Shown here: piece by piece, positions 1 through 64,000 of the stretch | Numbering within the stretch: the first letter of the stretch is position 1 | Layout: the number at the start of each line of letters is the position of its first letter | DNA from: Flavobacteriales bacterium | GTDB taxonomy: Bacteria > Bacteroidota > Bacteroidia > Flavobacteriales_E > Vicingaceae | Assembly: GCA_015075325.1 (NCBI GenBank) | Contig: JABTUP010000001.1 | Location: forward strand, 62,001 to 126,000 | Direction of reading: 5' to 3' | Length of the DNA: 64,000 bases | Program-made: the position numbers and the translations under genes | The notes under the pieces: model-generated | Seen by the model: the letters and a program-made list of their open reading frames with translations, nothing else | Told to the model about the DNA's origin: nothing | Databases searched by the model: none

Positions 1-32
1 AATTGATGCAAACACCATATAAACAAACAGAC

Positions 33-398
33 ATGAACATTAAATTAATTAAAACCGAATCAGACTATCGAGATGCATTGAACCGACTCGAACAAGTTTT
101 TGATGCAAAAATTGGTACAGCAGAAAGTGATGAGGCTGATATATTAGCATTGATAATTGACGAATACGAGAAAAAACATTATGCTATTGAAGCCCCTGAC
201 CCCATTGAAGCCATAAAAATAAGAATGCAAGAAATGCAGTTAAAACAAGTTGATTTAATTAACGAAATTGGCGGAAAAAGTAGAGTTTCTGAAGTACTCA
301 ATCGAAAAAGAAAATTAACCGTTGAAATGATTCGTAAACTGGCTCAAAAACTTAACCTTTCTGCGGAGCTACTTGTTATAGATTATAAGCTTAATTAG
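33..398 (+). CDS. higA: HigA-type antitoxin / XRE helix-turn-helix protein
   Basis: Small cytoplasmic DNA-binding protein (121 aa) of the HigA antitoxin family. Members neutralise a HigB/RelE-type mRNA interferase and repress their own operon. An acidic N-terminal half (residues 1-50) is followed by the family hallmark DPIEAIKIRM (about 55-64) and a helix-turn-helix segment with a RVSEVLNRKR recognition region (about 85-94). An in-frame ATG at 6 is also possible; I chose the ATG at 33 because homologues start just before the IK-IKTE-like N-terminus. The toxin gene normally lies immediately upstream and would be outside the window, so the pairing is inferred. The 3' end overlaps the convergent aldehyde dehydrogenase gene by 8 bp. 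The HTH family call is confident; the antitoxin role is likely. Confidence 0.8.
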   Translation: MNIKLIKTESDYRDALNRLEQVFDAKIGTAESDEADILALIIDEYEKKHYAIEAPDPIEAIKIRMQEMQLKQVDLINEIGGKSRVSEVLNRKRKLTVEMIRKLAQKLNLSAELLVIDYKLN

Positions 399-1770
399 TC
401 CTCATCACCACCAACTTGTCTTGTAACATTTCGTTAATGGTGTATTGTATCCCGCCAACTCCAATACCAGATTCTTTTCTACCACCAAAAGGCATCCAAT
501 CTACCCGAAAAGCAGTATGGTCGTTTATCATTACTGCGGCAGCATTTAATTGTTTGGTTATAGCAAATGCTTTGTCAATATTTTTTGTAAAAACAGCTGC
601 TTGGAAAGCAAAAGGTAATGCGTTGGCTTGTTTAATTGCATCTTCAACAACTGAATAAGTATAGAGACATATTACTGGTCCAAAAATTTCCTGAGTAGAA
701 ACAAGTGAATTTTTATTTGGATTCAACAAAATAGTTGGTTCAAAACAAGTTTCTGAAATTCGTTTTCCTCCACATAGCAATTTAGCTCCTTCGCTAACAG
801 CTTCGCTTATCCATGTTTCAATTCTATCTACTTCTTTAGAAAGAATAAGTGGACCTACTTGAGTTTGTTCATTTAATGGATTTCCAACAATTAGTTTCTT
901 TGCTTCTGCAACTAGTTTATCTGCAACTTCATTCAATATTTTTTGATGAACAAAAACACGTTGAACAGAAACACAAACTTGTCCAGCATGGTAAAATCCG
1001 CCTTTTACAATTGCAGGAATTAACTCTTTTATATCTGCATCTTGTTCAACTATTACTGGAGCTAAACCGCCATGTTCTAAAGCAATTCTAGTTCCTGCTG
1101 CAATTTTACTTCTTAAATGCCAACCAACTTTTGCAGAGCCTATAAAAGTTAAGTAAGCTACTCGTTTATCAGTAGCAAGTTTTTCAGCCAAACCATCTTC
1201 ACAAATCAACACTTGAGCCCAATTTTCAGGTAAACCAGCTTCTTCAAGTAAGTTAATAAACTTTATACATGATAAAGGAGTTGTTAAAGCTGGTTTAACA
1301 ATAACAGGACAACCAGCTGCAACAGCAGTTGCAACCTGATGAACAATTAAATTAAACGGATGGTTAAATGCACTAATAGCTACTACTACACCAATCGGTT
1401 CTTTTGTTGTAAAAGCCAACCGATTTTCTGACGATGGTGTTAACCCCATGGGTATTTGTTCGCCATGCAACTGCAATATGGCTTGAGCAGCTAATTTCAC
1501 TCCGTTGATGGCTCTTAAAATTTCTACTTTCGAATCCTGATAAGGTTTTCCTCCTTCTTGAGTAGCTAATTTTACTATTTCTTCTTGTTGTTTGGTTATT
1601 AATACAACCAATTTTTCAAGAATTTCGATGCGTTGATATGCTGGTATACCATGAGGTTGGTATTGGTGTAAATTGCTTGCTTTCGACAATGCATTTTCTA
1701 TATCAGCAGCAGTGTTAAATGGAATTTCTTTTAACAACAAATTATCGAATGGACAACAAACTTTGAGCAT
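391..1770 (-). CDS. NAD(P)-dependent aldehyde dehydrogenase
   Basis: Cytoplasmic oxidoreductase of the aldehyde dehydrogenase superfamily (459 aa), oxidising an aldehyde to its acid with NAD(P)+. Visible hallmarks are the oxyanion Asn in SAFNHPFN (about N136), the cofactor-loop GSAKVG (211-216), the general base in LEHGG (E232) and the nucleophile in GQVCVS (C266). The C-terminal MPFGGRKESGIG segment is also present. Overall it resembles the lactaldehyde/succinate-semialdehyde branch, but the substrate cannot be read from sequence. It is the last gene of a minus-strand run (SpoIIE phosphatase, hydrolase, this gene), starting only 5 bp after the repaired end of the hydrolase reading frame. The stop lies inside the convergent HTH gene. 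Length and catalytic residues look intact. Confidence 0.92.
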   Translation of the reverse strand: MLKVCCPFDNLLLKEIPFNTAADIENALSKASNLHQYQPHGIPAYQRIEILEKLVVLITKQQEEIVKLATQEGGKPYQDSKVEILRAINGVKLAAQAILQLHGEQIPMGLTPSSENRLAFTTKEPIGVVVAISAFNHPFNLIVHQVATAVAAGCPVIVKPALTTPLSCIKFINLLEEAGLPENWAQVLICEDGLAEKLATDKRVAYLTFIGSAKVGWHLRSKIAAGTRIALEHGGLAPVIVEQDADIKELIPAIVKGGFYHAGQVCVSVQRVFVHQKILNEVADKLVAEAKKLIVGNPLNEQTQVGPLILSKEVDRIETWISEAVSEGAKLLCGGKRISETCFEPTILLNPNKNSLVSTQEIFGPVICLYTYSVVEDAIKQANALPFAFQAAVFTKNIDKAFAITKQLNAAAVMINDHTAFRVDWMPFGGRKESGIGVGGIQYTINEMLQDKLVVMRTN

Positions 1771-1775
1771 AGCTG

Positions 1776-2457
1776 TTACTTAATAAAATCAATTATTTCA
1801 TGGGTTAATTGTTGCAAATCAACCTTTTCAATTGGATGTTTTGAGTTGTGAAGTTGATAAAACAGGGCATTCGGAATTGCGTTAGCAACAGCCATCGTTT
1901 CTTCCAATGTTACCATTTCGTCTTGGTCAGCCAACCCAATTTTTACTTGATGTTGAATCGTTTTAATCGTTTATGGTTAATGGATTGTTTTGACCCATTT
2001 CAAACATCATTTCAGCCGTTTTAGCTAAAACATCTTTCCAATTGTTTGGAGCGTGTCGTTGTTTTAAATGTTCTGCAAATGCGGGAATTTTTTCCTCAAT
2101 TTTTTCAGCAACAAGCATTTTAATTTCTTGGTGAGCAATTTCAGGTGTCCAATTAAATTTTGTTCCTAAAGTAATAATCTTGTTTATTCTATTTGGAGCA
2201 TTTTTCGTTAAATATAACGCTACAAAACCACCCATACTATAACCAAAAACATGAATGGTTTCTATGTTATTTGAATCTAAATAACTCAATACATCATCCG
2301 CAAATTGGGCAATATTAAATTCTGATTTAAAAACTTCTCCTCCATGCCCTGAGAAGTTAATTGAATGAACATTGTACTTTTTTACCAACTGATGTTTTAG
2401 TAACTCAAATTGATCTTTACTACCAATAGCACCATGTAAAATTAAAATGTTTTTCAT
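1776..2457 (-). pseudogene. Alpha/beta hydrolase, frameshifted near the C-terminus
   Basis: An alpha/beta-hydrolase-fold protein beginning at ATG 2457, whose first bases overlap the stop of the upstream phosphatase (ATGA). The N-terminal part (164 codons, 2457 down to a TAA at 1965-1963) holds the oxyanion region LHGAIGS and the nucleophile elbow GYSMGG (S74). In another frame the sequence continues without a stop to a TAA at 1778-1776. That part encodes IGLADQDEMV (the expected acid residue), then LHNSKHPIEK (the expected catalytic His), then a normal end. The break lies in GATTAAAACG around 1959-1967; one extra or two missing bases explain it. Without the shift the enzyme lacks two of its three catalytic residues. 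It could be a true decayed gene, a sequencing error in the A/T run, or less likely a recoding site. Confidence 0.8.
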
Positions 2458-4436
2458 ATTCTCACACCAATAATACAGACATCGTCGACTTGTTCCGACT
2501 TTCCTTTCCAAACATTAAACTCATTTGTTAATCTTTGTTTTTGTTCTAGCATTGTTAATTCTGATATTTGAAGTAAATACTCTTTCAAATTCTTAATCAT
2601 GTATTTTTTTCCTTTACTGCCTCCAAATTGGTCTGGGAATCCATCTGTTAATGTATAAATCACATCCCCTTTTTTCAACATAATATTATGAGATGTAAAG
2701 GAATCTATATCCTTATCGTGTTTTCCAACAGGCATTTTATCAGGCTTGAATTCAAGTAATTCATTATTTCTAACTATAAAAACTGGATTATTTGCAGCAG
2801 CAAAAGAAAGTTCTGTTCTTTCACTATTAATTACCAATAAACTACAATCCATCCCATCCTTCCCTCCTTCTTTACTACCATCCTTTTTTAAACGCTCAAT
2901 AATAATCTTTCTTGTTTCATTAAGAATTGCATCTGGCTCAGAATATTTTTCAATAGATTTTTCTAAACTGGAAATGTTTAGAATACTCATGATTGCTCCT
3001 GGAACACCGTGTCCTGTACTATCGGCGCATGAAAAAGCAAAATTCCCATTATTCAACTCTCCTGCCCAATAAAAATCGCCACTTACCACATCTTTTGGTT
3101 GAAAGAAAACAAAGTATTCTTTTAAATGCTTATCAAGTATTTCTGTTGTTGCTAAAAAACTACGTTGTATACGCTCAGCATAATTAATACTATCCGTAAT
3201 TTCTTTGTGTTTTTCTTCTACAAGCTCTTTCTGTTGTTCAATTATTTTCTTCTGAAGTCTAATTACTCTAAGTCGATTATATATAAATCCCGCAAAAATT
3301 AAGACAAAAAATAATCCTCCAATTAAAACATACTGTTGATTCTTCTTTAATCTGATTTCAGCCTGTTGAGCTATAATTTTTGAATTATACACTTTTTTTG
3401 CTTCTTCGGTTTTTATACTATCAATAGCTGCTAGTTTATCATATTGATATTTAAATTCTTGTTGAAGTATATCTCTTTGAGTCTTTTCATTAATAAGACT
3501 ATCACTAGAATTAACAAACAGTTCGTGCATCTCTAAAGCTAGAGAATACTTTTTTATAGATTTATATGATTTAAAAAGAAGTAAAGATGATTCTTTAACC
3601 CTTAGAAGATTACCATTCTTTCTTGCTAAATCTAGAGCTTTTTTAGAATAATTAATTGATTTTAAAAAATCTCCTTGATCATAATAAATTCTTCCGATGT
3701 TAACTAAAGTTCCCGTGAGACCTATTTCATCTCCAATCTCTTCTTGAATATTTAAACCTTTATTATAAAATACTAGAGCTGTATCTAAATCTTTTTTATC
3801 CTTATAAATATTACCAATATTAAAAAGGGAATTTGCAATACCTTGTTTGTGGCTTATCTCTTTAAAAATAACTAAACTTTGATTGTAATAGTTAAGAGCC
3901 TTAGTGAAATCAGTTTTAGCCGCATAAATATTAGCAATATTTATCATAGTAACAGCTACACCTAACTTACGACCAATTTGCTTTTGAATTTCTAAACTTC
4001 GAGAAAAATATTCTAAAGCTTTATCGTTATCTCGTTGTTCACTATATATCGACCCAATATTATTCAATGATTTGCCAACACCCTCTTTATCTCTTAATTC
4101 TTCATATAACTTTAAATTCTTAATAAAATAATTAATTGCATTAGTATAATCACCTCTTATGCGAAAAGAAACTCCTTGTGTATTACGAGCTGCTGCCATT
4201 TGCTTTTTCAACCTTTTCATTTCTGCAAAATCATATTCCAATTGAGCCAAATAAAAAGCACTATCTGGTTGAGAATAAAGATAATTATCCCAAGTATATT
4301 TATGTAATGCCTCTAAACGAACGGTATCAGCTATTGTTTTATCGTTCCAAACACTCCAAAGAGAATCTTTAGTGTTTTGAGAATAAAATAGATTTAAACT
4401 AAAATAGAATATAATTATTAAGAGAGTTTTCTTCAT
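2454..4436 (-). CDS. TPR-repeat membrane protein with SpoIIE/PP2C phosphatase domain
   Basis: A 660-aa inner-membrane signalling protein. It has a signal sequence (1-20), then about five to six tetratricopeptide repeats (about 80-280, with recurring LNNIGSIY / FNIGNIYK elements), a transmembrane helix (about 369-387), a short coiled coil, and a C-terminal SpoIIE-type Ser/Thr phosphatase domain (about 437-660). Metal-binding aspartates are visible in SGDFYW (about D454), ADSTGHG (D472), LTDGF (D598) and VDDVC (651-652). Such proteins dephosphorylate anti-sigma-antagonist or SiaC-type partners in response to a periplasmic TPR sensor. The partner is not adjacent, but a SiaC-like protein is encoded at 16349-16738. 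I chose ATG 4436 over the upstream in-frame TTG at 4445. The stop overlaps the start of the following hydrolase gene. Confidence 0.88.
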   Translation of the reverse strand: MKKTLLIIIFYFSLNLFYSQNTKDSLWSVWNDKTIADTVRLEALHKYTWDNYLYSQPDSAFYLAQLEYDFAEMKRLKKQMAAARNTQGVSFRIRGDYTNAINYFIKNLKLYEELRDKEGVGKSLNNIGSIYSEQRDNDKALEYFSRSLEIQKQIGRKLGVAVTMINIANIYAAKTDFTKALNYYNQSLVIFKEISHKQGIANSLFNIGNIYKDKKDLDTALVFYNKGLNIQEEIGDEIGLTGTLVNIGRIYYDQGDFLKSINYSKKALDLARKNGNLLRVKESSLLLFKSYKSIKKYSLALEMHELFVNSSDSLINEKTQRDILQQEFKYQYDKLAAIDSIKTEEAKKVYNSKIIAQQAEIRLKKNQQYVLIGGLFFVLIFAGFIYNRLRVIRLQKKIIEQQKELVEEKHKEITDSINYAERIQRSFLATTEILDKHLKEYFVFFQPKDVVSGDFYWAGELNNGNFAFSCADSTGHGVPGAIMSILNISSLEKSIEKYSEPDAILNETRKIIIERLKKDGSKEGGKDGMDCSLLVINSERTELSFAAANNPVFIVRNNELLEFKPDKMPVGKHDKDIDSFTSHNIMLKKGDVIYTLTDGFPDQFGGSKGKKYMIKNLKEYLLQISELTMLEQKQRLTNEFNVWKGKSEQVDDVCIIGVRI

Positions 4437-4781
4437 AAACTTCAATAATCCTTAGCTGATATTAACAAATGAGAAACAAACTGTTTGAAAAGCTAAGGTA
4501 ATAAGAAACAGTATGTAAAGTAGTTTTTTCATTTTTTCTAGAATACCCGCTATAATAAACAAAGAGTTATTTAAAGGTAAATTTAAAATTAATTAGTTAG
4601 CTTCGAAATTATAGTTGAAAAAATGGATGAAAAAACTTAAGAAAAAAAGGAATTGGAACTTGAAATAAAGATTTTATTTTCGCCTCTTAATCTACCTAGT
4701 GATATCTTTTAATCACAACTTCTAAACCATACTTAAATATTATAAGTAGATTATCCATAACTTTAAATAAAAAATTAAAAA
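4437..4781. other. AT-rich gene-free stretch with nested inverted repeats
   Basis: No credible reading frame or RNA gene is visible in this stretch between divergent genes. Close to the phosphatase start there is an 8-bp inverted repeat, CCTTAGCT (4450-4457) and AGCTAAGG (4491-4498). It encloses a second palindrome, CAAACTGTTTG (4477-4487). This could be a structured 5' leader or a protein-binding site for the minus-strand gene. I see no exact TAnnTTTG promoter box for either neighbour. The rest is low-complexity A/T sequence. Confidence 0.5.
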
Positions 4782-5039
4782 ATGATATTTAAGATAAATA
4801 AATCCCAAACTGTAACGGACAAACAAAATATTTCAGCTAACAAAATAATACTAAATCCTTTTGAATCAAACATAATTGGTCTAAAAATTTGTTTATACAA
4901 TGCTAATGGACACGTAGCCAAATTTCCGATTACAGAAACTAATAAACCTTTTAGTAAAGATGTATCTAGTTTTTCAAGTATTAATTTAGAGTGTTCTTCT
5001 TCGGATAAAGAATACTCTATTGAATTTAATTTGAGTTAA
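4782..5039 (+). CDS. Hypothetical protein (85 aa)
   Basis: A short open frame starting at ATG after an A-rich stretch, with no family I recognise. The product is Asn/Ser/Lys-rich and lacks a signal peptide or membrane segment. Its middle (ESNIIGLKICLYNANG) looks like a compact beta-strand protein. It runs in the same direction as the DUF1917-like gene 50 bp downstream and could share its transcript. Composition resembles its neighbours. It may be a genuine small accessory gene or a chance frame in AT-rich DNA. Confidence 0.4.
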   Translation: MIFKINKSQTVTDKQNISANKIILNPFESNIIGLKICLYNANGHVAKFPITETNKPFSKDVSSFSSINLECSSSDKEYSIEFNLS

Positions 5040-5089
5040 TAATTGATTAGCGTCAACTACTTATTAATGAGAAATAACATCTATTGATT

Positions 5090-5710
5090 ATGGAAGATTT
5101 TCAAGAATTAAAAAAAATCATGCTTAAAATTATTGAAGAAAATAATGGTAAATTCAAGAGTATTGATATAATTAACGAATTAAAACGCCTTAAAATAACC
5201 TCTGACTATTATAATATTGGTAAAGCATTATGGGATCCTGAAAACAATATTAAAACTGTTAAAATAGTATATGGTAAGTATTATGCAACAGAAGATTATA
5301 TTGAAAAACCCTCTCAACACAATGAACAACCTTGGATATATTCAAGACCTAAATCGGATAAAATTACGATGGGTTCCAAAAAAAAATCTGGTAAATGGCT
5401 AGTCTTTAGAAAATCTGACCAAATTGATGAAGCGTGGCAAATTGTTTCTGTTGCTAATAAAAAAGGCATACTAGGCACCTCTTGCAAAGTATCAACTCAA
5501 TTTTCTAATAAAAGTAAAGATGCAAATTTTATTCACGTTATTTGTATTTACACCCAAGATGCTGAATTTGAAGATGATATTTTAGAAGTTGGACATAAAA
5601 TAAAATTACTTTTTCCAAATGACAAAATATTCTACAAAACAGATGAAGATACTAAAAAGGGAAAATATAGAAAAAATGGTGATAGAAATATTTCGAAATA
5701 TCAATTATAA
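5090..5710 (+). CDS. DUF1917 / BLES03-like putative phosphothreonine lyase-domain protein
   Basis: Soluble protein of 206 aa; the frame could open at a TTG 6 bp earlier, but ATG 5090 is preferred. The N-terminal about 75 residues look like a small helical, winged-helix-like module (ELKKIMLKIIEENNGK, IINELKRLK). The C-terminal about 110 residues match what I remember of the DUF1917/BLES03 family, annotated as a putative phosphothreonine lyase. The matching elements in order are KSGKWLVFR, DEAWQIV, LGTSCKVST, HVICIYTQD, FYKTDEDTKKGKY and a terminal NISKYQL. The function of bacterial members is not established. It may be co-transcribed with the 85-aa frame upstream. No catalytic claim can be made from sequence alone. 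Confidence 0.65.
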   Translation: MEDFQELKKIMLKIIEENNGKFKSIDIINELKRLKITSDYYNIGKALWDPENNIKTVKIVYGKYYATEDYIEKPSQHNEQPWIYSRPKSDKITMGSKKKSGKWLVFRKSDQIDEAWQIVSVANKKGILGTSCKVSTQFSNKSKDANFIHVICIYTQDAEFEDDILEVGHKIKLLFPNDKIFYKTDEDTKKGKYRKNGDRNISKYQL

Positions 5711-5771
5711 AAAAATTTATTTCCTCGAAACTACTGTTTTGGATGTCATGAAATACAACGAATTCATAAAT

Positions 5772-6272
5772 TTAAGCGAATGAATCTGTATCAATTTCAT
5801 TCAAATAAGAATCAAATTCATTATCCCAGTTAAACGCAATTATTCCAAGTATCATTGAATAGTCATTAAATTCTAAAACACGAGTATCGTGCTTAAACAA
5901 ATCTCGATAAACACCTTCAAAAGACCACTTCTTAAATAATTTTGATCTACAAAATCCTCTGCCATCAGTTGTGTCACAAACATAAATTAAAGGACATTCA
6001 TGTTTCACTAAAAATAAATGAATTATTTCTTGAATAGTGACACTTACCTTATCATCGTGCGGAGGATTAGTAACAGAAGGTGCAAATGAAATCTCAAATA
6101 TATTTTGACAGGAAGAACAAATTGAATTAAAAAGATGGTTTGCCTTATTGAACTTTACAAAATACTTTATGTCATTATCGGTATCGAAGATATAGGTAAA
6201 AGAATCTTCATCATATCCTAATTCGTAAATTGGATATTTATGCAATTCTTTTAGGTTTACTCGATATAACAA
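5772..6272 (-). CDS. DUF6169-like hypothetical protein
   Basis: A 166-aa soluble protein resembling the uncharacterised DUF6169 family. It has an N-terminal beta-rich part (YELGYDEDSFTYIFDTDN, then IKYFVKF), a centre with DDKVSVTIQEIIHLF, and a conserved-looking CPLIYVCDTTDGRGFCRSKLF / FKKWSF block (about 93-118). There is no internal ATG near the N-terminus, so the gene must use a non-ATG start. Candidates are TTG at 6272 (used here) and TTG at 6245, which gives an N-terminus closer to other members. Either start overlaps the small upstream gene ending at 6238, by 35 or 8 bp, suggesting coupled translation. Function unknown; the family call is from memory and moderate. Confidence 0.6.
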   Translation of the reverse strand: MLYRVNLKELHKYPIYELGYDEDSFTYIFDTDNDIKYFVKFNKANHLFNSICSSCQNIFEISFAPSVTNPPHDDKVSVTIQEIIHLFLVKHECPLIYVCDTTDGRGFCRSKLFKKWSFEGVYRDLFKHDTRVLEFNDYSMILGIIAFNWDNEFDSYLNEIDTDSFA

Positions 6273-6372
6273 TCCCTCCAGTTTGGGCTTTTTTAATCCA
6301 ATCTTGTTTTTCCTTGATAGCTTCTTTAATTCTATCAGGAACTGGTTTGTTTATTTTTATTTTCTTTGACAT
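6238..6372 (-). CDS. Small basic protein overlapping the DUF6169-like gene
   Basis: A 44-aa reading frame from ATG 6372 (another ATG lies two codons earlier at 6378; the frame extends open to 6465). The product is strongly basic and probably helical (DRIKEAIKEKQDWIKK) with a GGIVISSKPKRIA tail. I know no family. Its end overlaps the start region of the downstream DUF6169-like gene. Such overlaps are common in two-gene modules including toxin-antitoxin pairs, but nothing in either protein proves that role. Support is the position, overlap and charge pattern only. Confidence 0.45.
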   Translation of the reverse strand: MSKKIKINKPVPDRIKEAIKEKQDWIKKAQTGGIVISSKPKRIA

Positions 6373-6510
6373 AACCATAAATGTTATACAAAGGTACAAA
6401 AAAAATGAAATCTGTTTCAGAAATAAAGTATTATACTTCAAACGAGACATAGTTCCCAAATCCATAAAGTTTGATTTTTGTAACTATTATCATTTAGTTA
6501 TTGATGAAAA

Positions 6511-8604
6511 TCAGAAATTCAATAACCCTTTAATTGCAGTTGCAATCTTATCAGAATTAGGTAACAAAGTCGCCTCCAAAACAGAATTTAATGGAATGGC
6601 TGGAGTATCAACAGAACCAACAATTTCTATAGGTGCATCTAGTTGTTTGAAACAGTTTTTTTGAATACGTGCAGCTAAGCCTAATGTAAAGCTATTTTCA
6701 ACAGACTCTTCAGTAACCAACAATACTTTGTTGTGTTTCTTAGCTGCTGTGTACATAGCTTGTTCGTCTATCGGATTTAAGGTTCTTAAATCAATAATTT
6801 CGGTTTGACCTTTAAATTGTTTTGCAGCTTCTAAACTCCAATACACCCCTCTACCATAGGTAATAATTACAGCACTTTCTCCATTTTCAATTTTATCTGC
6901 ATCCGCTTCAATTACTGTCCTTGCTTTACCAAAAGGTATTACATAATCTTCATCTGGTTCAACAGTTTTTGCACCTTCAGTTCCTTTTATTTTACTCCAA
7001 TACAATCCTTTGTGTTCAAAAATAACCACAGGGTTTGGGTCGTAATAAGCAGATTTTAACAATCCTTTTAAATCAGCTCCTGTTGATGGATAAGCTACTT
7101 TAACTCCTCTAATTTGTGTTACCACAGATTCCACACTTGAAGAATGATAAGGACCACCCGACCCATAAGCTCCAATTGGCACTCGTAAAATCATACTTGC
7201 TGGCCATTTTCCGTTAGAGAGGTAGTACGAACGACTCACTTCTGTAAACAACTGATTTAAGCCCGGCCAAATGTAATCAGCAAACTGCACCTCAACTATT
7301 GGACGTAAGCCCACAGCAGCCATACCAACAGTGCTTCCAACAATAAAAGCTTCTTGAATAGGCGTATTAAAAACCCTATCATCACCAAATTGTTGGGCTA
7401 ATGTTGCTGCTTCACGGAAAACTCCACCTAAACGACCTCCAACATCTTGTCCGTACATTAAACATTCTTTGTGTTTAGTCATTAACTCACGAACAGCAAA
7501 AAGAGCTGAATCAACCATTACGGTTTTTTCTTTTCCTTTAGGTTCTCGTTCACCTTTTTCTTCAGTAATTGGTGTTGGTGCAAAATGATGTAAGGTCAAA
7601 TCTTCTGGTCTTGGGTCTTCTTCTGCTAATGCCAATTGGTAATCATTAGCAACCAATTCTTTCGTTTTATTTTCAATAGCAATAATCTCCGCATCCAAAA
7701 CACCAAAATCTTTTAGGTTTGATTTTAATTTTGGGAATGGATCTCTTGTAGCTGCTTCAACTAAATCATCTCTGTACCACTCTTTACGAACTCCTGATGT
7801 GTGATGATTTAGTAAGGGCACTTTTGCATGTACTAAAAATGGGCGGCGTTCTTTTCGAACCAAATCAATCACTTCTTTCATGGTTGAATAAGATTCTATA
7901 AAATCGCTCCCATCAATGGTTCTAACTTCTAAACCTTTAAATCCTCTTGCGTAATAAGTAATATCTTGTGCTCTAGTTTCATTAGCATTTGCAGAAATAT
8001 CCCATTCGTTATCTTGTACCAAATAGATAATTGGCATTTGTTTCAAAACCGCCATTTGAAAAGCTTCAGAAACTTCTCCTTCAGTACAAGAAGCATCGCC
8101 CAAACTACAAACTACTACTGGATTTTCACCATTATAATTTTCTGCTAACCCAATTTTTTCTTTATACTGAATTCCCATTGCCACACCTGTTGCAGGTATA
8201 GCTTGCATTCCAGTTGCTGATGATTGATGCGGAATTTTTGGTTTATCTGTATCATTTAAACTAGGATGAGAATAATATGTTCTACCGCCAGAAAAAGGGT
8301 CGTTTCGTTTAGCTAAAACTTGTAACATCAATTGAAATGGAGTCATTCCAATTGAAAGTAAAATACTATCATCGCGATAATAAGGGAAAACAAAGTCTTG
8401 TGGTTTTAATTGCAAGCCTGTAGCTATTTGAATAGCCTCATGTCCACGTGAAGTAGCATGAACATATTTGGCAGTAATTTCTTTATTTTCTTCATATAAT
8501 TCGGTTAACGACTTAGCCGAAGACATTAATCGAAAAGCTTCTAAAGCAATATCTTTGGTTACCACAGTTTTCATTCCCACTTTTTTTTCGATAGTTTCAG
8601 CCAT
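6511..8604 (-). CDS. 2-oxoacid dehydrogenase E1, fused alpha and beta subunits
   Basis: Thiamin-diphosphate-dependent E1 component of a 2-oxoacid dehydrogenase complex (697 aa), decarboxylating a 2-oxoacid and passing the acyl group to E2 lipoyl arms. Residues about 20-330 form the alpha part, with YYRDDS, PHQSSATGMQ and the cofactor region starting GDASCTEG (169-176) and ending QDNEWDIS (197-204). In many relatives the motif is GDG...NN. From about 360 the beta part begins, with MYGQDVGG, GSTVGMAAVGLRPIVE and GPYHSSS. The single-chain layout is usual in this phylum, where it is annotated as branched-chain or generic E1. E2 and E3 are not in the window. A promoter-like TTG-N16-TATCTTTG precedes it, so it is probably its own transcription unit. 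Confidence 0.9.
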   Translation of the reverse strand: MAETIEKKVGMKTVVTKDIALEAFRLMSSAKSLTELYEENKEITAKYVHATSRGHEAIQIATGLQLKPQDFVFPYYRDDSILLSIGMTPFQLMLQVLAKRNDPFSGGRTYYSHPSLNDTDKPKIPHQSSATGMQAIPATGVAMGIQYKEKIGLAENYNGENPVVVCSLGDASCTEGEVSEAFQMAVLKQMPIIYLVQDNEWDISANANETRAQDITYYARGFKGLEVRTIDGSDFIESYSTMKEVIDLVRKERRPFLVHAKVPLLNHHTSGVRKEWYRDDLVEAATRDPFPKLKSNLKDFGVLDAEIIAIENKTKELVANDYQLALAEEDPRPEDLTLHHFAPTPITEEKGEREPKGKEKTVMVDSALFAVRELMTKHKECLMYGQDVGGRLGGVFREAATLAQQFGDDRVFNTPIQEAFIVGSTVGMAAVGLRPIVEVQFADYIWPGLNQLFTEVSRSYYLSNGKWPASMILRVPIGAYGSGGPYHSSSVESVVTQIRGVKVAYPSTGADLKGLLKSAYYDPNPVVIFEHKGLYWSKIKGTEGAKTVEPDEDYVIPFGKARTVIEADADKIENGESAVIITYGRGVYWSLEAAKQFKGQTEIIDLRTLNPIDEQAMYTAAKKHNKVLLVTEESVENSFTLGLAARIQKNCFKQLDAPIEIVGSVDTPAIPLNSVLEATLLPNSDKIATAIKGLLNF

Positions 8605-8627
8605 AGTAATAATTTGTTATCAGGTTA

Positions 8628-8654
8628 CAAAGATAGGTAAAAAGTGTTTTTCAA
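8628..8654 (-). promoter_or_regulatory. Candidate promoter of the E1 gene
   Basis: Reading the minus strand there is TTG (8654-8652), 16 bp, then TATCTTTG (8635-8628). This is an exact match to the TAnnTTTG box of Bacteroidota promoters. It would give a start about 18 bp before the E1 ATG at 8604. The spacing is at the short end for the group. Confidence 0.5.
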
Positions 8655-8666
8655 CACTAAAACAAA

Positions 8667-8695
8667 AAATCTTAACCCTTTACGGGTTAAGATTT
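8667..8695 (-). terminator. Rho-independent terminator after cysN
   Basis: A perfect 12-bp inverted repeat (AAATCTTAACCC / GGGTTAAGATTT) with a 5-base loop. On the minus strand the second arm runs into TTTTTTG. It lies 28 bp past the cysN stop and closes the cysDN unit. Confidence 0.85.
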
Positions 8696-8722
8696 AAATA
8701 TTTAAAAAACAAGTTGATTAAA

Positions 8723-10012
8723 TTATTCAATAATCATACCTGCTCCAACAGTTTCATTGGTTGCTTCATCAATAATAATAAGACTTCCAGTAAATCGGTT
8801 TCTTGCATACTTATCATACAACAACGGCTTAGTTGTACGTAAAGATATTCTTGCAATATCGTTCATTTTTACTGTTTTATCGTCTTCAATGCGATGAAGC
8901 GTATTGATATTTACTTTGTATTTTACTTCTTTAATCACACATCTCACATCGTTTGAAGTATGTTTAATAGCGTATTTTCCGTTTGGGATTAGGTTCTTTG
9001 GGTTAAACCAGCAAACCATAACATCAATATCTTGTCCAACTTGTGGTTGATTATTTTCGCGTACAATCATATCTCCCCTACTGATATCGATATCATCTTC
9101 TAGTGTTATAGTAACCGACATTGGTGTAAAAGCTTCATCAAGAGAACCATTAAAAGTATCGATACTTTTAATTTTAGACGTAAAACCTGACGGCAAAACT
9201 ACAACGTCATCTCCTGGTTTAAATACTCCCCCAGCAATTCTACCAGCATAACCTCTATAATCGTGATATTTATCCGATTGTGGACGAATTACATATTGCA
9301 CTGGAAAACGGCAATCGATATGGTTGTAATCGCTACCGATATGAATATTTTCTAATAAATACATTAAAGTTGACCCTTGATACCAAGGCATTTTTTCTGA
9401 TTTATTTACCACATTATCGCCATTTAAGGCTGAAATAGGAACAAACTGAATGTCTTTCACATCAAGTTTAGAGCAGAATGCTTCTAAATCTTTTTTAATA
9501 TTATAAAATACATCTTCAGAATAATCTACTAAATCCATCTTATTAATGCAGAAAACAACGTGAGGAATACCTAACAATGCTGCAATAAAAGTATGTCGAG
9601 AAGTTTGTTCTACCAATCCGTTTCGAGCATCCACTAAAATGATTGACAAGTTTGATGTAGATGAACCAGTTACCATATTTCTAGTATACTGAATATGACC
9701 TGGGGTATCAGCAATAATAAATTTGCGTTTTGGGGTTGCAAAATAACGATAGGCAACATCAATAGTAATTCCTTGTTCACGTTCAGCTCTTAATCCATCA
9801 GTTAACAAAGCTAAATTTACATTCTCCTCGCCTTTTTTTCTACTTGACTCTTCAATTGCCTCATATTGATCAGCAAAAATCGATTTAGAATCGTAAAGTA
9901 AACGACCTATAAGCGTGCTTTTTCCGTCATCTACACTGCCTGCAGTAGAAAAGCGTAAAAGTTCCATATCTAAATAAGATGACGTTTTTGATTGTATAGT
10001 TGAATTTTCCAT
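8723..10012 (-). CDS. cysN: Sulfate adenylyltransferase subunit 1 (GTPase)
   Basis: The G-protein subunit of ATP sulfurylase (429 aa). It couples GTP hydrolysis to formation of adenosine 5'-phosphosulfate from ATP and sulfate, together with CysD. The EF-Tu-like N-terminal domain has the P-loop GSVDDGKST (near residue 26), DTPGH and NKMD motifs. Two beta-barrel domains follow, and the protein ends without a fused APS kinase (CysC) domain. ATG 10012 is preferred; the longer frame uses TTG at 10018. The gap to cysD is 13 bp and consists mostly of a copy of an ATTATCAATT repeat. A strong terminator follows. No cysC, cysH or cysI gene is visible in the window. Confidence 0.95.
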   Translation of the reverse strand: MENSTIQSKTSSYLDMELLRFSTAGSVDDGKSTLIGRLLYDSKSIFADQYEAIEESSRKKGEENVNLALLTDGLRAEREQGITIDVAYRYFATPKRKFIIADTPGHIQYTRNMVTGSSTSNLSIILVDARNGLVEQTSRHTFIAALLGIPHVVFCINKMDLVDYSEDVFYNIKKDLEAFCSKLDVKDIQFVPISALNGDNVVNKSEKMPWYQGSTLMYLLENIHIGSDYNHIDCRFPVQYVIRPQSDKYHDYRGYAGRIAGGVFKPGDDVVVLPSGFTSKIKSIDTFNGSLDEAFTPMSVTITLEDDIDISRGDMIVRENNQPQVGQDIDVMVCWFNPKNLIPNGKYAIKHTSNDVRCVIKEVKYKVNINTLHRIEDDKTVKMNDIARISLRTTKPLLYDKYARNRFTGSLIIIDEATNETVGAGMIIE

Positions 10013-10029
10013 TATCAATTTTCAATTAA
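10011..10029. repeat. Short copy of the ATTATCAATT intergenic repeat
   Basis: The sequence ATTATCAATTTTCAATTA fills the cysD-cysN gap. It resembles the longer copy at 43727-43760 and overlaps the cysN start codon region. Confidence 0.45.
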
Positions 10030-10931
10030 AAATAACCTTGTTTTTTTCTATCCTCCATTGCTGCTTCCGAACGTTTGTCGTCAGAGCGTGTTCCTCTTTC
10101 TGTTGTTCTTGCAGCCGCTACTTCTTCAATAATTTTTTCAACAGTATCAGCGTCAGATTCGACAGCACCTGTGCAGGTTGCATCTCCAATTGTTCTAAAA
10201 CGAACAACCATTCTCTTGGTTGGTTCGGTATCTCTTTGCTGGATAAAATCTGTAACACTCATTATTACTCCATCTCTAATAAAAACATCTCTTTCGTGAG
10301 ACAAATAAATAGATGGTATTTCAATTTTTTCATGTAAAATATATTGCCATACATCCATTTCAGTCCAATTACTTATTGGAAAAACTCTAAAATGTTCTCC
10401 TAAATGTTTTCTTCCGTTAAAAATGTTCCATAATTCTGGACGTTGATTTTTTGGATCCCATTGTCCAAATTCATCTCGATGTGAGAAAAATCGTTCCTTA
10501 GCTCTAGCTTTTTCTTCATCTCTTCTTGCTCCACCAATTGCACAATCATACTTATTTTGTTCAATAGTATCTAAAAGAGTTACTGTTTGTAAAGCATTTC
10601 TACTGGCATTAAAACCTTTTTCTTCAACAACTTTACCTTCATCAATTGATTGTTGTACAGAACCCACTACTAAATTTGCATCATATTTCTTTACAAAACT
10701 ATCTCTGTATTGAATAGTTTCTGGAAAATTATGACCAGTATCAACATGCACTAACGGAAAAGGAATTCTTGCTGGCCAAAAGGCTTTTCGAGCCATGTGT
10801 GCAACAATAATAGAGTCTTTTCCTCCCGAAAAAAGTAAAGCAGGGTTTTCAAACTGAGCAGCAACTTCTCGCAATACATATATTGCTTCTGATTCTAATT
10901 CTTGTAGGTGAGTTAAATTATATGACTTCAT
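10026..10931 (-). CDS. cysD: Sulfate adenylyltransferase subunit 2
   Basis: Catalytic subunit of ATP sulfurylase (301 aa) in the PAPS-reductase/PP-loop family, transferring AMP to sulfate. The ATP-binding PP-loop FSGGKDS is at 34-40. Further family features are HVDTGHNFPET, GGARRDEEKARAKER, the WNIFNGR segment, and the C-terminal CTGAVES and DRKKQGYF. It is the first gene of a two-gene operon with cysN. A TACCTTTG box lies just upstream and a terminator from the preceding gene separates it from the DUF6089 gene. Length is as usual for the family and all motifs are intact. Confidence 0.95.
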   Translation of the reverse strand: MKSYNLTHLQELESEAIYVLREVAAQFENPALLFSGGKDSIIVAHMARKAFWPARIPFPLVHVDTGHNFPETIQYRDSFVKKYDANLVVGSVQQSIDEGKVVEEKGFNASRNALQTVTLLDTIEQNKYDCAIGGARRDEEKARAKERFFSHRDEFGQWDPKNQRPELWNIFNGRKHLGEHFRVFPISNWTEMDVWQYILHEKIEIPSIYLSHERDVFIRDGVIMSVTDFIQQRDTEPTKRMVVRFRTIGDATCTGAVESDADTVEKIIEEVAAARTTERGTRSDDKRSEAAMEDRKKQGYF

Positions 10932-10947
10932 ATTTTTAATTTGTGTT

Positions 10948-10955
10948 CAAAGGTA
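10948..10955 (-). promoter_or_regulatory. Candidate -7 box of cysDN
   Basis: On the minus strand TACCTTTG (10955-10948) matches TAnnTTTG exactly, 16 bp before the cysD ATG. No clear upstream TTG box accompanies it. Confidence 0.4.
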
Positions 10956-10974
10956 ACCATCTATTTTTTGATTT

Positions 10975-11009
10975 AAAAAAAAGAGCGTGTAAATAACACG
11001 CTCTTTTTT
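10975..11009 (-). terminator. Rho-independent terminator after the DUF6089 gene
   Basis: An 8-bp GC-rich stem (GAGCGTGT / ACACGCTC, loop AAATA) flanked by A and T runs, which lengthens the stem and gives a T tract on either strand. It lies directly downstream of the minus-strand DUF6089 gene. Confidence 0.85.
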
Positions 11010-11027
11010 GGTTTTTATCTTTAACAA

Positions 11028-11960
11028 TTAGAATTTAGCTCTTGATTTTCTTCGTTTTCGTTTTTTCTTACCAAGTACCCAACTATTTTTAGCTCTATAG
11101 AACTTACTTCTTCCACGAATTGCCCAGCTAAAATTTACAGTAACAGTAGCATAACTATCATTGTGCTCTGGATCTCCTCTTTTCTTGCCTGGATTATAAG
11201 TGGTAACTTGAGGAGAACCATTATTTAAATCAGGATTATCCATATGAATTTGTGTAATAAGTTCTTGATTTGTTTTATTTGCTAATTGAGCTGTTAATGG
11301 ATCTGTATGAGTCACATATTTATCACTTACATCATCAATATAATCAGTAAAAGTAGTTCTCCAGCTTGCCTCTAAACCTAATCGATATTTTCTATTTATC
11401 GTATAATAAAACCCAATACCTGCTGGAATAGCTAAATTTATTTTTGAATAACTAGTTCCCTCTGTCTTTAAGGGCTGTAAAGAATACCATTGTCCATCTA
11501 ATTCGCCTTTTGGATTACTATAAAATGCTCCTACGCCTCCAAAAAGATACAAATTAAAATCAGAAGAATATCTTCCAGTGCCACCAACATCATTTACCTT
11601 GTATACATACAATTCCAAATGAGCAGCAGCTTCAATCATATCATTTTTAAAATTGAGATTTCTACCTTTCCTATTAGGATTTAGTGTTTGAGAATCATCT
11701 CCAGATAAACGAACATAATTCAATGTTCCCTTAACTCCAAAACGATTGGATATTCTATAACGATAAAAACCACCCAAATTCCATCTGGTATAATTCAATT
11801 TCATATCGGCGGGACCGCTTCTTCTTTCTCCGATTCCTCCACCCATTTCTCCTAAATAATTGGATGCACCTACTGAAAAACCATAATCCACGTAATATTG
11901 ACTATACGCAGATATAGAGGTTAATAATGATAAGAAAATTGTTACTAATACTTTTTGCAT
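11028..11960 (-). CDS. DUF6089 family outer-membrane beta-barrel protein
   Basis: Outer-membrane protein of about 310 aa with a cleavable signal peptide (1-19, ending SAYSQ). It then shows the DUF6089-like start YVDYGFSVGASNYLGE and alternating amphipathic strands (RWNLGGFYRYRI, LGLEASWRTTFTDYIDD). The very basic C-terminal tail (GKKKRKRRKSR) is unusual for a barrel and is probably exposed. ATG 11960 is chosen because it directly precedes the signal peptide; the frame extends 13 codons further. Exact role unknown. Two larger paralogue-like barrels with the TFTDYxDN element occur at 54114-56180 and 57591-58898. Confidence 0.82.
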   Translation of the reverse strand: MQKVLVTIFLSLLTSISAYSQYYVDYGFSVGASNYLGEMGGGIGERRSGPADMKLNYTRWNLGGFYRYRISNRFGVKGTLNYVRLSGDDSQTLNPNRKGRNLNFKNDMIEAAAHLELYVYKVNDVGGTGRYSSDFNLYLFGGVGAFYSNPKGELDGQWYSLQPLKTEGTSYSKINLAIPAGIGFYYTINRKYRLGLEASWRTTFTDYIDDVSDKYVTHTDPLTAQLANKTNQELITQIHMDNPDLNNGSPQVTTYNPGKKRGDPEHNDSYATVTVNFSWAIRGRSKFYRAKNSWVLGKKKRKRRKSRAKF

Positions 11961-12076
11961 TGTTGCAAATATATTAAAGTTATACAAACTGATACACAAT
12001 TAATAAAAAAAACTATTTAATAACTTCTACAATTTGTATTTTCGTAAAAAAAACGAAGTTACAAAAAAATCATTTA

Positions 12077-13033
12077 ATGATGAACAATAAAATTTGCTCT
12101 CTTTTTGAAATAAAACTACCTATTATACAAGGTGGTATGATATGGAATAGTGGTTGGAAACTAGCTTCAGCGGTATCAAATGCTGGTGGTTTAGGATTAA
12201 TTGGTGCGGGTTCAATGTATCCTGATGTATTTAGAGAACACATTAAAAAATGTAAACTAGCAACCAACAAACCTTTTGGCGTAAATCTACCTATGATTTA
12301 TCCTCAAATTAATGAAATGTTAGACATTATTATTGAGGAAGGTGTTAAAATTGTATTTACTTCTGCAGGAAATCCAAAAACTTACACTTCTTTTTTTCAT
12401 GAACATGGAATTAAAGTTGTGCATGTGGTACCTGGAGTTAAATTTGCCTTAAAAGCACAAGAAGCTGGCGTTGATGCCGTTGTTGTGGAAGGATTTGAAG
12501 CTGGCGGACACAATGGTAGAGACGAAACAACCACGTTTTGTTTGGTTCCAATGGCAAAAAAAGAAATTACCATACCAATTATTGCTGCTGGAGGAATAGC
12601 AACAGGAGCAGGCATGTTGGCAGCTATGGTTCTGGGTGCTGATGGTGTTCAAATGGGAAGCAGATTTGCCGCCTCTTTTGAAGCTTCATCTCACGAAAAT
12701 TTTAAACATGAAATTGTAAAAGCTAAAGATGGAGCAACCATGCTTACGCTGAAAGACGTAACTCCTGTTCGGTTAATTAAAAATAAGTTTTTTAATGAAA
12801 TAAATGACGCCATAATAAAAGGTGCATCAATTGAAGAACAAACAAAACTTTTAGGTAGAGGACGAGCAAAGAAAGGGATGTTTGAAGGCGATTTAGATGA
12901 AGGCGAATTAGAAATAGGACAAGTTGCTGGATTAATTGATTCTATTGAACCTGTATCAAAAATCATCTCAACTATAATGGAAGAATACCGACAAGCTCTA
13001 AAAGAAATAAATAACGAAAAATACCGCTTTTAA
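12077..13033 (+). CDS. Nitronate monooxygenase / FabK-like flavoprotein
   Basis: FMN-dependent TIM-barrel protein (318 aa) of the 2-nitropropane dioxygenase / nitronate monooxygenase family, which also contains FabK enoyl-ACP reductases. Key features are the N-terminal PIIQGGMIW, SNAGGLGLIG, VVEGFEAGGHNG (about 134-146), IIAAGGIATG and VLGADGVQMGSRF. An EAGGH motif carrying a His is typical of the nitronate oxidising branch. Which reaction it performs cannot be decided here. The start is ambiguous between adjacent ATGs at 12077 and 12080. It is followed after only 2 bp by the M16 peptidase genes, suggesting one plus-strand operon. Confidence 0.85.
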   Translation: MMNNKICSLFEIKLPIIQGGMIWNSGWKLASAVSNAGGLGLIGAGSMYPDVFREHIKKCKLATNKPFGVNLPMIYPQINEMLDIIIEEGVKIVFTSAGNPKTYTSFFHEHGIKVVHVVPGVKFALKAQEAGVDAVVVEGFEAGGHNGRDETTTFCLVPMAKKEITIPIIAAGGIATGAGMLAAMVLGADGVQMGSRFAASFEASSHENFKHEIVKAKDGATMLTLKDVTPVRLIKNKFFNEINDAIIKGASIEEQTKLLGRGRAKKGMFEGDLDEGELEIGQVAGLIDSIEPVSKIISTIMEEYRQALKEINNEKYRF

Positions 13034-13035
13034 CC

Positions 13036-14322
13036 ATGATAAAATTTGAAAAATTTGAACTAAAAAATGGTTTAAAAGTTATTGTACACCAAGATGAAAC
13101 TACACCAATTGTAGCCTTTAATTTATTATACAATGTTGGAGCAAGAGATGAAGATGAAAACAAAACTGGATTTGCTCATTTATTTGAACACTTGATGTTT
13201 GGTGGTTCGGTAAACATTCCAAACTTTGATGAGCCGCTTCAATTTGTTGGTGGAGATAATAATGCATTTACTTCTAATGACATTACCAATTACTACATTA
13301 CTGTTCCTAAAAACAATCTCGAAACTGCTTTTTGGTTAGAATCAGACCGTATGCTAAGCCTCGCTTTTACCGAAAAAAGTTTAGAAGTTCAGCGTCAGGT
13401 GGTTATTGAAGAATTTAAACAAACTTGTTTAAATCAACCTTATGGTGATGTTTGGTCGTTGTTACGTCCCATGGTTTACAAAAAACATCCTTATCAATGG
13501 GCTACTATTGGAAAAGAAATTGCTCACATTGAAAATGCAACAATGAACGATGTGAAAGCCTTTTTCTTTAAACACTATTTACCTTGTAATGCAATACTTA
13601 GCATTGCTGGAAATGTAACTACCAAAGAAATAAAAGCTTTATCAGAAAAATGGTTCGGAAATATTCCTTCTGGTGAAAAACCGTTAAGAAATATACCTTT
13701 AGAGCCCATACAAACAGAAGAACGAAGGTTGCGAGTAGAAAGAGATGTTCCGGCAAATGCAATTTTTAAAGCTTTTAGAATGTGCAAAAAGACCGATGAC
13801 GAATTTTACGCGACCGATTTATTAAGTGATATTTTATCGAACGGAAGTAGTGCAAGATTATATCAGGCATTGGTAAAAAACAACCCTCTTTTTAGCGAAA
13901 TTAGTGCTTACGTAATGGGAAGTTTTGATGAAGGAATGTTTATCATTAGTGGAAATTTACAAGAAAACACTTCTTTTGATGAAGCAGAGAAAGCCATTGA
14001 AAAAGAACTAGAAAACATAAAAAAAACTTTAGTTGCCGAACACGAACTTACCAAAGTGAAAAACAAAATAATTTCTTCGCACGAATTTGCCGAAACCAGT
14101 GTACTAAACAAAGCCATGAATTTAGCTATAGCCGAACTTCTAGGCGATGCCAACGATGTGAATTTCGAAAATGAAAAATACTCAAAAGTTACTCCTGAGG
14201 ATATTAATAAGGTTGCTAAGAAAATTCTTGTTTCAACAAACTGCTCAACTTTAATTTATGCGAAAAAGACCGAAGTTGGAAGTCAGAAGACCGAAGTTAA
14301 AAAACAAATCACTAACAACTAA
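13036..14322 (+). CDS. M16 family zinc metallopeptidase (catalytic partner)
   Basis: Pitrilysin/processing-peptidase-like protein (428 aa) carrying the inverted zinc motif HLFEH (48-52) and a downstream Glu-rich helix (VIEEF near 119-123). It belongs to the two-chain M16B type, in which an active chain pairs with an inactive one; the inactive partner is encoded 9 bp downstream. No signal peptide is visible, so a cytoplasmic role is likely. The last about 18 residues (KTEVGSQKTEVKKQITNN) do not look like M16 sequence. They are encoded by a copy of the GACCGAAG repeat followed by a TAATAATTA-type repeat, which supplies the stop codon. Confidence 0.92.
   Translation: MIKFEKFELKNGLKVIVHQDETTPIVAFNLLYNVGARDEDENKTGFAHLFEHLMFGGSVNIPNFDEPLQFVGGDNNAFTSNDITNYYITVPKNNLETAFWLESDRMLSLAFTEKSLEVQRQVVIEEFKQTCLNQPYGDVWSLLRPMVYKKHPYQWATIGKEIAHIENATMNDVKAFFFKHYLPCNAILSIAGNVTTKEIKALSEKWFGNIPSGEKPLRNIPLEPIQTEERRLRVERDVPANAIFKAFRMCKKTDDEFYATDLLSDILSNGSSARLYQALVKNNPLFSEISAYVMGSFDEGMFIISGNLQENTSFDEAEKAIEKELENIKKTLVAEHELTKVKNKIISSHEFAETSVLNKAMNLAIAELLGDANDVNFENEKYSKVTPEDINKVAKKILVSTNCSTLIYAKKTEVGSQKTEVKKQITNN
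14268..14298. repeat. GACCGAAG repeat within the M16 peptidase C-terminus
   Basis: Two copies of GACCGAAGTT (14268-14277 and 14289-14298) flank GGAAGTCAGAA. The reverse-complement relative lies at 18626-18660, where it forms the end of the GNAT gene. The repeat is in frame and encodes KTEVGSQKTEV. Confidence 0.7.
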
Positions 14323-14331
14323 TAATTAACT

Positions 14332-15609
14332 ATGCCAACTTTAGATAGAACAAAAGCTCCAAAATTTAACGAATTAGATGAATTGACTTTTATTCATCCA
14401 CAAACACATTTTTTATCAAATGGCGTTAAAGTTAACGTGCTATCTGGCGGTAGCCAAGAGATTGTTAAAATCGATTTTATATTTAAAGCAGGAACTTACC
14501 ATCAAACAAAACCTTTGGTAGCAAGTGCTACAAACAATTTATTAAAAGAAGGCACAAAAAACTACACGGCTTTCGAAATTGCAGAAGGAATTGACCAATA
14601 CGGGGCTTATCTTCAAACAGGAATTGATTTTGATGTTGCATCAATTACACTTTACACTTTAAACACTCATTTAAAAAATGTATTGGTTTACTTTCAAGAA
14701 GTAGTTTTACATCCTGCATTCGACCAAAACGAGTTTGATATTTATATAAATAATGCTTTGGAAAAATTCAAAGTTTCGATGGAAAAAGTATCGTATGTTG
14801 CACGAAAAGAGTCGATGCAACAAATTTTTGGTTTGGAAAACCCTTATGGAACAAATGCATCGGCAATTGATTTTGAAAAAATATGTAAAGATGATGTTGT
14901 TCAATTTCATCACAACTTTTATCAATTGAGCAATTGTGAAATAATTGTTTCTGGCAAGGTAAACAGCGATTGCGTCGATTTATTAAACCACTTTTTTGGC
15001 GATACTAATATTAGTTCTACTAAAAAAGAAATTATTAGACAAACTCAGTCAACCGAACAGCCTAGTAAAATTTATATTGAAAAACCAAACTCTCTGCAAT
15101 CAGCAATTCGAATTGGGAAACAATTTCCTAACAAATTACACACAGATTACTTTGGTTTACAAATACTAAATACCATTTTAGGTGGCTATTTTGGTTCTCG
15201 ATTAATGAAAAATATTCGAGAGGAAAAAGGTTATACTTATGGCATTAGTTCTGGAATTGTTTCTCTTCAACACGGTGGTTTTTTTTACATTTCTACCGAA
15301 GTTGGAGCTGATGTAACAAAAGATGCTTTGAAGGAAATTTATAAAGAAATTGAATTGTTAAAAACAGAAAAAATTACCTCAGAAGAATTAGCCTTGGTAA
15401 AAAATTATTTGTTGGGAAAATTGTTAAAATCATGCGACGGTCCATTTAACATGGCTGAACTTTTTGAAAATGTTCATTTTTATGGATTAAATTATGATTT
15501 TTATAATAACTACATCCAAAAAATTAAATCAATAACCCCAGAAGAATTAATGAAATTGGCAAACAACTATTTTCTTGATTTAAAAGAAACTGTTGTTGGT
15601 CAACTGTAG
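14332..15609 (+). CDS. M16 family peptidase-like protein (non-catalytic partner)
   Basis: Second chain of the M16B pair (425 aa). Where the zinc motif would be it reads ATNNLLKEG, with no HxxEH, so it cannot bind zinc in the normal way. The region GGYFGSRLMKNIREEKGYTYG (about 284-304) keeps the Arg/Tyr substrate-binding pair typical of the inactive subunit. With the upstream gene it should form a heterodimer. Its stop is immediately followed by the stop of the convergent porin-like gene, leaving no terminator between them. Confidence 0.9.
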   Translation: MPTLDRTKAPKFNELDELTFIHPQTHFLSNGVKVNVLSGGSQEIVKIDFIFKAGTYHQTKPLVASATNNLLKEGTKNYTAFEIAEGIDQYGAYLQTGIDFDVASITLYTLNTHLKNVLVYFQEVVLHPAFDQNEFDIYINNALEKFKVSMEKVSYVARKESMQQIFGLENPYGTNASAIDFEKICKDDVVQFHHNFYQLSNCEIIVSGKVNSDCVDLLNHFFGDTNISSTKKEIIRQTQSTEQPSKIYIEKPNSLQSAIRIGKQFPNKLHTDYFGLQILNTILGGYFGSRLMKNIREEKGYTYGISSGIVSLQHGGFFYISTEVGADVTKDALKEIYKEIELLKTEKITSEELALVKNYLLGKLLKSCDGPFNMAELFENVHFYGLNYDFYNNYIQKIKSITPEELMKLANNYFLDLKETVVGQL

Positions 15610-15610
15610 T

Positions 15611-16306
15611 TTAAAATTTAATGGCTAAGCCTGTTCCAAAATAAACACCTCGAAGAATTAACTCGCTATCAATAGAATAACCACCAAATAAGCCAAAACC
15701 ACTTAATGCAGTTTTAGTTTCTTCGGTTAATTCATAGGTAACATCGTACTTATAACCAGCATAACTAAGATTAAACAATATTCCGAAATTGTCTGAAAAG
15801 AAAATTCTATCGGTAATTCCGAAAGTAAAATAAGAACCTTTGCCAGATGCTGAACTTAAAAATATTCCTGGCAGCGTATTGTATTCCCATTTAGCATTTG
15901 AAACACCAAGACCTAATGTTATAAATAAATCGTTTCGATTTGCTTTTAATAAGTGGAAATTAAAATTGATTAAAAAATCAACTCCTTTTACGCTGTTTAA
16001 AGTATCTTTATCTTCTTCTGCAATAAAATAGTTATTGTATCCAAATTTAACTCCTAAACCTATTCTGTTTGTTAAACCGTATTCAACTCCCAATCGAAAA
16101 ACACTGCTTGCCGTTCCATCAACTTCACTTTTGGATTGAGTTAAAGGTCCAATTTTAGTAGTAGTAGTAGATTTTGTACCATATATTCCAATTCCTAAAT
16201 CGGTATCAATATTCCAATTTCCTTTTTCAAAGGCTTGAGAATACAATTGACTAGATAAGCTAAAAATAGCAATGATTAAAAAAAGTAATTTGATGTTGGT
16301 TTTCAT
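15611..16306 (-). CDS. Outer-membrane beta-barrel protein
   Basis: A 231-aa secreted protein with signal peptide (about 1-23, ending LYSQ). It shows a repeated pattern of beta strands with glycine and aromatic ends (FRLGVEYGLTNRIGLGVKFGYN, DNFGILFNLSYAGYKYD, terminating in GTGLAIKF). This fits the small eight-strand OmpA/porin-family barrel common in this phylum. The function is not identifiable. It stands alone downstream of the SiaC-like gene on the same strand, 42 bp away. Confidence 0.75.
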   Translation of the reverse strand: MKTNIKLLFLIIAIFSLSSQLYSQAFEKGNWNIDTDLGIGIYGTKSTTTTKIGPLTQSKSEVDGTASSVFRLGVEYGLTNRIGLGVKFGYNNYFIAEEDKDTLNSVKGVDFLINFNFHLLKANRNDLFITLGLGVSNAKWEYNTLPGIFLSSASGKGSYFTFGITDRIFFSDNFGILFNLSYAGYKYDVTYELTEETKTALSGFGLFGGYSIDSELILRGVYFGTGLAIKF

Positions 16307-16348
16307 TTATTTAAGAATTTTTTGAGAACCAAATCTACATAAAAAATT

Positions 16349-16738
16349 TTAAAGAGCGTTTACATCAACTTCAATAAAATTAAAATCAACATTTAACGAC
16401 TCTTGGTAGTCTTCTCCAATACTTCTCATATCTAAATCATCAGAAGCATAATACCAATCTACAATTAAATTGGTTTTGTTATTATGGATAGAATTAACAA
16501 CACTCAACATATCATAAATATTTTTATAAGAACTAGTATTTGAGTAATGTAGCTTAAAAATAAATTTTGTTGTTGGTGAAGGATTTTTTATGTATGATTT
16601 CAACCAATTGATTATGGGTTGATAAAAATTTAGTGTGTTTTCAATCAAAGAAACCCCAGACATTTCAAATAGTCCTGTTTCAGGATTAAAATTAATGCTG
16701 GGGCTTTTTGACGTATTTATTATTGTTAGTTTTTGCAC
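16349..16738 (-). CDS. SiaC family regulatory phosphoprotein (DUF1987)
   Basis: A 129-aa cytoplasmic protein of the DUF1987/SiaC family. In Pseudomonas, SiaC is phosphorylated by the kinase SiaB, dephosphorylated by the SpoIIE-type phosphatase SiaA, and controls a diguanylate cyclase. Recognisable elements are the N-terminal PSINFNPETGLFEMSGVS, FYQPIINWL, the central LHYSNTSSYKNI (the likely phospho-acceptor Ser/Thr area, about 64-75) and VDWYYASDDLDMRSIGEDY. It follows fadE by 19 bp and probably shares its transcript. No SiaB kinase gene is nearby; a SpoIIE phosphatase lies about 12 kb away at 2454-4436. Confidence 0.82.
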   Translation of the reverse strand: MQKLTIINTSKSPSINFNPETGLFEMSGVSLIENTLNFYQPIINWLKSYIKNPSPTTKFIFKLHYSNTSSYKNIYDMLSVVNSIHNNKTNLIVDWYYASDDLDMRSIGEDYQESLNVDFNFIEVDVNAL

Positions 16739-16757
16739 ACTGTACTTTTCAGCGAAA

Positions 16758-18542
16758 TTAATAACAATATTTGTTTTCTGTAATTAATTTTTCGGCAATT
16801 CTTCTACGTGCATCTTTAATATTTAATGGTTGTTGTTTGGTAAAACGTTTAACTCCCATTTGCATAATTCGTAATTCATCTCCTTCAACAAACGAGTTGA
16901 TAGCATCTTTTGCACATTTGTTAATTTTATCAGCAGCATCATAAATATAAACGCTCATCAAATCCATTTGTAAAGCTATTTCTTCTTTTGATTTGGTTGA
17001 AGCCAATTTTTGAACTCTCAACAATACTGATTCTGCAACATAAGCTTCAATAATCATATCGGATATGTTCATCAAAATTTCTTGTTCTTTTGCCAATTGC
17101 ATCATTAATTTTTGAGCAGCAGCACCAGCAACCATTAATATTGCTTTTTTAAAGTTTTTTATTTGAACATGAGCTAATTCAAAAACATCATCTGAAGCTG
17201 CTCCAAAATCAGGAATACTCATCAATTCTTTAGCAACAGCTTGTGCTGGACCCATTAAATCCAATTCACCTTTCATGGCTTTTTTTAACAGCATATCAAC
17301 GATTAACATTCTGTTGATTTCGTTAGTACCTTCAAATATACGGTTGATACGGGCATCTCTATAAGCTCTTTCTACTGGTGCTTCGGCAGAATAACCCATA
17401 CCTCCAAAAATTTGAACTGATTCATCAACCACATAATCTAATACTTCAGAACCATGAACTTTTAAAATAGCTGCCTCAGCTGCAAATTGTCGAATACCTT
17501 CTAATGTTGCTTTTTGCTTATCCATGCCCTCACCAACTAAAGCTGAAATGGCATCATCAATATTTTGACTACAACGGTAAGTTGCTGCTTCAGAAGCATA
17601 AACTCTTATAGCTTGTTCGGCTATTTTGTATTTAATAGCTCCGTATTTAGAAATTGAACGACCAAATTGCTCTCTTTCGTTTGCATATTTTACCGACTCG
17701 TTAATTGCTCTTTTTGCACCACCAATAGCAGCTCCAGCCAATTTAACTCTACCAATATTTAAAATGTTTAGAGCAATTTTAAATCCTTCTTGTCTTTCGC
17801 CTAATAGATTCTCAACAGGCACTTTGCAATCGTTAAAAAATACTTGACGAGTTGAAGAGCCTTTAATACCCATTTTCTTTTCTTCTGGGTTTAAAGATAT
17901 TCCGCCAAATGTTTTCTCAACGATAAATGCGGAAAGGTTTTCATCGTTATCAATTTTAGCAAAAACAGTATATACATCGGCAAATCCACCGTTGGTAATC
18001 CACATTTTTTGTCCGTTTAACACATAATGCTTTCCATCAGCACTCAACACAGCTTTTGTTTTTCCCGAATTAGCATCAGAACCAGAACCCGGCTCAGTTA
18101 AACAATAAGCTGCTTTCCATTCACCAGAGGCTAATTTTGGTATGTAGTTTTGTTTTTGAGTTTCGTTACCGTAATATAAAATTGGCAAAGTTCCAATTCC
18201 TGTGTGTGCCGAAATTGATACTGCAAAAGAGTAACTTCCACCTAAAACCTCTGTTGTAAGCATGCTGGTTACAAAGTTTTTACCGAAACCGCCCAATTCT
18301 TCAGGAACTGAAATTCCTAAAAGACCTAATTCTCCAGCTTTTTCGAGTAATGATGGAGTATAACCTTCTTCTAGTTTTTCAATACGTTCAATATTTGGAA
18401 GAATTTCTTGCTCAACAAAATCATTACAAGTTGCCGCAATCATTTGTTGTTCTTCATCAAATTGTTCTGGTATAAATACTGAATTTGGGTCAGTTTCTTT
18501 GATTAAAAACTCCCCACCTTTTAAAGTGTTTTTGTTTTCCAT
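16758..18542 (-). CDS. fadE: Acyl-CoA dehydrogenase (fadE type, 594 aa)
   Basis: FAD-dependent first enzyme of fatty acid beta-oxidation, introducing the trans-2 double bond in acyl-CoA. N-terminal helical domain, FAD/substrate region CLTEPGSGSD (147-156) and WITNGG, then the C-terminal helical domain with the catalytic glutamate in IFEGTNEI (E404). A C-terminal extension of about 150 residues gives 594 aa, matching Bacillus FadE rather than the about 380-aa short-chain enzymes. It lies in a fadN-fadA-GNAT-fadE order on one strand and electrons would pass to ETF. The downstream SiaC-like gene is close. Confidence 0.93.
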   Translation of the reverse strand: MENKNTLKGGEFLIKETDPNSVFIPEQFDEEQQMIAATCNDFVEQEILPNIERIEKLEEGYTPSLLEKAGELGLLGISVPEELGGFGKNFVTSMLTTEVLGGSYSFAVSISAHTGIGTLPILYYGNETQKQNYIPKLASGEWKAAYCLTEPGSGSDANSGKTKAVLSADGKHYVLNGQKMWITNGGFADVYTVFAKIDNDENLSAFIVEKTFGGISLNPEEKKMGIKGSSTRQVFFNDCKVPVENLLGERQEGFKIALNILNIGRVKLAGAAIGGAKRAINESVKYANEREQFGRSISKYGAIKYKIAEQAIRVYASEAATYRCSQNIDDAISALVGEGMDKQKATLEGIRQFAAEAAILKVHGSEVLDYVVDESVQIFGGMGYSAEAPVERAYRDARINRIFEGTNEINRMLIVDMLLKKAMKGELDLMGPAQAVAKELMSIPDFGAASDDVFELAHVQIKNFKKAILMVAGAAAQKLMMQLAKEQEILMNISDMIIEAYVAESVLLRVQKLASTKSKEEIALQMDLMSVYIYDAADKINKCAKDAINSFVEGDELRIMQMGVKRFTKQQPLNIKDARRRIAEKLITENKYCY

Positions 18543-18625
18543 TTTTTTATTGTTTAAGGTTTAATGTTCAAGGTTTAAACATCATCCCAGTTAGTTTATA
18601 TATTTAATTTATCTTTTTACCTAAT

Positions 18626-18660
18626 ATCTTCGGTCTTCCGACTTCAAACTTCCAACTTTT
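18626..18660. repeat. GACCGAAG repeat (inverse copy) at the GNAT 3' end
   Basis: On the minus strand it reads AAAAGTTGGAAGTTTGAAG followed by TCGGAAGACCGAAGAT. It resembles 14268-14298. The GNAT stop codon (TGA, 18646-18644) lies inside this element. Confidence 0.7.
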
Positions 18661-19138
18661 TATACATTAACTTATGTTTTCCAATCATAGGCACTTCGTA
18701 AAAATCACCAAGTATGTTAAATCCCATTTTCTCGTAAAACCCAATCGCCACTTCTCTTGCATCGCACCACAACAACTCTACCTCTTTATTTTTTAATTCC
18801 TTTAAAGCAAAATCAATTACTTCTTTACCAAAATTTTCTCCTCTTACTTTAGGTGAAGTTGCCATTGCTCGTAATCGGTATTGGTATTTTTCTTCAAATT
18901 TTTCGTTTTGCTGAACTAAAAAAGTTCCTACCGAAACTAGTTCTCCATTTTTAAAAGCCCCAACATGAAATGTAGTTTCTATTTCATCTATATCTAATCC
19001 ACATTCCTCTAGGTTATTCTTGTGTTGCCACAATACTTCTAACCTCAGCGGATAAGTTTGTTTTGATTGAATAAACGAAGCCCCCTTTAATCCCCCGAAG
19101 GGGGAATTGCCTAACACACATTGCCTATTATTCATCAT
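18644..19138 (-). CDS. GNAT family N-acetyltransferase
   Basis: A 164-aa GCN5-related acetyltransferase that uses acetyl-CoA on an unknown amine. The fold is recognisable from about residue 28: YPLRLEVLW, FHVGAFKNGELVSVGTF, the RAMATSPKVRGENFG acetyl-CoA loop (about 97-111), and LWCDAREVAIGFYEKMGF. Residues about 8-21 (LGNSPFGGLKGA) come from a CCCCC-GAA-GGGGG repeat in the DNA, and the C-terminal KKLEV plus stop come from a GACCGAAG repeat. Both termini are therefore repeat-derived. No alternative ATG follows the repeat before the domain, so ATG 19138 (or 19135) is kept. It sits inside the beta-oxidation cluster but has no obvious link to that pathway. Confidence 0.8.
   Translation of the reverse strand: MMNNRQCVLGNSPFGGLKGASFIQSKQTYPLRLEVLWQHKNNLEECGLDIDEIETTFHVGAFKNGELVSVGTFLVQQNEKFEEKYQYRLRAMATSPKVRGENFGKEVIDFALKELKNKEVELLWCDAREVAIGFYEKMGFNILGDFYEVPMIGKHKLMYKKLEV
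19081..19107. repeat. CCCCC-GAA-GGGGG repeat inside the GNAT N-terminus
   Basis: CCCCCTTTAATCCCCCGAAG followed by GGGGAA, with a perfect 5-bp C/G stem around GAA (19092-19104). It is related in style to the larger C/G-rich elements at 19165 and 20489 and is translated in frame as NSPFGGLKGA. Confidence 0.75.
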
Positions 19139-19164
19139 TTAACACTTTTTGCAAATTTTAACAT

Positions 19165-19226
19165 CCCACCTCAATCCTCACTCAAGAGAGGACTTTAGCC
19201 CCTCCTTCGGAGGGGTTGGGGAGGCT
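19165..19226. repeat. C/G-rich interspersed repeat, copy 1
   Basis: A 62-bp element starting CCCACCTCAATCCTC and ending GGTTGGGGAGGCT, between fadA and the GNAT gene. It contains a perfect stem CCCCTCC-TTC-GGAGGGG (19199-19215). Nearly the same element occurs at 20489-20547. Its base composition is far from the AT-rich surroundings. Confidence 0.85.
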
Positions 19227-19227
19227 T

Positions 19228-20403
19228 TTACAACATTTCATAAATACCAGCAGCACCTTGCCCAGTCCCAACACACATAGTTACCATTCCGTATTTTTGT
19301 TTTCTTCTTTTTAGCTCATTAAAAATTTGAACAGAAAGTTTAGCCCCAGTACAAGCCAATGGATGACCTAAAGCAATTGCACCACCATTTACATTTACTT
19401 TATTGGTATCTAATCCTAAGCCTTTTATAACTGCCAACGATTGAGATGCAAATGCTTCGTTCAATTCAAATAAATCAATATTGTCTTGTTTTAAACCTGC
19501 ATGTTTTAAAACTGCTGGAATTGCTGTTAATGGACCAACACCCATAATTCTTGGCTCTAAACCAACTACTTGATACGAAACTAAACGAGCTATTGGTTTA
19601 ATGTTTAACTCTTTTACCATTCGCTCCGACATTACCATCACAAAAGCTGCTCCATCTGAAGTTTGTGACGAATTTCCAGCTGTAACACTACCTCCAGCTG
19701 CAAAAACAGGCTTTAAACTTGACAAAGCTTCAACTGTTGTTCCTCTTCTCGGTCCTTCATCAGTATCAACTATATATTTTTTTGAATGTCTTTTGTTATC
19801 TTCCCCAACAAAAATTTCTTCTACTTCTACAGGAACAATATCATCTTTAAACAAACCATTATCTATAGCATTTAAAGCTCTTCTGTGCGATTCGTATGCA
19901 AATGCATCTTGCTCCTCTCGAGATATTTTAAAATCGTTAGCCACCGCTTCTGCTGTTAAGCCCATTCCCCAATAATAATCAGGATTTTCTTTGGCAACTT
20001 TAGCATTTGGAACTATTCTCCAACCACCAAAAGGAATCGGACTCATCGTCTCAACGCCACCTGCAATAATACAATCTGCCATACCAGCATTAATTTGTGC
20101 TGAAGCAATGGCAATGGTTTGTATACCCGACGAACAATAACGATTTACCGTCATACCTGGTACTTTAACCGAATCCAAGCCCATCATCGATATCATTCTA
20201 CCAATGTTTAGTCCTTGCTCTGCCTCTGGAGTTGCATTACCAACTATTACATCGTTAATTCGTTCTTTGTCTAATTGAGGAAAATCCTCCATTAATCTTT
20301 TAATTACAGCTGCACTTAAATCGTCTGGTCGTGTAAACCTAAACAATCCTCGAGGTGCTTTACCTACTGCTGTTCTGTAACCTGCTACTATATATGCGTC
20401 CAT
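19228..20403 (-). CDS. fadA: Acetyl-CoA C-acyltransferase (thiolase)
   Basis: Last enzyme of beta-oxidation (391 aa), cleaving 3-ketoacyl-CoA with CoA. The acyl-accepting cysteine is in VNRYCSSG (C90), with the catalytic His in GGAIALGHPLACTGA and the second Cys in MCVGTGQG near the C-terminus. The frame extends to 20436 through a C/G-rich repeat using a non-ATG start; ATG 20403, giving MDAYIVAGYR, is the natural start. Upstream is fadN and downstream GNAT and fadE. The intergenic gaps are occupied by interspersed repeats rather than by promoters I can recognise, so one transcript is plausible. Confidence 0.94.
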   Translation of the reverse strand: MDAYIVAGYRTAVGKAPRGLFRFTRPDDLSAAVIKRLMEDFPQLDKERINDVIVGNATPEAEQGLNIGRMISMMGLDSVKVPGMTVNRYCSSGIQTIAIASAQINAGMADCIIAGGVETMSPIPFGGWRIVPNAKVAKENPDYYWGMGLTAEAVANDFKISREEQDAFAYESHRRALNAIDNGLFKDDIVPVEVEEIFVGEDNKRHSKKYIVDTDEGPRRGTTVEALSSLKPVFAAGGSVTAGNSSQTSDGAAFVMVMSERMVKELNIKPIARLVSYQVVGLEPRIMGVGPLTAIPAVLKHAGLKQDNIDLFELNEAFASQSLAVIKGLGLDTNKVNVNGGAIALGHPLACTGAKLSVQIFNELKRRKQKYGMVTMCVGTGQGAAGIYEML

Positions 20404-20417
20404 ATTTTTGATATTTG

Positions 20418-20446
20418 CCCACCCCAACCCTCCCAAAGGGAGGGAG
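20418..20446. repeat. C/G-rich interspersed repeat, short copy
   Basis: CCCACCCCAACCCTCCCAAA followed by GGGAGGGAG, with a CCTCCC-AAA-GGGAGG stem. It lies just upstream of the fadA start and was translated into the spurious extension of that frame. Confidence 0.75.
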
Positions 20447-20488
20447 TAAGTGAGTAGTTATTTCTAATTTCTTTTCATGTTTTTATCA

Positions 20489-20547
20489 CCCACCTCAATC
20501 CTCCCTCAAGGGAGGACTGCCCCTCCTTCGGAGGGGTTGGGGAGGCT
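20489..20547. repeat. C/G-rich interspersed repeat, copy 2
   Basis: A 59-bp element highly similar to 19165-19226. It has CTCCCTCAAGGGAGG and then the perfect CCCCTCC-TTC-GGAGGGG stem (20520-20536). It separates fadN from fadA and ends 2 bp before the fadN stop. Confidence 0.85.
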
Positions 20548-20548
20548 C

Positions 20549-22927
20549 TTAATTTCTTAAAACTTTCCCCGTTGTAATAATACTTTGTAATCTTTCTAAT
20601 GTTTTGCGTTCGGTACATAGTTCTAAGAATGCTCTTCGTTCCATGTCCAACAAGTATTGTTCGTTAACTTCGGTTGGTGCCGATAAATCTCCTCCACACA
20701 ATACCCAGCCCAATTTTTCAGAAATTACTTGGTCGTGTTCCGACATGTAATTACCCGATTTCATAGAGTGTGCTCCAACATACACAATACCCAAACCTTC
20801 GTTACCCAACACTTTAATGTCTTTTCGTTGAATTGGTTTGGTATACCCTTTATCTGCCAAGTTTAAAGCAGCTTGTTTGGCATAACTCAATTGGTGAGCA
20901 CGGCTAACAATTACTTCATCAATACCTGGTCTTAAATATCCCAACTCAAATGCTTCGTGTGCCGAAGTAGAAACTTTTGCTTGACCAACTGTTAAAAAGC
21001 GGTTTCTCAATACATTTAATCGCATTCCATCACCGTATTCATCCGATGCTCTTAAAGCAAATTCTTTAGAACCTCCACCACCAGGAATAACGCCAACACC
21101 AAACTCAACCAATCCCATATAAGTTTCGGCATGAGCAACAACCTTATCAGCATGCATACTCATTTCGCAACCACCACCTAAAGCAAGATTGTGTGGTGCA
21201 ACAATAACTGGAATTGATGAATATCGAACTCTCATCATGGTTTTTTGAAAAGCCTGAATAGCGAAATCTAACTCGTCGTATTCTTGCTCTACTGCCATCA
21301 TAAATATCATACCTACATTGGCTCCTGCCGAAAAGTTATCACCATCGTTGGAAATAACTAACCCTTTGTATTGTTGCTCTGCTAAATCAATTGCTTTGTT
21401 AATACCTTCAATCACTTCACCACCAATGGTATTCATTTTGGTATGGAATTCTAAATTAATAATTCCGTCTCCTAAATCAACTATGGTTGTTCCTGAGTTT
21501 TTCCAAATGGTATTTTCTGCTCTTAATGTTTCTAGCGACAATACTTTGTCAGAACCCGGAATCATTTGATAAGATTTCGAAGTTATATCATAAAAATATT
21601 TCGCTCCTTTTTCTACTTTATAAAATGATTTGATGCCGGCTGCCAACATTTCTTTTACCCATGGATTTGGTGTAATGCCCATTTTTTCCATGTAAGGCAA
21701 ACTTTCTTCCACGCCAATAGCATCCCAAGTAGCAAACGGACCCAACTGCCAGCCAAAACCAGCACTCAAGGCATCGTCAATTTTATATACTGCATCGGTA
21801 ATTTCTGGTATTCTATTCGACACATAAGCAAACAATCCAAAAAACGATTTACGGTAAAACTCACCCGCTTTATCTTGTCCTTTAACTAAGGCTTTGGTTC
21901 GTTGTTTTAAATCATCAATCGATTTTGCCATTTCTAATGTAGCAAACTTCACTTTTTCTCCCGCACGATATTCCATGGTGTTTAGGTCTAACGTCAGAAT
22001 TTCGCTTTTGCCGTTTTCGCCTGTTACCTTTTTAAAGAACCCTTGTTTGGTTTTTGAGCCCAACCATTTGTTCTCCACCATTTTGTTGATGTAAGTTGGA
22101 ATGGTAAATACCGCATTGGCTTCGTCGTTCGGACAGTTGTCTTTAACTCCATTGGCAACGTGTACCAAAGTATCTAAACCAACCACATCGCACGTTCTAA
22201 AGGTTGCCGATTTTGGTCGACCAATAACTGGACCAGTTAATTTATCAACTTCCTCAACAGTTAAACCCATTTCGGTAACGGTATGAAACAACGACATGAT
22301 GCTGTAAACACCAATTCTGTTAGCAATAAATGCTGGTGTATCTTTACAAACCACGGTGGTTTTTCCTAAAAAACGCTGACCGTAATCTTCCAAGAAGGTC
22401 ATTACAGCTGGATCCGTTTTAGGAGTAGGAATTAACTCCAACAATTTTAAATAACGAGGTGGGTTAAAAAAGTGAGTTCCGCAAAAATGTTTTTGGAAAT
22501 CTTCACTTCTGCCTTCCAACATCATGTGGATTGGAATTCCCGACGTATTTGACGTTATTAGTGTGCCTGGTTTACGGTATTTTTCAACATTTTCGAACAC
22601 TTGCTTTTTAATGTCTAATCGCTCAATTACTACCTCAATAACCCAATCGCAGTTAGCAATTTTAGCTAAATCATCGTCGAAATTTCCTGTAGAAATTCTA
22701 CTGATAAACGATTTGCTGTAAATGGGCGAAGGGTTTGATTTCAACGCAAACTGCAAAGCATCGTTTACAATTTTGTTACGCTCTGCAGGTTTGGTAGATT
22801 CGGTTGCTTCTTTTGGAACAATGTCTAACAACAATACCTCAACACCAATGTTGGCAAAATGGCACGCAATTCTAGAACCCATTACTCCCGAGCCTAAGAC
22901 TGCTACTTTGTTTATTTTTCTATTCAT
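20549..22927 (-). CDS. fadN: 3-hydroxyacyl-CoA dehydrogenase / enoyl-CoA hydratase fusion
   Basis: Bifunctional beta-oxidation enzyme (792 aa) performing hydration and NAD-dependent oxidation of acyl-CoA intermediates. The N-terminal Rossmann dehydrogenase domain has GSGVMGSRIA (12-21), the CGTHFFNPPRYLKLLE segment with the catalytic-type His, and a dehydrogenase C-terminal domain to about 430. The crotonase domain occupies about 480-680, with SNDGDNFSAGANVG and APHNLALGGGCEM (oxyanion loop). This dehydrogenase-first order and length match Bacillus FadN rather than E. coli FadB. It precedes fadA and fadE and follows a MarR-type regulator on the same strand. Confidence 0.93.
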   Translation of the reverse strand: MNRKINKVAVLGSGVMGSRIACHFANIGVEVLLLDIVPKEATESTKPAERNKIVNDALQFALKSNPSPIYSKSFISRISTGNFDDDLAKIANCDWVIEVVIERLDIKKQVFENVEKYRKPGTLITSNTSGIPIHMMLEGRSEDFQKHFCGTHFFNPPRYLKLLELIPTPKTDPAVMTFLEDYGQRFLGKTTVVCKDTPAFIANRIGVYSIMSLFHTVTEMGLTVEEVDKLTGPVIGRPKSATFRTCDVVGLDTLVHVANGVKDNCPNDEANAVFTIPTYINKMVENKWLGSKTKQGFFKKVTGENGKSEILTLDLNTMEYRAGEKVKFATLEMAKSIDDLKQRTKALVKGQDKAGEFYRKSFFGLFAYVSNRIPEITDAVYKIDDALSAGFGWQLGPFATWDAIGVEESLPYMEKMGITPNPWVKEMLAAGIKSFYKVEKGAKYFYDITSKSYQMIPGSDKVLSLETLRAENTIWKNSGTTIVDLGDGIINLEFHTKMNTIGGEVIEGINKAIDLAEQQYKGLVISNDGDNFSAGANVGMIFMMAVEQEYDELDFAIQAFQKTMMRVRYSSIPVIVAPHNLALGGGCEMSMHADKVVAHAETYMGLVEFGVGVIPGGGGSKEFALRASDEYGDGMRLNVLRNRFLTVGQAKVSTSAHEAFELGYLRPGIDEVIVSRAHQLSYAKQAALNLADKGYTKPIQRKDIKVLGNEGLGIVYVGAHSMKSGNYMSEHDQVISEKLGWVLCGGDLSAPTEVNEQYLLDMERRAFLELCTERKTLERLQSIITTGKVLRN

Positions 22928-22936
22928 ATATTTGAG

Positions 22937-22968
22937 TTTGTAAAGTTGAAAGTTTGTAAAGTTGAAAG
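22937..22968. repeat. Tandem 16-bp repeat ahead of fadN
   Basis: Two perfect back-to-back copies of TTTGTAAAGTTGAAAG (22937-22952 and 22953-22968) in the 77-bp gap between the MarR gene and fadN. This is a simple-sequence element of the kind seen in other gaps of the window. Confidence 0.8.
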
Positions 22969-23004
22969 TTTTTCCATTTTCACATCTTCAAATTTTCAAA
23001 TTTG

Positions 23005-23436
23005 TTAATTTTCTTTTTTATACTTCTCTATTGTTTTGTTTATCGATTCCATTACTTCAAAAAAAACGGTTAGTTTACTTTGTGGTATTTCCTCTAAAAT
23101 TAATTCATTAAATCCTTCTACTACTTTTTTTGCTATTTTTCTTTTTTCAACACCTTCGGGAGTTAAAAAAATCCGCACCATTCGTTTGTCTTTTTCGTCT
23201 TGTTTGCGGAAAATTAACCCTTTTTCTTCTAAACTTTTAATGATTCTGCTCATGCCCGTTGCTTCCATACCCATTAATGGAGCTATGCTAGTTGCAGGAG
23301 TTCCTTCCTTTGTAATGGTAAGCAAAAAATAACCCACCGCTTGCGATGTACCATGCTTTGCAGCCACTTGATTGTACATTCTAAATATAGAATGCCAAGT
23401 AGATTTTATCTGATAATCGATTGTTTTTTGAACCAT
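23005..23436 (-). CDS. MarR family transcriptional regulator
   Basis: A 143-aa winged-helix regulator. The DNA-binding core includes TPATSIAPLMGMEATGMSRIIKSLEEKG (about 46-73) and the wing DEKDKRMVRIFLT (about 79-91). Helices at both ends would form the dimer interface. MarR proteins are usually repressors released by small, often aromatic or acyl ligands. Placed directly before fadN, it is a good candidate for controlling the beta-oxidation genes, perhaps with an acyl-CoA ligand; this is inference. Two palindromes, one overlapping a TACATTTG promoter box, lie within 55 bp of its start and suggest autoregulation. Confidence 0.9.
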   Translation of the reverse strand: MVQKTIDYQIKSTWHSIFRMYNQVAAKHGTSQAVGYFLLTITKEGTPATSIAPLMGMEATGMSRIIKSLEEKGLIFRKQDEKDKRMVRIFLTPEGVEKRKIAKKVVEGFNELILEEIPQSKLTVFFEVMESINKTIEKYKKEN

Positions 23437-23444
23437 TTATTATG

Positions 23445-23489
23445 TTTGCTTAGCAAATGTATAAAAAATATATTATGTAAGCATAATAT
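23445..23489 (-). promoter_or_regulatory. Promoter and candidate MarR operators before the beta-oxidation operon
   Basis: A -7 box TACATTTG on the minus strand (23461-23454) overlaps the perfect palindrome TTTGCT-T-AGCAAA (23445-23457). A second perfect palindrome ATATTATG-TAAG-CATAATAT occupies 23470-23489, where the -33 region would be. Both contain TTATGTnnGC-like halves. The layout fits a repressor blocking its own promoter; no clear TTG -33 box is present. Confidence 0.6.
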
Positions 23490-23510
23490 TTATGATTTTT
23501 TTGAAATTAA

Positions 23511-23541
23511 TTTGAATTAATGGAAAAATAGGATAACTTCG
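23511..23541 (+). promoter_or_regulatory. Candidate promoter of the SBBP/PKD gene
   Basis: TTTG (23511-23514), 19 bp, then TAACTTCG (23534-23541), one mismatch from TAnnTTTG. The spacing is correct for Bacteroidota promoters and the start codon lies 40 bp further on. Confidence 0.45.
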
Positions 23542-23581
23542 TTAAACACTTATGGTAAAGAATTATCAAAAAATATAACCG

Positions 23582-26065
23582 ATGAAAAAACTTCTACTTA
23601 CATTTCCATTACTAATATGCTTAATTGGAACTAAAGCCCAAAGTTTAGACTGGGCTTTTTCAATGGGTAGTAGCGGTTATGATCAAATTGGATCACTTGC
23701 TGTTGATAATTATGGAAACATATATACTGCTGGTTCATGTAGTAATTCAACTGGTTACAATGTTGACTTTGACCCTGGACCAGGCACATCGTATTTAGTT
23801 GCTCCTTTTCCGTATAGCTATACATATAATAGCTTTATTCAAAAATTTGATTCTACTGGAAACTTAATTTGGGTTACGGGTCTCGGTAATGTCGTTAACC
23901 GAATAAATTCACTAACCGTAGATGAGCAACAAAATATTTATATTACTGGTTATTTTGAAGATGGAAATAATATGGTCATAGGCTATGGTAATTATATGAG
24001 CACTATGGTTTGGCACGAACAAGACATTTTTGTTATAAAACTAGATTCTTTAGGGAATTTAATTTGGGCGAAGAGAATGGGTTCTGAGTCGATATATAGC
24101 GAAGGCTTATCTATAAAAACAGATAGCTTGGGAAACGTATACACAACAGGAAGAGTCTCTGCTAACATTAGTACCCCTGCACAATTTGGTCCCTTCAGTA
24201 TTACAGCAGGAGGTATTTTTATACAAAAACAGGATTCAAATGGTAATACTTTATGGGTAAAAGCTATCAGTCAACCATCTGGTAGTTCTGGTAGTAGAGG
24301 CATAAGTTTAGATATAGATAACAATGGGAATATTTATAGTACTGGCTTTTTCCAAGGAACTGCTGATTTTGACCCTAGTAATAACACATATAGTGTTACA
24401 TCTGAAGGATCATTTGATATTTATATATTAAAACTGGATAGTTCTGGTAATTTCTTATGGGTCAATACATATGGCTCAACATTACATGATGCAGGCTTCT
24501 CATTATCATTGGATAATCAAGGAGATTTATGTGTTACAGGTTATTATCAAGGAACAATAGATTTTGATCAAGGCTCAGAGGTTCACAATTTAACAACTAA
24601 AGGAGAAGAGGATATTTTCATTCTAAAAATGGATACTTCGGGTAGTTTTATTTGGGCTAAAAGTATTGGTTCTGTTTGGACTGACCTTGGATCATTTATC
24701 TCCAATGACAAACATGGAAATATATACGTCAATGGTCACTATAGAAACACGGTCGATTTCGATCCCAACATTGGAATTTCTAATCTAATTGGCAATGGTT
24801 CTGCATCAGGTTTCATTCTGAAATTAGATTCAAATGGCAACTTTGTTTGGGTAAAGAGTTTGATAGAAAATGCTGGAAGTGTTACCAAAGTTGATAATTG
24901 GGACAACCTATATATAGCTGGTGGGTTTAATGGAATTATGGATATAAGCCCTGATACAACCACTCATAATTTAACTGCATATGGTACTACACAAGATATG
25001 TTTCTTGTTAAATGGAGACCAGATAGTTGTTCAAATTTAATTCTCGTAATAGATAGTATTACTAATATTTCTTGCGATAATTTAATTGGTTATGCTGAGT
25101 CTCATGCATTTAATGGAAATTCACCTTACACATACTCGTGGAATACCAATCCAATTACTACAAGTTCAACATCTCCATTTGACTCTTCAGGCACTTATGA
25201 ATTAACCATTATAGATTCTATAGGTTGTTATAAGAAACGTTCCGTTTACATTGAAGACAACACCTATTCAGCTAATTTTTTAGCAATAAATTATGGACAA
25301 GGTAATTTTCAGTTTTTTAACAACTCTACTGGAGCTTATAATCAATCACATTGGGCTTTTGGTGATGGGACTACATCGACATTAACAAGTCCATATCATA
25401 CTTTCAGTACAAATGGAACATTTGTAGTTGTCCTTACCATTAATGATTCTACTAGCGATGGATCTTGTATTGAATATTACCTAGACACTATAAATGTGAC
25501 AGGTGTTTTAACCCCATTGCAATGTGTAGCAGGTTTCGTGATGTATCCAGACACTATTATCAATAATGTAGTTGTTATAAATAGTTCTATAGGTGTCAAT
25601 TTATCCTATCTTTGGAATTTTGGAGATAGTAGCACTTCCACTCTGCAGTTTCCTAATCATACTTATGCTACATCAGGTCCATATTACTTGTGTTTAACTA
25701 TCGATGATGGAATAGGTTGTGTAGATATATATTGCGATTCTATAGGCGAATATGGAGTAGTATTCAATAAGCAAACAGGATTTACAATTAATGTTATTCC
25801 TCCCCCTAACGTAATTGGTATAGATGATATAATAGATATAAATTCGACATTGGTAATCTATCCTAATCCAGCATCTACTCAATTAACTATAGAGACAGGA
25901 TTAGAGATAAGTCAAATTACCATTATTGATATAACTAGTAAAACTATTAAGACAATTAAACAAAATAGCAGGGTGATAAATGTTTCTGATTTATCAAATG
26001 GAATTTACTTTATTAGAGTAATTACAGACAAAGGAACAATAACTCAAAAGTTTGTAAAACAATAA
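23582..26065 (+). CDS. Secreted SBBP-repeat / PKD protein with T9SS type A sorting domain
   Basis: An 827-aa extracellular protein. A signal peptide (1-19) is followed by about eight repeats of the SBBP beta-propeller type (about 22-480), each containing variants of DNYGNIYTAG, LDSSGNFLWV or DFDPSNN. Two PKD-like domains follow (about 575-640 with HWAFGDGTTST, about 655-720 with LWNFGDSSTST). The C-terminal sorting domain (about 757-827) has YPNPASTQLTIE, DLSNGIYFIRV and a terminal KFVKQ. It would be exported by Sec, moved across the outer membrane by T9SS and anchored or released. The ligand or role is unknown; such proteins usually act as surface adhesins. Confidence 0.88.
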   Translation: MKKLLLTFPLLICLIGTKAQSLDWAFSMGSSGYDQIGSLAVDNYGNIYTAGSCSNSTGYNVDFDPGPGTSYLVAPFPYSYTYNSFIQKFDSTGNLIWVTGLGNVVNRINSLTVDEQQNIYITGYFEDGNNMVIGYGNYMSTMVWHEQDIFVIKLDSLGNLIWAKRMGSESIYSEGLSIKTDSLGNVYTTGRVSANISTPAQFGPFSITAGGIFIQKQDSNGNTLWVKAISQPSGSSGSRGISLDIDNNGNIYSTGFFQGTADFDPSNNTYSVTSEGSFDIYILKLDSSGNFLWVNTYGSTLHDAGFSLSLDNQGDLCVTGYYQGTIDFDQGSEVHNLTTKGEEDIFILKMDTSGSFIWAKSIGSVWTDLGSFISNDKHGNIYVNGHYRNTVDFDPNIGISNLIGNGSASGFILKLDSNGNFVWVKSLIENAGSVTKVDNWDNLYIAGGFNGIMDISPDTTTHNLTAYGTTQDMFLVKWRPDSCSNLILVIDSITNISCDNLIGYAESHAFNGNSPYTYSWNTNPITTSSTSPFDSSGTYELTIIDSIGCYKKRSVYIEDNTYSANFLAINYGQGNFQFFNNSTGAYNQSHWAFGDGTTSTLTSPYHTFSTNGTFVVVLTINDSTSDGSCIEYYLDTINVTGVLTPLQCVAGFVMYPDTIINNVVVINSSIGVNLSYLWNFGDSSTSTLQFPNHTYATSGPYYLCLTIDDGIGCVDIYCDSIGEYGVVFNKQTGFTINVIPPPNVIGIDDIIDINSTLVIYPNPASTQLTIETGLEISQITIIDITSKTIKTIKQNSRVINVSDLSNGIYFIRVITDKGTITQKFVKQ

Positions 26066-26093
26066 TATAACGATTTATCAATAATCCTAAGCT

Positions 26094-26129
26094 CTCGCGA
26101 GTTTAGCAAAGCGTAACTCGTGAGTTTTT
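26094..26129 (+). terminator. Hairpin with T run after the SBBP/PKD gene
   Basis: Inverted arms CTCGCGAGTT (26094-26103) and AACTCGTGAG (26115-26124), with one G-T wobble and an 11-base loop, followed by TTTTTA. It is positioned 28 bp after the stop and probably terminates the plus-strand gene. Confidence 0.55.
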
Positions 26130-26225
26130 AGATTACTGATTGAGATTGTTGGTCAAGCCCGCAATGAAGCTCTGAATGGGCTTTGTAAGATTATTTTAGC
26201 TTTATGTACTTTGTGTAAAACTTAG

Positions 26226-26243
26226 CCCCGATAGCTATCGGGG
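26226..26243. repeat. Perfect palindrome CCCCGATAGCTATCGGGG
   Basis: An 18-bp perfect palindrome in the gap between two convergent genes, 34 bp past the symporter stop. It has no U tract, so it is not a classic terminator. Its C/G-rich ends resemble the style of the interspersed repeats elsewhere in the window. Confidence 0.6.
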
Positions 26244-26277
26244 TTGTGGTTAATTATTAGGTAATGACGAGATAAAC

Positions 26278-28002
26278 TTAGTGGTTATTTTTTTTCTTAC
26301 CAAAACCAAGTTGCAACAGCAAACCAAACAACACTACCAAGCCACAACCCACTATGTTGTACCACAAAAAGCCCATGGTTAAAAACGAAGGAGCAATAGC
26401 ATTTTCATTGAGGTAATGAATATACACCACACACAATTCGGCTAAAATAGCTCCATAAAAAACAGCATTTCCTTTTATAAACTTTACATAAAAAGCCACA
26501 ATAAAAATACCCAAAATGGTTCCGTAAAACAACGAGCCCAATAAATTAACCGCTTGTATTAGGTTTTCGAACAACGAGGCGTAAGTTGCAAAAACAATGG
26601 CTAAAACTCCCCACAATAAGGTAAACCATTTTGATGATTTAAGGTAATGCATTTCGGTAGCATTTTTGTTAATGGAGCGTTGATACAAATCAATGGTGGT
26701 GGTTGATGCCAAAGCATTTAACTCTGATGAAGTGCTCGACATGGCTGCCGAAAACATTACGGCAAACAACAAACCTACCATGCCTATTGGTAAAAAATCC
26801 ATTACGTAAGTCATAAAAATATAATCCTTGTCGTTGGTTTCGGCAGTTGGACTGGCTTTTTTTATCACTTTTTTGGCTTCGTCTCTCAATCGGTTGGTTT
26901 CGTCCTGAAGAGCCAACACACTGCTTTTGGCTTCCAATACTGCGGCATTGTTTTCGGCATTTACAGCATTCACCATTTTTTTAATTTCTTGTTTTTTTTG
27001 GTTAAAAACCTCGGTGTATTGGTTTTCAATGGCTTTAAACTCGGCTGAATAAACCGATTGTTCTGTTTTTTGTTTTTCTACTTTATTAAAGAAAATGGGT
27101 GGCTGCACAAATTGGTAAAACACAAAAACCATCACTCCAATAAACAAAATAATGAACTGCATGGGTACTTTTAGCAATCCGTTCATCATTAAACCCAACC
27201 TGCTTTCGGTTACCGATTTGCCCGACAAGTAGCGTTGAACTTGCGATTGGTCGGTACCAAAATAACTCATAAACAAAAACAGTGCTGCGGTAATTCCCGA
27301 CCAAAAGTTGTAGCGGTCGTTTAAATTAAAATCGAAATTAACCACATTTAACTTGCCCATTTTACCTGCAACATGCAAAGCATCGTCAAAACCGATGTCT
27401 TTGGGCAACATGGAAATTACCATAACTCCTGCCAACAGCATACCTCCCATCATTACTGCCATTTGCTGCTTTTGGGTTTGAGTTACAGCTTTGGTTCCGC
27501 CCGAAACGGTATAAACAATAACCAGTAAACCGATAAAAATATTGGTAATGGTTAAGTTCCAACCAAGCAACGACGATAAAATAATGGCTGGAGCATAAAT
27601 GGTAATTCCGGCAGCCAAGCCTCGCTGAATAAGAAACAAAATGGAAGTTAGCGAACGGGTTTTTAAATCGAACCGCTCTTCTAAAAATTGGTATGCTGTA
27701 AAAACCTTTAGTTTATAAAAAATAGGAACAAAGGTTACCGACAAAATAATCATGGCAATGGGTAACCCAAAATAAAATTGCACAAACCGCATACCATCGG
27801 TATAAGCTTGCCCAGGTGTAGATAAAAAGGTAATTGCACTGGCTTGTGTTGCCATAATGGAAATACCAATTCCCCACCATTTGTCTTCGTTGTCGCCTTT
27901 TAAATAACTTTCGAGATTTTGGCTTCCTCGCGTTTTCCAAGCCCCATAAATAACAATAAACAGGAGCGTTCCTAATAAAACTATCCAATCAATGCTGCTC
28001 AT
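26278..28002 (-). CDS. Sodium:solute symporter (SSS family)
   Basis: An inner-membrane transporter of 574 aa with about 13 hydrophobic segments. It has the SSS N-terminus SYLKGDNEDKWWGIGISIMATQAS with ITFLSTPGQAY, and the conserved AMSSTSSELNALAS segment (about 415-430). A charged loop of about 100 residues (310-400, rich in Lys/Glu/Gln) is inserted between helices. The substrate cannot be deduced; sugar or organic-acid type uptake coupled to Na+ is usual. Its ATG overlaps the stop of a tiny membrane-protein gene (ATGA), which itself overlaps the PIG-L gene, so all three are likely translated together. Confidence 0.9.
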   Translation of the reverse strand: MSSIDWIVLLGTLLFIVIYGAWKTRGSQNLESYLKGDNEDKWWGIGISIMATQASAITFLSTPGQAYTDGMRFVQFYFGLPIAMIILSVTFVPIFYKLKVFTAYQFLEERFDLKTRSLTSILFLIQRGLAAGITIYAPAIILSSLLGWNLTITNIFIGLLVIVYTVSGGTKAVTQTQKQQMAVMMGGMLLAGVMVISMLPKDIGFDDALHVAGKMGKLNVVNFDFNLNDRYNFWSGITAALFLFMSYFGTDQSQVQRYLSGKSVTESRLGLMMNGLLKVPMQFIILFIGVMVFVFYQFVQPPIFFNKVEKQKTEQSVYSAEFKAIENQYTEVFNQKKQEIKKMVNAVNAENNAAVLEAKSSVLALQDETNRLRDEAKKVIKKASPTAETNDKDYIFMTYVMDFLPIGMVGLLFAVMFSAAMSSTSSELNALASTTTIDLYQRSINKNATEMHYLKSSKWFTLLWGVLAIVFATYASLFENLIQAVNLLGSLFYGTILGIFIVAFYVKFIKGNAVFYGAILAELCVVYIHYLNENAIAPSFLTMGFLWYNIVGCGLVVLFGLLLQLGFGKKKNNH

Positions 28003-28115
28003 GAAAAATGTTTAGTAAACCAATAAAAAAGAGCCACCAAAACAGCCAAACTAAGGATTAGTAAATTATACCAACCTTTCCATGTTTTAAATACTGGTGG
28101 TTTGTCGTTACTCAT
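27999..28115 (-). CDS. Small single-span membrane protein (38 aa)
   Basis: A 38-codon reading frame from ATG 28115 to TGA 28001-27999. It has a polar start (MSNDKPPVFKTWKGWYN), one transmembrane helix (LLILSLAVLVALFYWF) and a short tail. It overlaps the PIG-L gene by 8 bp and the symporter start by 3 bp, a tightly coupled arrangement that argues it is expressed. By position it may be a small accessory subunit of the symporter. The product is inferred from sequence only. Confidence 0.7.
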   Translation of the reverse strand: MSNDKPPVFKTWKGWYNLLILSLAVLVALFYWFTKHFS

Positions 28116-30603
28116 GTGTTAAGCTAATTAAATTAACCAATAAACGGTAAGCTCCAGGCACACCTTCGGGCAACTGACGGAAAAACGAAATGCCCGTATA
28201 AATGTAATTTCCGTTGCCATATTTTGCAATCAGCAAAGCACTGTCTTTGGGTTTTTCGTTTTTGTCGTTCATGCTTAAAATAGCGTCAAATTTGCTATCC
28301 CATTCCGAAGGAAAATACAATCCGCGTTCTTGAGTCCAGTTTTCAAAATCGTTAGCCGTTAACGTATTAGGTTTATTCAACACGTTGTGTTTGGGTTGTA
28401 AAAAACGTACTTCCGAATATTCATCGGTTACCCTATCTCTACCCACTTTTAAAGGAAATGGAGCAAATTTTTCGGCTTTTATTTGATGCGAAGTATTGTA
28501 TTGAACAATTAAATTTCCACCATTGTGAACATATTCCAACAACGATTTCATGTAAAAATCAGCTCTATCGATGGTGTTCAATGCTCTAATTCCCATTACA
28601 ATGGCTTGAAAATGTTTCAGTTTTTCAGGCATCAAATCGTTTTCGGTTAGTTCTATTACTTCGTAGCCAATTTCTCGTAATGCTTCAGGAACCAAATCGC
28701 CTGCACCCACCACATAACCTACTTTGTTTCCAGTTTTATTTAGTGAAATAAAACTCAACTGAGCTTTAGCTTCGGGCATATAAGTTTGTGTTGGAATGTG
28801 GTCGTATTCAATTACTCGAAGCGAATTAGAATAGGTTTTATCATCGATAGTAATTGAAGCAACGAACGAACCATTTTCGGCAGTTTTGGTTGGAGCAACT
28901 TTTACTTTGATGCGATGTTCTTCGCCTTTTTTGGTTAAATCGACTTTAACACTTGATGGAGAAACCGTCCAACCTTTGGGAACTGAAAATTTAACTTCAC
29001 CCGTTTTGTTATTGGTTTGCGATTTTATTAGTACCTCAACTTCTTTTTCGAAATAGTTTGAAAAAACATACACTGGTTTTTCGATGTTTAAAAATGCTGG
29101 TGGAGTTACTACAAACGGACGATACGTTTCACCTTTTACAGGGTCGTTTTGTTTGTAAACCAAAGCTGTTCCATAATTTAATTCAATAGTTTCTAATTCT
29201 AAATCGACACTAAAAAATATGGCAGGATAATTTTCGGGAACACCAATCAGAAACTGGTCATCGACAGCATAAGTTCCCAATGTGCCTTGTTTTGCAAGCC
29301 AATAAGGTTGACTAATATTTAAATCGCTGATTAAAAACTTTCTTTTAAAAGTAGTTGGTTTGTTGATTTGAAGTGGTAAATTAAGTTCCTCAGTAACAAG
29401 TTTTTGATGAATTTCTCCCAATTTGTTGTTTTGTATGTTAACCAATCGTTTTAATTTTAAACCATCAACACTGCGTGCAATCAATTCAAATTCAACCTCA
29501 ACCGAATCGCCATTCGTTGCCGAAAACGAATTTGCTTTAGCTTCCATAAACAAACCAGCACATGCTTTAATGAGTTGGTCAATTTCATTTATTTTTTTCT
29601 TTCTCCAAAACTCATCTTTTAGTTTTAATACCTCTTTTCTGAGTTCAAGCAATTTTGGAATACTTTTTTCGGGATTTGAAAGTTGATACGTTGATATTAA
29701 ACTTTTAGTTAACAGTTGAACATTTTTACTATTTATAACCCTGTTCCAAGTTGCATCAACCTCTTCAAACAACGATTTTTTGGCAGGAGATCCTTTTAAA
29801 TGTTCAAAAAATTCGTCTAACTCTCCTCTGCTACCTGTACTACCAAAACCTTGACTTTTGTGCATGCTTCTGCTTTTTGCAGCCATTTCGTTGTACGATG
29901 TTCCTAAAACGGCATTGTAAGCTCCAATGTTTTCGGCAACTACACCAGAATCGTTTACCGAAATTTTATCGTTCCACCATCGCCCGGTATTCATTACAAT
30001 TCGCTTGGCTTGCCAAGTTTCTACGTATTGCAACTGTTCAGGAAATTTGGTTTTATCGGCAGCTATTTCAAAAGCTTCCATACCCAACAAAGCTGATGCT
30101 GTATGATGCCCGTGTCCACCTCTTCCGTCGGGCGGAAACCGACAAACAATTACATCGGGTTTAAACATACGAATAACCCAAACCACATCGCTCAACACTT
30201 TTTGTTTGTCCCAAATTTCCAAAGTTTCATCGGGAGTTTTAGAGTAACCAAAATCGTTGGCACGGGTAAAAAACTGTTGACCGCCATCAGTTCGTCGGGC
30301 AGCTAACAGCTCTTGAGTTCTGATAATACCTAATTCCTCGCGGATTTCGGTTCCAATTAAATTTTGTCCGCCATCGCCTCTGGTAAGCGATAAATAACCT
30401 GTATTAAACAATTTTTCGTTGGCACAATAGGCTATAAATCGAGTATTTTCATCATCGGGATGTGCTGCAAGGTAAAGTACATTACCCAACACATCGAGTT
30501 TTTTAATACTTTGAAATATTTCTGCCGATGAGGCTTGATGAGGTTGTTGTGCATGAATAAAACAAGCTATGATAAGAAATGGAATGATGATTATTTTTTG
30601 CAT
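28108..30603 (-). CDS. Secreted PIG-L family deacetylase, multidomain
   Basis: An 831-aa exported protein. After a signal peptide (1-18) it contains a LmbE/PIG-L zinc hydrolase domain (about 40-260) with the motif AHPDDE (47-52) and the third-ligand region HGHH (164-167). Family members remove N-acetyl groups from sugar conjugates. The C-terminal two thirds contain an immunoglobulin-like stretch (about 480-620) and a glutamine-amidotransferase-like alpha/beta fold (about 645-830, with GDLVPEALREIGYEV and NGGNLIVQYNTS). ATG 30603 directly precedes the signal sequence. The downstream symporter suggests the product may be imported. The substrate is unknown. Confidence 0.88.
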   Translation of the reverse strand: MQKIIIIPFLIIACFIHAQQPHQASSAEIFQSIKKLDVLGNVLYLAAHPDDENTRFIAYCANEKLFNTGYLSLTRGDGGQNLIGTEIREELGIIRTQELLAARRTDGGQQFFTRANDFGYSKTPDETLEIWDKQKVLSDVVWVIRMFKPDVIVCRFPPDGRGGHGHHTASALLGMEAFEIAADKTKFPEQLQYVETWQAKRIVMNTGRWWNDKISVNDSGVVAENIGAYNAVLGTSYNEMAAKSRSMHKSQGFGSTGSRGELDEFFEHLKGSPAKKSLFEEVDATWNRVINSKNVQLLTKSLISTYQLSNPEKSIPKLLELRKEVLKLKDEFWRKKKINEIDQLIKACAGLFMEAKANSFSATNGDSVEVEFELIARSVDGLKLKRLVNIQNNKLGEIHQKLVTEELNLPLQINKPTTFKRKFLISDLNISQPYWLAKQGTLGTYAVDDQFLIGVPENYPAIFFSVDLELETIELNYGTALVYKQNDPVKGETYRPFVVTPPAFLNIEKPVYVFSNYFEKEVEVLIKSQTNNKTGEVKFSVPKGWTVSPSSVKVDLTKKGEEHRIKVKVAPTKTAENGSFVASITIDDKTYSNSLRVIEYDHIPTQTYMPEAKAQLSFISLNKTGNKVGYVVGAGDLVPEALREIGYEVIELTENDLMPEKLKHFQAIVMGIRALNTIDRADFYMKSLLEYVHNGGNLIVQYNTSHQIKAEKFAPFPLKVGRDRVTDEYSEVRFLQPKHNVLNKPNTLTANDFENWTQERGLYFPSEWDSKFDAILSMNDKNEKPKDSALLIAKYGNGNYIYTGISFFRQLPEGVPGAYRLLVNLISLTHE

Positions 30604-30643
30604 AATGACCAAAATTACTTAAAAAGATGTAGCTATTAAAAAC

Positions 30644-30667
30644 AAAAAAAAGGAAGTGGTTTACTTC
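30644..30667 (-). terminator. Terminator after the TonB receptor gene
   Basis: On the minus strand a short stem GAAGT-AAACC-ACTTC (30667-30653) is followed by C and eight Ts. It lies 7 bp past the receptor stop. The stem is only 5-6 bp. Confidence 0.55.
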
Positions 30668-30673
30668 TAGGTT

Positions 30674-33124
30674 TTAAATTTTAAACTGAACAGTAAAATA
30701 GAAATTACGAATTGGAGATGGAATAATTCCTGGTCCTGGATAGGCAACTGCTCTTCTAGTAAAATAAACTTCGTTCGTTAAATTGTTTACTCCAGTTTCA
30801 AATCGAAGTTGACCAAAATCGTATTTCATCGACAAATCCATTACCTGATAAGCAGGAATTAACCCAATGATCGCATTTGGAACAAAAACCAATCTATTTT
30901 TGGAATCAATTCCAGCATTGGTTGCATCACTAAATTGTTCTTCAACATAAGTATATTGGTAAGTAATAGAGAATTTTTTGTATGATAATGTCGCTCCTGT
31001 TTTGATGTTGTATGGAGGAACAAATTCGACTAATTTATTTCTAAAAGCTGAGCGTTGCGATTCTACATACCGAGCATCGGTTACTGCAAAATTGACAAAT
31101 GTTCGGAAAGAAACTTTGCTCGAATCAGAAAATAAAATTTTAAACCAATCGGCTTCAACCATGGCTTCAACTCCTTTAATCATTGCTTTCGAAACATTGG
31201 TTCTATATCGGTAAGGAATAAAAGTTTGTTCATCAATACCATCAATATCGCCAATTCTGTTGTCGTACAATAACAAAAACCCAGAAATGTCATAATTAAT
31301 TTTATCGGTGATAATACCTCTAACACCTAAATCGATATTATAACCTGTTTCATCTTGCAAATCAGGGTCAATTCGAAAGTTTTTGTTTACAATTTGCATG
31401 TCTGAGAAGTTAATGCTCTTGTAATTCTGCGAAAAATTAGCATAAACATCTAAAGTGTCGTTTAGCTTAAAATTAAAACCAATTCCACCAATAACAAACG
31501 AACGATTGCTATACCTACTCTCAAAAAGTGTGGTATCAAAAACAATGTTTCCAGCAAGGTCATAAACTACATCTTTAAATTTCCCGTCGGCATTGGTAGA
31601 AATACTTTCATAACGCATACCTGGAGTAACACTGAATTTACCAAATCGAAAAATATTTTCAGTAAAGAACGCAAAATTGGTACTCGGAAACTCATAATCC
31701 GAACCTCTTGTTTGTTTGTCGAGGTAAGTAAAATGAGGCAAATCTGTAGAATCTGCTTCACCTTGCCGACTTCTGTTGTGTCCTTTGTAAACCCTAGTAC
31801 CTACTAAAAAAGCCCAAGGATTATTTCCAACTTCATATATCTTTAAAAATCGGGTTTCGTTACCAACATTGTTAAATTCGCCAACAATTAAATCTCTATT
31901 TTCAGAGGTTACATCGGGTCTACTAATGTTTCCTAATACACCTAATGCTTTTCGTGATGCATGTAAACCAAAAAATTGAGTTTTTATTCGTGTGGTGGAA
32001 TTAAATTCGTGTGAAATATTAAAAGCTGCCAAATTCCAATCTACTTCAAACCAATTTCTTGAACGCTTTGAAATTTCTGGTGTCAAATAAAATTCCTTAT
32101 CGGTTAATCCACCCGATTGACGTGCTAAGTAATACATTTTGGTAAACTCAATATTTACAAAGGTTTTTTCACTTAAATATTTACCCACGTTTACACCTGC
32201 TGTATAAACTTGGAAGTTAGAATTAGGTCGCCATTCGTTGCCTTTTTTGTGTTGAAAATAATTGTACCCTTTCCAAGTACTTTTGTTAAAACCTACACTT
32301 AAAAAAGTATTGTTTAAATCAAACGACCCTAAAGTTTGACGAGCAATTACTTCAAATTCTTTTCCTGATTCTGTTGGTCCGTCGTGAAGAACAAAGTTTA
32401 GCAACCCACCAAACTGAGTTCCAAATTGAAGTGATGCAGCACCTCTTATTAGCTGGATTTGTTTCACCGCCTCTGTTGGTGGAGTATAGTAACTTTCGGG
32501 ATAACCGAGTGCATCGGCACTAATATCATAACCATTTTGACGAGTATTAAAATTTGACGTTCGACTTGGATTTAATCCTCTCCCTCCAATTCCTAATTGT
32601 ATTCCTGCCCCATCGCTTTCCCAAATATTTAAACCAGGTATTCGAGAATAAATTTGACGACCTTGATTGGTTGCTTTATTGGCATTAATTTCTGCCAATT
32701 GAATCACTTCATTTTTTTTTCCTTGGCTAATCAATACGCCTTGTATCGACTTCATTCGTTGAACTTCTCCAACACTTTCGTCTTTAGCTTCTAGTTGAAA
32801 CGATTTTAACTGTTCTGATTTTATCTCTAAAACAACATCAACTTGTATATTGGCTTTGTTTACATTAATTTTTCGTTCAAACCTATTGTATCCTAGTAAA
32901 TAAAAAGAAATGGTATATTCTCCATACGGAACATTGTTAAAAGAATATTTCCCACTTTCGTCTGTTTGGGTTGATTTATTCAATTCTTTTATATAAACAG
33001 CACAATAAGGCAATATTTCTTGCTGTTGAGTAGATTTGACCAAGCCAACAACAGTAGCGTTTTGTTGCGAAAATGCTACAAAAGAATTTAAAACAACCAG
33101 AAAAAAAATTAAATACTTTTTCAT
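30674..33124 (-). CDS. TonB-dependent receptor with carboxypeptidase-like domain (iron type)
   Basis: An outer-membrane active-transport channel (816 aa). Signal peptide 1-19, then a carboxypeptidase-regulatory-like beta-sandwich (about 24-110, VVGLVKSTQQQEILPYCAVYIKEL), a plug domain (about 125-250, IPGLNIWESDGAGIQLGIGGRG, IRGAASLQFG), and a 22-strand barrel ending in aromatic FYFTVQFKI. The plug resembles FecA-like siderophore or ferric citrate receptors. The upstream imelysin and DUF4856 lipoproteins support an iron-related role. Energy would come from TonB-ExbBD encoded elsewhere. No sigma/anti-sigma pair is adjacent. Confidence 0.92.
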   Translation of the reverse strand: MKKYLIFFLVVLNSFVAFSQQNATVVGLVKSTQQQEILPYCAVYIKELNKSTQTDESGKYSFNNVPYGEYTISFYLLGYNRFERKINVNKANIQVDVVLEIKSEQLKSFQLEAKDESVGEVQRMKSIQGVLISQGKKNEVIQLAEINANKATNQGRQIYSRIPGLNIWESDGAGIQLGIGGRGLNPSRTSNFNTRQNGYDISADALGYPESYYTPPTEAVKQIQLIRGAASLQFGTQFGGLLNFVLHDGPTESGKEFEVIARQTLGSFDLNNTFLSVGFNKSTWKGYNYFQHKKGNEWRPNSNFQVYTAGVNVGKYLSEKTFVNIEFTKMYYLARQSGGLTDKEFYLTPEISKRSRNWFEVDWNLAAFNISHEFNSTTRIKTQFFGLHASRKALGVLGNISRPDVTSENRDLIVGEFNNVGNETRFLKIYEVGNNPWAFLVGTRVYKGHNRSRQGEADSTDLPHFTYLDKQTRGSDYEFPSTNFAFFTENIFRFGKFSVTPGMRYESISTNADGKFKDVVYDLAGNIVFDTTLFESRYSNRSFVIGGIGFNFKLNDTLDVYANFSQNYKSINFSDMQIVNKNFRIDPDLQDETGYNIDLGVRGIITDKINYDISGFLLLYDNRIGDIDGIDEQTFIPYRYRTNVSKAMIKGVEAMVEADWFKILFSDSSKVSFRTFVNFAVTDARYVESQRSAFRNKLVEFVPPYNIKTGATLSYKKFSITYQYTYVEEQFSDATNAGIDSKNRLVFVPNAIIGLIPAYQVMDLSMKYDFGQLRFETGVNNLTNEVYFTRRAVAYPGPGIIPSPIRNFYFTVQFKI

Positions 33125-33143
33125 TACCTCATTACAAACTCAA

Positions 33144-34280
33144 CTAATCTCCATCGTTATCCTGATAAGTAATTAAAACGCCAAGTGCATCGGTCATTTC
33201 AACTTTTAGTTTTGGTACTAACAATTGCATTTGCTGATACACATCTTTAACTCCTTGGTTATTAACCAACACTTCGTTGCTGAGCGGGTCGTTTATTGTT
33301 GCCAGTTGATTATCAATTGCAACCATTTGGTTGTTTATAGCCGTTTCTAAAGGTATTCCACCCGATACTGCGTTAACAAACGTAAGATAATCGTCAAATC
33401 CTTTACCTGAAGTGTTATTGGTGTAGCTGTTTCCGTTCAAAAACTTTTTAAATGAACTCAGTGAACGATAAACGTAAGGTAATGATTGTTTAAAATACAA
33501 CGCCTCCACATGATTGGGCATTGGTGCTTGACTAAAACCATTAAACACACCAGAAGGCAAACCAATTTTACCTTTTCTGATATATGTTTCGTAATGGCTA
33601 TTTAGTGCATTTACCAAATTACTAACCGAACTTCCTTGAGCGTTGCTAGCACTGTTAGAAATAAAATCGGTTCGATAAGTGTTAATCCATTCGTTAAATA
33701 CATAAGAGCCATTGGTTTTAAGTTCAGTAACAACATTTAATAAATAAGTTTTAGCATTTGGAGTTGCACTAAAATAGTTAACAACATCTTGCAATGTTGC
33801 ACCTGTTCCATTAATTAAATAATCAACTGCTTGAAAACCTTTAGCAGGAAAATTTGAAGCCGCTTGAAGATTGTATGAACCGCTCGAAATGTTACTTAAA
33901 ATCAAAAGGGTATCAACAGGATAAACATTGGTTTGACTACGTAAACTAATGTATTCGGCAGGACCAAATTCTAAAAAAGCAACATCTTGCCAAACTAATA
34001 GCGAGTTTTCCCATTGCGAACGCAAATTTTGTAACGCTGCAATATTCATCGAATCGATAAAAACCTGAGCTTTTGAATGCAATAAACCCAACTGATTGTT
34101 GTATTCGTTGTATGCTGGAACAATATAACCATCGGCATAATTGGTTAACATTTGTTCTCTATCAAAGTTTTCAATGTTTGGATTTTCATCATCAAAACTA
34201 ACTTCTCTATCTTTTTTACAAGAATTTAAGGTAACCAAAGTGCTTATAATGATTGCTATAAGAAGTGAACTATTTTTCAT
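33144..34280 (-). CDS. Imelysin-like lipoprotein
   Basis: A 378-aa periplasmic lipoprotein. The lipobox region TLNSCKKD places the lipidated Cys near position 21. It has the helical imelysin fold, with characteristic WENSLLVWQDVAFLEFGPAEY (about 90-110) and the position of the GxHxxE signature reading GFQAVDYLING. Here the His is Gln and the Glu is Asp, so metal binding by that motif is doubtful. Imelysin-family proteins take part in iron acquisition. It sits 19 bp before the TonB receptor gene and follows the DUF4856 gene across a terminator-like hairpin. Confidence 0.87.
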   Translation of the reverse strand: MKNSSLLIAIIISTLVTLNSCKKDREVSFDDENPNIENFDREQMLTNYADGYIVPAYNEYNNQLGLLHSKAQVFIDSMNIAALQNLRSQWENSLLVWQDVAFLEFGPAEYISLRSQTNVYPVDTLLILSNISSGSYNLQAASNFPAKGFQAVDYLINGTGATLQDVVNYFSATPNAKTYLLNVVTELKTNGSYVFNEWINTYRTDFISNSASNAQGSSVSNLVNALNSHYETYIRKGKIGLPSGVFNGFSQAPMPNHVEALYFKQSLPYVYRSLSSFKKFLNGNSYTNNTSGKGFDDYLTFVNAVSGGIPLETAINNQMVAIDNQLATINDPLSNEVLVNNQGVKDVYQQMQLLVPKLKVEMTDALGVLITYQDNDGD

Positions 34281-34296
34281 TGTTAATTATATATGT

Positions 34297-34334
34297 AAAA
34301 AAAAAGAAAGCTGAAGGATAAAAATCCTCCAGCT
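34297..34334 (-). terminator. Terminator or attenuator between DUF4856 and imelysin genes
   Basis: On the minus strand the arms AGCTGGAGGAT and ATCCTTCAGCT (one mismatch, 5-base loop) are followed by TTTC and nine Ts. It sits inside an apparent operon and may lower expression of the imelysin and receptor genes. Confidence 0.7.
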
Positions 34335-34355
34335 AAAACTAAAACACTATGTGAA

Positions 34356-35519
34356 CTATAAACTTCCTTTAACACTTGTTAAACCAGTTTTAGAAGCAAT
34401 TAAATCAATTGCAGCATTTATATCAGAAATGGTAATGTTTTCAAAATCTTCAATGTAAGCAAGGGCTGTATTAATATCAGCAGCTGTCATACCAACAGCG
34501 TTTACTGAATTATAACCAAATCTTAATCCGTCTAAAAATCCTCGAGCTTCAGATAAAACATGGTTTTTCACCGTATTATTGGTAATATTTGTTCTTGCTT
34601 CATTTAAATAATGTATTGCAGAACCTGCACAAATCTTCTCCATTTCGTTTCTAATAATGGTAATTTGAGCATCTCTTGTTGTATAATCTTTATTGTCAAT
34701 TGCAGCTCTACCTTTTCTAAAAGCTTCAGAAATTTTAGAAGAAGAACCAAGAATTGGATTAACTACATCAGAATACTTACCCCAAAAACGATTGGTACCA
34801 GAACTTGGAAAATCGGTTGCTGATGTAAAATATCCATAAGCTTCATCCCAGTAATGTTGCATAACCGTATAAGTTTTACCCGAAACCAAAGAAGTGTTAT
34901 CAACATTTGGAACTTGACCTAAATAATTTACGGTCATTTGATTCATAAATACTGCACACATCAAACCTTTTTCAATAATTTGCCCGTATTCATAACCATT
35001 AGCAGCCATTAAATAGTTTTTTGAACCATTTGTCCAAACTCCCGCGTTACCATACGTTTCACTCGAATTTGAATAATTTAATGAACTATGTAACGCTATT
35101 GAATCCATGTAGTTTTCAAATAAAGTTTGAATACCAACATCGCCAGCAGCAGTTTTATCTTTTAGTTGTTTGCTAGACCCTGTCATTGATAATCCGAGAG
35201 CATCTACCCAAGTATATCCATTGTTGGCATACATACTTTTTAAAGTTGAAGCACTAATAGTTGTTCCAAGAGTATTAGCTGTTTTCATGTAAGTTACCAT
35301 TTCACTCAACATTTCCAATCGTGCAGCTTGTCCACTAAAATCTACTGTTGAATTTCCAGAACCATCAGTAAATGTATAGGTTGAAGGCACTGTGTACGAT
35401 GGGGTTGTTGGCGATGGTGTTGGTGTTGGAGCAGTTTCAGTTGGCGAAGGTGAACTATCCTTACTACACGAAACAACTGTGAATGCAAATGCTGCTAATA
35501 TTATTATATTTTTTTTCAT
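34356..35519 (-). CDS. DUF4856 domain lipoprotein
   Basis: A 387-aa lipoprotein (signal MKKNIIILAAFAFTVVSCSK, lipid Cys about 18). A Pro/Thr/Ser linker (about 24-45, PTPTPSPTTP) leads to a helical domain matching DUF4856. Visible family-like blocks are ARLEMLSEMVTYMKTA, EKGLMCAVFMNQ, HYWDEAYGYF and RFWGKYSD. The family often occurs with imelysin and TonB receptor genes, as here, so an iron-linked surface role is reasonable but unproven. It is the first gene of the set and is followed by a terminator-like hairpin, so it may be the most highly expressed member. Confidence 0.85.
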   Translation of the reverse strand: MKKNIIILAAFAFTVVSCSKDSSPSPTETAPTPTPSPTTPSYTVPSTYTFTDGSGNSTVDFSGQAARLEMLSEMVTYMKTANTLGTTISASTLKSMYANNGYTWVDALGLSMTGSSKQLKDKTAAGDVGIQTLFENYMDSIALHSSLNYSNSSETYGNAGVWTNGSKNYLMAANGYEYGQIIEKGLMCAVFMNQMTVNYLGQVPNVDNTSLVSGKTYTVMQHYWDEAYGYFTSATDFPSSGTNRFWGKYSDVVNPILGSSSKISEAFRKGRAAIDNKDYTTRDAQITIIRNEMEKICAGSAIHYLNEARTNITNNTVKNHVLSEARGFLDGLRFGYNSVNAVGMTAADINTALAYIEDFENITISDINAAIDLIASKTGLTSVKGSL

Positions 35520-35595
35520 GATTATGTAATTTTAATTTAGACTAATTCTTAATAACAAAATTCAATGATTCTAAATTGATGTACAATACCACATT

Positions 35596-36555
35596 TTAGG
35601 TATTTTTCTTAAAAAAGGCTTTGGGTAAATTTTTAAAAGGAGTAATCAAGTTTTTGGAAAAGGTATTGTAAGCATTATCCTCTTCTCTACCTAATCCGAA
35701 ACCAATTTTATCAACATTTTTGGAAGTTAAAAGGGTTCCAAACATCCAGTCCCAAAAAGCAAAACGAGAGCCTAAATTGGTATCGTAATGTGCGGGATTA
35801 TTACTGTGGTGTATTTGATGCTGAAATGGACTAATAAGGATGTGTTCTAAAAAATTGAAATATTTAAATTTAACATGAGAATGGCGAAGATTTGCACCAA
35901 AAAAATAAAACAAAAAATTTAAAATATTTACGCCTAGAAAAGTAATAATTGAAATTTTTCCAGCAGCTAAAAACAAAAATAAACCTGTTAAAATTCCTTT
36001 TGAAAAAACTTCACCTAAGTTATTTATTATTAATTCGATTGGATGAATTCGGTATTGTGTAAATGGATTTAATCTTCGTGCTGAATGATGGACTTTATGA
36101 AATTCCCATAAAAATGGAATTTTGTGCATTAAATAGTGTAAAATGAAGGTTATAAAATCGTTTAAAACAACTATTAAAATAGTATAAATTAATATCAATT
36201 GAAAATTGGTAAAACCAGTATCTACAATACCATATTTAGACACAAAAAAATGTTCAGTGCTTTTAGCAATGTACAATGCAAAGCCAAAAAATGGTGCTAA
36301 TACTACAACCTTAACAATTGCATTAAATAAGATTAACAGATAGTCGGTTATGGCAGAAGTACTTAACCACACTTTTCGGTTAAATAGGTAATTAATAAAA
36401 TTACCTTTGGTTTTCGATGCTTTAAAAATTACAAATGCTATTATTGCAGATGTTATCAAATAAAGCCAAAAAACTCTTTTACTTGGAGATACAAAATAAG
36501 ATAATGCGACTTTAAATATTTCTTGTAGTAAACCTATAAATTCAGAAAAATCCAT
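35596..36555 (-). CDS. Sterol desaturase / fatty acid hydroxylase family protein
   Basis: An inner-membrane di-iron oxygenase (319 aa) with about five hydrophobic helices. The histidine clusters of the family are complete: HYLMH (140-144), HKVHH (153-157), HSH (about 225-227) and HQIHH (246-250). These bind two irons and hydroxylate or desaturate a lipid. Bacterial relatives act on membrane lipids or carotenoids; the substrate here is unknown. It lies downstream of an ABC-F gene on the same strand across a strong perfect hairpin, and has its own lipid-type context only. Confidence 0.88.
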   Translation of the reverse strand: MDFSEFIGLLQEIFKVALSYFVSPSKRVFWLYLITSAIIAFVIFKASKTKGNFINYLFNRKVWLSTSAITDYLLILFNAIVKVVVLAPFFGFALYIAKSTEHFFVSKYGIVDTGFTNFQLILIYTILIVVLNDFITFILHYLMHKIPFLWEFHKVHHSARRLNPFTQYRIHPIELIINNLGEVFSKGILTGLFLFLAAGKISIITFLGVNILNFLFYFFGANLRHSHVKFKYFNFLEHILISPFQHQIHHSNNPAHYDTNLGSRFAFWDWMFGTLLTSKNVDKIGFGLGREEDNAYNTFSKNLITPFKNLPKAFFKKNT

Positions 36556-36601
36556 TTTTAGTGCTTTAGAAATTAATTGGTAAAATTAGTTGGTTACAAG
36601 T

Positions 36602-36637
36602 GGTTAAGAAATACCTTTATTAAGGTATTTCTTAACC
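36602..36637. other. Perfect 16-bp hairpin overlapping the ABC-F stop codon
   Basis: Arms GGTTAAGAAATACCTT (36602-36617) and AAGGTATTTCTTAACC (36622-36637) pair perfectly around a 4-base loop. The ABC-F stop codon (36634-36632) lies within one arm. No T run follows on the minus strand, so it is not a standard intrinsic terminator; mRNA 3'-end protection or processing is possible. Confidence 0.7.
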
Positions 36638-38509
36638 TTCTATTTCAGATAAAATCAACCAGCGATCGGTTTTTTCATCCAGTTGTTTGGTAACAAAACC
36701 CAATTTTTGGGTAAGCTTTACTAACTCCTCATGGTTGGTTGAACTGTCAGCCAATTGAGCAATTAATTTTTCTTTTTGTTCTTCTAATTGAGGCAATTCT
36801 TTTTCGAGTTGTTCCAATTCAAATTTTTCTTTAAACGAAAGTTTGGTTTTTGGTTGTTCTTGTTTAGGTTGTTCAACAACAGTTTGCGTAACATTTTTTT
36901 GTTTTTCTGCTTCTTTTTCTAAAGCTTCACGCTCTTTTAATTCCAAGCGATAATCAGAATATCTTCCAATATAATCTATAATTTTTCCATTGCCTTCAAA
37001 AACAAACAAGTGGTCGACCAATTTATCCATAAAGTAGCGGTCGTGAGTAACCACAATTAAACACCCTTGAAAATCTTCTAAAAAATCTTCCAACACATTT
37101 AAAGTAACAATATCTAAATCGTTGGTTGGCTCATCGAGAATTAAAAAGTTAGGGTTTTTCATTAAAATGGTTAGTAAATACAACCTACGTTTTTCACCCC
37201 CACTCAACTTTTCTACAAAATTATAGTGCATATCGCGGGTAAACAAAAACTTTTCGAGCAACTGAGCTGCCGAAAGTGTTTTGCCTTTGGTTAACGGAAT
37301 GTATTCGGCAATGTCCTTAATTACTTCAATTACCTTTTTATCGTCTTTTAAGTTAATTCCCGACTGGGTGTAATATCCAAAAACAACAGTTTCGCCAACA
37401 CTCACTTTGCCAGCATCTACAGGTTGTTTCTCCATAATAATATCAAGAAAAGTAGTTTTACCTACTCCATTTTTTCCAACTATTCCGATGCGTTCGTTTT
37501 TCTTGAAAACATAATTGAAATCATCTAAAATTTTTAAGTTTCCAAACGATTTTTTTAAGTGATGAAGTTCCAGTATTTTACTTCCCAAACGCGAAACATT
37601 TACCTGAATATCAACTTTGCTCTTATCCAACCGTTGATGAGCCGTTTTTTCGGTTTGGTAAAATGCATCTTCTCTCGATTTTGCTTTTGTGCCACGAGCT
37701 TTTGGCATTCGCCTCATCCATTCCAGTTCTTTTCTGTAAAGGTTTTGGGCTTTATCTACATTGGCTTCAAAAATCTCTATTCGTTCTTGTTTCTTCTCTA
37801 AAAAATAACTGTAGTTACCTTTGTAGCGATAAAGCGTTTTATTATCCAATTCAATAATTTCGTTACATACACGTTCTAAAAAGTACCTGTCGTGAGTTAC
37901 CATTAATAACGTAATGTTTTCTTTTGAAAGGTAATTTTCCAACCATTCAATCATATCCAAATCGAGGTGGTTGGTTGGCTCATCTAGTATTATAAAATCG
38001 GGGTTTTCAATTAAAACTTGAGCTAATGCAATTCGTTTTAATTGACCTCCTGATAATTCTTTAATTTGTTGTTCGAGGTTATGAATTTTTAGTTGACCTA
38101 AAATTTGTTTGATACGAGTTTCGTAATCCCACGCTTTCAGTTCATCCATTTTATTAAATGCTTTTTGCATTTTCTCGTTATCATCTGGATGTAAAAGAGC
38201 TAATTCGTATTCTTTTATGGCATTAATTTCAGGTGTATCGGCTTTAAAAATGGCTTCCGAAATGGTAACCAATTTATCAAACTGAGGGGTTTGGTGTAAA
38301 TAGCCCACTTTAATATCTTTTCGAAATACTACATTACCAGAATCATAGGTTTCTAAACCCGATAATATTCTCAAAAAAGTTGATTTACCAGTACCATTTT
38401 TGGCAATAAATGCTACTTTTTGGCCTTTATCTATTCCAAACGAAATTTTATCAAAAAGAACGCGAATTCCGAATGATTTGGTTAATTCTTCTACTGATAA
38501 ATAATTCAT
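36632..38509 (-). CDS. ABC-F family ATPase (Uup/EttA-like)
   Basis: A 625-aa soluble protein with two ABC domains and no membrane segments, the ABC-F layout of ribosome-associated translation factors. Domain 1 has AKNGTGKST, signature LSGGQLKR and DEPTNHLDL. A charged linker (about 235-300, with MRRMPKARGTKAKSR) corresponds to the P-site tRNA interaction motif region. Domain 2 has GKNGVGKTT, LSGGEKRR and DEPTNDLD. The C-terminus (about 540-625) is a Lys/Glu-rich coiled coil as in Uup. It probably resolves stalled ribosomes. It follows the TPR lipoprotein gene by 34 bp. Confidence 0.92.
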   Translation of the reverse strand: MNYLSVEELTKSFGIRVLFDKISFGIDKGQKVAFIAKNGTGKSTFLRILSGLETYDSGNVVFRKDIKVGYLHQTPQFDKLVTISEAIFKADTPEINAIKEYELALLHPDDNEKMQKAFNKMDELKAWDYETRIKQILGQLKIHNLEQQIKELSGGQLKRIALAQVLIENPDFIILDEPTNHLDLDMIEWLENYLSKENITLLMVTHDRYFLERVCNEIIELDNKTLYRYKGNYSYFLEKKQERIEIFEANVDKAQNLYRKELEWMRRMPKARGTKAKSREDAFYQTEKTAHQRLDKSKVDIQVNVSRLGSKILELHHLKKSFGNLKILDDFNYVFKKNERIGIVGKNGVGKTTFLDIIMEKQPVDAGKVSVGETVVFGYYTQSGINLKDDKKVIEVIKDIAEYIPLTKGKTLSAAQLLEKFLFTRDMHYNFVEKLSGGEKRRLYLLTILMKNPNFLILDEPTNDLDIVTLNVLEDFLEDFQGCLIVVTHDRYFMDKLVDHLFVFEGNGKIIDYIGRYSDYRLELKEREALEKEAEKQKNVTQTVVEQPKQEQPKTKLSFKEKFELEQLEKELPQLEEQKEKLIAQLADSSTNHEELVKLTQKLGFVTKQLDEKTDRWLILSEIEG

Positions 38510-38543
38510 TTGTACTAATTGAAGATAGGTGGTTAACTAACGA

Positions 38544-39572
38544 TTATTTTCTTTTCAATACTCTTTCGAGCGATAGTGCTGCAAGGTCATAATCAGATGC
38601 AATACTCAATGTTTTTCTAAAATCGAGTTCTGCATTTTTAAAATCACCAACTTTTTCGTAGCAAAGCCCTCTGTTGTAATATGCTTGATGATAAAAAGGA
38701 GAAAGTTGTACGGCTTGATTGTAAAATTCAATTGCTTCTTCTGGTTTATCTAAATATTCTTGGTGGATATATCCCAAATTAAAATAGGGTTCACGAAATG
38801 GTTGTATCGCAATCATATTTTGATAGGTTGTAATGGCTTCAGTATAATTGCCAAATTGCTGATGTGCATAAGCATAATTATATAAAGCCTCTGAACTTTT
38901 AGGTTTTATATTAACTGCATTTTTAAAATAATCTATTGCTAATTTATTTTTTTGGTTAAGATGCAAAACTCCTAGTTGAATGAATGCATCGTAATAATTG
39001 CTTTCTTGTTCGGTTGCTGTAATAAAACTTGAAATGGCTTTTGCTGTATCTTTTTGTTCTGAAAAAATCATACCTTTAAGGTAATAGGCTTCGGCTGCAT
39101 AAACATTTATTTTTAATGCGGCATCAGCATATTCTATAGCTTGTTTATAATTTTGAATAATAAATGCAATCCAACCCAATTCAATTCGTGCTTGAACATT
39201 TTTATTGTCAATTAATAAACATTTATCTAAAGTACGTTTAGCATCAGCATAACCTCCTTCTTTTTTTTGTAATTCTGCTTTTAAAAGATAATATTCAGGC
39301 ATTAACGAATCTAACTTTATGGCTCTATCAATATCTTCTATTGCTAAAAGGTTATCGTTATATTTTTGATAAATTCTGGCTCTTTTAATATAAAGCGATG
39401 GGTTATTATGATCGTTTTTTAATTCATTATTAATTTGTTCAAAATCTAGTGTACGAGCGAGTTCTAACGAATCTTTAGTGTTTTTTTCTGTTGATTTAGG
39501 TTGTTCTACCTCTCCTCCACACGAAAAAAGCATGAATGAAATTAAAACGGATAGTATAATTCTAGTTGTCAT
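38544..39572 (-). CDS. TPR-repeat lipoprotein
   Basis: A 342-aa lipoprotein with lipobox SFMLFSCGG (Cys about 18). Eight or so tetratricopeptide repeats run from about 45 to 340 (for example LYIKRARIYQKYNDN, PYFNLGYIHQEY, AYYNRGLCYEKVGDF). Such proteins scaffold envelope complexes; the partner is unknown. ATG 39572 is used because the longer frame begins inside the recA terminator hairpin and would add twelve unlikely residues. It therefore starts only a few bases past that terminator. The downstream ABC-F gene is close and on the same strand. Confidence 0.88.
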   Translation of the reverse strand: MTTRIILSVLISFMLFSCGGEVEQPKSTEKNTKDSLELARTLDFEQINNELKNDHNNPSLYIKRARIYQKYNDNLLAIEDIDRAIKLDSLMPEYYLLKAELQKKEGGYADAKRTLDKCLLIDNKNVQARIELGWIAFIIQNYKQAIEYADAALKINVYAAEAYYLKGMIFSEQKDTAKAISSFITATEQESNYYDAFIQLGVLHLNQKNKLAIDYFKNAVNIKPKSSEALYNYAYAHQQFGNYTEAITTYQNMIAIQPFREPYFNLGYIHQEYLDKPEEAIEFYNQAVQLSPFYHQAYYNRGLCYEKVGDFKNAELDFRKTLSIASDYDLAALSLERVLKRK

Positions 39573-39575
39573 GAT

Positions 39576-39605
39576 AAAAAAAAAGTCCCGCATTTTAGCG
39601 GGACT
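39576..39605 (-). terminator. Rho-independent terminator of recA
   Basis: Stem AGTCCCGC-(TAAAAT)-GCGGGACT on the minus strand, followed by nine Ts. It starts 13 bp after the recA stop and ends 4 bp before the next gene's ATG. Confidence 0.9.
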
Positions 39606-39617
39606 CAAAATTAAATA

Positions 39618-40628
39618 TTATTCTTGAATTGGCTGCTTTGTTAATACATCCATAATTTTTTGTTCAAGTTCTGCCATCAACTCTGGGTTATCTTTTAAAA
39701 GTTCTTTAACGGCATCTCTTCCTTGTCCGAGTTTAGTTTCGCCATAGCTAAACCAACTTCCTGCTTTTTTAATGATATTAAAATCAACACCCAAGTCAAT
39801 TATTTCGCCAACTTTAGAAATTCCTTCGCCATAAACGATGTCAAATTCTGCTTTTCTAAAAGGTGGTGCAACTTTGTTTTTTACAATTTTAATTTTTGTT
39901 CTGTTTCCAGTTACTTCTTCTCCATCTTTAATTTGAGCGGCTCTTCTTACATCAATTCGAATTGAGGCATAGAACTTTAATGCGTTACCACCTGTTGTTG
40001 TTTCTGGATTACCAAACATAACACCAATTTTATCTCTCAATTGATTGATAAAAATTGCAGTACAATTTGCTTTATTAATTGAGCCAGTAAGTTTACGAAG
40101 TGCTTTCGACATTAAACGTGCTTGCAATCCCATTTGAGAGTCGCCCATTTCTCCTTCAATTTCTGCTTTTGGAGTAAGTGCAGCAACCGAGTCGATTACA
40201 ATAATATCAATTGCACCAGAGCGAATTAAGTTATCTGCTATTTCTAAAGCTTGTTCGCCATTGTCTGGTTGAGATATTAATAAATTTTCTACATCAATAC
40301 CTAATGCTGCTGCATAAGTTTGGTCGAAAGCGTGTTCTGCATCAATAAAGGCTGCTATTCCGCCTTTTTTCTGTGCTTCTGCAATAGCATGCAAAGCCAA
40401 CGTGGTTTTACCTGACGATTCTGGTCCGTATATTTCAATTATTCTTCCTTTTGGATATCCATTAACTCCTAAAGCAACATCAAGGCTTAACGACCCCGAT
40501 GGAATTACATCTACTTCTAAAACTGGAGCATCGCCCAATTTCATCACTGTTCCTTTTCCATAAGTTTTATCTAACCTATCCATGGTTAGTTGTAGTGCTT
40601 TTAATTTTTCTGCATTTACTTCAGCCAT
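39618..40628 (-). CDS. recA: Recombinase RecA
   Basis: DNA recombination and repair ATPase (336 aa). It forms the filament on single-stranded DNA for strand exchange and triggers LexA-type self-cleavage where present. Walker [10 protein letters not shown] (68-76), Walker [11 protein letters not shown], the L1/L2 DNA-binding loops ([39 protein letters not shown]) and the INQLR motif are all intact. It lies 13 bp after bcp, probably one operon, and is closed by a strong terminator. I see no obvious SOS box. Confidence 0.98.
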
Positions 40629-40641
40629 TTTATTTATTTTA

Positions 40642-41100
40642 TTAGTTGTTTAATATGTTTAATATTTGTTCTGCATGATTTTTAGTTTCCACCTTATCAA
40701 TTATTTTTTTAATAAATCCTTGTTCATCAATAATAAAAGTGGTTCTGTTAATTCCATCAAACTCTTTTCCCATGAATTTTTTAGGACCCCAAACACCATA
40801 AGCGTTAATTAATTTTTTATCCGTATCGGCCAATAGTGTAAAAGGCAATTGGTGTTTATCAATAAACTGCACGTGTTTTTTTTCGGTATCGGCACTTACG
40901 CCAATTACTTCAATTCCAGCTTTTTTTAAATCAGTATAGTTATCTCTTAAGTTGCATGATTGAGTGGTACAACCTGGTGTTAAATCTTTTGGATAAAAAT
41001 ACAATGCTATTTTTTTTCCTTTATAATCTGATAACTGGTGTAATCTTCCGTCTTGATCTTTTACTCCAAAATCTGGAGCTTTATCGCCTTCTTTTAACAT
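40642..41100 (-). CDS. bcp: Thioredoxin-dependent thiol peroxidase (BCP)
   Basis: Peroxiredoxin of the BCP/PrxQ type (152 aa) reducing hydroperoxides with thioredoxin. The peroxidatic Cys lies in TPGCTTQSC (C44) and the resolving Cys is five residues later (C49), the atypical two-Cys PrxQ arrangement. The [10 protein letters not shown] and [10 protein letters not shown] segments match the family. It is cytoplasmic, with no signal peptide. It is immediately upstream of recA, linking oxidative-stress defence and DNA repair in one transcript. Confidence 0.95.
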
Positions 41101-41204
41101 GCTAATCCTTTAAAAATGGGTTAATTTTACTCTAAATTGAACTACTGCAAAATAAGAATTCTTTTTGTGAAAATGGTAAAGTAATTCTTGAATTTTCAAC
41201 AAAA

Positions 41205-42359
41205 TTAATTGGTTTGTTTTTGGTGTTTTTTGGTAAAGAAATAGATGCCAACAATTCCAACTAAAACAAAAAGTATTGCAATAATTTCGGCCTGTGTGGC
41301 TTTCATTCCAAAAACATCATACCGTTCGTTTATCCTAATTTTTTCGATAAGAAAACGCTCTACTCCATTAAAAATTAAATAAGCTGAAAACATTGCCCCT
41401 GGAATTGTAATTTTTTTTCTACTCAACCACAGTATTCCAAAAATAATAAATGCCATAATGGTTTCATAAAATGGTGTTGGCCAGGCTTTTCCAGTAATAC
41501 TAACCAATCCCATACGTGTAAAATCTTCTTTTAAATTTATGCCCAACACATTACCCGGATAATCAAAAGCCCACATCCATTCGGGTAAAAAGCTTATTGC
41601 TTGTGGCATGGGTGCATCGTTTGGTAAACCCCAATCGCCATCGCCAGAAAGTTGGCAACCTATACGGCCTATGCCGTAAGCCAACATTAAAGCTGGAGCA
41701 CAAGCATCTACAACGTGCAATGTGTTTAATCCTTTTTTTCTTGCATAATAAATAACCGAACCTCCTCCAACAATTAAACCTCCATAAATGCTCAATCCAC
41801 TTCCTGATATTAAAGTCTCTATTGGGTTTTCGATTAATCGAGGAATGTTTTCTAAGGTATCGAAAATTTTAGCTCCAATAATTCCTCCAATTGCAGCAAT
41901 AAAAGTCATGTTGCTAACCAACTGAAAAGGGTGAACGGTTTCTTGCACTTTTTTTGGTTCAGGCAACCTGTTTTTTTCCGCTTCTCTGTATTTTAAATAG
42001 GTTAAAATTGCGGCTAAAACAATTCCTCCAAATAAATTTCCTCGGGTAGATAAAATAAAGGTTTGTGGATTTGCAGCTAAGGCATCATAATTTAAAATTG
42101 CCTCAAGCAACTTAAAACCAAGTACAAAACCAAAAATAGCGTTGCTAATTAATTCTGTTAAGCTTGCTTTTTCGCCTTTAACAACTGTTTCTTGATATGA
42201 AAATAACAAACCCAATTGCTCCTTTCTTTTCATCTCCAAAACAAAAAATTGATGGGCTGCAACAAAAGCTATTGCCATCATAAATCCAAACATTGGAAAG
42301 GGAAGTATAAAGTTTGTTCCTAAAAGGTAATTTATTAAGTCTGATAAGAATGGAAACAT
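41205..42359 (-). CDS. lgt: Prolipoprotein diacylglyceryl transferase
   Basis: Inner-membrane enzyme transferring diacylglycerol from phosphatidylglycerol to the lipobox cysteine of prolipoproteins (384 aa, seven to nine helices). The signature region GRIGCQLSGDGDWG is complete, and SGLSIYGGLIVGG and RFLIEKIRINERY match the Lgt core. It is longer than the about 290-aa proteobacterial enzyme because of an extended loop (about 45-75 and 125-140), which is usual for this phylum. The upstream gap to mtaB contains a direct repeat of TTAGTGATTAGT. Confidence 0.95.
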   Translation of the reverse strand: MFPFLSDLINYLLGTNFILPFPMFGFMMAIAFVAAHQFFVLEMKRKEQLGLLFSYQETVVKGEKASLTELISNAIFGFVLGFKLLEAILNYDALAANPQTFILSTRGNLFGGIVLAAILTYLKYREAEKNRLPEPKKVQETVHPFQLVSNMTFIAAIGGIIGAKIFDTLENIPRLIENPIETLISGSGLSIYGGLIVGGGSVIYYARKKGLNTLHVVDACAPALMLAYGIGRIGCQLSGDGDWGLPNDAPMPQAISFLPEWMWAFDYPGNVLGINLKEDFTRMGLVSITGKAWPTPFYETIMAFIIFGILWLSRKKITIPGAMFSAYLIFNGVERFLIEKIRINERYDVFGMKATQAEIIAILFVLVGIVGIYFFTKKHQKQTN

Positions 42360-42364
42360 TTTTC

Positions 42365-42397
42365 TTAGTGATTAGTGAATAATAATTAGTGATTAGT
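42365..42397. repeat. TTAGTGATTAGT direct repeat at the mtaB 3' end
   Basis: Two copies (42365-42376 and 42386-42397). The mtaB stop codon (42395-42393) and its last SNN residues fall in the second copy. Similar TAATCACTAA sequence occurs near 14310-14330 and at about 54034-54052. Confidence 0.7.
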
Positions 42398-43712
42398 TAT
42401 TCGATGTTAAAGATAATGATAAAATTCCTTCAACAATTCCTTCGGCATCGACATGAGATAATTTCACTTCTTGAATGGTGTTCTCCAATTCTTTCTGATA
42501 AGGAATTTTTATTTTTATATAATTGGCTGTAAAACCGTGTAAAAAACCTTCGTGGTTTTCGCTTTCAAACAACACTGAATATGTTTTTCCGATGTGCTCG
42601 GCATAAAATTGTCGGCGTTTTTTTTCTGATAAAATGTGTAGCATCTTGCTTCGTTTACTTCGTTCTTCTTTAGGAACAACTTCTGTCATTTTATTTGCAG
42701 TAGTATTTTGCCGCTCCGAATAAGTAAACACATGTAAATAAGAAACTGGTAATTCGTTCAAAAACTGGTAGGTTTCTAAAAAATCTTCTTCGGTTTCGTT
42801 CGGGAAACCAACAATTACATCAACACCAATGCAAGCATGAGGCATCAATCGTTTAATTTCGTTTACTCGCTCTACATACAACTCTCGTTTGTATTTTCTT
42901 CGCATTAACTCCAAAATTTTATTTGAACCCGATTGAAGCGGAATATGAAAATGTGGCATAAATCGCTCCGATTGACTAACAAATTTGATGATATCGCTAC
43001 TCAATAAATTGGGTTCAATAGATGATATTCTAAATCGTTCAATGCCCTCTATTTTATCCAGCTCTTTTATTAAATCAAAAAAAGTTTCTCCTTCTCCTTG
43101 ACCAAAATCGCCAATGTTTACACCTGTCAAAACCACCTCATGCACATCAGTTTTTGCTACTTCTTTCGCTACTTTTACTGTTTCTGCTATGCTGTCGTTT
43201 CTGCTCTTACCACGTGCCAACGGAATGGTGCAAAACGTACAAAAATAGTCGCAGCCATCTTGTATTTTTAAAAACGAACGTGTTCTATCACCTTTCGAAT
43301 ACGAAGGAACAAATTCATTTACTTCCTTAATTTTTGAAGCGTAAATTGCTGCTTTCTCTTTTTTTTCAATATCAGAAAAATGTTCTAAAATTTTAAATTT
43401 TTCAGATGCTCCCAACACCATATCAACACCATAAATTTTAGCTATTTCTTCGGGTTTAAGTTGTGCATAACAACCAATAATGGCTATAAAAGCATTCGGA
43501 TTAACTTTTAAAGCTTTATTTACCAATTGCTTACATTTTTTATCCGCATTTTCGGTAACCGAGCAGGTGTTAATCACATAAACATCAGGATTTTCATCAA
43601 ACTCCACTCTGGCAAAGCCTTCTTCTTCAAACATTCGAGCAATTGACGATGTTTCAGAAAAATTGAGTTTGCAACCCAAAGTGTAAAGCGATACTTTTTT
43701 GTTTGGCATCAT
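42393..43712 (-). CDS. mtaB: tRNA t6A37 methylthiotransferase MtaB
   Basis: Radical-SAM enzyme (439 aa) converting N6-threonylcarbamoyladenosine-37 to its 2-methylthio form in tRNAs reading ANN codons. The N-terminal UPF0004 domain has three cysteines for an Fe-S cluster (C14, C50, C81). The radical-SAM motif CDYFCTFC (C154, C158, C161) follows, and a C-terminal TRAM-like domain (about 370-430). The N-terminal SLYTLGCKLNFSE is typical of MtaB rather than MiaB or RimO. Start is ATG 43712 or 43709. The last residues and the stop codon fall in an interspersed repeat. Confidence 0.94.
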   Translation of the reverse strand: MMPNKKVSLYTLGCKLNFSETSSIARMFEEEGFARVEFDENPDVYVINTCSVTENADKKCKQLVNKALKVNPNAFIAIIGCYAQLKPEEIAKIYGVDMVLGASEKFKILEHFSDIEKKEKAAIYASKIKEVNEFVPSYSKGDRTRSFLKIQDGCDYFCTFCTIPLARGKSRNDSIAETVKVAKEVAKTDVHEVVLTGVNIGDFGQGEGETFFDLIKELDKIEGIERFRISSIEPNLLSSDIIKFVSQSERFMPHFHIPLQSGSNKILELMRRKYKRELYVERVNEIKRLMPHACIGVDVIVGFPNETEEDFLETYQFLNELPVSYLHVFTYSERQNTTANKMTEVVPKEERSKRSKMLHILSEKKRRQFYAEHIGKTYSVLFESENHEGFLHGFTANYIKIKIPYQKELENTIQEVKLSHVDAEGIVEGILSLSLTSNN

Positions 43713-43719
43713 GAGGCTG

Positions 43720-43749
43720 CAAAGTTAATTATCAATTGTCAATTGGCAA
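43720..43749 (-). promoter_or_regulatory. Candidate promoter of mtaB
   Basis: On the minus strand TTG (43749-43747), 19 bp, TAACTTTG (43727-43720), an exact match to the group consensus. The transcript would start within a few bases of the mtaB ATG. The upstream half is made of the ATTATCAATTG repeat. Confidence 0.55.
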
Positions 43750-43760
43750 TTATCAATTTA
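43727..43760. repeat. ATTATCAATTG simple repeat
   Basis: ATTATCAATTGTCAATTGGC followed by AATTATCAATTTA; multiple CAATT units on both strands in the divergent gap. It is related to the short copy before cysN at 10011. Confidence 0.65.
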
Positions 43761-43792
43761 TCCTTTTTAAAAGTTTACTCCTATATAATTAA

Positions 43793-43800
43793 TATATTTG
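43793..43800 (+). promoter_or_regulatory. Candidate -7 box of the PASTA gene
   Basis: TATATTTG matches TAnnTTTG, 33 bp before the ATG at 43834. No clear TTG box is seen upstream. Confidence 0.4.
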
Positions 43801-43833
43801 CCTTTCGTTATAACTTAAGCGTTAGTAACCCAA

Positions 43834-44640
43834 ATGTTGAAATTTATATTTAATAAATCATTTTTAACCCATGTGGCCATAGCAATAGCGGTAGTTTTAT
43901 TGGGTGTTTGGATATTGTTAAAATTTATTGATGGTTACACCAATAATGGTCAAACCATTACTGTTCCTTCGCTTAGCGGATTAACTCCTTCTGAAATTGA
44001 AGATGTTTTAAAAGACAAAAACTTACGCTTTGAAATTATTGATTCAGTGTACGCTGAAAAAGCCAAAAAAGGGGTTGTTTTAGACCAGTTTCCTGCTGCC
44101 GATGATATGGTAAAAGAAAACAGAACCATTTACGTTACGGTTTCAAAAGTTATTCCTCCAAAAATTGCTATTCCAGATGTGGTAGATATGTCGCAACGAT
44201 TGGCTATTGCAAAATTACAAAGCTACGGCTTAAAAATAGGGCGATTAGATTATACTCCTTCCGAATGTTTAAATTGTGTGGTAAAACTCAACATTAGAGG
44301 TAAAGAAGTTCGTCCAAATGATTTGGTATCGAAAGGTTCGGTAATAAACCTTACATTGGGTAGAGGAACAAGCGACGAAAAAGTGTTGGTACCCTATTTA
44401 GTTAACTTAAGTAAACAAGAAGCACAATCGAAATTACAAGAGTCGTTTTTAAATATGGGAGCCGAAATTTATGAAGATTGTAAAACCACTTCCGATTCGT
44501 TGAGTGCAAAAATTTACAAACAATCGCAAAGTGCAAATAGTGCCATAAATATGGGTTACTCCATCGATGTTTGGTTTACTTGCGACCCTTCAAAAATAAA
44601 TTATAATCCACCAGCAGATACTTTAAATTCTAACCCATAA
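43834..44640 (+). CDS. PASTA domain membrane protein
   Basis: A 268-aa bitopic membrane protein: short cytoplasmic N-terminus, one helix (about 10-30, HVAIAIAVVLLGVWILLKF), then three extracytoplasmic PASTA domains (about 38-105, 108-175, 180-250). Typical signatures are VPSLSGLTPSEIEDVLKDKNL, IPDVVDMSQRLAIAKLQSYGL and VPYLVNLSKQEAQSKLQES. PASTA modules bind peptidoglycan fragments or assist cell-wall enzymes. There is no kinase domain, unlike Gram-positive PASTA kinases. The next gene starts directly at the following base. Confidence 0.9.
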   Translation: MLKFIFNKSFLTHVAIAIAVVLLGVWILLKFIDGYTNNGQTITVPSLSGLTPSEIEDVLKDKNLRFEIIDSVYAEKAKKGVVLDQFPAADDMVKENRTIYVTVSKVIPPKIAIPDVVDMSQRLAIAKLQSYGLKIGRLDYTPSECLNCVVKLNIRGKEVRPNDLVSKGSVINLTLGRGTSDEKVLVPYLVNLSKQEAQSKLQESFLNMGAEIYEDCKTTSDSLSAKIYKQSQSANSAINMGYSIDVWFTCDPSKINYNPPADTLNSNP

Positions 44641-46500
44641 ATGATTAGATTAGTTTTATTTTTCTCCTTAATTTTAAGTCAAGTTGTTGCTTTTGCACAA
44701 AAAGATAGCTTGGTAGATATTGGTTCAAACAATAAAATTATTGAACAACGAAGACTTCAGCAAAATGTTTCTGCCAATCGATATTACAGTGATAGCAATA
44801 AGAAAAAGGCTTCTTTATCACTTCCTTTTCTAGACGACTTTTCTCAGTACCATTTTTACCCCGATGGTTCGAAATGGGCTGATGTAAATGTTTTTATTAA
44901 TACAAACTATGCTGTTAACCCTATTTCGTATGGTGTTGCAACATTTGATGGGTTAGATTCTACAGGTTATCCATACAATTTTATCAACCCAACATCTTAT
45001 GGAATTGCCGATTATTTAACTTCAAAACCAATTGATTTAACAACTGTTGTTGATAGTGTTTACCTTAGTTTTTATTATCAACCAAAAGGAATGGGCAACC
45101 AACCCGAAGCTAAAGATAGTTTACGATTGGAGTTTTTTAGAAAATCGGACAGTACGTGGGTTAGAAAATGGGCTGTACCAGGTGCTGCCTTAGCTCCTTT
45201 TAAGTTGGTTATGATTCCTGTTGACGTTCAGTTTCAAAGCGATTCCTTTCAATTTAGATTTAAAAATTATGCAACGCTCTCTGGTAATGTCGATCATTGG
45301 AATGTAGATTATGTTTATTTAAACGATAACCGAACATTTAGTGATACTACTTTAAATGATGTTGCTCTTACCAGAAATTATTACAACATGCTAAACGGTT
45401 ATAGTGCTATGCCTTGGACTCATTACATGGTTGATACCTTAAACAACATGAGTTCTGTAATAAACGTAGAATATAGAAACAATCACAACTCAACCTATTC
45501 TGTTTTTTATGAATACAATGTTATTACCGACAATGGTGCTGGGGCTGTAATTGAATCCTACCCTACTTCAACCTCGTTTAAACCAGTAAATGGATATTCA
45601 TCACTTGTAGAACCTCAAGCGGTTTATTCAAGCCCATTAAATAATTTTTACTTTCCTACCGACGACACTGCAAAAACAAAAGTATTTCAATTAAAAAACT
45701 TCTTTAACATTAGTAGTGGTGCTGTAACCGATTTCAACATTAAAAACGATACGGTTGTTTCGTATCAGGTATTTAGTAATTATTATTCTTATGACGATGG
45801 AAGTGCTGAGGCTGGGTACGGAATTGAAGGTGTTGGAGCTAAATTAGCCAACCAGTTTACCATTAAAAAATCGGACACTTTAGTTGGTATTAGAATTTAT
45901 TTTAATCCAGTAACGTATAACCACAGTAACAAATCGTTTAAACTAAAAATTTGGTCGAGTTTAAATCCAGAGGTTTTAATTTACGAACAAGTTGATTACT
46001 ACAACCCAGTTTACTCATTTACCAACGAGTTTTTAAATTACAATTTAACTACCCCAATATTATTACCTGCAGGAACATACTATTTTGGATACGAAAACAT
46101 TACATCAGATTTTTTAACACTGGGGTACGATTTAAATACCAACTCTAAATACAATATATTTTTTAATGCCGAAGGAATTTGGCAAAATTCTAATTACGAC
46201 GGTAGTTTAATGCTTCACCCATTATTTAAATACAATGATGCAATTATTGGAGTTGATGAAGTAGAAAACGAAAAATCGTCAATTAAAATTTATCCCAATC
46301 CATCACAAGGTATTTTTTATGTTAAAACCTCTCAAGCAATTGAAGCTCATGTTTACGATTTGTTAGGAAATTTAGTAGCACACTTTCCAAAACAACGACA
46401 TACTTCTTTTAACTTAAATTCGCTTACCAACGGTGTATATTTTATCCATTTAACTGGAGAAAAAAATAACTTGGTGGAAAAAATAATCATTTCCAAATAG
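44641..46500 (+). CDS. Secreted protein with T9SS type A sorting domain
   Basis: A 619-aa exported protein with signal peptide (1-20, ending AFAQ). The middle contains a jelly-roll-like region (about 70-240; SYGVATFDGLDSTG, LSFYYQPKGMG, WNVDYVYLND) followed by a second beta-sandwich (about 385-530). The C-terminal sorting domain (about 545-619) has IYPNPSQGIFYVKT and LTNGVYFIHLTGE. The ligand is unknown. It sits between the PASTA gene (no gap) and the pseudouridine synthase, whose frame begins six bases after its stop and in the same reading frame. Confidence 0.88.
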   Translation: MIRLVLFFSLILSQVVAFAQKDSLVDIGSNNKIIEQRRLQQNVSANRYYSDSNKKKASLSLPFLDDFSQYHFYPDGSKWADVNVFINTNYAVNPISYGVATFDGLDSTGYPYNFINPTSYGIADYLTSKPIDLTTVVDSVYLSFYYQPKGMGNQPEAKDSLRLEFFRKSDSTWVRKWAVPGAALAPFKLVMIPVDVQFQSDSFQFRFKNYATLSGNVDHWNVDYVYLNDNRTFSDTTLNDVALTRNYYNMLNGYSAMPWTHYMVDTLNNMSSVINVEYRNNHNSTYSVFYEYNVITDNGAGAVIESYPTSTSFKPVNGYSSLVEPQAVYSSPLNNFYFPTDDTAKTKVFQLKNFFNISSGAVTDFNIKNDTVVSYQVFSNYYSYDDGSAEAGYGIEGVGAKLANQFTIKKSDTLVGIRIYFNPVTYNHSNKSFKLKIWSSLNPEVLIYEQVDYYNPVYSFTNEFLNYNLTTPILLPAGTYYFGYENITSDFLTLGYDLNTNSKYNIFFNAEGIWQNSNYDGSLMLHPLFKYNDAIIGVDEVENEKSSIKIYPNPSQGIFYVKTSQAIEAHVYDLLGNLVAHFPKQRHTSFNLNSLTNGVYFIHLTGEKNNLVEKIIISK

Positions 46501-46506
46501 AATATT

Positions 46507-47553
46507 TTGCAAAATTTTATTGAAGATAATCAACTCGATGAAGAAGAACAAGAGTTTTTCGAGCACTACAAATTTGTTGCTGATAAAGGACAAGATTTTT
46601 TAAGGGTTGACAAATTTTTGATGGATAGAATTCCGAATACATCAAGAAATAAAATTCAGGTTGCAGCCAGCTCTGGAAACATTTTGGTAAACAAAAAAGC
46701 GGTAAAATCAAATTACAGAGTAAAACCTTTTGACGAAATTTCGGTTGTTTTACCTTATCCTCCTCGCGAAATTGAGCTAATTCCGGAAAATATTCCACTA
46801 AACATTTTGTATGAAGATGATGAAGTTTTGGTTATAAATAAACAAGCTGGTTTAGTGGTTCATCCAGGATATGGAAACTATACAGGAACTTTAGTTAATG
46901 GATTAATCTATCATTTTAATAATTTGCCCAACGGAAATACCAACAACCGACCAGGTTTGGTTCATCGACTAGATAAAAATACTTCAGGAATTATGGTTGT
47001 TGCCAAAACCGAATTTGCCATGACTCATTTAGCCAATCAGTTTTTTGAACGAACCACCGAAAGAAGATACAACGCTATTGTATGGGGCGATTTTGAAGAA
47101 GATGAAGGTACAGTAACTGGTAATGTGGCAAGAAGCCTAAAAAACAGAAAAGTGATGGACGTTTTTCCTGAAGGAGATATTGGGAAACATGCTGTAACGC
47201 ACTATAAAGTTTTAAAACGATACGGGTATGTTTCTTTAATAGAATGTAAATTAGAAACTGGTAGAACTCACCAAATTCGGGTTCACATGCAACATATTGG
47301 GCATAGTTTGTTTAATGATAATGAATATGGTGGTGATAAAATATTAAAAGGTACTTCGTTTGCAAAATACAAGCAATTTATAACCAATTGTTTTGAAATT
47401 TTACCAAGGCAAGCACTTCACGCTAAAACATTAGGATTTACTCACCCAACAACCAAAGAGTGGCTACAATTTAACTCAGCATTGCCTGATGACATGCAAC
47501 AAGTTTTAGCTAAATGGGATAATTATTTAGTTAACAGAGAATTGGAAGAATAG
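46507..47553 (+). CDS. RluA family pseudouridine synthase
   Basis: Modifies uridines in 23S rRNA (348 aa). An S4 RNA-binding domain (about 32-95, LRVDKFLMDRIPNTSRNKIQ) is followed by the catalytic domain with HRLDKNTSG (153-161, catalytic D156). The ETGRTHQIRVH motif is also intact; the architecture is that of RluD. The S4 domain begins before the first ATG, so the start must be a non-ATG codon. TTG 46507 is the only reasonable choice after the in-frame TAG ending the previous gene at 46500. A strong bidirectional terminator follows. Confidence 0.93.
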   Translation: MQNFIEDNQLDEEEQEFFEHYKFVADKGQDFLRVDKFLMDRIPNTSRNKIQVAASSGNILVNKKAVKSNYRVKPFDEISVVLPYPPREIELIPENIPLNILYEDDEVLVINKQAGLVVHPGYGNYTGTLVNGLIYHFNNLPNGNTNNRPGLVHRLDKNTSGIMVVAKTEFAMTHLANQFFERTTERRYNAIVWGDFEEDEGTVTGNVARSLKNRKVMDVFPEGDIGKHAVTHYKVLKRYGYVSLIECKLETGRTHQIRVHMQHIGHSLFNDNEYGGDKILKGTSFAKYKQFITNCFEILPRQALHAKTLGFTHPTTKEWLQFNSALPDDMQQVLAKWDNYLVNRELEE

Positions 47554-47561
47554 CATAAACT

Positions 47562-47592
47562 AAAAAGGGCTTCCAAATTGAAAGCCCTTTTT
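47562..47592. terminator. Bidirectional terminator between convergent genes
   Basis: Perfect 11-bp stem AAAAAGGGCTT / AAGCCCTTTTT with a 9-base loop, giving a T run on both strands. It serves the pseudouridine synthase and the large T9SS gene. Confidence 0.9.
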
Positions 47593-47609
47593 AATTTTAA
47601 TCTTTCTTT

Positions 47610-50600
47610 TTACTTCACCATCAACTTATCCGTTTTAATGGTTTGGTTATTTTGAGTAATAGTATAAAAATAAACACCTGATTTTAGGTTGTTGATTTTT
47701 ACTTCATTGTTGGTTGATGTTAAATTTTCGTTTAACACTTCAACTCCTAACATGTTATACACTTTAAAGTTTACTTTACCATTTTCTAAGTTTAGGTTAT
47801 GAGTAATGTTAACCTCTCCACTTGTTGGGTTTGGGAAAACAGCTATAGAGTGTTGGGTGATGAATGTTGAGTTTTGGGTTTCTTCATTGTGATTCATCAA
47901 TCTTGCTGAGCTTAGGTTTATCATTTCAATAGTTTCTAAATCGTTTCTTAAGCCTGCTCTTTTTAATATTGTTTTTGCAAATGATTTTTCGTAAGAATCA
48001 TCTGTTGCATCAGCAAGTTCGGTAATTTTTTGAAGCAAAGTTGCATTGGTTCTTAATTCTTCATCAAAATTAGCACTTTGCTCTAATGCTAATAAACTGC
48101 TGTATAATTTGATAAATGAGCCAAATGTTTTTTTGTTTGCTACCTTATCAAGCAATTCTTGTGCTTTATCAAATTTTCTAGCAGCAAGGTAAAATCTCAT
48201 TTTTTTGTGAGGATTTGCCTCTTTTTCAATAATTGGCAGCATCTCTTCAAAACGATTTTCTACATCTTCGCTTAATAAATAATGTTGCAATAAATTATTT
48301 TTTGCTTTTTCTTTTTGATTTTTAAAGTAGGCAATGGTTTCTTTTTTCTCTTTAATTGCGGTGGTGTCGTTCGTATTCATTTGAGCTAATTCTTCTTCCA
48401 AATCTTCAATTACCACTTGATTGGCTTCCATTTCGCTCATTAAATTGGTTGAGCTGCCACCAAAACTCATGCTCGAACTTCCTCCTCCTGTATTTATTCT
48501 ATCGGGACAACTTGTTGATGGGTTAAAATTATAGCTACCACAAATGGTTGGAAAGGTGTTTAAATTGTTATAATGAGTTGCAATAGGGTAGTTTCTTGGG
48601 GCTAAATTGTAACCATTTGGTTGGCTAAATTGGTAACTTATGTGTTTAGTTAAATCAACATGCCAAAAATCGCCATATTGTGTGGTGTACGAAAACCTAT
48701 TGTTAGATGGACTTGTCGCATTTAAACAAGTACCATGCGTTTGATTAATAGAACCGCTTGAAATTAAGATATCATGGTCTCTACCATTGATATAGGTATT
48801 ACATCTAAATTCTAAGCCTTTTGAACCAGAGCCAAACACACCATTTCCATTTACATCTACAGCTTGTGAGCCAATGTAAAACTTGTCAAAAGTATTTCTG
48901 TAAATTTCATTGTTTTCAGTTCCTGAGTTGAGCACATAAACTCCAACATAACCGTTCTGTGTAGTAGTATTGGTGTTGAAAGTGTTGTTTTCAACAGTGT
49001 ATCCATCACAAGTGTTTAGGTATAATCCATAAGAACTACCCCAGTAGCTATCTGCTCCAACATTAACATAGTTTTGGGTTATTTTTGCTAAATCAACTTC
49101 TTCTAAATAAATGCTTCTCCAATTGTTGTAAAAATTGGTATAACTAACCTCTGTTGTTTTGGTTGACGTTGCAATCGATTCTATTCCTCTTAATAAGTTT
49201 ATAAAGTTTCCTTTATCTGGATTTGTACAATTTACAACATTACATTTTTTGGTTACGGTTATTAAACAATTGTTGGCAGAGATACCCATACCTCTATCAA
49301 TATAAGGTATTGCAGCATAACTTGCCGTATTTTTAAAATCGCAACCGTAAAAGTTTACTCCTTGTACATCAAATAGGTGAGCCATAATTACTGTTGGTGT
49401 TAGGCTGGGTTTGTTTAATTGGGTACTGGTTTGAAATATACAATTGTCAAATTTCGATTCGTCATTTATTGGTAAATTTAAAATACTTTTATTCTGAAAG
49501 CCAAAGAATACGGTTCCTCTATGGTTGTTTTTAAACGTGGTATTGGTAGCTTGTATTACTCCCCCTCTTTTAAAAGTGTAATCTTCCCAAAATACGCCCG
49601 GTGTGCCGCTTTTTACAGTTGCAAAATTATGTACTCCTAAATACGAGTGTTCAATGGTAGAGCTGTTTGCAATAAACCGACCTGCATCGAACCATTGTTT
49701 GTTGGCAGATGGTCCATGAACTTCAATTCCGTTCCACATCGGCGAGTTTTCGCATTGTTTGTTTACAGTAAAAACACAACTAGTTGCGGTAAATCTAGCT
49801 CCTTGTTCTATTACCAATTTTGCATCGGGAGCAAATTCAAATCGTAAGCCTGTAGCAGTTATGTTTGCTCCTGCTTTTATAATTAATTCATCTTTTACGG
49901 TAATGGTTGCTGCATTGCCAAAAGCATTGTTGCTAGTTGTCCAAGTTTGTGTGCCGCTTTGCTCTTTAGAATAGGTGGTGGTGCTGTAGGTGGTGTTTTC
50001 TATGCAACACTCCGTATTTGCTGTAAAATGGTCGGCGTAATTCATTCCGTCGATTTGGTCGGGGAGTAGATATAATTTCTTAGCTGGATTACCATTTAAG
50101 CTACCTCCTGCAATAGAATAGTTGTAGCTTATAGATAGTGAATAATCTAACCAATTGGATGGTGATGGAGTATTAGGATTTGATAATTTAGCCAATCTAT
50201 TACCTACATTGCTTTGTTCTCCAACAAACATCATTTCTCCATTTTTATCTAATTCAATTTGAGTAAATTGAAAATCTTGTGCATTAGCAACAAGTAGTGG
50301 CTGTTTATTGTTGTTCCCTGAACCTATTACATGATATTCAATTGGATTTAAATTAAAGCTATTGGTTTCATGAGTAAATAAAAATGTACCACCATTTGGA
50401 GAAAATTCTATTCCATGAGGTAACGCTTCTTTTGTAATTGGTGTTGTTTGGACTGGTAGTACTGTATATTCTATTGTGCTATTATCAATATTTAACGAAT
50501 TATAATCGATATCGTAATTAATAATTACCCAATCACCATCATCGTTTAAAAATGAATATGCAGTTCGATAAATTTTCTGATTAGCTGAATTGGTAAGTTC

Positions 50601-51386
50601 AATAATTTCTAATTCAGATCTATTATTTATTATTTCACTAGCACTTTCAGTTCCTATAGGATAAAGGCTTTTTACAAATGATAGCCCATTATTGTCTATT
50701 TTATAAACATGAAGAGCGTTAAATGAATTTATAAAAACCAACCTACTATTATCGGTTCTAATTTGAGTAGCAGCATATTTGTGATGTATGTTTCTATAAA
50801 ACAAATGATAAGATGGCGGTGAAGATGGCATTATTCCTAAAATACTCTGAGGATATATCCATTGAGCTCCTAAATTTACGGGGTCAGCGACAGATAAATC
50901 AAACATACCCCACATCGGATAACATGCATTTGAACCTGGCACAGCAACAGGTTGGTCTCCAAAAAGATAATATTTATTACAATCTTCAGGGTCGGGTAAA
51001 ACTAGTAATTCATTTGCACCTGCGAGTTCTGGTCTGTAGTAGCTATAATCTTGTTCTATTATAAAAATTAAATGACCGTCTTTGTTGTAAATATAACCAT
51101 CAACGATAAAAAACAATAAATCGCCATTGGCATCTTGCATCGCATTATGCCCATATTCTGGTATTTGCCAATCATAGCCATCTTCAGGATCAGTTGGATT
51201 GTTTGAAAATCCACTGCCTATATAATAAGCTTCTGTTGGCTTGGGCAGGGGGATAGATTGAGGCACCCCTGATACATATTTAACATAATTAGGAGGCAAG
51301 CTCCATACGTTATTTTGTCCGTTAGCAAACGGAATGGTTAGTGCTAACAAAATAGTAGCAAAAACAATTAAAGTTAGATTTTTCAT
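47610..51386 (-). CDS. Very large secreted protein with beta-helix region and T9SS type A sorting domain
   Basis: A 1258-aa extracellular protein. Signal peptide 1-23 (ending FANGQ), then about 450 residues resembling a beta-propeller with recurring NGDLLFFIVDGYI-like strands. A right-handed beta-helix-like section follows (about 510-940; GVHNFATVKSG, NNWRSIYLEEVDLAKI, NNTFNTNTTTQNGYVGVYV). Then comes a Lys/Glu-rich coiled coil and helical segment (about 985-1160), and a sorting domain (about 1180-1258; FPNPTSGEVNIT, LKSGVYFYTI). ATG 51386 starts the signal sequence; the frame runs 16 codons further. Residues just before the sorting domain (QNSTFITQHS) derive from a simple repeat. Probably a surface adhesin. 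Confidence 0.87.
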   Translation of the reverse strand: MKNLTLIVFATILLALTIPFANGQNNVWSLPPNYVKYVSGVPQSIPLPKPTEAYYIGSGFSNNPTDPEDGYDWQIPEYGHNAMQDANGDLLFFIVDGYIYNKDGHLIFIIEQDYSYYRPELAGANELLVLPDPEDCNKYYLFGDQPVAVPGSNACYPMWGMFDLSVADPVNLGAQWIYPQSILGIMPSSPPSYHLFYRNIHHKYAATQIRTDNSRLVFINSFNALHVYKIDNNGLSFVKSLYPIGTESASEIINNRSELEIIELTNSANQKIYRTAYSFLNDDGDWVIINYDIDYNSLNIDNSTIEYTVLPVQTTPITKEALPHGIEFSPNGGTFLFTHETNSFNLNPIEYHVIGSGNNNKQPLLVANAQDFQFTQIELDKNGEMMFVGEQSNVGNRLAKLSNPNTPSPSNWLDYSLSISYNYSIAGGSLNGNPAKKLYLLPDQIDGMNYADHFTANTECCIENTTYSTTTYSKEQSGTQTWTTSNNAFGNAATITVKDELIIKAGANITATGLRFEFAPDAKLVIEQGARFTATSCVFTVNKQCENSPMWNGIEVHGPSANKQWFDAGRFIANSSTIEHSYLGVHNFATVKSGTPGVFWEDYTFKRGGVIQATNTTFKNNHRGTVFFGFQNKSILNLPINDESKFDNCIFQTSTQLNKPSLTPTVIMAHLFDVQGVNFYGCDFKNTASYAAIPYIDRGMGISANNCLITVTKKCNVVNCTNPDKGNFINLLRGIESIATSTKTTEVSYTNFYNNWRSIYLEEVDLAKITQNYVNVGADSYWGSSYGLYLNTCDGYTVENNTFNTNTTTQNGYVGVYVLNSGTENNEIYRNTFDKFYIGSQAVDVNGNGVFGSGSKGLEFRCNTYINGRDHDILISSGSINQTHGTCLNATSPSNNRFSYTTQYGDFWHVDLTKHISYQFSQPNGYNLAPRNYPIATHYNNLNTFPTICGSYNFNPSTSCPDRINTGGGSSSMSFGGSSTNLMSEMEANQVVIEDLEEELAQMNTNDTTAIKEKKETIAYFKNQKEKAKNNLLQHYLLSEDVENRFEEMLPIIEKEANPHKKMRFYLAARKFDKAQELLDKVANKKTFGSFIKLYSSLLALEQSANFDEELRTNATLLQKITELADATDDSYEKSFAKTILKRAGLRNDLETIEMINLSSARLMNHNEETQNSTFITQHSIAVFPNPTSGEVNITHNLNLENGKVNFKVYNMLGVEVLNENLTSTNNEVKINNLKSGVYFYTITQNNQTIKTDKLMVK
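47850..47880. repeat. CAACATTCATC-type repeat inside the large T9SS gene
   Basis: On the coding strand it reads AACCCAAAACTCAACATTCA followed by TCACCCAACACTC. It resembles the TTCAACATTCAAC run at 53463-53485 in the type B protein and encodes the linker QNSTFITQHS. Confidence 0.5.
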
Positions 51387-51472
51387 AGTATTTATTTTAA
51401 TATTTGAGAATTTCTTTGTATAATCAGGTTGCAATTTATATCTTAAATTATTAAAATAAATATTAATTTTTA

Positions 51473-51505
51473 TTCTAAATTATTACTTTTGGTTCTAAAT
51501 TAGAA
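51473..51505 (+). promoter_or_regulatory. Promoter and candidate operators of the XRE regulator gene
   Basis: Two direct copies of TTCTAAATTA (51473-51482 and 51493-51502); the second extends to a perfect palindrome TTCTAA-A-TTAGAA (51493-51505). Between them lies TACTTTTG (51484-51491), an exact TAnnTTTG box, 18 bp before the ATG. This is a compact layout for self-repression by the helix-turn-helix protein. Confidence 0.6.
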
Positions 51506-51509
51506 TTTT

Positions 51510-51863
51510 ATGAAGAAAAATATTGGAACAAAAGTGCGTCAACTCAGAGAATTAAAGGGTTTTACACAAGAATACATAGCCTCACAGTTGGGTGTGTCTC
51601 AAAGAGCATATAGTAAAATTGAAACAAATGAAACTCGGTTAGATTGGGAAAAACTTAATAAAATAGCTGACATTCTCGAAATGAATCCTACTGACATTGC
51701 AACATTTGATGATAATTTAATCTTTAACAATTGCCATCAATCGGGTAAATTTGAGCAATTTATCAATCAAATACCCGAAAAATTAATAGAACAGTATGAG
51801 AAACGAATAACACATTTAGAAAATGAAATAGCATTTTTAAGAGAAGAATTAAAAAAACGTTAG
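51510..51863 (+). CDS. XRE-type helix-turn-helix regulator with coiled-coil tail
   Basis: A 117-aa protein with a Cro/C1-type HTH (about 5-60: RQLRELKGFTQEYIASQLGVSQRAYSKIE) and a C-terminal coiled coil (about 92-117, YEKRITHLENEIAFLREEL) that should dimerise it. It is transcribed divergently from the large T9SS gene and is 34 bp ahead of the type B T9SS gene, so it may control either. A TTCTAAAATT sequence like its own candidate operator lies before the downstream gene. No toxin or phage neighbour is present. Confidence 0.88.
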   Translation: MKKNIGTKVRQLRELKGFTQEYIASQLGVSQRAYSKIETNETRLDWEKLNKIADILEMNPTDIATFDDNLIFNNCHQSGKFEQFINQIPEKLIEQYEKRITHLENEIAFLREELKKR

Positions 51864-51866
51864 AAG

Positions 51867-51886
51867 TTCTAAAATTTGTATTTTTG
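51867..51886 (+). promoter_or_regulatory. Candidate promoter and operator-like site before the T9SS type B gene
   Basis: TATTTTTG (51879-51886) matches TAnnTTTG and lies 11 bp before the ATG. It is preceded by TTCTAAAATT (51867-51876), close to the TTCTAAATTA sites of the regulator gene. AT-rich sequence makes chance matches likely. Confidence 0.35.
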
Positions 51887-51897
51887 TTATAAACTAT

Positions 51898-53940
51898 ATG
51901 AAATATTTTATATTATATATTACATTATTTTGTACATTCCATTCTTCTGCTCAATTGGTTTTTTATCAAGATGTATTTTATGGGGGAGTTACTGGTGGTG
52001 GTTTCTCCTCTGGAGCTGGTTCTGGAACAGTAATTAGCAATCTCTTCATTCCATTTGGTAGCTCAATAAAAAAAGCATACTTAATTGCTGCTAGAGATGG
52101 CTCGACACACCCTTTTACAGTTAGTTTAAATGGAAATAATTATTCATTTAATGAAACCACAATGATAACCTATGGATTTTTAAGCACAATAGAGGGCTCT
52201 ATTATTTGGGATTTTTCCAGTATTCACGCTATCGATATAACAAAAGATATCGATTCTTCTATTATTAGTTATTCACTTTTAATTCCGCCTCAGATAAATG
52301 GTTACAAAGGGACATACTCTCATTTTTATTTATACATTGTTTATAAAAATATACTCCTTCCCAAAGTATCTTGTGGTGTATTTATAAATACACAAAATGT
52401 TTCTCCCACTACTACATATAATCTCAGTAATTTAATTCCAATTAACAACAACAAACCTATTGGTTTATCATTACTAACTTCCCATTTCTGCGACACTATA
52501 CAAGATGGTTCGTATGTAGCTGTTAATGGTAATACATTAGGTTTATTGGGGGGCAGTGATGCCAATTCATCTTCATGGTTTTGCACGGGTACATACTCTA
52601 ATTTTGCTCATTATAATGATAGTTTATTTGGTTTAGACGATGATACACCCGATAGTTTAATGGCTGGAACGGATGCTTTGGCAGATATAAAAAGCTATGT
52701 AAACAATGGTGATACATCTGTTGATATTACTTTTACCTATCAATCTAACTTTTCTCCTTTAAGTAATCCTATCCGAGCAGTAATGCTATCGTATTCCACC
52801 CTCTGCGATACCTTTACCACCACTGCTACCGCTAACCAAGATACCGTTTGTGCAGGAGAACCTGTACAACTCAACGCAACAGGAGGAGCAAGTTACAGTT
52901 GGTACAGCCCGTTTAGTACCTTTAACGATAGTACTTTGGCAAACCCTGTGGCAACACCCACCCAAACCACTACCTATATTGTAACTATAAAAAACGATAG
53001 CGGTTGTGTGAAAACCGAGCATGTAAAAGTGTGGGTAAACCCAACTCCAAAACCGGATACCATAACTACAAGCCCACAGAGGTGCGGTAGTGCAAATGGT
53101 AGCATTGTTGTTGGCAACATACCAAAAGGCACACCTCCTTTTACTTATTCGCTTACCAATTTACAAACGCTAGCAACCAGTAACCAGCAACTTGCAACTT
53201 TTAATAGCTTGTTAGCAGGAGATTATCTAATCAACATCACCGATTCAAATGGTTGTGTTTGGCAGAGCGATACGCTTGTTGTAGCAGAAATACACGATAT
53301 TACAGCAAATTTTAACCTTTATACCTTGCCTTTGGTTTTTCCTACTCCTAACCCTTTGGGTACTGCTCCGCTTACGGTTTATACGCAAAATGGGAGTGTT
53401 AATGCTAATAGTTTTCAGTGGTCAGTTATCAGTAGTCAGGAGTCAGGGATTAGTGATACCATTATTCAACATTCAACATTTAACATTTCTCACTCTTTTG
53501 AAGATGGTGGAACTTTTGAGGTTTGTTTGTTTGCGTACAACAATATTGTTACTTGTGGCGATACGTTGTGTAAAACCATCGTTGTAGCTCCTGCTCCTGA
53601 TAGTTTGGTATTAATAGTGCCTAATGTTTTTAGTCCAAATGGTGATGGTAGCAACGATAATTTTGTATTGCAAGTTCAAAGTGCTCATTTGTTAGAAAGT
53701 TTAGGAGTGGAGATTTTTAATCGGTGGGGGCAGGAAGTTTCGAGTTCCGAGTTTGATGTTCAAAGTTTGGCAAGTGCGATGGTTAGCTCTCCTTCGGGGT
53801 TGGGGGCTTTCGTTATATGGGACGGTACAACCACCACAGGAAAAGAAGTTCCTGACGGCACTTATTTTTATGTAATCCATTACACCAAATTAACGGGTGA
53901 AGTTGAAAACTTGAAGGGAAGTGTGAGTTTGTTGAGGTAG
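51898..53940 (+). CDS. Gliding-type surface protein with T9SS type B sorting domain
   Basis: A 680-aa extracellular protein. Signal peptide 1-19, a DUF11-like or beta-sandwich N-terminal half (about 20-300), an Ig-like domain (about 310-385; DTVCAGEPVQLNATGGASYSWY), a SprB-like repeat (about 385-460; CGSANGSIVVGNI) and a PKD-like domain (about 470-560). The C-terminal gliding-motility sorting domain has PNVFSPNGDGSNDNF and IFNRWGQEV ... DGTYFYVIHY. The C-terminal domains are interrupted by short peptides (TLATSNQQLATFN, SVISSQESGIS, VSSSEFDVQSLAS, SSPSGLGAF) that translate simple or C/G-rich interspersed repeats. It is likely exported, but the interrupted sorting domain may be weakened. Confidence 0.86.
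   Translation: MKYFILYITLFCTFHSSAQLVFYQDVFYGGVTGGGFSSGAGSGTVISNLFIPFGSSIKKAYLIAARDGSTHPFTVSLNGNNYSFNETTMITYGFLSTIEGSIIWDFSSIHAIDITKDIDSSIISYSLLIPPQINGYKGTYSHFYLYIVYKNILLPKVSCGVFINTQNVSPTTTYNLSNLIPINNNKPIGLSLLTSHFCDTIQDGSYVAVNGNTLGLLGGSDANSSSWFCTGTYSNFAHYNDSLFGLDDDTPDSLMAGTDALADIKSYVNNGDTSVDITFTYQSNFSPLSNPIRAVMLSYSTLCDTFTTTATANQDTVCAGEPVQLNATGGASYSWYSPFSTFNDSTLANPVATPTQTTTYIVTIKNDSGCVKTEHVKVWVNPTPKPDTITTSPQRCGSANGSIVVGNIPKGTPPFTYSLTNLQTLATSNQQLATFNSLLAGDYLINITDSNGCVWQSDTLVVAEIHDITANFNLYTLPLVFPTPNPLGTAPLTVYTQNGSVNANSFQWSVISSQESGISDTIIQHSTFNISHSFEDGGTFEVCLFAYNNIVTCGDTLCKTIVVAPAPDSLVLIVPNVFSPNGDGSNDNFVLQVQSAHLLESLGVEIFNRWGQEVSSSEFDVQSLASAMVSSPSGLGAFVIWDGTTTTGKEVPDGTYFYVIHYTKLTGEVENLKGSVSLLR
53414..53487. 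repeat. CAGTGGTCAGT and CATTCAACATT repeats inside the type B gene
   Basis: TTCAGTGGTCAGTTATCAGT then AGTCAGGAGTCAGGG (53414-53448), followed by ATTCAACATTCAACATTTAA. These are tandem simple units translated within the PKD-like domain (SVISSQESGIS, IQHSTFNIS). Confidence 0.65.
53743..53810. repeat. GTTTCGAGTTC and C/G-rich repeat remnants inside the sorting domain
   Basis: AGTTTCGAGTTCCGAGTTTG is followed at 53785-53810 by AGCTCTCCTTCGGGGTTGGG and GGCTTT. The latter closely resembles the 3' half of the elements at 19165 and 20489. They split IFNRWGQEV from WDGTTTTGKEVPDG, which normally lie close together. Confidence 0.65.
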
Positions 53941-54113
53941 AACTTTCTTAGTACTGTCATTCAGAACGATAATTGGTTAAAGCTGTGCAGCAGGTTTATA
54001 CAAATTGAAGTGATGAATCTTTCTCTTATTTCATTAATCACTAATTCACTTACTCGGCTTAATGAATGCTAAGAGAGGTTTAACTAAAGAATCATAAAAT
54101 TTTTCAATTAACA
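53941..54113. repeat. Intergenic region with repeat remnants
   Basis: No gene seen. It contains TGTCATTCAGAACGAT with AGTGATGAATCT (53957-54019), a pattern common between Bacteroidota genes. It also contains TTAATCACTAATTCACTTA (54034-54052), related to the repeat at 42365. No clear terminator for the flanking convergent genes. Confidence 0.45.
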
Positions 54114-56180
54114 CTATTTTGCTAATATTTCTTCTGCTTTGCTAATTGGAATCAACTCTTCGTTGTGTAATGAAATTACAAACGCACCTCCTAACCCTTT
54201 AGCAATTAACTCTTGTTTATAGGCTTCGGCTTCTTGTAGTGTTTTAAAATCGCCAGCAGAATAACGAGTTAAACCATTTTCTACATTTTTTTGGTCAACA
54301 TTACCTAGTTCCATAAATTTAGTTAATACCTCAGTTGGCAATTGATTTTTATAAATTCCAATTTGTACTTTAAAGTGAATATTTTCTTTGCTGTAATTAG
54401 TCGCTTTTTGTTCTCTAATATCTGTTTCAACCTGAGTAGTGTTTACAACAGCATTTAATGGAATACGTTTTCCTCCTTTGTATGCAACAATAAAGGCATC
54501 TTTAATTCCATAGGTTAAAGCTAAATCTAATTTTTTGCTAGCTGCTTCTTGTATGGTTTTAAACGAACCTGTATATAAATATTTGTAAAGTCCATCATCA
54601 GCTTTAATTTCAGTAACACCCTTCATTCCATTAAAACTATTAGCTGGCTGACGTTTAGAAAACGCTCCTAATTGAATTCTAAAGAATGTTTCGTTTGATT
54701 CAACTTTTGTTAATGCACTTCCTTCAACAGCCATGTTGTTTGCCTCATCGCCCACAGTTTTAAAGCTTCCATCTTTTTCTTCGGTTACAACAATTGCCGC
54801 ATTAAACCCCTCTTTTGTCAACTGCATTTTTCGTTTCAATGCCTCAGGTAAATTGTCGTAGTTACCAACAGCAATTACAGTCATAGAATCACCAAAAACT
54901 TTAATTTCAACATCAGGAATACTCAGGAATTTATCAACTAAATCAGCATCAATGGCTTCGGTAAATGAGCCCACTTGTACACGGTAAATCTTTTTAGGTC
55001 GTTTAACACCAGATATCAATTTAGATTCTGTTTCAGCAAACATACCAGTAGAATCAATGTATTTTAGGTATGCTTCATAAATCATTTCATCAGTCATTTC
55101 AACACCCATTGGAGTTACAGGCACTTCTGGTCTTGATTCTAATTCATCATCTCTGAAATTTGGAACAAAATCGCTATCTTTATCTAACGGACAGCCTTTT
55201 TCATCAACTTCAACTCCAGGTGGTGTCCATGCACATTCATCAATAAAATCGATAACGCCATCACCATCTTCATCTTCGCTATCATACACTAAATAATCAA
55301 TAAACTCACCCATTTCTTTAGTTTTGGGTTCATTTTTATGGCTTCCAAAGTTGTAGCTAATTGCTATCGAACTCATTAAAAAACGGTCTTTTGATTTTGT
55401 TGCGTTTAAATCACCTATTCTTTCACCAACACTTTCAGCAGTAACGTTATCAATTAAATCAGAAAAAGTAAAATGCATGGTTGTACCAATAGTAAAATCG
55501 ATGTTTTTGGTTAAATGCATTTGGGCTCCAACACCAACAGGAATGGCAAATGTTCGTTCTGGATATTTTCCTCTACCATCGTAATTCATTTCACGCAAAT
55601 CTGTTTCATAGGTATAATCACGCTGAATTACAATGGCATCCATTGCATTTATATCGTTTTCAGGTAAGTTTCTTATTGAACCATCCGACCAATAATTGTA
55701 CTTATTTCCATAAGAGTCATACAAATCGGTTTTTGAATGAAATTCAACGGCTTCAATTCCTAAAGTAATATAGGGATTAATTATTCTTTCTTTAGGTAAA
55801 AGTTGATCAAAGTTATACATCAAAGCAAAACCACCAACGGTAATTTTTGATTTAAAGTTAAGGTTTCTTTCAGCCGAACGTTCATTTGAGCTTAAACTTC
55901 CATGTAAAACATAAAATTTTGCTGTTAGATACGAATTTAATTGTTGCTTAACATGTAAATCGTAACCAATGTTGCTGATTAAAGCATTTCCTCGTTGTGA
56001 TTGTAAAACATCTCCAAAAAATTTAAACATCCCAACACCAAGTCCGATTGAAGGAGAATATAAATTTTGTATTTTTTGAGGAGCTTCTTTTTTGGTTTTA
56101 ACAGAATCTTCCTTTAACTCAAAAGCATGCACTGTTGAAGTTAAAAAGATAGATAATACGACCAATATTCTGTTAATCAT
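54114..56180 (-). CDS. Outer-membrane barrel with TSP3 repeats and three SPOR-like modules
   Basis: A 688-aa exported protein. Signal peptide 1-19, a DUF6089-like barrel (about 35-285, with HFTFSDLIDN), a calcium-binding thrombospondin type 3 stretch (about 298-345; DGDGVIDFIDEC, DKDSDFVPNF), a helical linker, then three SPOR-like domains (about 393-465, 503-580, 603-680; YRVQVGSF, FRIQLGAF, FKVQIGIY). SPOR domains bind denuded peptidoglycan, so the protein could tether the outer membrane to the wall. It is the last of a three-gene minus-strand operon and is a paralogue of the first gene, from which it differs in its C-terminal modules. Confidence 0.85.
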   Translation of the reverse strand: MINRILVVLSIFLTSTVHAFELKEDSVKTKKEAPQKIQNLYSPSIGLGVGMFKFFGDVLQSQRGNALISNIGYDLHVKQQLNSYLTAKFYVLHGSLSSNERSAERNLNFKSKITVGGFALMYNFDQLLPKERIINPYITLGIEAVEFHSKTDLYDSYGNKYNYWSDGSIRNLPENDINAMDAIVIQRDYTYETDLREMNYDGRGKYPERTFAIPVGVGAQMHLTKNIDFTIGTTMHFTFSDLIDNVTAESVGERIGDLNATKSKDRFLMSSIAISYNFGSHKNEPKTKEMGEFIDYLVYDSEDEDGDGVIDFIDECAWTPPGVEVDEKGCPLDKDSDFVPNFRDDELESRPEVPVTPMGVEMTDEMIYEAYLKYIDSTGMFAETESKLISGVKRPKKIYRVQVGSFTEAIDADLVDKFLSIPDVEIKVFGDSMTVIAVGNYDNLPEALKRKMQLTKEGFNAAIVVTEEKDGSFKTVGDEANNMAVEGSALTKVESNETFFRIQLGAFSKRQPANSFNGMKGVTEIKADDGLYKYLYTGSFKTIQEAASKKLDLALTYGIKDAFIVAYKGGKRIPLNAVVNTTQVETDIREQKATNYSKENIHFKVQIGIYKNQLPTEVLTKFMELGNVDQKNVENGLTRYSAGDFKTLQEAEAYKQELIAKGLGGAFVISLHNEELIPISKAEEILAK

Positions 56181-56240
56181 AGATAAGAATAATCACGCAA
56201 TATACGATAAATGCGATGTAAAGATACAATAATACTTAAA

Positions 56241-57575
56241 TTATTGATACCATTTTTGATTAGAAATCATCAAAGCTTCTTGAACAGTAATTCTTTTACC
56301 TTGATTATAAGCTGTAACAAAGGCAGTTTTAATGTTGTTTCTAATATCGTTTCGTTTATCTTTTGCTTGTTTATATTCAGTAAATTTTCCTACGATATAT
56401 TTTATCCAGCCATCATGATTTTCTATAGCTACTGATTCATTTAAATTAAATTTTGATGCAAAATAATTTTTTGATACCGTTTGGTGTCCTGCTCCAACTT
56501 GAACTTTATATGTTACACCTTTTTCTGGAGATGGAGTTGATGTAACTTCTGGAGCTGTTGAGGGTTGTTTTTCTGTTGTAACAACTTTATTTTCTTTTGG
56601 TTTACTAGGCTCAGTAGCTGTAGATTTATTTTCTTTTGGTGTTTCAACCACTTTTTCTGGTTCAACTTGAGCTAAAGGTTGAGCATTGTATGTAAATGAT
56701 GTAGAATTAATGATGTGCTTTTGAGTTTCATCATTTTCTAAATAAGATAATGAACCATTGATATCAAAAGTTCCATTTTTGGAATCGTTAGTTGGTTCAA
56801 TAAAATACGACACTGTAAATTCTTCTTTTTTTGGTGCTGACATCCATAAAATTTTTGCTTCACCTTCGTTATAAGAGAAAATTCCTCCTTCGGGGTTATC
56901 TGTTGTCGCAATAAAACCAGCAGGTATAGCGTCAGAATATTTTGCAAAACCGTCAAGATTTTTTTGATTAATTTTTAATGTTACTTTGTATTTTTCGCCA
57001 GTTTTTTCAATTGTTCTGGTTGTAGCTATTTCAACTTTTACTTGGTTGGTTGGGGCAATAGTTTCTTCAACATTTTGAGATACCGCTTCTGCCGTATTAG
57101 TTGATTCTACGGTAGTTTCAGGCATTTTTTCTTCGGCAACAATATTGTCGTGTTTTGAAATGGTAATAGAAGAAGCTGGAATATCAACATTTTTTCTTTC
57201 GTTATCAGAAATAAAAGAAAATTTTCCGCCTATTGAAAAATCGCCAACTACATCAACAGTTGTTTTTAGTTTATAAGAAATTGTAAACTGATTATCAGAT
57301 GGTAAAGCCATCCAAATAAATTTTACAGTGTTTTCTTTAAAAGAAAAAGTGGCTCCTTTTGCATCAATAACTTCGGCAAAAAACCCGCTTGGAAGTGTTT
57401 GTTGCACCTTTGCAAAACCATTTACATTTTCTTTAGTAATATAAATTTCTACGGTAACTTCTTCTCCTGCCTTTATTTTATCTGGTATTTTTTGTGAGGC
57501 TGTTACATCGCCAAAAAATAGTTGGTAAATTGATAATCCAATTAAATGGATGAAAAGAATTACGTATTTTATCAT
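56241..57575 (-). CDS. Secreted protein with duplicated beta domain and C-terminal SPOR domain
   Basis: A 444-aa exported protein. After a signal segment (1-27) come two copies of a beta-sandwich-like domain (about 28-140 and 183-297). Each carries a GFAK...LPSGF or GFAK...IPAGF turn, a FSF/FSY strand and an IWM/LWM motif. A Pro/Thr/Glu/Lys linker (about 300-352) leads to a SPOR domain (about 353-430; TYKVQVGAG). I know no family for the duplicated domain. It is the middle gene of the cluster, 15 bp after the first gene and 60 bp before the third. A role in attaching an envelope complex to peptidoglycan is inferred. Confidence 0.8.
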   Translation of the reverse strand: MIKYVILFIHLIGLSIYQLFFGDVTASQKIPDKIKAGEEVTVEIYITKENVNGFAKVQQTLPSGFFAEVIDAKGATFSFKENTVKFIWMALPSDNQFTISYKLKTTVDVVGDFSIGGKFSFISDNERKNVDIPASSITISKHDNIVAEEKMPETTVESTNTAEAVSQNVEETIAPTNQVKVEIATTRTIEKTGEKYKVTLKINQKNLDGFAKYSDAIPAGFIATTDNPEGGIFSYNEGEAKILWMSAPKKEEFTVSYFIEPTNDSKNGTFDINGSLSYLENDETQKHIINSTSFTYNAQPLAQVEPEKVVETPKENKSTATEPSKPKENKVVTTEKQPSTAPEVTSTPSPEKGVTYKVQVGAGHQTVSKNYFASKFNLNESVAIENHDGWIKYIVGKFTEYKQAKDKRNDIRNNIKTAFVTAYNQGKRITVQEALMISNQKWYQ

Positions 57576-57590
57576 AATTAAATTAAATTA

Positions 57591-58898
57591 CTATTGCTCA
57601 AAATAAAAGTCTATCAATTGATGTAAATCTTTTGCAGTCAAATTATTTTCGCCATCGAAGAACATGTCTATAGCATTGGTAACTTCTTTAGCAGATATAT
57701 AATTGTCTTTATCTAAATCAAGTGCTTTATATTTTTCTGGTATAGTAACTACTGTTGCCGATGCTTTGCTAGCAGCCTCATAATCTTTCATGATGGCATC
57801 CATCTCCTCTTTCGATAAATCGTCGGCTTTAAATACTCTTCTTTCCGTTTTAACAGAATCTTTTTCGCTTACTTGTGCAGCAATCATTTCATCTGTTATG
57901 GTAACACCTTCAGCATTAACAACAGCTCCAACAAGTGTACTTGGTTCTTTGTCTAAATAATCTGGCACACCATCCTTATCAGTATCTATAGGGCAACCAG
58001 TGTTATCAACTTTTACATTTGGAGGAGTATTTTGGCATTTATCATCAACGTCTTTTACTCCATCTCCATCAGAGTCAATTTTATCTAAACTAGAAAAATC
58101 GAAGTCTTTGTATTTTCCATCGCTTGCAGAAGTAGCAAAATTATATTGCAATCCAAATGAAGTATACAACATGTTATCGTTTCCACCGTTAGCATAATTA
58201 TCAAGATAATCGGTAAAAGTCATGATGTAAGCAACACCCATACGAGCATCTAAATTAGGAGATAATTTAAATTTCAATCCAAATCGAATAGGAAGTGTAA
58301 AGCTTGTTTTAGCGTAATTTTTTGTGCTATCTTTTAATTCTGATTCGTAAGAAAAATCTCGAACAAAAACTTTTGAAATGGTATCGGCACCAGGTGTGTT
58401 TTGTGCAACATCTCTTAAAGTACCATCATTCCAATGGAAATAAGTTGCTCCATTTTCATTTTTTAAATCACCTTTTGGTGAAAATGATAAGTAACCAAAA
58501 CCAACTGAAAAATAAGGTGCAAACACAGATGTTTGATTAATCAATTTTCCGTTATCGAAATCTAACAATAAGTTTAAGTCAACATTCATTACTGATGTTT
58601 CAAAATTTCGAAAAGTAGTTTCATCCAACTGGCTTTTTGAAACTTTTCCAAAAAGTCCGTTAACAGAAATACCAAAAATGCTACCTATCTTTTTTTCAAG
58701 ATAAAACCCATAACCTGGTTTCCAATAAGTATAAACGGTTGAGCCTTTTGAGCCTGAAACGTCACCCATATAAGACAATACTCCTATATGACCTCCAATT
58801 GACGGCATTTTTTCTAAAGAAGAACCTCCCTGAGCATAACTAATAGTTGAAGCAAATAATGCAAGTAAAACGAGAGTAAGTTTGTTTGTTTTCGTCAT
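57591..58898 (-). CDS. Outer-membrane barrel with TSP3 repeats and EF-hand-like tail
   Basis: A 435-aa exported protein: signal peptide 1-22, DUF6089-like barrel (about 30-255; YMGDVSGSKGS, YIMTFTDYLDNY), thrombospondin type 3 repeats (about 272-320; DSDGDGVKDVDDKC, DTDKDGVPDY), and a C-terminal EF-hand-like segment (about 390-435; LDLDKDNYISAKE). It shares TDEMI and the barrel and TSP3 order with the gene at 54114 but lacks SPOR modules. All three genes form one operon with a good promoter match upstream. Calcium binding is likely; the cellular role is unknown. Confidence 0.85.
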   Translation of the reverse strand: MTKTNKLTLVLLALFASTISYAQGGSSLEKMPSIGGHIGVLSYMGDVSGSKGSTVYTYWKPGYGFYLEKKIGSIFGISVNGLFGKVSKSQLDETTFRNFETSVMNVDLNLLLDFDNGKLINQTSVFAPYFSVGFGYLSFSPKGDLKNENGATYFHWNDGTLRDVAQNTPGADTISKVFVRDFSYESELKDSTKNYAKTSFTLPIRFGLKFKLSPNLDARMGVAYIMTFTDYLDNYANGGNDNMLYTSFGLQYNFATSASDGKYKDFDFSSLDKIDSDGDGVKDVDDKCQNTPPNVKVDNTGCPIDTDKDGVPDYLDKEPSTLVGAVVNAEGVTITDEMIAAQVSEKDSVKTERRVFKADDLSKEEMDAIMKDYEAASKASATVVTIPEKYKALDLDKDNYISAKEVTNAIDMFFDGENNLTAKDLHQLIDFYFEQ

Positions 58899-58949
58899 AG
58901 TGCTTTAGTGTTATTTTATTTTGCAATAAAAATAGATTATTTTTTAATA

Positions 58950-58979
58950 CAAATATAATATATTGCAAGATATTAACAA
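58950..58979 (-). promoter_or_regulatory. Promoter of the outer-membrane three-gene cluster
   Basis: On the minus strand TTG (58979-58977), 19 bp, TATATTTG (58957-58950) matches the Bacteroidota consensus exactly. It predicts a leader of about 45 bases before ATG 58898. Confidence 0.6.
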
Positions 58980-59074
58980 CTGTTAATAACTATTAGTTGA
59001 AACAAATCTATAACAAAATGAGCTAATTAGCATTGATGCTAAAAAGACTTTTTAACTGAAAATTGTTAATAACC

Positions 59075-59776
59075 TTAGAAATTTGGCTTCAATAAAAACT
59101 GTCCGTAGAAGTCGTCAATTACTTTTACAGCCTCTTCTGCGGTATCAACTATGGCAAACAATTCAATATCTTTTGGGCTGATATTTTTTTCTTCAAGAAG
59201 CGTTGATTTTATCCATTCTAACAAACCTCCCCAAAAACTTTTGCCAACCAATACAATTGGGAAACGACCAACTTTGTGCGTTTGAACCAATGTAATTGCT
59301 TCAAATAACTCGTCGAGTGTTCCAAAACCACCAGGAAGCACAATAAAACCTTGTGCATATTTTACAAACATTACTTTTCTTACAAAGAAATAATCAAAAT
59401 TTATTAATTTGTCGGGGTCGATATAAGGATTACTTTGTTGTTCGAAGGGTAAATCAATATTTAAACCAACTGATTTTCCATTTGCATCAAAAGCACCTTT
59501 GTTAGCAGCCTCCATAATTCCAGGGCCACCTCCTGTAATAATTCCGTAACCTTTTTGGGCTAATTTATAAGCAATTTCTTGTCCTATTTGGTAATATTTA
59601 TTATCGGGCTGAGTTCTTGCTGAACCGAAAATGGAAACACAAGGCCCTATTTTAGCTAACTTTTCAAATCCTTCAACTAATTCGGCCATCATTTTAAAAA
59701 TTGCCCATGAATCGTTTGATTTTATTTCATTCCAATCTTTGTCTCTAAAGCGATCTTTTATTTTTTCGTCTTCCAT
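59075..59776 (-). CDS. LOG-family (TIGR00730) nucleotide phosphoribohydrolase
   Basis: A 233-aa Rossmann-fold protein of the lysine-decarboxylase-like/LOG family. It hydrolyses nucleoside 5'-monophosphates such as cytokinin ribotides to base and ribose 5-phosphate. The diagnostic sequences are GGGPGIMEAANKGA (about 80-93) and PGGFGTLDELFE (about 148-159), which form the active site. Despite the family's old label it has no pyridoxal-phosphate site. It follows uvrA by 44 bp of AT-rich simple repeat and is on the same strand. The real bacterial substrate is often uncertain. Confidence 0.92.
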   Translation of the reverse strand: MEDEKIKDRFRDKDWNEIKSNDSWAIFKMMAELVEGFEKLAKIGPCVSIFGSARTQPDNKYYQIGQEIAYKLAQKGYGIITGGGPGIMEAANKGAFDANGKSVGLNIDLPFEQQSNPYIDPDKLINFDYFFVRKVMFVKYAQGFIVLPGGFGTLDELFEAITLVQTHKVGRFPIVLVGKSFWGGLLEWIKSTLLEEKNISPKDIELFAIVDTAEEAVKVIDDFYGQFLLKPNF

Positions 59777-59820
59777 TTTTGAGTTGTTGAGTTTGTGAAT
59801 TGTTGAATTTTTAAAATTAC

Positions 59821-62652
59821 CTATTTTAAAATTTCGTTACTTAAAAATTTTGCTGTATAACTTTTAGTATTTATTATTATTTCTTCTGGGGTCCCTTCTG
59901 CCACAATAGTTCCTCCATTTGCTCCGCCATCAGGACCAATATCAATAATATAATCGGCAACTTTTATAATATCCATATTGTGTTCAATTATTAAAACCGA
60001 ATTACCCGAATCAACTAATTTATAAATTACATCCAAAAATATTCTGATATCTTCAAAATGCAATCCTGTTGAGGGTTCGTCGAGTATATAAAAAGTATTT
60101 CCAGTTTGTTTTTTTGATAATTCGGTTGCCAGTTTTACACGTTGTGCTTCTCCACCAGACAGTGTTGTAGAAGGTTGTCCTAAATGAAGATAACCCAAAC
60201 CTACCTCATCTAAGGTTACTATTTTCTGATAAATTGAAGGGATGTTTTGAAAAAATTCCAATGCTTGAGTAATGGTCATGTTCAACACATCGCTTATCGA
60301 TTTTCCTTTGTACCTAACCTCCAGTGTTTCTCTATTGTAACGCTTTCCATAACACTCATCGCACTCTACGTAAACGTCTGGTAAAAAATTCATTTCAATC
60401 GTTTTAATTCCTGCTCCTTGACAAGTTTCACACCTTCCTCCTTTTACATTAAACGAAAATCTGCCGGGTTGATATCCTCTAATTTGAGCTTCTGGTAAAG
60501 AGCTAAACAGATTTCGAATATCTGTAAAAACAGCAGTATAAGTTGCTGGATTTGAACGAGGTGTTCTTCCAATTGGCGATTGGTCGATATCAATAACTTT
60601 GTCAATGTGCTCCAATCCTTTAATAGATTGATAAGGCATTGGTTTTTTTACTCCGTTATAAATGTATTTATTTAAGATTGGGTAAAGGGTTTCATTAACC
60701 AAAGTAGATTTACCACTACCAGAAACACCTGTAACACAAACCAATTTGCCTAATGGAATTTTTAAATCTACATTTTTCAGGTTGTTTCCTGATGCTCCAA
60801 AAAGTTCTAAATACTTGCCATTGCCTTCTCGTTTAATTTTAGGTATTTCAATGGCTAAACTTCCTTTTAGGTAACGAGCAGTTTCTGTTTTATATTTTAA
60901 AATGTTTTCAGGTGTTTCGGCACAAACAATTTCGCCACCATGTATTCCTGCTTTCGGACCAATATCAATAATGTAATCGGATTCGAGCATTATTTCTTTG
61001 TCGTGTTCAACAACAAGTATTGAGTTACCTATGTCTCTTAGTTCTTTAAGAGATTGAATTAATTTTTCGTTATCACGTTGATGCAATCCAATACTTGGTT
61101 CATCTAAAATATAAAGCACATTTACCAATTGAGAACCAATTTGTGTAGCCAATCGAATTCGCTGTGCTTCTCCACCAGAGAGTGTTCTTGAACTTCTGTT
61201 TATCGACAAGTAGCTTAATCCAACATCTAATAAAAATTTTAATCTCGAATTAATTTCTTTTAATACTTCTTTTGCTATAATCTGCTGTTTATCAGAAAGT
61301 TTATCGTGTATATTGGTTGACCATTTATACAAGGTCTCGATATCCATTTCCGCAATTTCTGCAATGTTTTTATCGTCAATTTTAAAATATAAAGCTTCCT
61401 TTTTTAGTCGAGAACCGATACAAGAAGGACATTTTACTTTGTTCATAAAACTAGAAGCCCAACGCTCAACAGCTTTTGAATTATTTTCTTGATATTGTTT
61501 ATTGATGATATTAATTATTCCTTCAAATTCGATGGAATATTCTGTTGCAATTCCTGAAATATTTTGTGAAACGACTATTGGCTCTGTAGAACCATTTAAT
61601 AAAAAATCTATGGCTTCTTCAGAAATATCTTTTAATGGTGTATTTAAAGTAAAATCTAATTTTTTACCGATGGCTTCAATTTGTCGAAAAGTCCAATTGT
61701 TTTTATATTCTCCCAAAGGAACTATTCCACCTTTTTTAATTGTTGAATTTAAGTTTGGTATAATTTTTTTTAAATCAATTTCCGAAACCTCTCCTAAGCC
61801 ATTACACTTTTTACATGCACCATAAGGCGAATTAAATGAGAAGATATTTGGAGCTGGGTCATCGTATGAAATACCTGTTGTTGGACACATTAAATTCTTA
61901 CTCAACAGCATATAATCGTTTTCCTCAACATCAAAAAGCATTACAGTTCCTTTGCTGTGCTTCAAAGCTATTTCAATCGAATTATTAATTCTCTTTTTAT
62001 CTTCTTCTTTTACTTTTATTTGATCAATAACTACTTCAATATCGTGCGTTTTATACCTGTCTAATTGCATTCCAACTGTAACATTGGTAATTTCACCATC
62101 AATACGTGCTTTTATAAAACCTTGCTTAATAATTTGCTGAAACAATTCTTTATAATGACCTTTTCTTCCTTTTACTAAAGGTGCGAGAATAATTATTTTT
62201 TTATCCGAAAACTTTTCAAAAATTAAATCTATAATTTGAGCAGTTGAATATTTAACCATTAATTCGCCCGTATTATACGAATAGGCATTTGATGCACGAG
62301 CAAATAATAAACGAAAGAAATCATAAACTTCGGTAATTGTTCCTACTGTCGATCTTGGATTTTTACTAATGGTTTTTTGTTCGATAGAAATTACAGGGCT
62401 TAACCCGCTAATTTTATCTACTTCTGGACGCTCCATATTACCCAAAAACTGGCGAGCATAGGCAGAAAATGTTTCTAAATACCTTCGTTGACCTTCGGCA
62501 TAAATGGTGTCAAATGCTAATGAAGATTTTCCGCTACCACTTAAACCTGTAATAACCACAAGTTTGTTTCGTGGAATTTTAACAGAGATGTTTTTTAGAT
62601 TGTGGACTTTTGCTCCTTCAACTTCAATAAATTCTTCTTCTAAGCCCAACAT
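59821..62652 (-). CDS. uvrA: Excinuclease ABC subunit UvrA
   Basis: Damage-sensing ATPase of nucleotide excision repair (943 aa). Two ABC modules have Walker [10 protein letters not shown] (about 34-42) and GVSGSGKST, signatures LSGGEAQR (twice), and DEPSIGLH and DEPSTGLH Walker B regions. The second zinc module is complete (CETCQGAG ... CDECYGKR). In the first, the usual CxxC reads CPTTGIS while the following CKKCNG is intact, so one cysteine is missing; I believe this is common in the phylum. It lies 6 bp downstream of the glycosyl transferase gene. Confidence 0.97.
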
Positions 62653-62658
62653 TTTTAA

Positions 62659-63726
62659 CTATTTTGATTTGTCTGTATTCTTGTTTGCAATGATGAACAA
62701 AGTTAGAAAAACTAAAACAAAATAGCTTGAAAAAACAATGGTATAAATATGACTCCAAATTTTAAATGAAGAGATTAAATAAATTACAATAGAAGAAGAT
62801 ATGATTGATATTAACACCATTATTGCAGCTACTTTCTTTTCAGTAAAGCCTAAATAAGACAAGTGATGAGTGGTATGATCTTTACCTCCTACAAATGGAG
62901 ATTTTCCATTTCTAATTCTTTTAATAGATACGGTGAGTGTATCTACTATTGGTATTGTAAAAGATAAAATAGGAATAAGAAATTGACGAGAAACAGAAAA
63001 TTCTTCAGTAGTAACAGGATTCCAAAGATAATTTATACTTAATGCGGCCAATAAAATTCCAAGGTATTGGCTACCTGTATCTCCCATAAACATTTTTGAC
63101 GGATTCCAATTGAAATATAAAAAAGCAAAAAGAGTTCCTAATAATCCAATAACAACTGTCATAGAAATGGTATTGAATTCTTGGTTTGCTAACATTAAAA
63201 CGAAAATGGTAAAAGATATAATTAAGGAAACAGAAGTTGTTATTCCATCCATATTATCTAACATGTTAATAGAATTCATTAATCCAACCACCCAAATAGT
63301 AGTTAAAATGTAATTTAACCAGATTGAATCAAATACTGAAATTGATGTACCTGAGTAAATTAAAATTACAGCACATAAAATTTGAGTAATTAATTTTAAA
63401 AGTGGTTTAGTATTGTATGCATCATCAGCTAATCCCATTAAAAAGCCTAAAGAAACTGCTCCAATAACGCCAGTAAATTGAAAATCGATGGAAGACGCAC
63501 TATACGAGAAAATAAAAGGATGCAAAGTAATCGACAACAAAAAAACGATATAAAAACTTAAACCTCCTAATGCTGGTTTAACCTGTTCACTCCATCGTAT
63601 TGTTGCCTCACCTTGATTTCTAATTCCTAATGTTTTAACAAACTTTAATAGAATAGAATTAATTAAAAAAGAGAATACAATTGTTCCTGCAAAGAAAATA
63701 ATATGCTTCCAAGATAAAATTTCCAT
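62659..63726 (-). CDS. WecA/MraY-type undecaprenyl-phosphate sugar-1-phosphate transferase
   Basis: A polytopic inner-membrane enzyme (355 aa, about ten helices) that transfers a sugar-1-phosphate from a UDP-sugar to undecaprenyl phosphate, starting O-antigen, exopolysaccharide or teichoic-type glycans. Motifs typical of the family are GLADDAYN (about 98-105), MLDNMDG (catalytic Asp region), [11 protein letters not shown] and the C-terminal [10 protein letters not shown] loop. The WecA/TagO branch is more likely than MraY because mur genes are absent and rmlC lies 3 bp upstream in the operon. The precise sugar is unknown. Confidence 0.9.
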
Positions 63727-63729
63727 AAA

Positions 63730-64000
63730 TTAAAATGGGCTATTAAAGCTGTTAAAAAGAGGCGATTCTTTATCTTTTTCAGATAAAATAGGATTACTGA
63801 TACCCCAATCAATTTTTAAATCTTTATCACACCATAAAATACTTCCTTCTGATTCTTTGTTGTAGTTGTTGGTGCATTTGTATGAAAACAAGGTATTATC
63901 TTCAAGAGTTAAAAAACCATGTGCAAAACCAGTTGGAATATAAAGCATGGTTTTATTGTATTCAGAAAGTTCAACAACCATATGTTTACCATAAGTAGAT
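63730..64000 (-). CDS. rmlC: dTDP-4-dehydrorhamnose 3,5-epimerase, partial
   Basis: The C-terminal part of RmlC, the cupin enzyme that epimerises dTDP-4-keto-6-deoxyglucose in dTDP-L-rhamnose synthesis. The frame is open to the window edge, where codons for STYGKHMVVELSEYNK precede LYIPTGFAHGF and the SYKCTNNYNKESEGSILW region with the conserved IDW and LSEKD end. The ATG at 63981 is internal. It is the upstream neighbour of the polyprenyl transferase, suggesting that rhamnose-containing surface polysaccharide genes continue outside the window. Confidence 0.92.
   Translation of the reverse strand, partial: STYGKHMVVELSEYNKTMLYIPTGFAHGFLTLEDNTLFSYKCTNNYNKESEGSILWCDKDLKIDWGISNPILSEKDKESPLFNSFNSPF

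Follow-up and report, generated by a model that had tools for sequence, protein, structure and literature searches.

Palindromes translated within Bacteroidota proteins: probable ends or scars of a homing-like DUF559 nuclease element

Short GC-rich palindromes that are read in frame within proteins of a Vicingaceae-like (Flavobacteriales) genome are probably the ends, or the scars, of a homing-like nuclease element that puts up with being translated rather than being spliced out. At the level of sequence, this reading draws on the bracketing of a nuclease by palindromes, in-frame insertion, an allelic series, nuclease lineages bound to their sites, and purifying selection, all of which the comparisons below show. 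The window – the whole 64,000-nucleotide stretch of DNA that was analysed – holds such a palindrome at the start of a GNAT acetyltransferase gene, and this palindrome is one of dozens in the genome.

The GNAT open reading frame (ORF; 164 aa) is real, intact and under purifying selection. The Pfam model Acetyltransf_1 matches it with 44.2 bits, above the curated cut-off of 20.7; nothing in NCBIfam exceeded its cut-off on this protein, and a search of the window with Rfam gathering thresholds returned zero matches. The dN/dS values (Table 1; 142–143 codons compared) indicate that the gene is kept for its function. Orthologues with the same two neighbours are present in the same family, and those that had been suggested for comparison, lacking the palindrome, do exist: they begin with M and a few residues, followed by VKII or similar. 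Since SFIQSKQTYPLR of the GNAT protein aligns with VKIITTKETYPLR, the conserved fold begins at about residue 21–23, and not near residue 28 as the initial annotation had it. Residues ~11–19 (NSPFGGLKG) match the palindrome and are the in-frame translation of CCCCCTTCGGGGG...GGGGG, as had been proposed. The in-frame start-type codons are ATG1, ATG2 and GTG8, all 5' of the repeat; 3' of it there is indeed no ATG, the next start-type codon being TTG36, and initiation there would cost T28, L31, R32, L33 and V35, which are invariant in the seven aligned sequences. Given the lack of a plausible later start, together with purifying selection, there is good support for the earlier claim that any use of the gene entails translation of the repeat.

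Table 1. Positions within the window of the GNAT gene, its neighbours and the associated repeats.
Feature	Position	Strand	Remarks
GNAT acetyltransferase gene	18644..19138	-	ORF; Pfam PF00583 E 2.7e-11; dN/dS 0.05-0.20 vs six orthologues
Upstream neighbour, thiolase-like ORF	19228..20436	-	syntenic in relatives; name by eye from sequence
Downstream neighbour, acyl-CoA dehydrogenase-like ORF	16758..18542	-	syntenic in relatives; name by eye from sequence
Palindromic element GCCCCCTTTAATCCCCCGAAGGGGGAATTG	19080..19109	.	read on - strand as NSPFGGLKG, directly before first conserved GNAT strand; orthologues lacking it exist
Hairpin core CCCCCGAAGGGGG	19092..19104	.	
Second palindromic unit, CCCCTCCTTCGGAGGGG core 19199-19215	19197..19226	.	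in thiolase-GNAT spacer
Third palindromic unit, imperfect, CCACCTCAATCCTCACTCAAGAGAGGAC	19166..19193	.	in thiolase-GNAT spacer
GAAGNNN heptad array	18628..18655	-	provides GNAT stop codon (18644-18646) and residues LEV

The initial annotation took both ends of the gene to be made by repeats. This holds for the N-terminal palindrome and, at the other end, for LEV and the stop codon; the remainder of the terminal KKLEV is not convincingly repeat-derived, because orthologues too run HKLMYK(K/R) at that place. The GAAGNNN heptad array is a repeat separate from the palindrome, and it contributes the stop codon plus roughly three residues. Counts of the GAAG pattern were 69 in the forward and 70 in the reverse direction, a comparison that is void as a control since the pattern is identical to its own reverse. 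A second gene end is made from this repeat: the C-terminus of the ORF at 13036–14322 (+), KKTEVGSQKTEVKKQITNN, also runs through a GAAG heptad array. Three more palindromes (20428–20444, 20499–20516 and 20520–20536) cluster at the start of the thiolase-like ORF and in the spacer before it.

Across the genome the pattern CCCCN{3,10}GGGG has 108 matches, and its reversed control has 17 (a run of five C or G contributes two counts). In the window and in fetched stretches 46 places were read, not all of them elements; a full reading followed for 13 places in 10 ORFs: RecG (2), PolA, MetH (2), a SpoIIE-domain protein, LeuS (2) and MetG, plus four ORF ends (MurG-like, MurD-like and two enoyl-CoA-hydratase-like). 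Pfam names six of these 10 ORFs and the other names were given by eye. Several palindromes lie in frame inside the conserved genes RecG, MetH, LeuS, PolA and MetG; at the MetG insert the alignment to the solved structure 1rqg breaks. One match, CCCCTTGTTATGGGG (L108), looks like native coding sequence and was discarded as an element. That the palindromes are stop-free in every frame is only partly true: 12 of 42 copies (each taken as the core with 8 nt on either side) are open in all six frames, with a mean of 4.62, as against an average of 3.4–3.5 for random stretches of the window. Of the copies at the GNAT locus, the two in the spacer are open in six frames and the GNAT copy itself in four.

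The palindromes keep company with a nuclease. In RecG of this genome two of them bracket an in-frame DUF559 (Vsr-like nuclease) domain, and residues 417–566 (150 residues, DUF559 included) are missing from the solved structure 1gm5. DUF559 is present in 29 of 60 genomes, among them the window genome with three copies; it is present in all 11 of the 60 genomes in which the palindrome excess is at least 10. For 54 DUF559 loci – the best 57 of 72 matches listed (the 15 weakest omitted), less three with under 150 nt of flank – a perfect GC palindrome lies within 200 nt upstream in 30, downstream in 36, on either side in 44 and on both in 22, one flank with masked bases being scored as palindrome-less; control windows of the same loci contain one in 35 of 1202 cases (about 3%). 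A second set of 40 loci came from a phylum-wide search in which 161 of 395 genomes matched at E 1e-15, and from which mainly long open frames were picked: 37 of the 39 listed frames of at least 600 aa (two in genomes already used were excluded) and three shorter ones, DUF559 open frames of this length occurring in at least 36 genomes. Here the counts were 27 upstream, 24 downstream, 31 on either side and 20 on both (controls: 39 of 1238); the loci in both sets are related to one another, and the significance of either result is therefore overstated. Windows placed at gene boundaries contain a palindrome more often (25 of 250 and 26 of 336, or 8–10%), and the DUF559 excess stays large. For DUF559 loci inside genes the counts with a palindrome were 12 and 12 of 16, then 24 and 21 of 37. 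By the strict rule 10 of the 54 and nine of the 40 loci are palindrome-less.

Individual loci vary in layout. In two (L219 in G025 and L231 in G034) DUF559 lies in frame at the C-terminal end of ORFs of 588 and 529 aa, after palindromes. In another (L233, G056) a palindrome-coded stretch, IPLTPFFKGEEQEVT, is repeated in tandem and in frame 3' of DUF559, and a 1321-aa ORF (L236, G025) contains TTQPQSGVVH several times directly before the domain.

The GNAT site itself varies among relatives. The spacer between the thiolase stop and the GNAT residues TYPLR is short in five orthologues (43–65 nt) and longer in G029 (123 nt), the window (170 nt) and G025 (624 nt). A complete unit occupies the spacer of G025: a DUF559 gene with inverted palindromic ends, the stop of which overlaps the GNAT start (ATGA), so that the right end of the unit encodes the first GNAT residues. 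In G029 only the right end is found at GNAT and the nuclease is absent, while the window has palindromes only. A near-identical copy of the second palindromic unit of the window is found after the thiolase stop in G025. The GNAT palindrome of the window differs from those of G025 and G029 in its orientation and precise position, and G001, a sister genome, has none: these are not the same event, and the window copy is a separate event or a rearranged one. In G025 (L005, L216) both ends of the GNAT protein are palindrome-made: it begins with MKEFTTNIQHTPNPSQEGKAA, and LPNPSEGG lies close to its C-terminus.

Within genes a similar series of states is seen. Pfam confirms in-frame DUF559 in RecG, an IleS-like synthetase, RecJ, a TsaD-family protein, CoA-transferase III, HsdR, HsdM, methylmalonyl-CoA mutase, a UvrD-like helicase and an Eco57I-type methylase. 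Judged by junction motif, identical sites in RecG, MetH and LeuS are occupied again in distant families, and several insertions directly precede a conserved motif (TATPIPRT in RecG, ATVKGDVHDIG in MetH). That some carriers are single-contig genomes (G159, G254, G087, G292 and G188) speaks against assembly error. The RecG site is filled by DUF559 in three of 21 regions read (the other nine of 30 fetched loci are DUF559 in other hosts). At the MetH site, readable by its motif in 20 of 30 fetched loci, 17 are empty, one has a single palindrome (G034), one has two (the window genome) and one has the full unit (G025); between the two palindromes of the window genome lies GGAYNSY, which resembles GGAFDSY inside the unit. 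One LeuS site has a bare palindrome in the window genome and DUF559 in G050, G136 and G194; the SpoIIE-domain site has a bare palindrome in the window genome and DUF559 in G043. The comparison with relatives was confined to palindromes other than those at LeuS residue 847, PolA and MetG.

The nuclease has features of a homing enzyme. Residues D52, E63 and D65, which we take to be catalytic, are invariant along with other residues in 14 of 14 in-gene DUF559 domains. An AlphaFold model of the domain (pLDDT 87.6) matches 3hrl (E 5.6e-7), the Vsr-like homing endonuclease I-Bth0305I (3r3p; E 7.6e-5, TM-score by target length 0.75) and Vsr (1vsr; E 0.026); as modelled, the fold is homing-endonuclease-like. 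A tree of 64 domains, in which 26 of 61 forks are open, tracks the insertion site: six changes suffice, compared to a mean of 20.6 and a lowest value of 17 among 200 shuffles, the host labels being assigned by eye on the basis of junction motifs (RecG and nine further DUF559-bearing hosts were named by Pfam). The RecG-borne domains form one side of a branch (support 98/93), although an IleS-borne copy nests within. Synonymous divergence of DUF559 inside RecG is about that of RecG and so gives no support for recent homing. In a 2026 paper a DUF559 protein of Caulobacter is regarded as a Vsr-like endonuclease tied to DNA damage (PMC12907096).

These observations suggest the following element. 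When complete it would consist of a DUF559/Vsr-type PD-(D/E)XK nuclease frame bracketed by GC-rich palindromes. Between genes, its right end may furnish the start of the next gene; inside a gene, palindromes and nuclease would be translated, the former as Pro/Gly-rich linkers around an inserted domain, with neither intron nor intein. If the nuclease is lost, one or two palindromes would stay behind as a translated scar. We infer that the nuclease cuts the empty allele and that repair copies the element in; bare palindromes would then be leftovers of the element, or sequences mobilised by it, and the GNAT copy of the window may have arisen by such a route. The repeat that the initial annotation treated as an anonymous interspersed element is better read as the terminal palindrome of a DUF559 element.

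The palindromes may alternatively be independent REP-, MITE- or RPE-like elements, spread in some other way, with DUF559 later invading or preferring them and the bracketing being secondary. We consider this unlikely. It would fit the surplus of bare palindromes over DUF559 copies in this genome (108 pattern matches against three), the mild palindrome excess in three genomes that lack DUF559 (G028, G035 and G038), and a window palindrome that is not exactly where the G025 unit sits. However, DUF559 lineages follow the host site, which is unexpected were any palindrome the target; no palindrome-rich genome is without DUF559; and the double palindrome in MetH retains a unit-like interior.

A second alternative, which we hold to be very improbable, is that the GNAT palindrome is untranslated, initiation taking place at an unusual downstream start and the hairpin acting on the mRNA. 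Ribosomes could be impeded by a GC hairpin near the start of a message, and an ATT codon stands at position 23, directly after the repeat; against this, neither ATG nor GTG follows the repeat, a start at TTG36 removes conserved residues, and like palindromes in the middle of RecG, MetH, LeuS, PolA and MetG must be translated. It is scarcely credible that the palindromes owe their spread to RAYT (REP-associated Y1) transposases encoded in this genome: five PF01797 matches are present, and elsewhere in bacteria RAYTs go together with REPs (PMC3733652), but none of the five has a CCCC/GGGG palindrome of the kinds near GNAT within 400 nt, two (L150 and L151) having other palindromes upstream (CGACCCC and CTCCGCC stems) and three being without any.

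The DUF559 element, as we read it, shares features with several known systems. The REP/RAYT system likewise combines short palindromes with a nuclease gene flanked by them, and differs in its enzyme: here DUF559/Vsr-like, there a tyrosine transposase. According to PMC3733652, REPs occur inside genes, repair genes included, and one end of their palindrome has the tetranucleotide GTAG or CGTC; here GTAG follows the hairpin in some copies (for example L107, L113 and L130) and is absent at the GNAT copy. Inteins too place a nuclease in frame in essential proteins, close to conserved motifs; when 15 proteins, including 10 that carry DUF559, were scanned with Pfam, no splicing (Hint) domain was among the matches (E cut-offs 1e-5 and 1e-8), and neither intron nor intein was seen in these scans. 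With Vsr-like homing endonucleases such as I-Bth0305I the element has in common the modelled fold, the tie of nuclease lineage to sites in conserved genes, and patchy presence (three of 21 RecG and one of 20 MetH sites filled), but the DUF559 unit lies in frame within proteins or between genes and has palindromic ends: we know of no Vsr-like homing enzyme with this arrangement. Searches of open-licence papers found no description of DUF559 joined with palindromes or with in-frame insertion.

To our knowledge, the way in which short palindromes enter bacterial proteins in frame has been an open question since the description of Rickettsia palindromic elements (RPEs). These are in-frame palindromic repeats in unrelated functional genes (PMC10969869, PMC3733652), and in-frame palindromes occur here too. 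In length the two differ, RPEs measuring ~150 bp (PMC10969869) and the units described here about 30 nt. They differ also in that the present elements belong to Bacteroidota and have a nuclease-bearing form at the same sites, whereas the available portions of these sources (PMC10969869, PMC3733652) mention none for RPEs.

That units of nuclease and palindromes are read without splicing inside essential genes of many Bacteroidota suggests a selfish element hidden in working proteins. Slightly less than even chances attach, in our view, to the more general proposition that this is a splicing-free homing element in which a Vsr-like nuclease is joined to palindromic ends that encode flexible linkers, such that the unit may enter conserved genes beside catalytic motifs and the host protein survive, with nuclease-less scars giving rise to new termini and loops in proteins, the GNAT being an example. 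Since one and the same site holds nothing, one palindrome, two, or palindromes and nuclease in different genomes, the mechanism is directly testable. If true, a splicing-free homing element would show how RPEs and other in-frame palindromic elements could come about; it would account for the odd additional domains seen in RecG, MetH, LeuS and further Bacteroidota proteins, and would define where some new protein segments in selected genes come from.

Follow-up and report, generated by a model that had tools for sequence, protein, structure and literature searches.

The gene at 51898–53940 of this stretch carries several runs of repeat-like DNA that are translated in frame, and this raises the question of whether such repeats enter coding DNA as insertions, whether they favour it, and how the reading frame survives them. 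An earlier note had proposed at least four insertions in this gene, and repeats that tolerate or even favour coding DNA while keeping the frame. The window, that is, the whole 64,000-nucleotide stretch analysed, comes from a 3.3-Mb draft genome of the family Vicingaceae; compared genomes are labelled G001, G025, G035 and so on, and "own" denotes the window's genome. The frame is open over its full length and gives Ig_7, SprB and CHU_C matches, the last at residues 573–675 (Table 1). The own genome encodes two paralogues of its product, at 76% and 65% identity, and other genera have orthologues. The structure prediction, built with 7 sequences, reaches a modest mean pLDDT of 68.5, and its low-confidence segments 513–527 and 630–635 overlap sites B and C.

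Table 1. Repeat-like stretches and domains of the T9SS type B protein gene (positions in the window).
Feature	Position	Strand	Remarks
T9SS type B (CHU_C) protein gene	51898..53940	+	680 aa; Ig_7, SprB-like, PKD-like and CHU_C domains
Site A, degenerate heptamer array CAGTAAC/CAGCAAC	53172..53200	+	encodes LATSNQQLATF
Site B1, TCAGTNN heptamer array	53415..53447	+	period-7 scan, Tandem Repeats Finder
Site B2, ATTCAAC heptamers	53464..53488	+	encode QHSTFN
CHU_C sorting domain with enlarged RWG–WDG loop	53614..53922	+	29 aa vs usual 12
Site C left half, degenerate GAGTTTN heptamer-like stretch	53736..53770	+	encodes SSSEFDVQSL
Site C right half, degenerate CTCCCCTTCGGGGAGGTTGGGAGGGGC-type REP-like element	53785..53811	+	encodes SSPSGLGAF; inside CHU_C domain

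Two methods recovered the arrays of sites A, B1 and B2 where the earlier note had seen repeats, and the heptamer plus REP-like block at 53735–53811 (site C) does split the sorting domain, between IFNRWGQ and WDG. As insertions the proposed four fared unevenly: site C is the sole clear lengthening of the protein, site A has a constant length, site B1 is better described as a replacement, and the QHSTFN of site B2 is shared with the paralogues and another genus.

At site A, detected by both Tandem Repeats Finder and the period-7 scan, the homologue alignment shows an identical protein length in nearly all homologues, and an insertion is ruled out because of this constancy. The predicted structure models the segment as a confident beta-hairpin, and the site is a loop whose sequence is heptameric. 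Site B1 consists of unequal units (TCAGTGG, TCAGTTA, TCAGTAG and TCAGGAG) and forms a clean array in the window's copy only; the paralogues' version is itself heptamer-like. Between the window's copy and its paralogue, identity falls to 42% over 15 codons, with 89% and 91% in the flanks, and the length of site B is nearly unchanged. Because these codons diverge at almost constant length between well-matched flanks, site B1 is, to judge from the alignment, a block replacement of a different, older heptamer-like stretch kept in the paralogues. It overlaps the low-confidence loop at 513–527, and in G025 and G035 a CGTC-type REP, GAGATTGCTTCGTACCTCGCAATGACGG, occupies its place. The QHSTFN of site B2, common to the paralogues and to G025 (another genus), is older.

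Site C enlarges a loop that measures 12 aa in 32 of 58 CHU_C loops. Its right half is a degenerate member of the GC-rich palindromic family CTCCCCTTCGGGGAGGTTGGGAGGGGC, with a decayed stem and no excess hairpin stability over shuffled sequences at 53785–53811. The same loop holds different repeats in different homologues. CGTC-type REPs stand at the right-half place in G025, G028, G034 and the C370 copy of G035: G025 combines GGAAGTT heptamers with GAGATTCCTG..CAGGAATGACGG, G028 and G034 carry GAGATTGCTTCGT.CCTCGCAATGACGG (degenerate in G034), and the G035_C370 copy is a mosaic in which the left half, and that half only, is of the own type and the right half of the G025 type. G003, of the same genus, retains a decayed form of the left half and has no palindrome at this site, and two other CHU_C proteins hold heptamer arrays in the equivalent loop.

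Third codon positions separate the history of this block from that of its gene. Between the own paralogue on C12 and the G035 copy on C27, 23 of 25 third positions match in the block, compared with 44/85 elsewhere in the domain; the same G035 copy agrees with its congeneric G025 counterparts at 11/23 positions inside the block and 52–54/85 outside it. Two G025 paralogues are identical in the block (23/23) and match at 65/85 third positions beyond it. On these counts the DNA of the site C block has a history of its own, independent of the gene around it. The earlier note had reasoned that the same peptides at the same places in distant genera would mark ordinary protein sequence; a shared peptide was indeed found in another genus for site C and for QHSTFN, and at site C the DNA shows this separate history. 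An 86-bp query spanning the block matched this protein family only, at 5 places in 61 genomes. Because the search finds just this family, the block is not a free element, and a mobile composite element spread through genomes is ruled out; the block appears instead to be exchanged among copies of its gene.

The likeness of site C between the own genome and G035 could also reflect plain homologous recombination, by gene conversion or transfer, with the repeats as mere passengers. The confinement of the composite block to one protein family is in keeping with this, as is the similar homogenisation of site C among the paralogues of G025 and of the own genome. Against it, the shared tract is about 76 bases long, ends near the repeat edges and is flanked by sequence of 59–77% identity, and the G035 paralogue pair is mosaic at the junction of the two repeat types. 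We regard this explanation as a serious contender that nonetheless falls short of being probable.

Changes of repeat at a fixed loop are also found in other proteins, which we take from their sequences alone to be AroA, MetG, SpoIIE-type phosphatases and RecG. Among 30 AroA orthologues, two loops were compared, loop 1 preceding KTYNDHRMAM and loop 2 preceding NCPDLAQ. CGTC-REP dimers occupy loop 1 in G034, G060, G015, G067 and G031, and G061 has another CGTC-REP there; the own genome and G002 show decayed traces, and genus g4 has no repeat. Loop 2 contains TTCGGAC heptamers in the own genome and G034, TTCCGAC in G001, and ATTCAGN heptamers in G015 and more weakly in G060; G067 has CATCCTGAGCTTGTCGAAGG there, and G031 and G068 retain decayed forms of it. 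The MetG linker before the C-terminal domain holds the 53785-type family in 2 of 30 orthologues, those of the own genome and of G061 (another genus); in G064, CCTGCCTGCCGGACAGGCAGG lies at another place of the protein.

In the SpoIIE-type phosphatases, loop alpha, ahead of AADCTGHG, measures 11 aa in 22 of 41 distinct loops, and all six loops of at least 22 aa contain repeats, comprising heptamers, inverted heptamer arrays, a TCCTCCCTTGAGGGAGGA element and a CGTC-REP dimer. Loop beta harbours CGTC-REPs (own), the 53785-type element (G032 and G035) or CATCCTGAGC nested in a CGTC dimer (G034). Inserts are roughly 30–110 bp in size, with one loop of 200 bp. The alignments indicate that in-frame turnover of unrelated repeats takes place in the two AroA loops, the two SpoIIE-phosphatase loops and the MetG linker as well, and the in-frame tolerance suspected from the window thus extends well beyond its gene, to AroA, MetG, SpoIIE-type phosphatases, RecG and others.

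Several further genes carry related elements. The SpoIIE-like gene at L361 (G034) has a 67-aa loop made of the CATCCTGAGC element nested in a CGTC-REP dimer together with a tandem repeat of one end. RecG-like helicases at L353 (own C2) and L354 (G001) each contain two in-frame 53785-type palindromes at matching places, and a spermidine-synthase-like membrane protein (L093:5570-7135, own C1) has an in-frame CGTC-REP dimer, VIAGLTRNLNKQMAGQARND. At L116 (own C23), palindromes separate the body from the T9SS type A tail (IYPNP) in secreted proteins of 333 and 1105 aa; at L100 (own C12) they stand at the very start of MurG- and MurD-like frames and may precede the true starts.

A census of the own genome spoke against the idea that coding DNA is favoured. 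Period-7 arrays numbered 37 in 798 kb, compared with 0–4 for periods 5, 8, 10 and 11; 12 lay in ORFs and 25 were intergenic, although 89% of the sample is coding, an intergenic density about 17-fold above the coding one. A lower threshold gave 15 coding arrays, 6 of them from the paralogue family of 51898–53940; the remaining coding arrays were mostly at protein ends or in signal peptides. The strict form of CTCCCCTTCGGGGAGGTTGGGAGGGGC had 9 copies in a 1.2-Mb sample, 8 of them in ORFs, several being paralogous copies or doubtful, and the reversed pattern had no match in that sample. Looser members of the family showed mixed placement and were often intergenic. Overall, the 53785-type family was present in 15 of 46 genomes of the bacterial family, and 20 of 35 copies in the fetched loci fell in ORFs of at least 130 aa, 12 of these internally. 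Within the window itself, intergenic heptamer arrays occur at 18543–18658, 42365–42401 and 43727–43758, some with units drifting in sequence along the array, and two near-identical intergenic 53785-type palindromes at 19198–19230 and 20519–20551; a weak array lies inside an ORF of 425 aa, perhaps the M16 case of the earlier note.

Dinucleotide shuffles gave p < 0.005 for sites A and B and for the window's own site C block, and p = 0.06, not significant, for the block of the C12 paralogue alone. Scored by period or folding energy, most listed inserts were flagged, as were 25 of 300 random coding windows and not one control loop. Shuffles alone gave no significance for several of the CGTC and CATCCTGAGC inserts or for the CHU_C blocks of C12, G028 and G034, and the assignment of decayed copies rests partly on judgement. 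The showcase proteins were picked for carrying repeats. An unbiased screen of 97 orthologue pairs with G002 yielded 24 internal insertions of at least 4 aa, not one of them repeat-like; in-frame repeats are therefore uncommon per gene, and the effect is striking per loop and rare per genome.

The frame itself needs no special guardian. The GC-rich palindrome consensus, as read from its sequence, is free of stops in all its frames. In the aroA gene of G001, a congener (L390, reverse strand), the frame breaks directly upstream of the TTCCGAC array and about 20 usual residues are missing, the gene being a pseudogene or the break an assembly error. Because this gene is frameshifted beside its array, the repeats offer the frame no protection. 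Selection is the best explanation of why the frame holds, with out-of-frame copies in needed genes being lost; the earlier note was right that the repeats are in frame, and selection is enough to account for this.

The presence, frame and positions of the repeats, the differing families at homologous loops and the discordant histories of blocks are direct observations, and turnover of repeats in tolerant loops, with short blocks that spread independently, is probably their best explanation. Vicingaceae genomes would harbour, mostly between genes, scattered degenerate heptamer arrays and REP-like palindromes that belong to several unrelated families. Genic copies would persist where a protein tolerates extra or altered residues, as in loops, linkers and termini, provided that they bring no stop and leave the frame intact. 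Tolerant loops would then be reused, one repeat giving way over time to another, whether from its own family or not, and homologues would come to hold unrelated repeats at the same loop. Short blocks would pass from one paralogue to another, and apparently across genera, independently of the gene around them, with local gene conversion or template switching as the putative copying step. Neutrality, and replacement instead of insertion plus deletion, are what we infer; no donor copy or target-site duplication was identified. A stronger version, in which certain loops are exchange sites and some process that copies repeat DNA as such swaps cassettes there, with palindromes and heptamer arrays of unrelated kinds supplanting one another in frame across species faster than the surrounding gene evolves, seems unlikely to us.

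A simpler account, which we consider improbable, would have ordinary periodic-looking protein sequence, or heptamer arrays grown by replication slippage, without transfer of repeat DNA. Site A, constant in length and peptide among the own-genome paralogues, suits this account, which stands there, and since the heptamer classes are common, two loops could gain the same class independently. However, palindromic families known elsewhere in the genomes sit in the same loops, and the composite site C block recurs almost letter for letter across genera, third positions included; the account is largely refuted at site C and in the loops of AroA and SpoIIE. Still less credible is selection for variety in the loops of a surface-exposed secreted protein, which would draw on repeats to diversify. 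Secretion is predicted for the protein, and the three paralogues in its genome differ in loop B, but the same turnover occurs in AroA and MetG, household enzymes expected in the cytoplasm, and in SpoIIE-type phosphatases. An artefact of draft metagenome assembly is hardly conceivable, since in-frame, decayed and fresh versions occupy the same loops in independent genomes, even if most of these are drafts with many contigs.

Repeat turnover in tolerant loops resembles several known systems in part. CGTC-tagged REPs, including RPE-4 and RPE-6 of Rickettsia conorii, are characterised in the portions of Di Nocera 2013 (PMC3733652) consulted here, which describe intragenic copies, HH dimers and Bacteroidetes members, give no dedicated transposase as known, propose loops and linkers as tolerant places, and record one coincidence, in Xanthomonas recB, of distinct REPs at roughly one position. 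Like these, the GAGATTGC..GCAATGACG, GAGATTCCTG..CAGGAATGACG and GATTGCGGGTCAAGCCCGCAATGACG inserts have CGTC/GACG at their start or end and short stems, and they can form HH dimers. Inserts in homologues and in own SpoIIE genes show a terminal unpaired CGTC, an 8–9 bp stem and AT in the first two pairs; the tag is read directly in CGTCATTGCGA.. and CGTCATTCCTG.. (as GACG, the other strand's end), stem lengths vary and some copies are decayed. Dimers occur in AroA loop 1 of G034, G015 and G067, and single copies in other places. The window's element at 53785–53811, CTCTCCTTCGGGGTTGGGGGC, is without CGTC. Unlike the CGTC REPs in those portions of the source, several unrelated families and heptamer arrays alternate here at the same loop across species.

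Heptamer repeats of the TAACTGA type have Bacteroidetes members and rare intragenic copies (MacGregor 2015, PMC4679880). Site B1 (TCAGTTA) is the reverse orientation of that heptamer, but its units vary, so it is no exact direct TAACTGA/TCAGTTA repeat, and the present arrays are degenerate, of many heptamer classes and in some cases inside folded domains. As with RAYT-mobilised GTAG REPs, the own genome has Y1_Tnp genes (three strong matches); no GTAG tag was read in the elements examined, and RAYT as mover of the CGTC copies is unsupported by co-occurrence, a genome with 22 CGTC copies having no Y1_Tnp match.

Precedents for intragenic REPs and RPEs come from Rickettsia, Opitutus and Xanthomonas recB. 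Our literature searches on Bacteroidota gave no report of such in-frame repeat turnover beyond the papers cited, and we found no description of loops in several proteins at which several unrelated families, among them heptamers, turn over repeatedly, with gene-discordant block histories. The observations join two things known separately, intragenic REPs and heptamer arrays, through turnover at homologous loops of household enzymes. They show, from naturally occurring cases, at which loops AroA, MetG, SpoIIE phosphatases and T9SS sorting domains admit foreign peptides, and the question of how transposase-less REPs move could be approached by comparing what close relatives carry in a given loop. 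Also close are the Rickettsia palindromic elements, which, in the summary given by a review (PMC10969869, citing Ogata 2000, 2002), are about 150 bp long and inserted in frame in many unrelated genes. The MetG and AroA alignments likewise show in-frame genic insertions absent from homologues, although the inserts here, mostly 30–110 bp, are smaller than the RPEs so summarised and are mixed with tandem heptamers. The finding is a Bacteroidota counterpart, drawing on several repeat families, of the palindromes that Rickettsia carries in protein-coding DNA.
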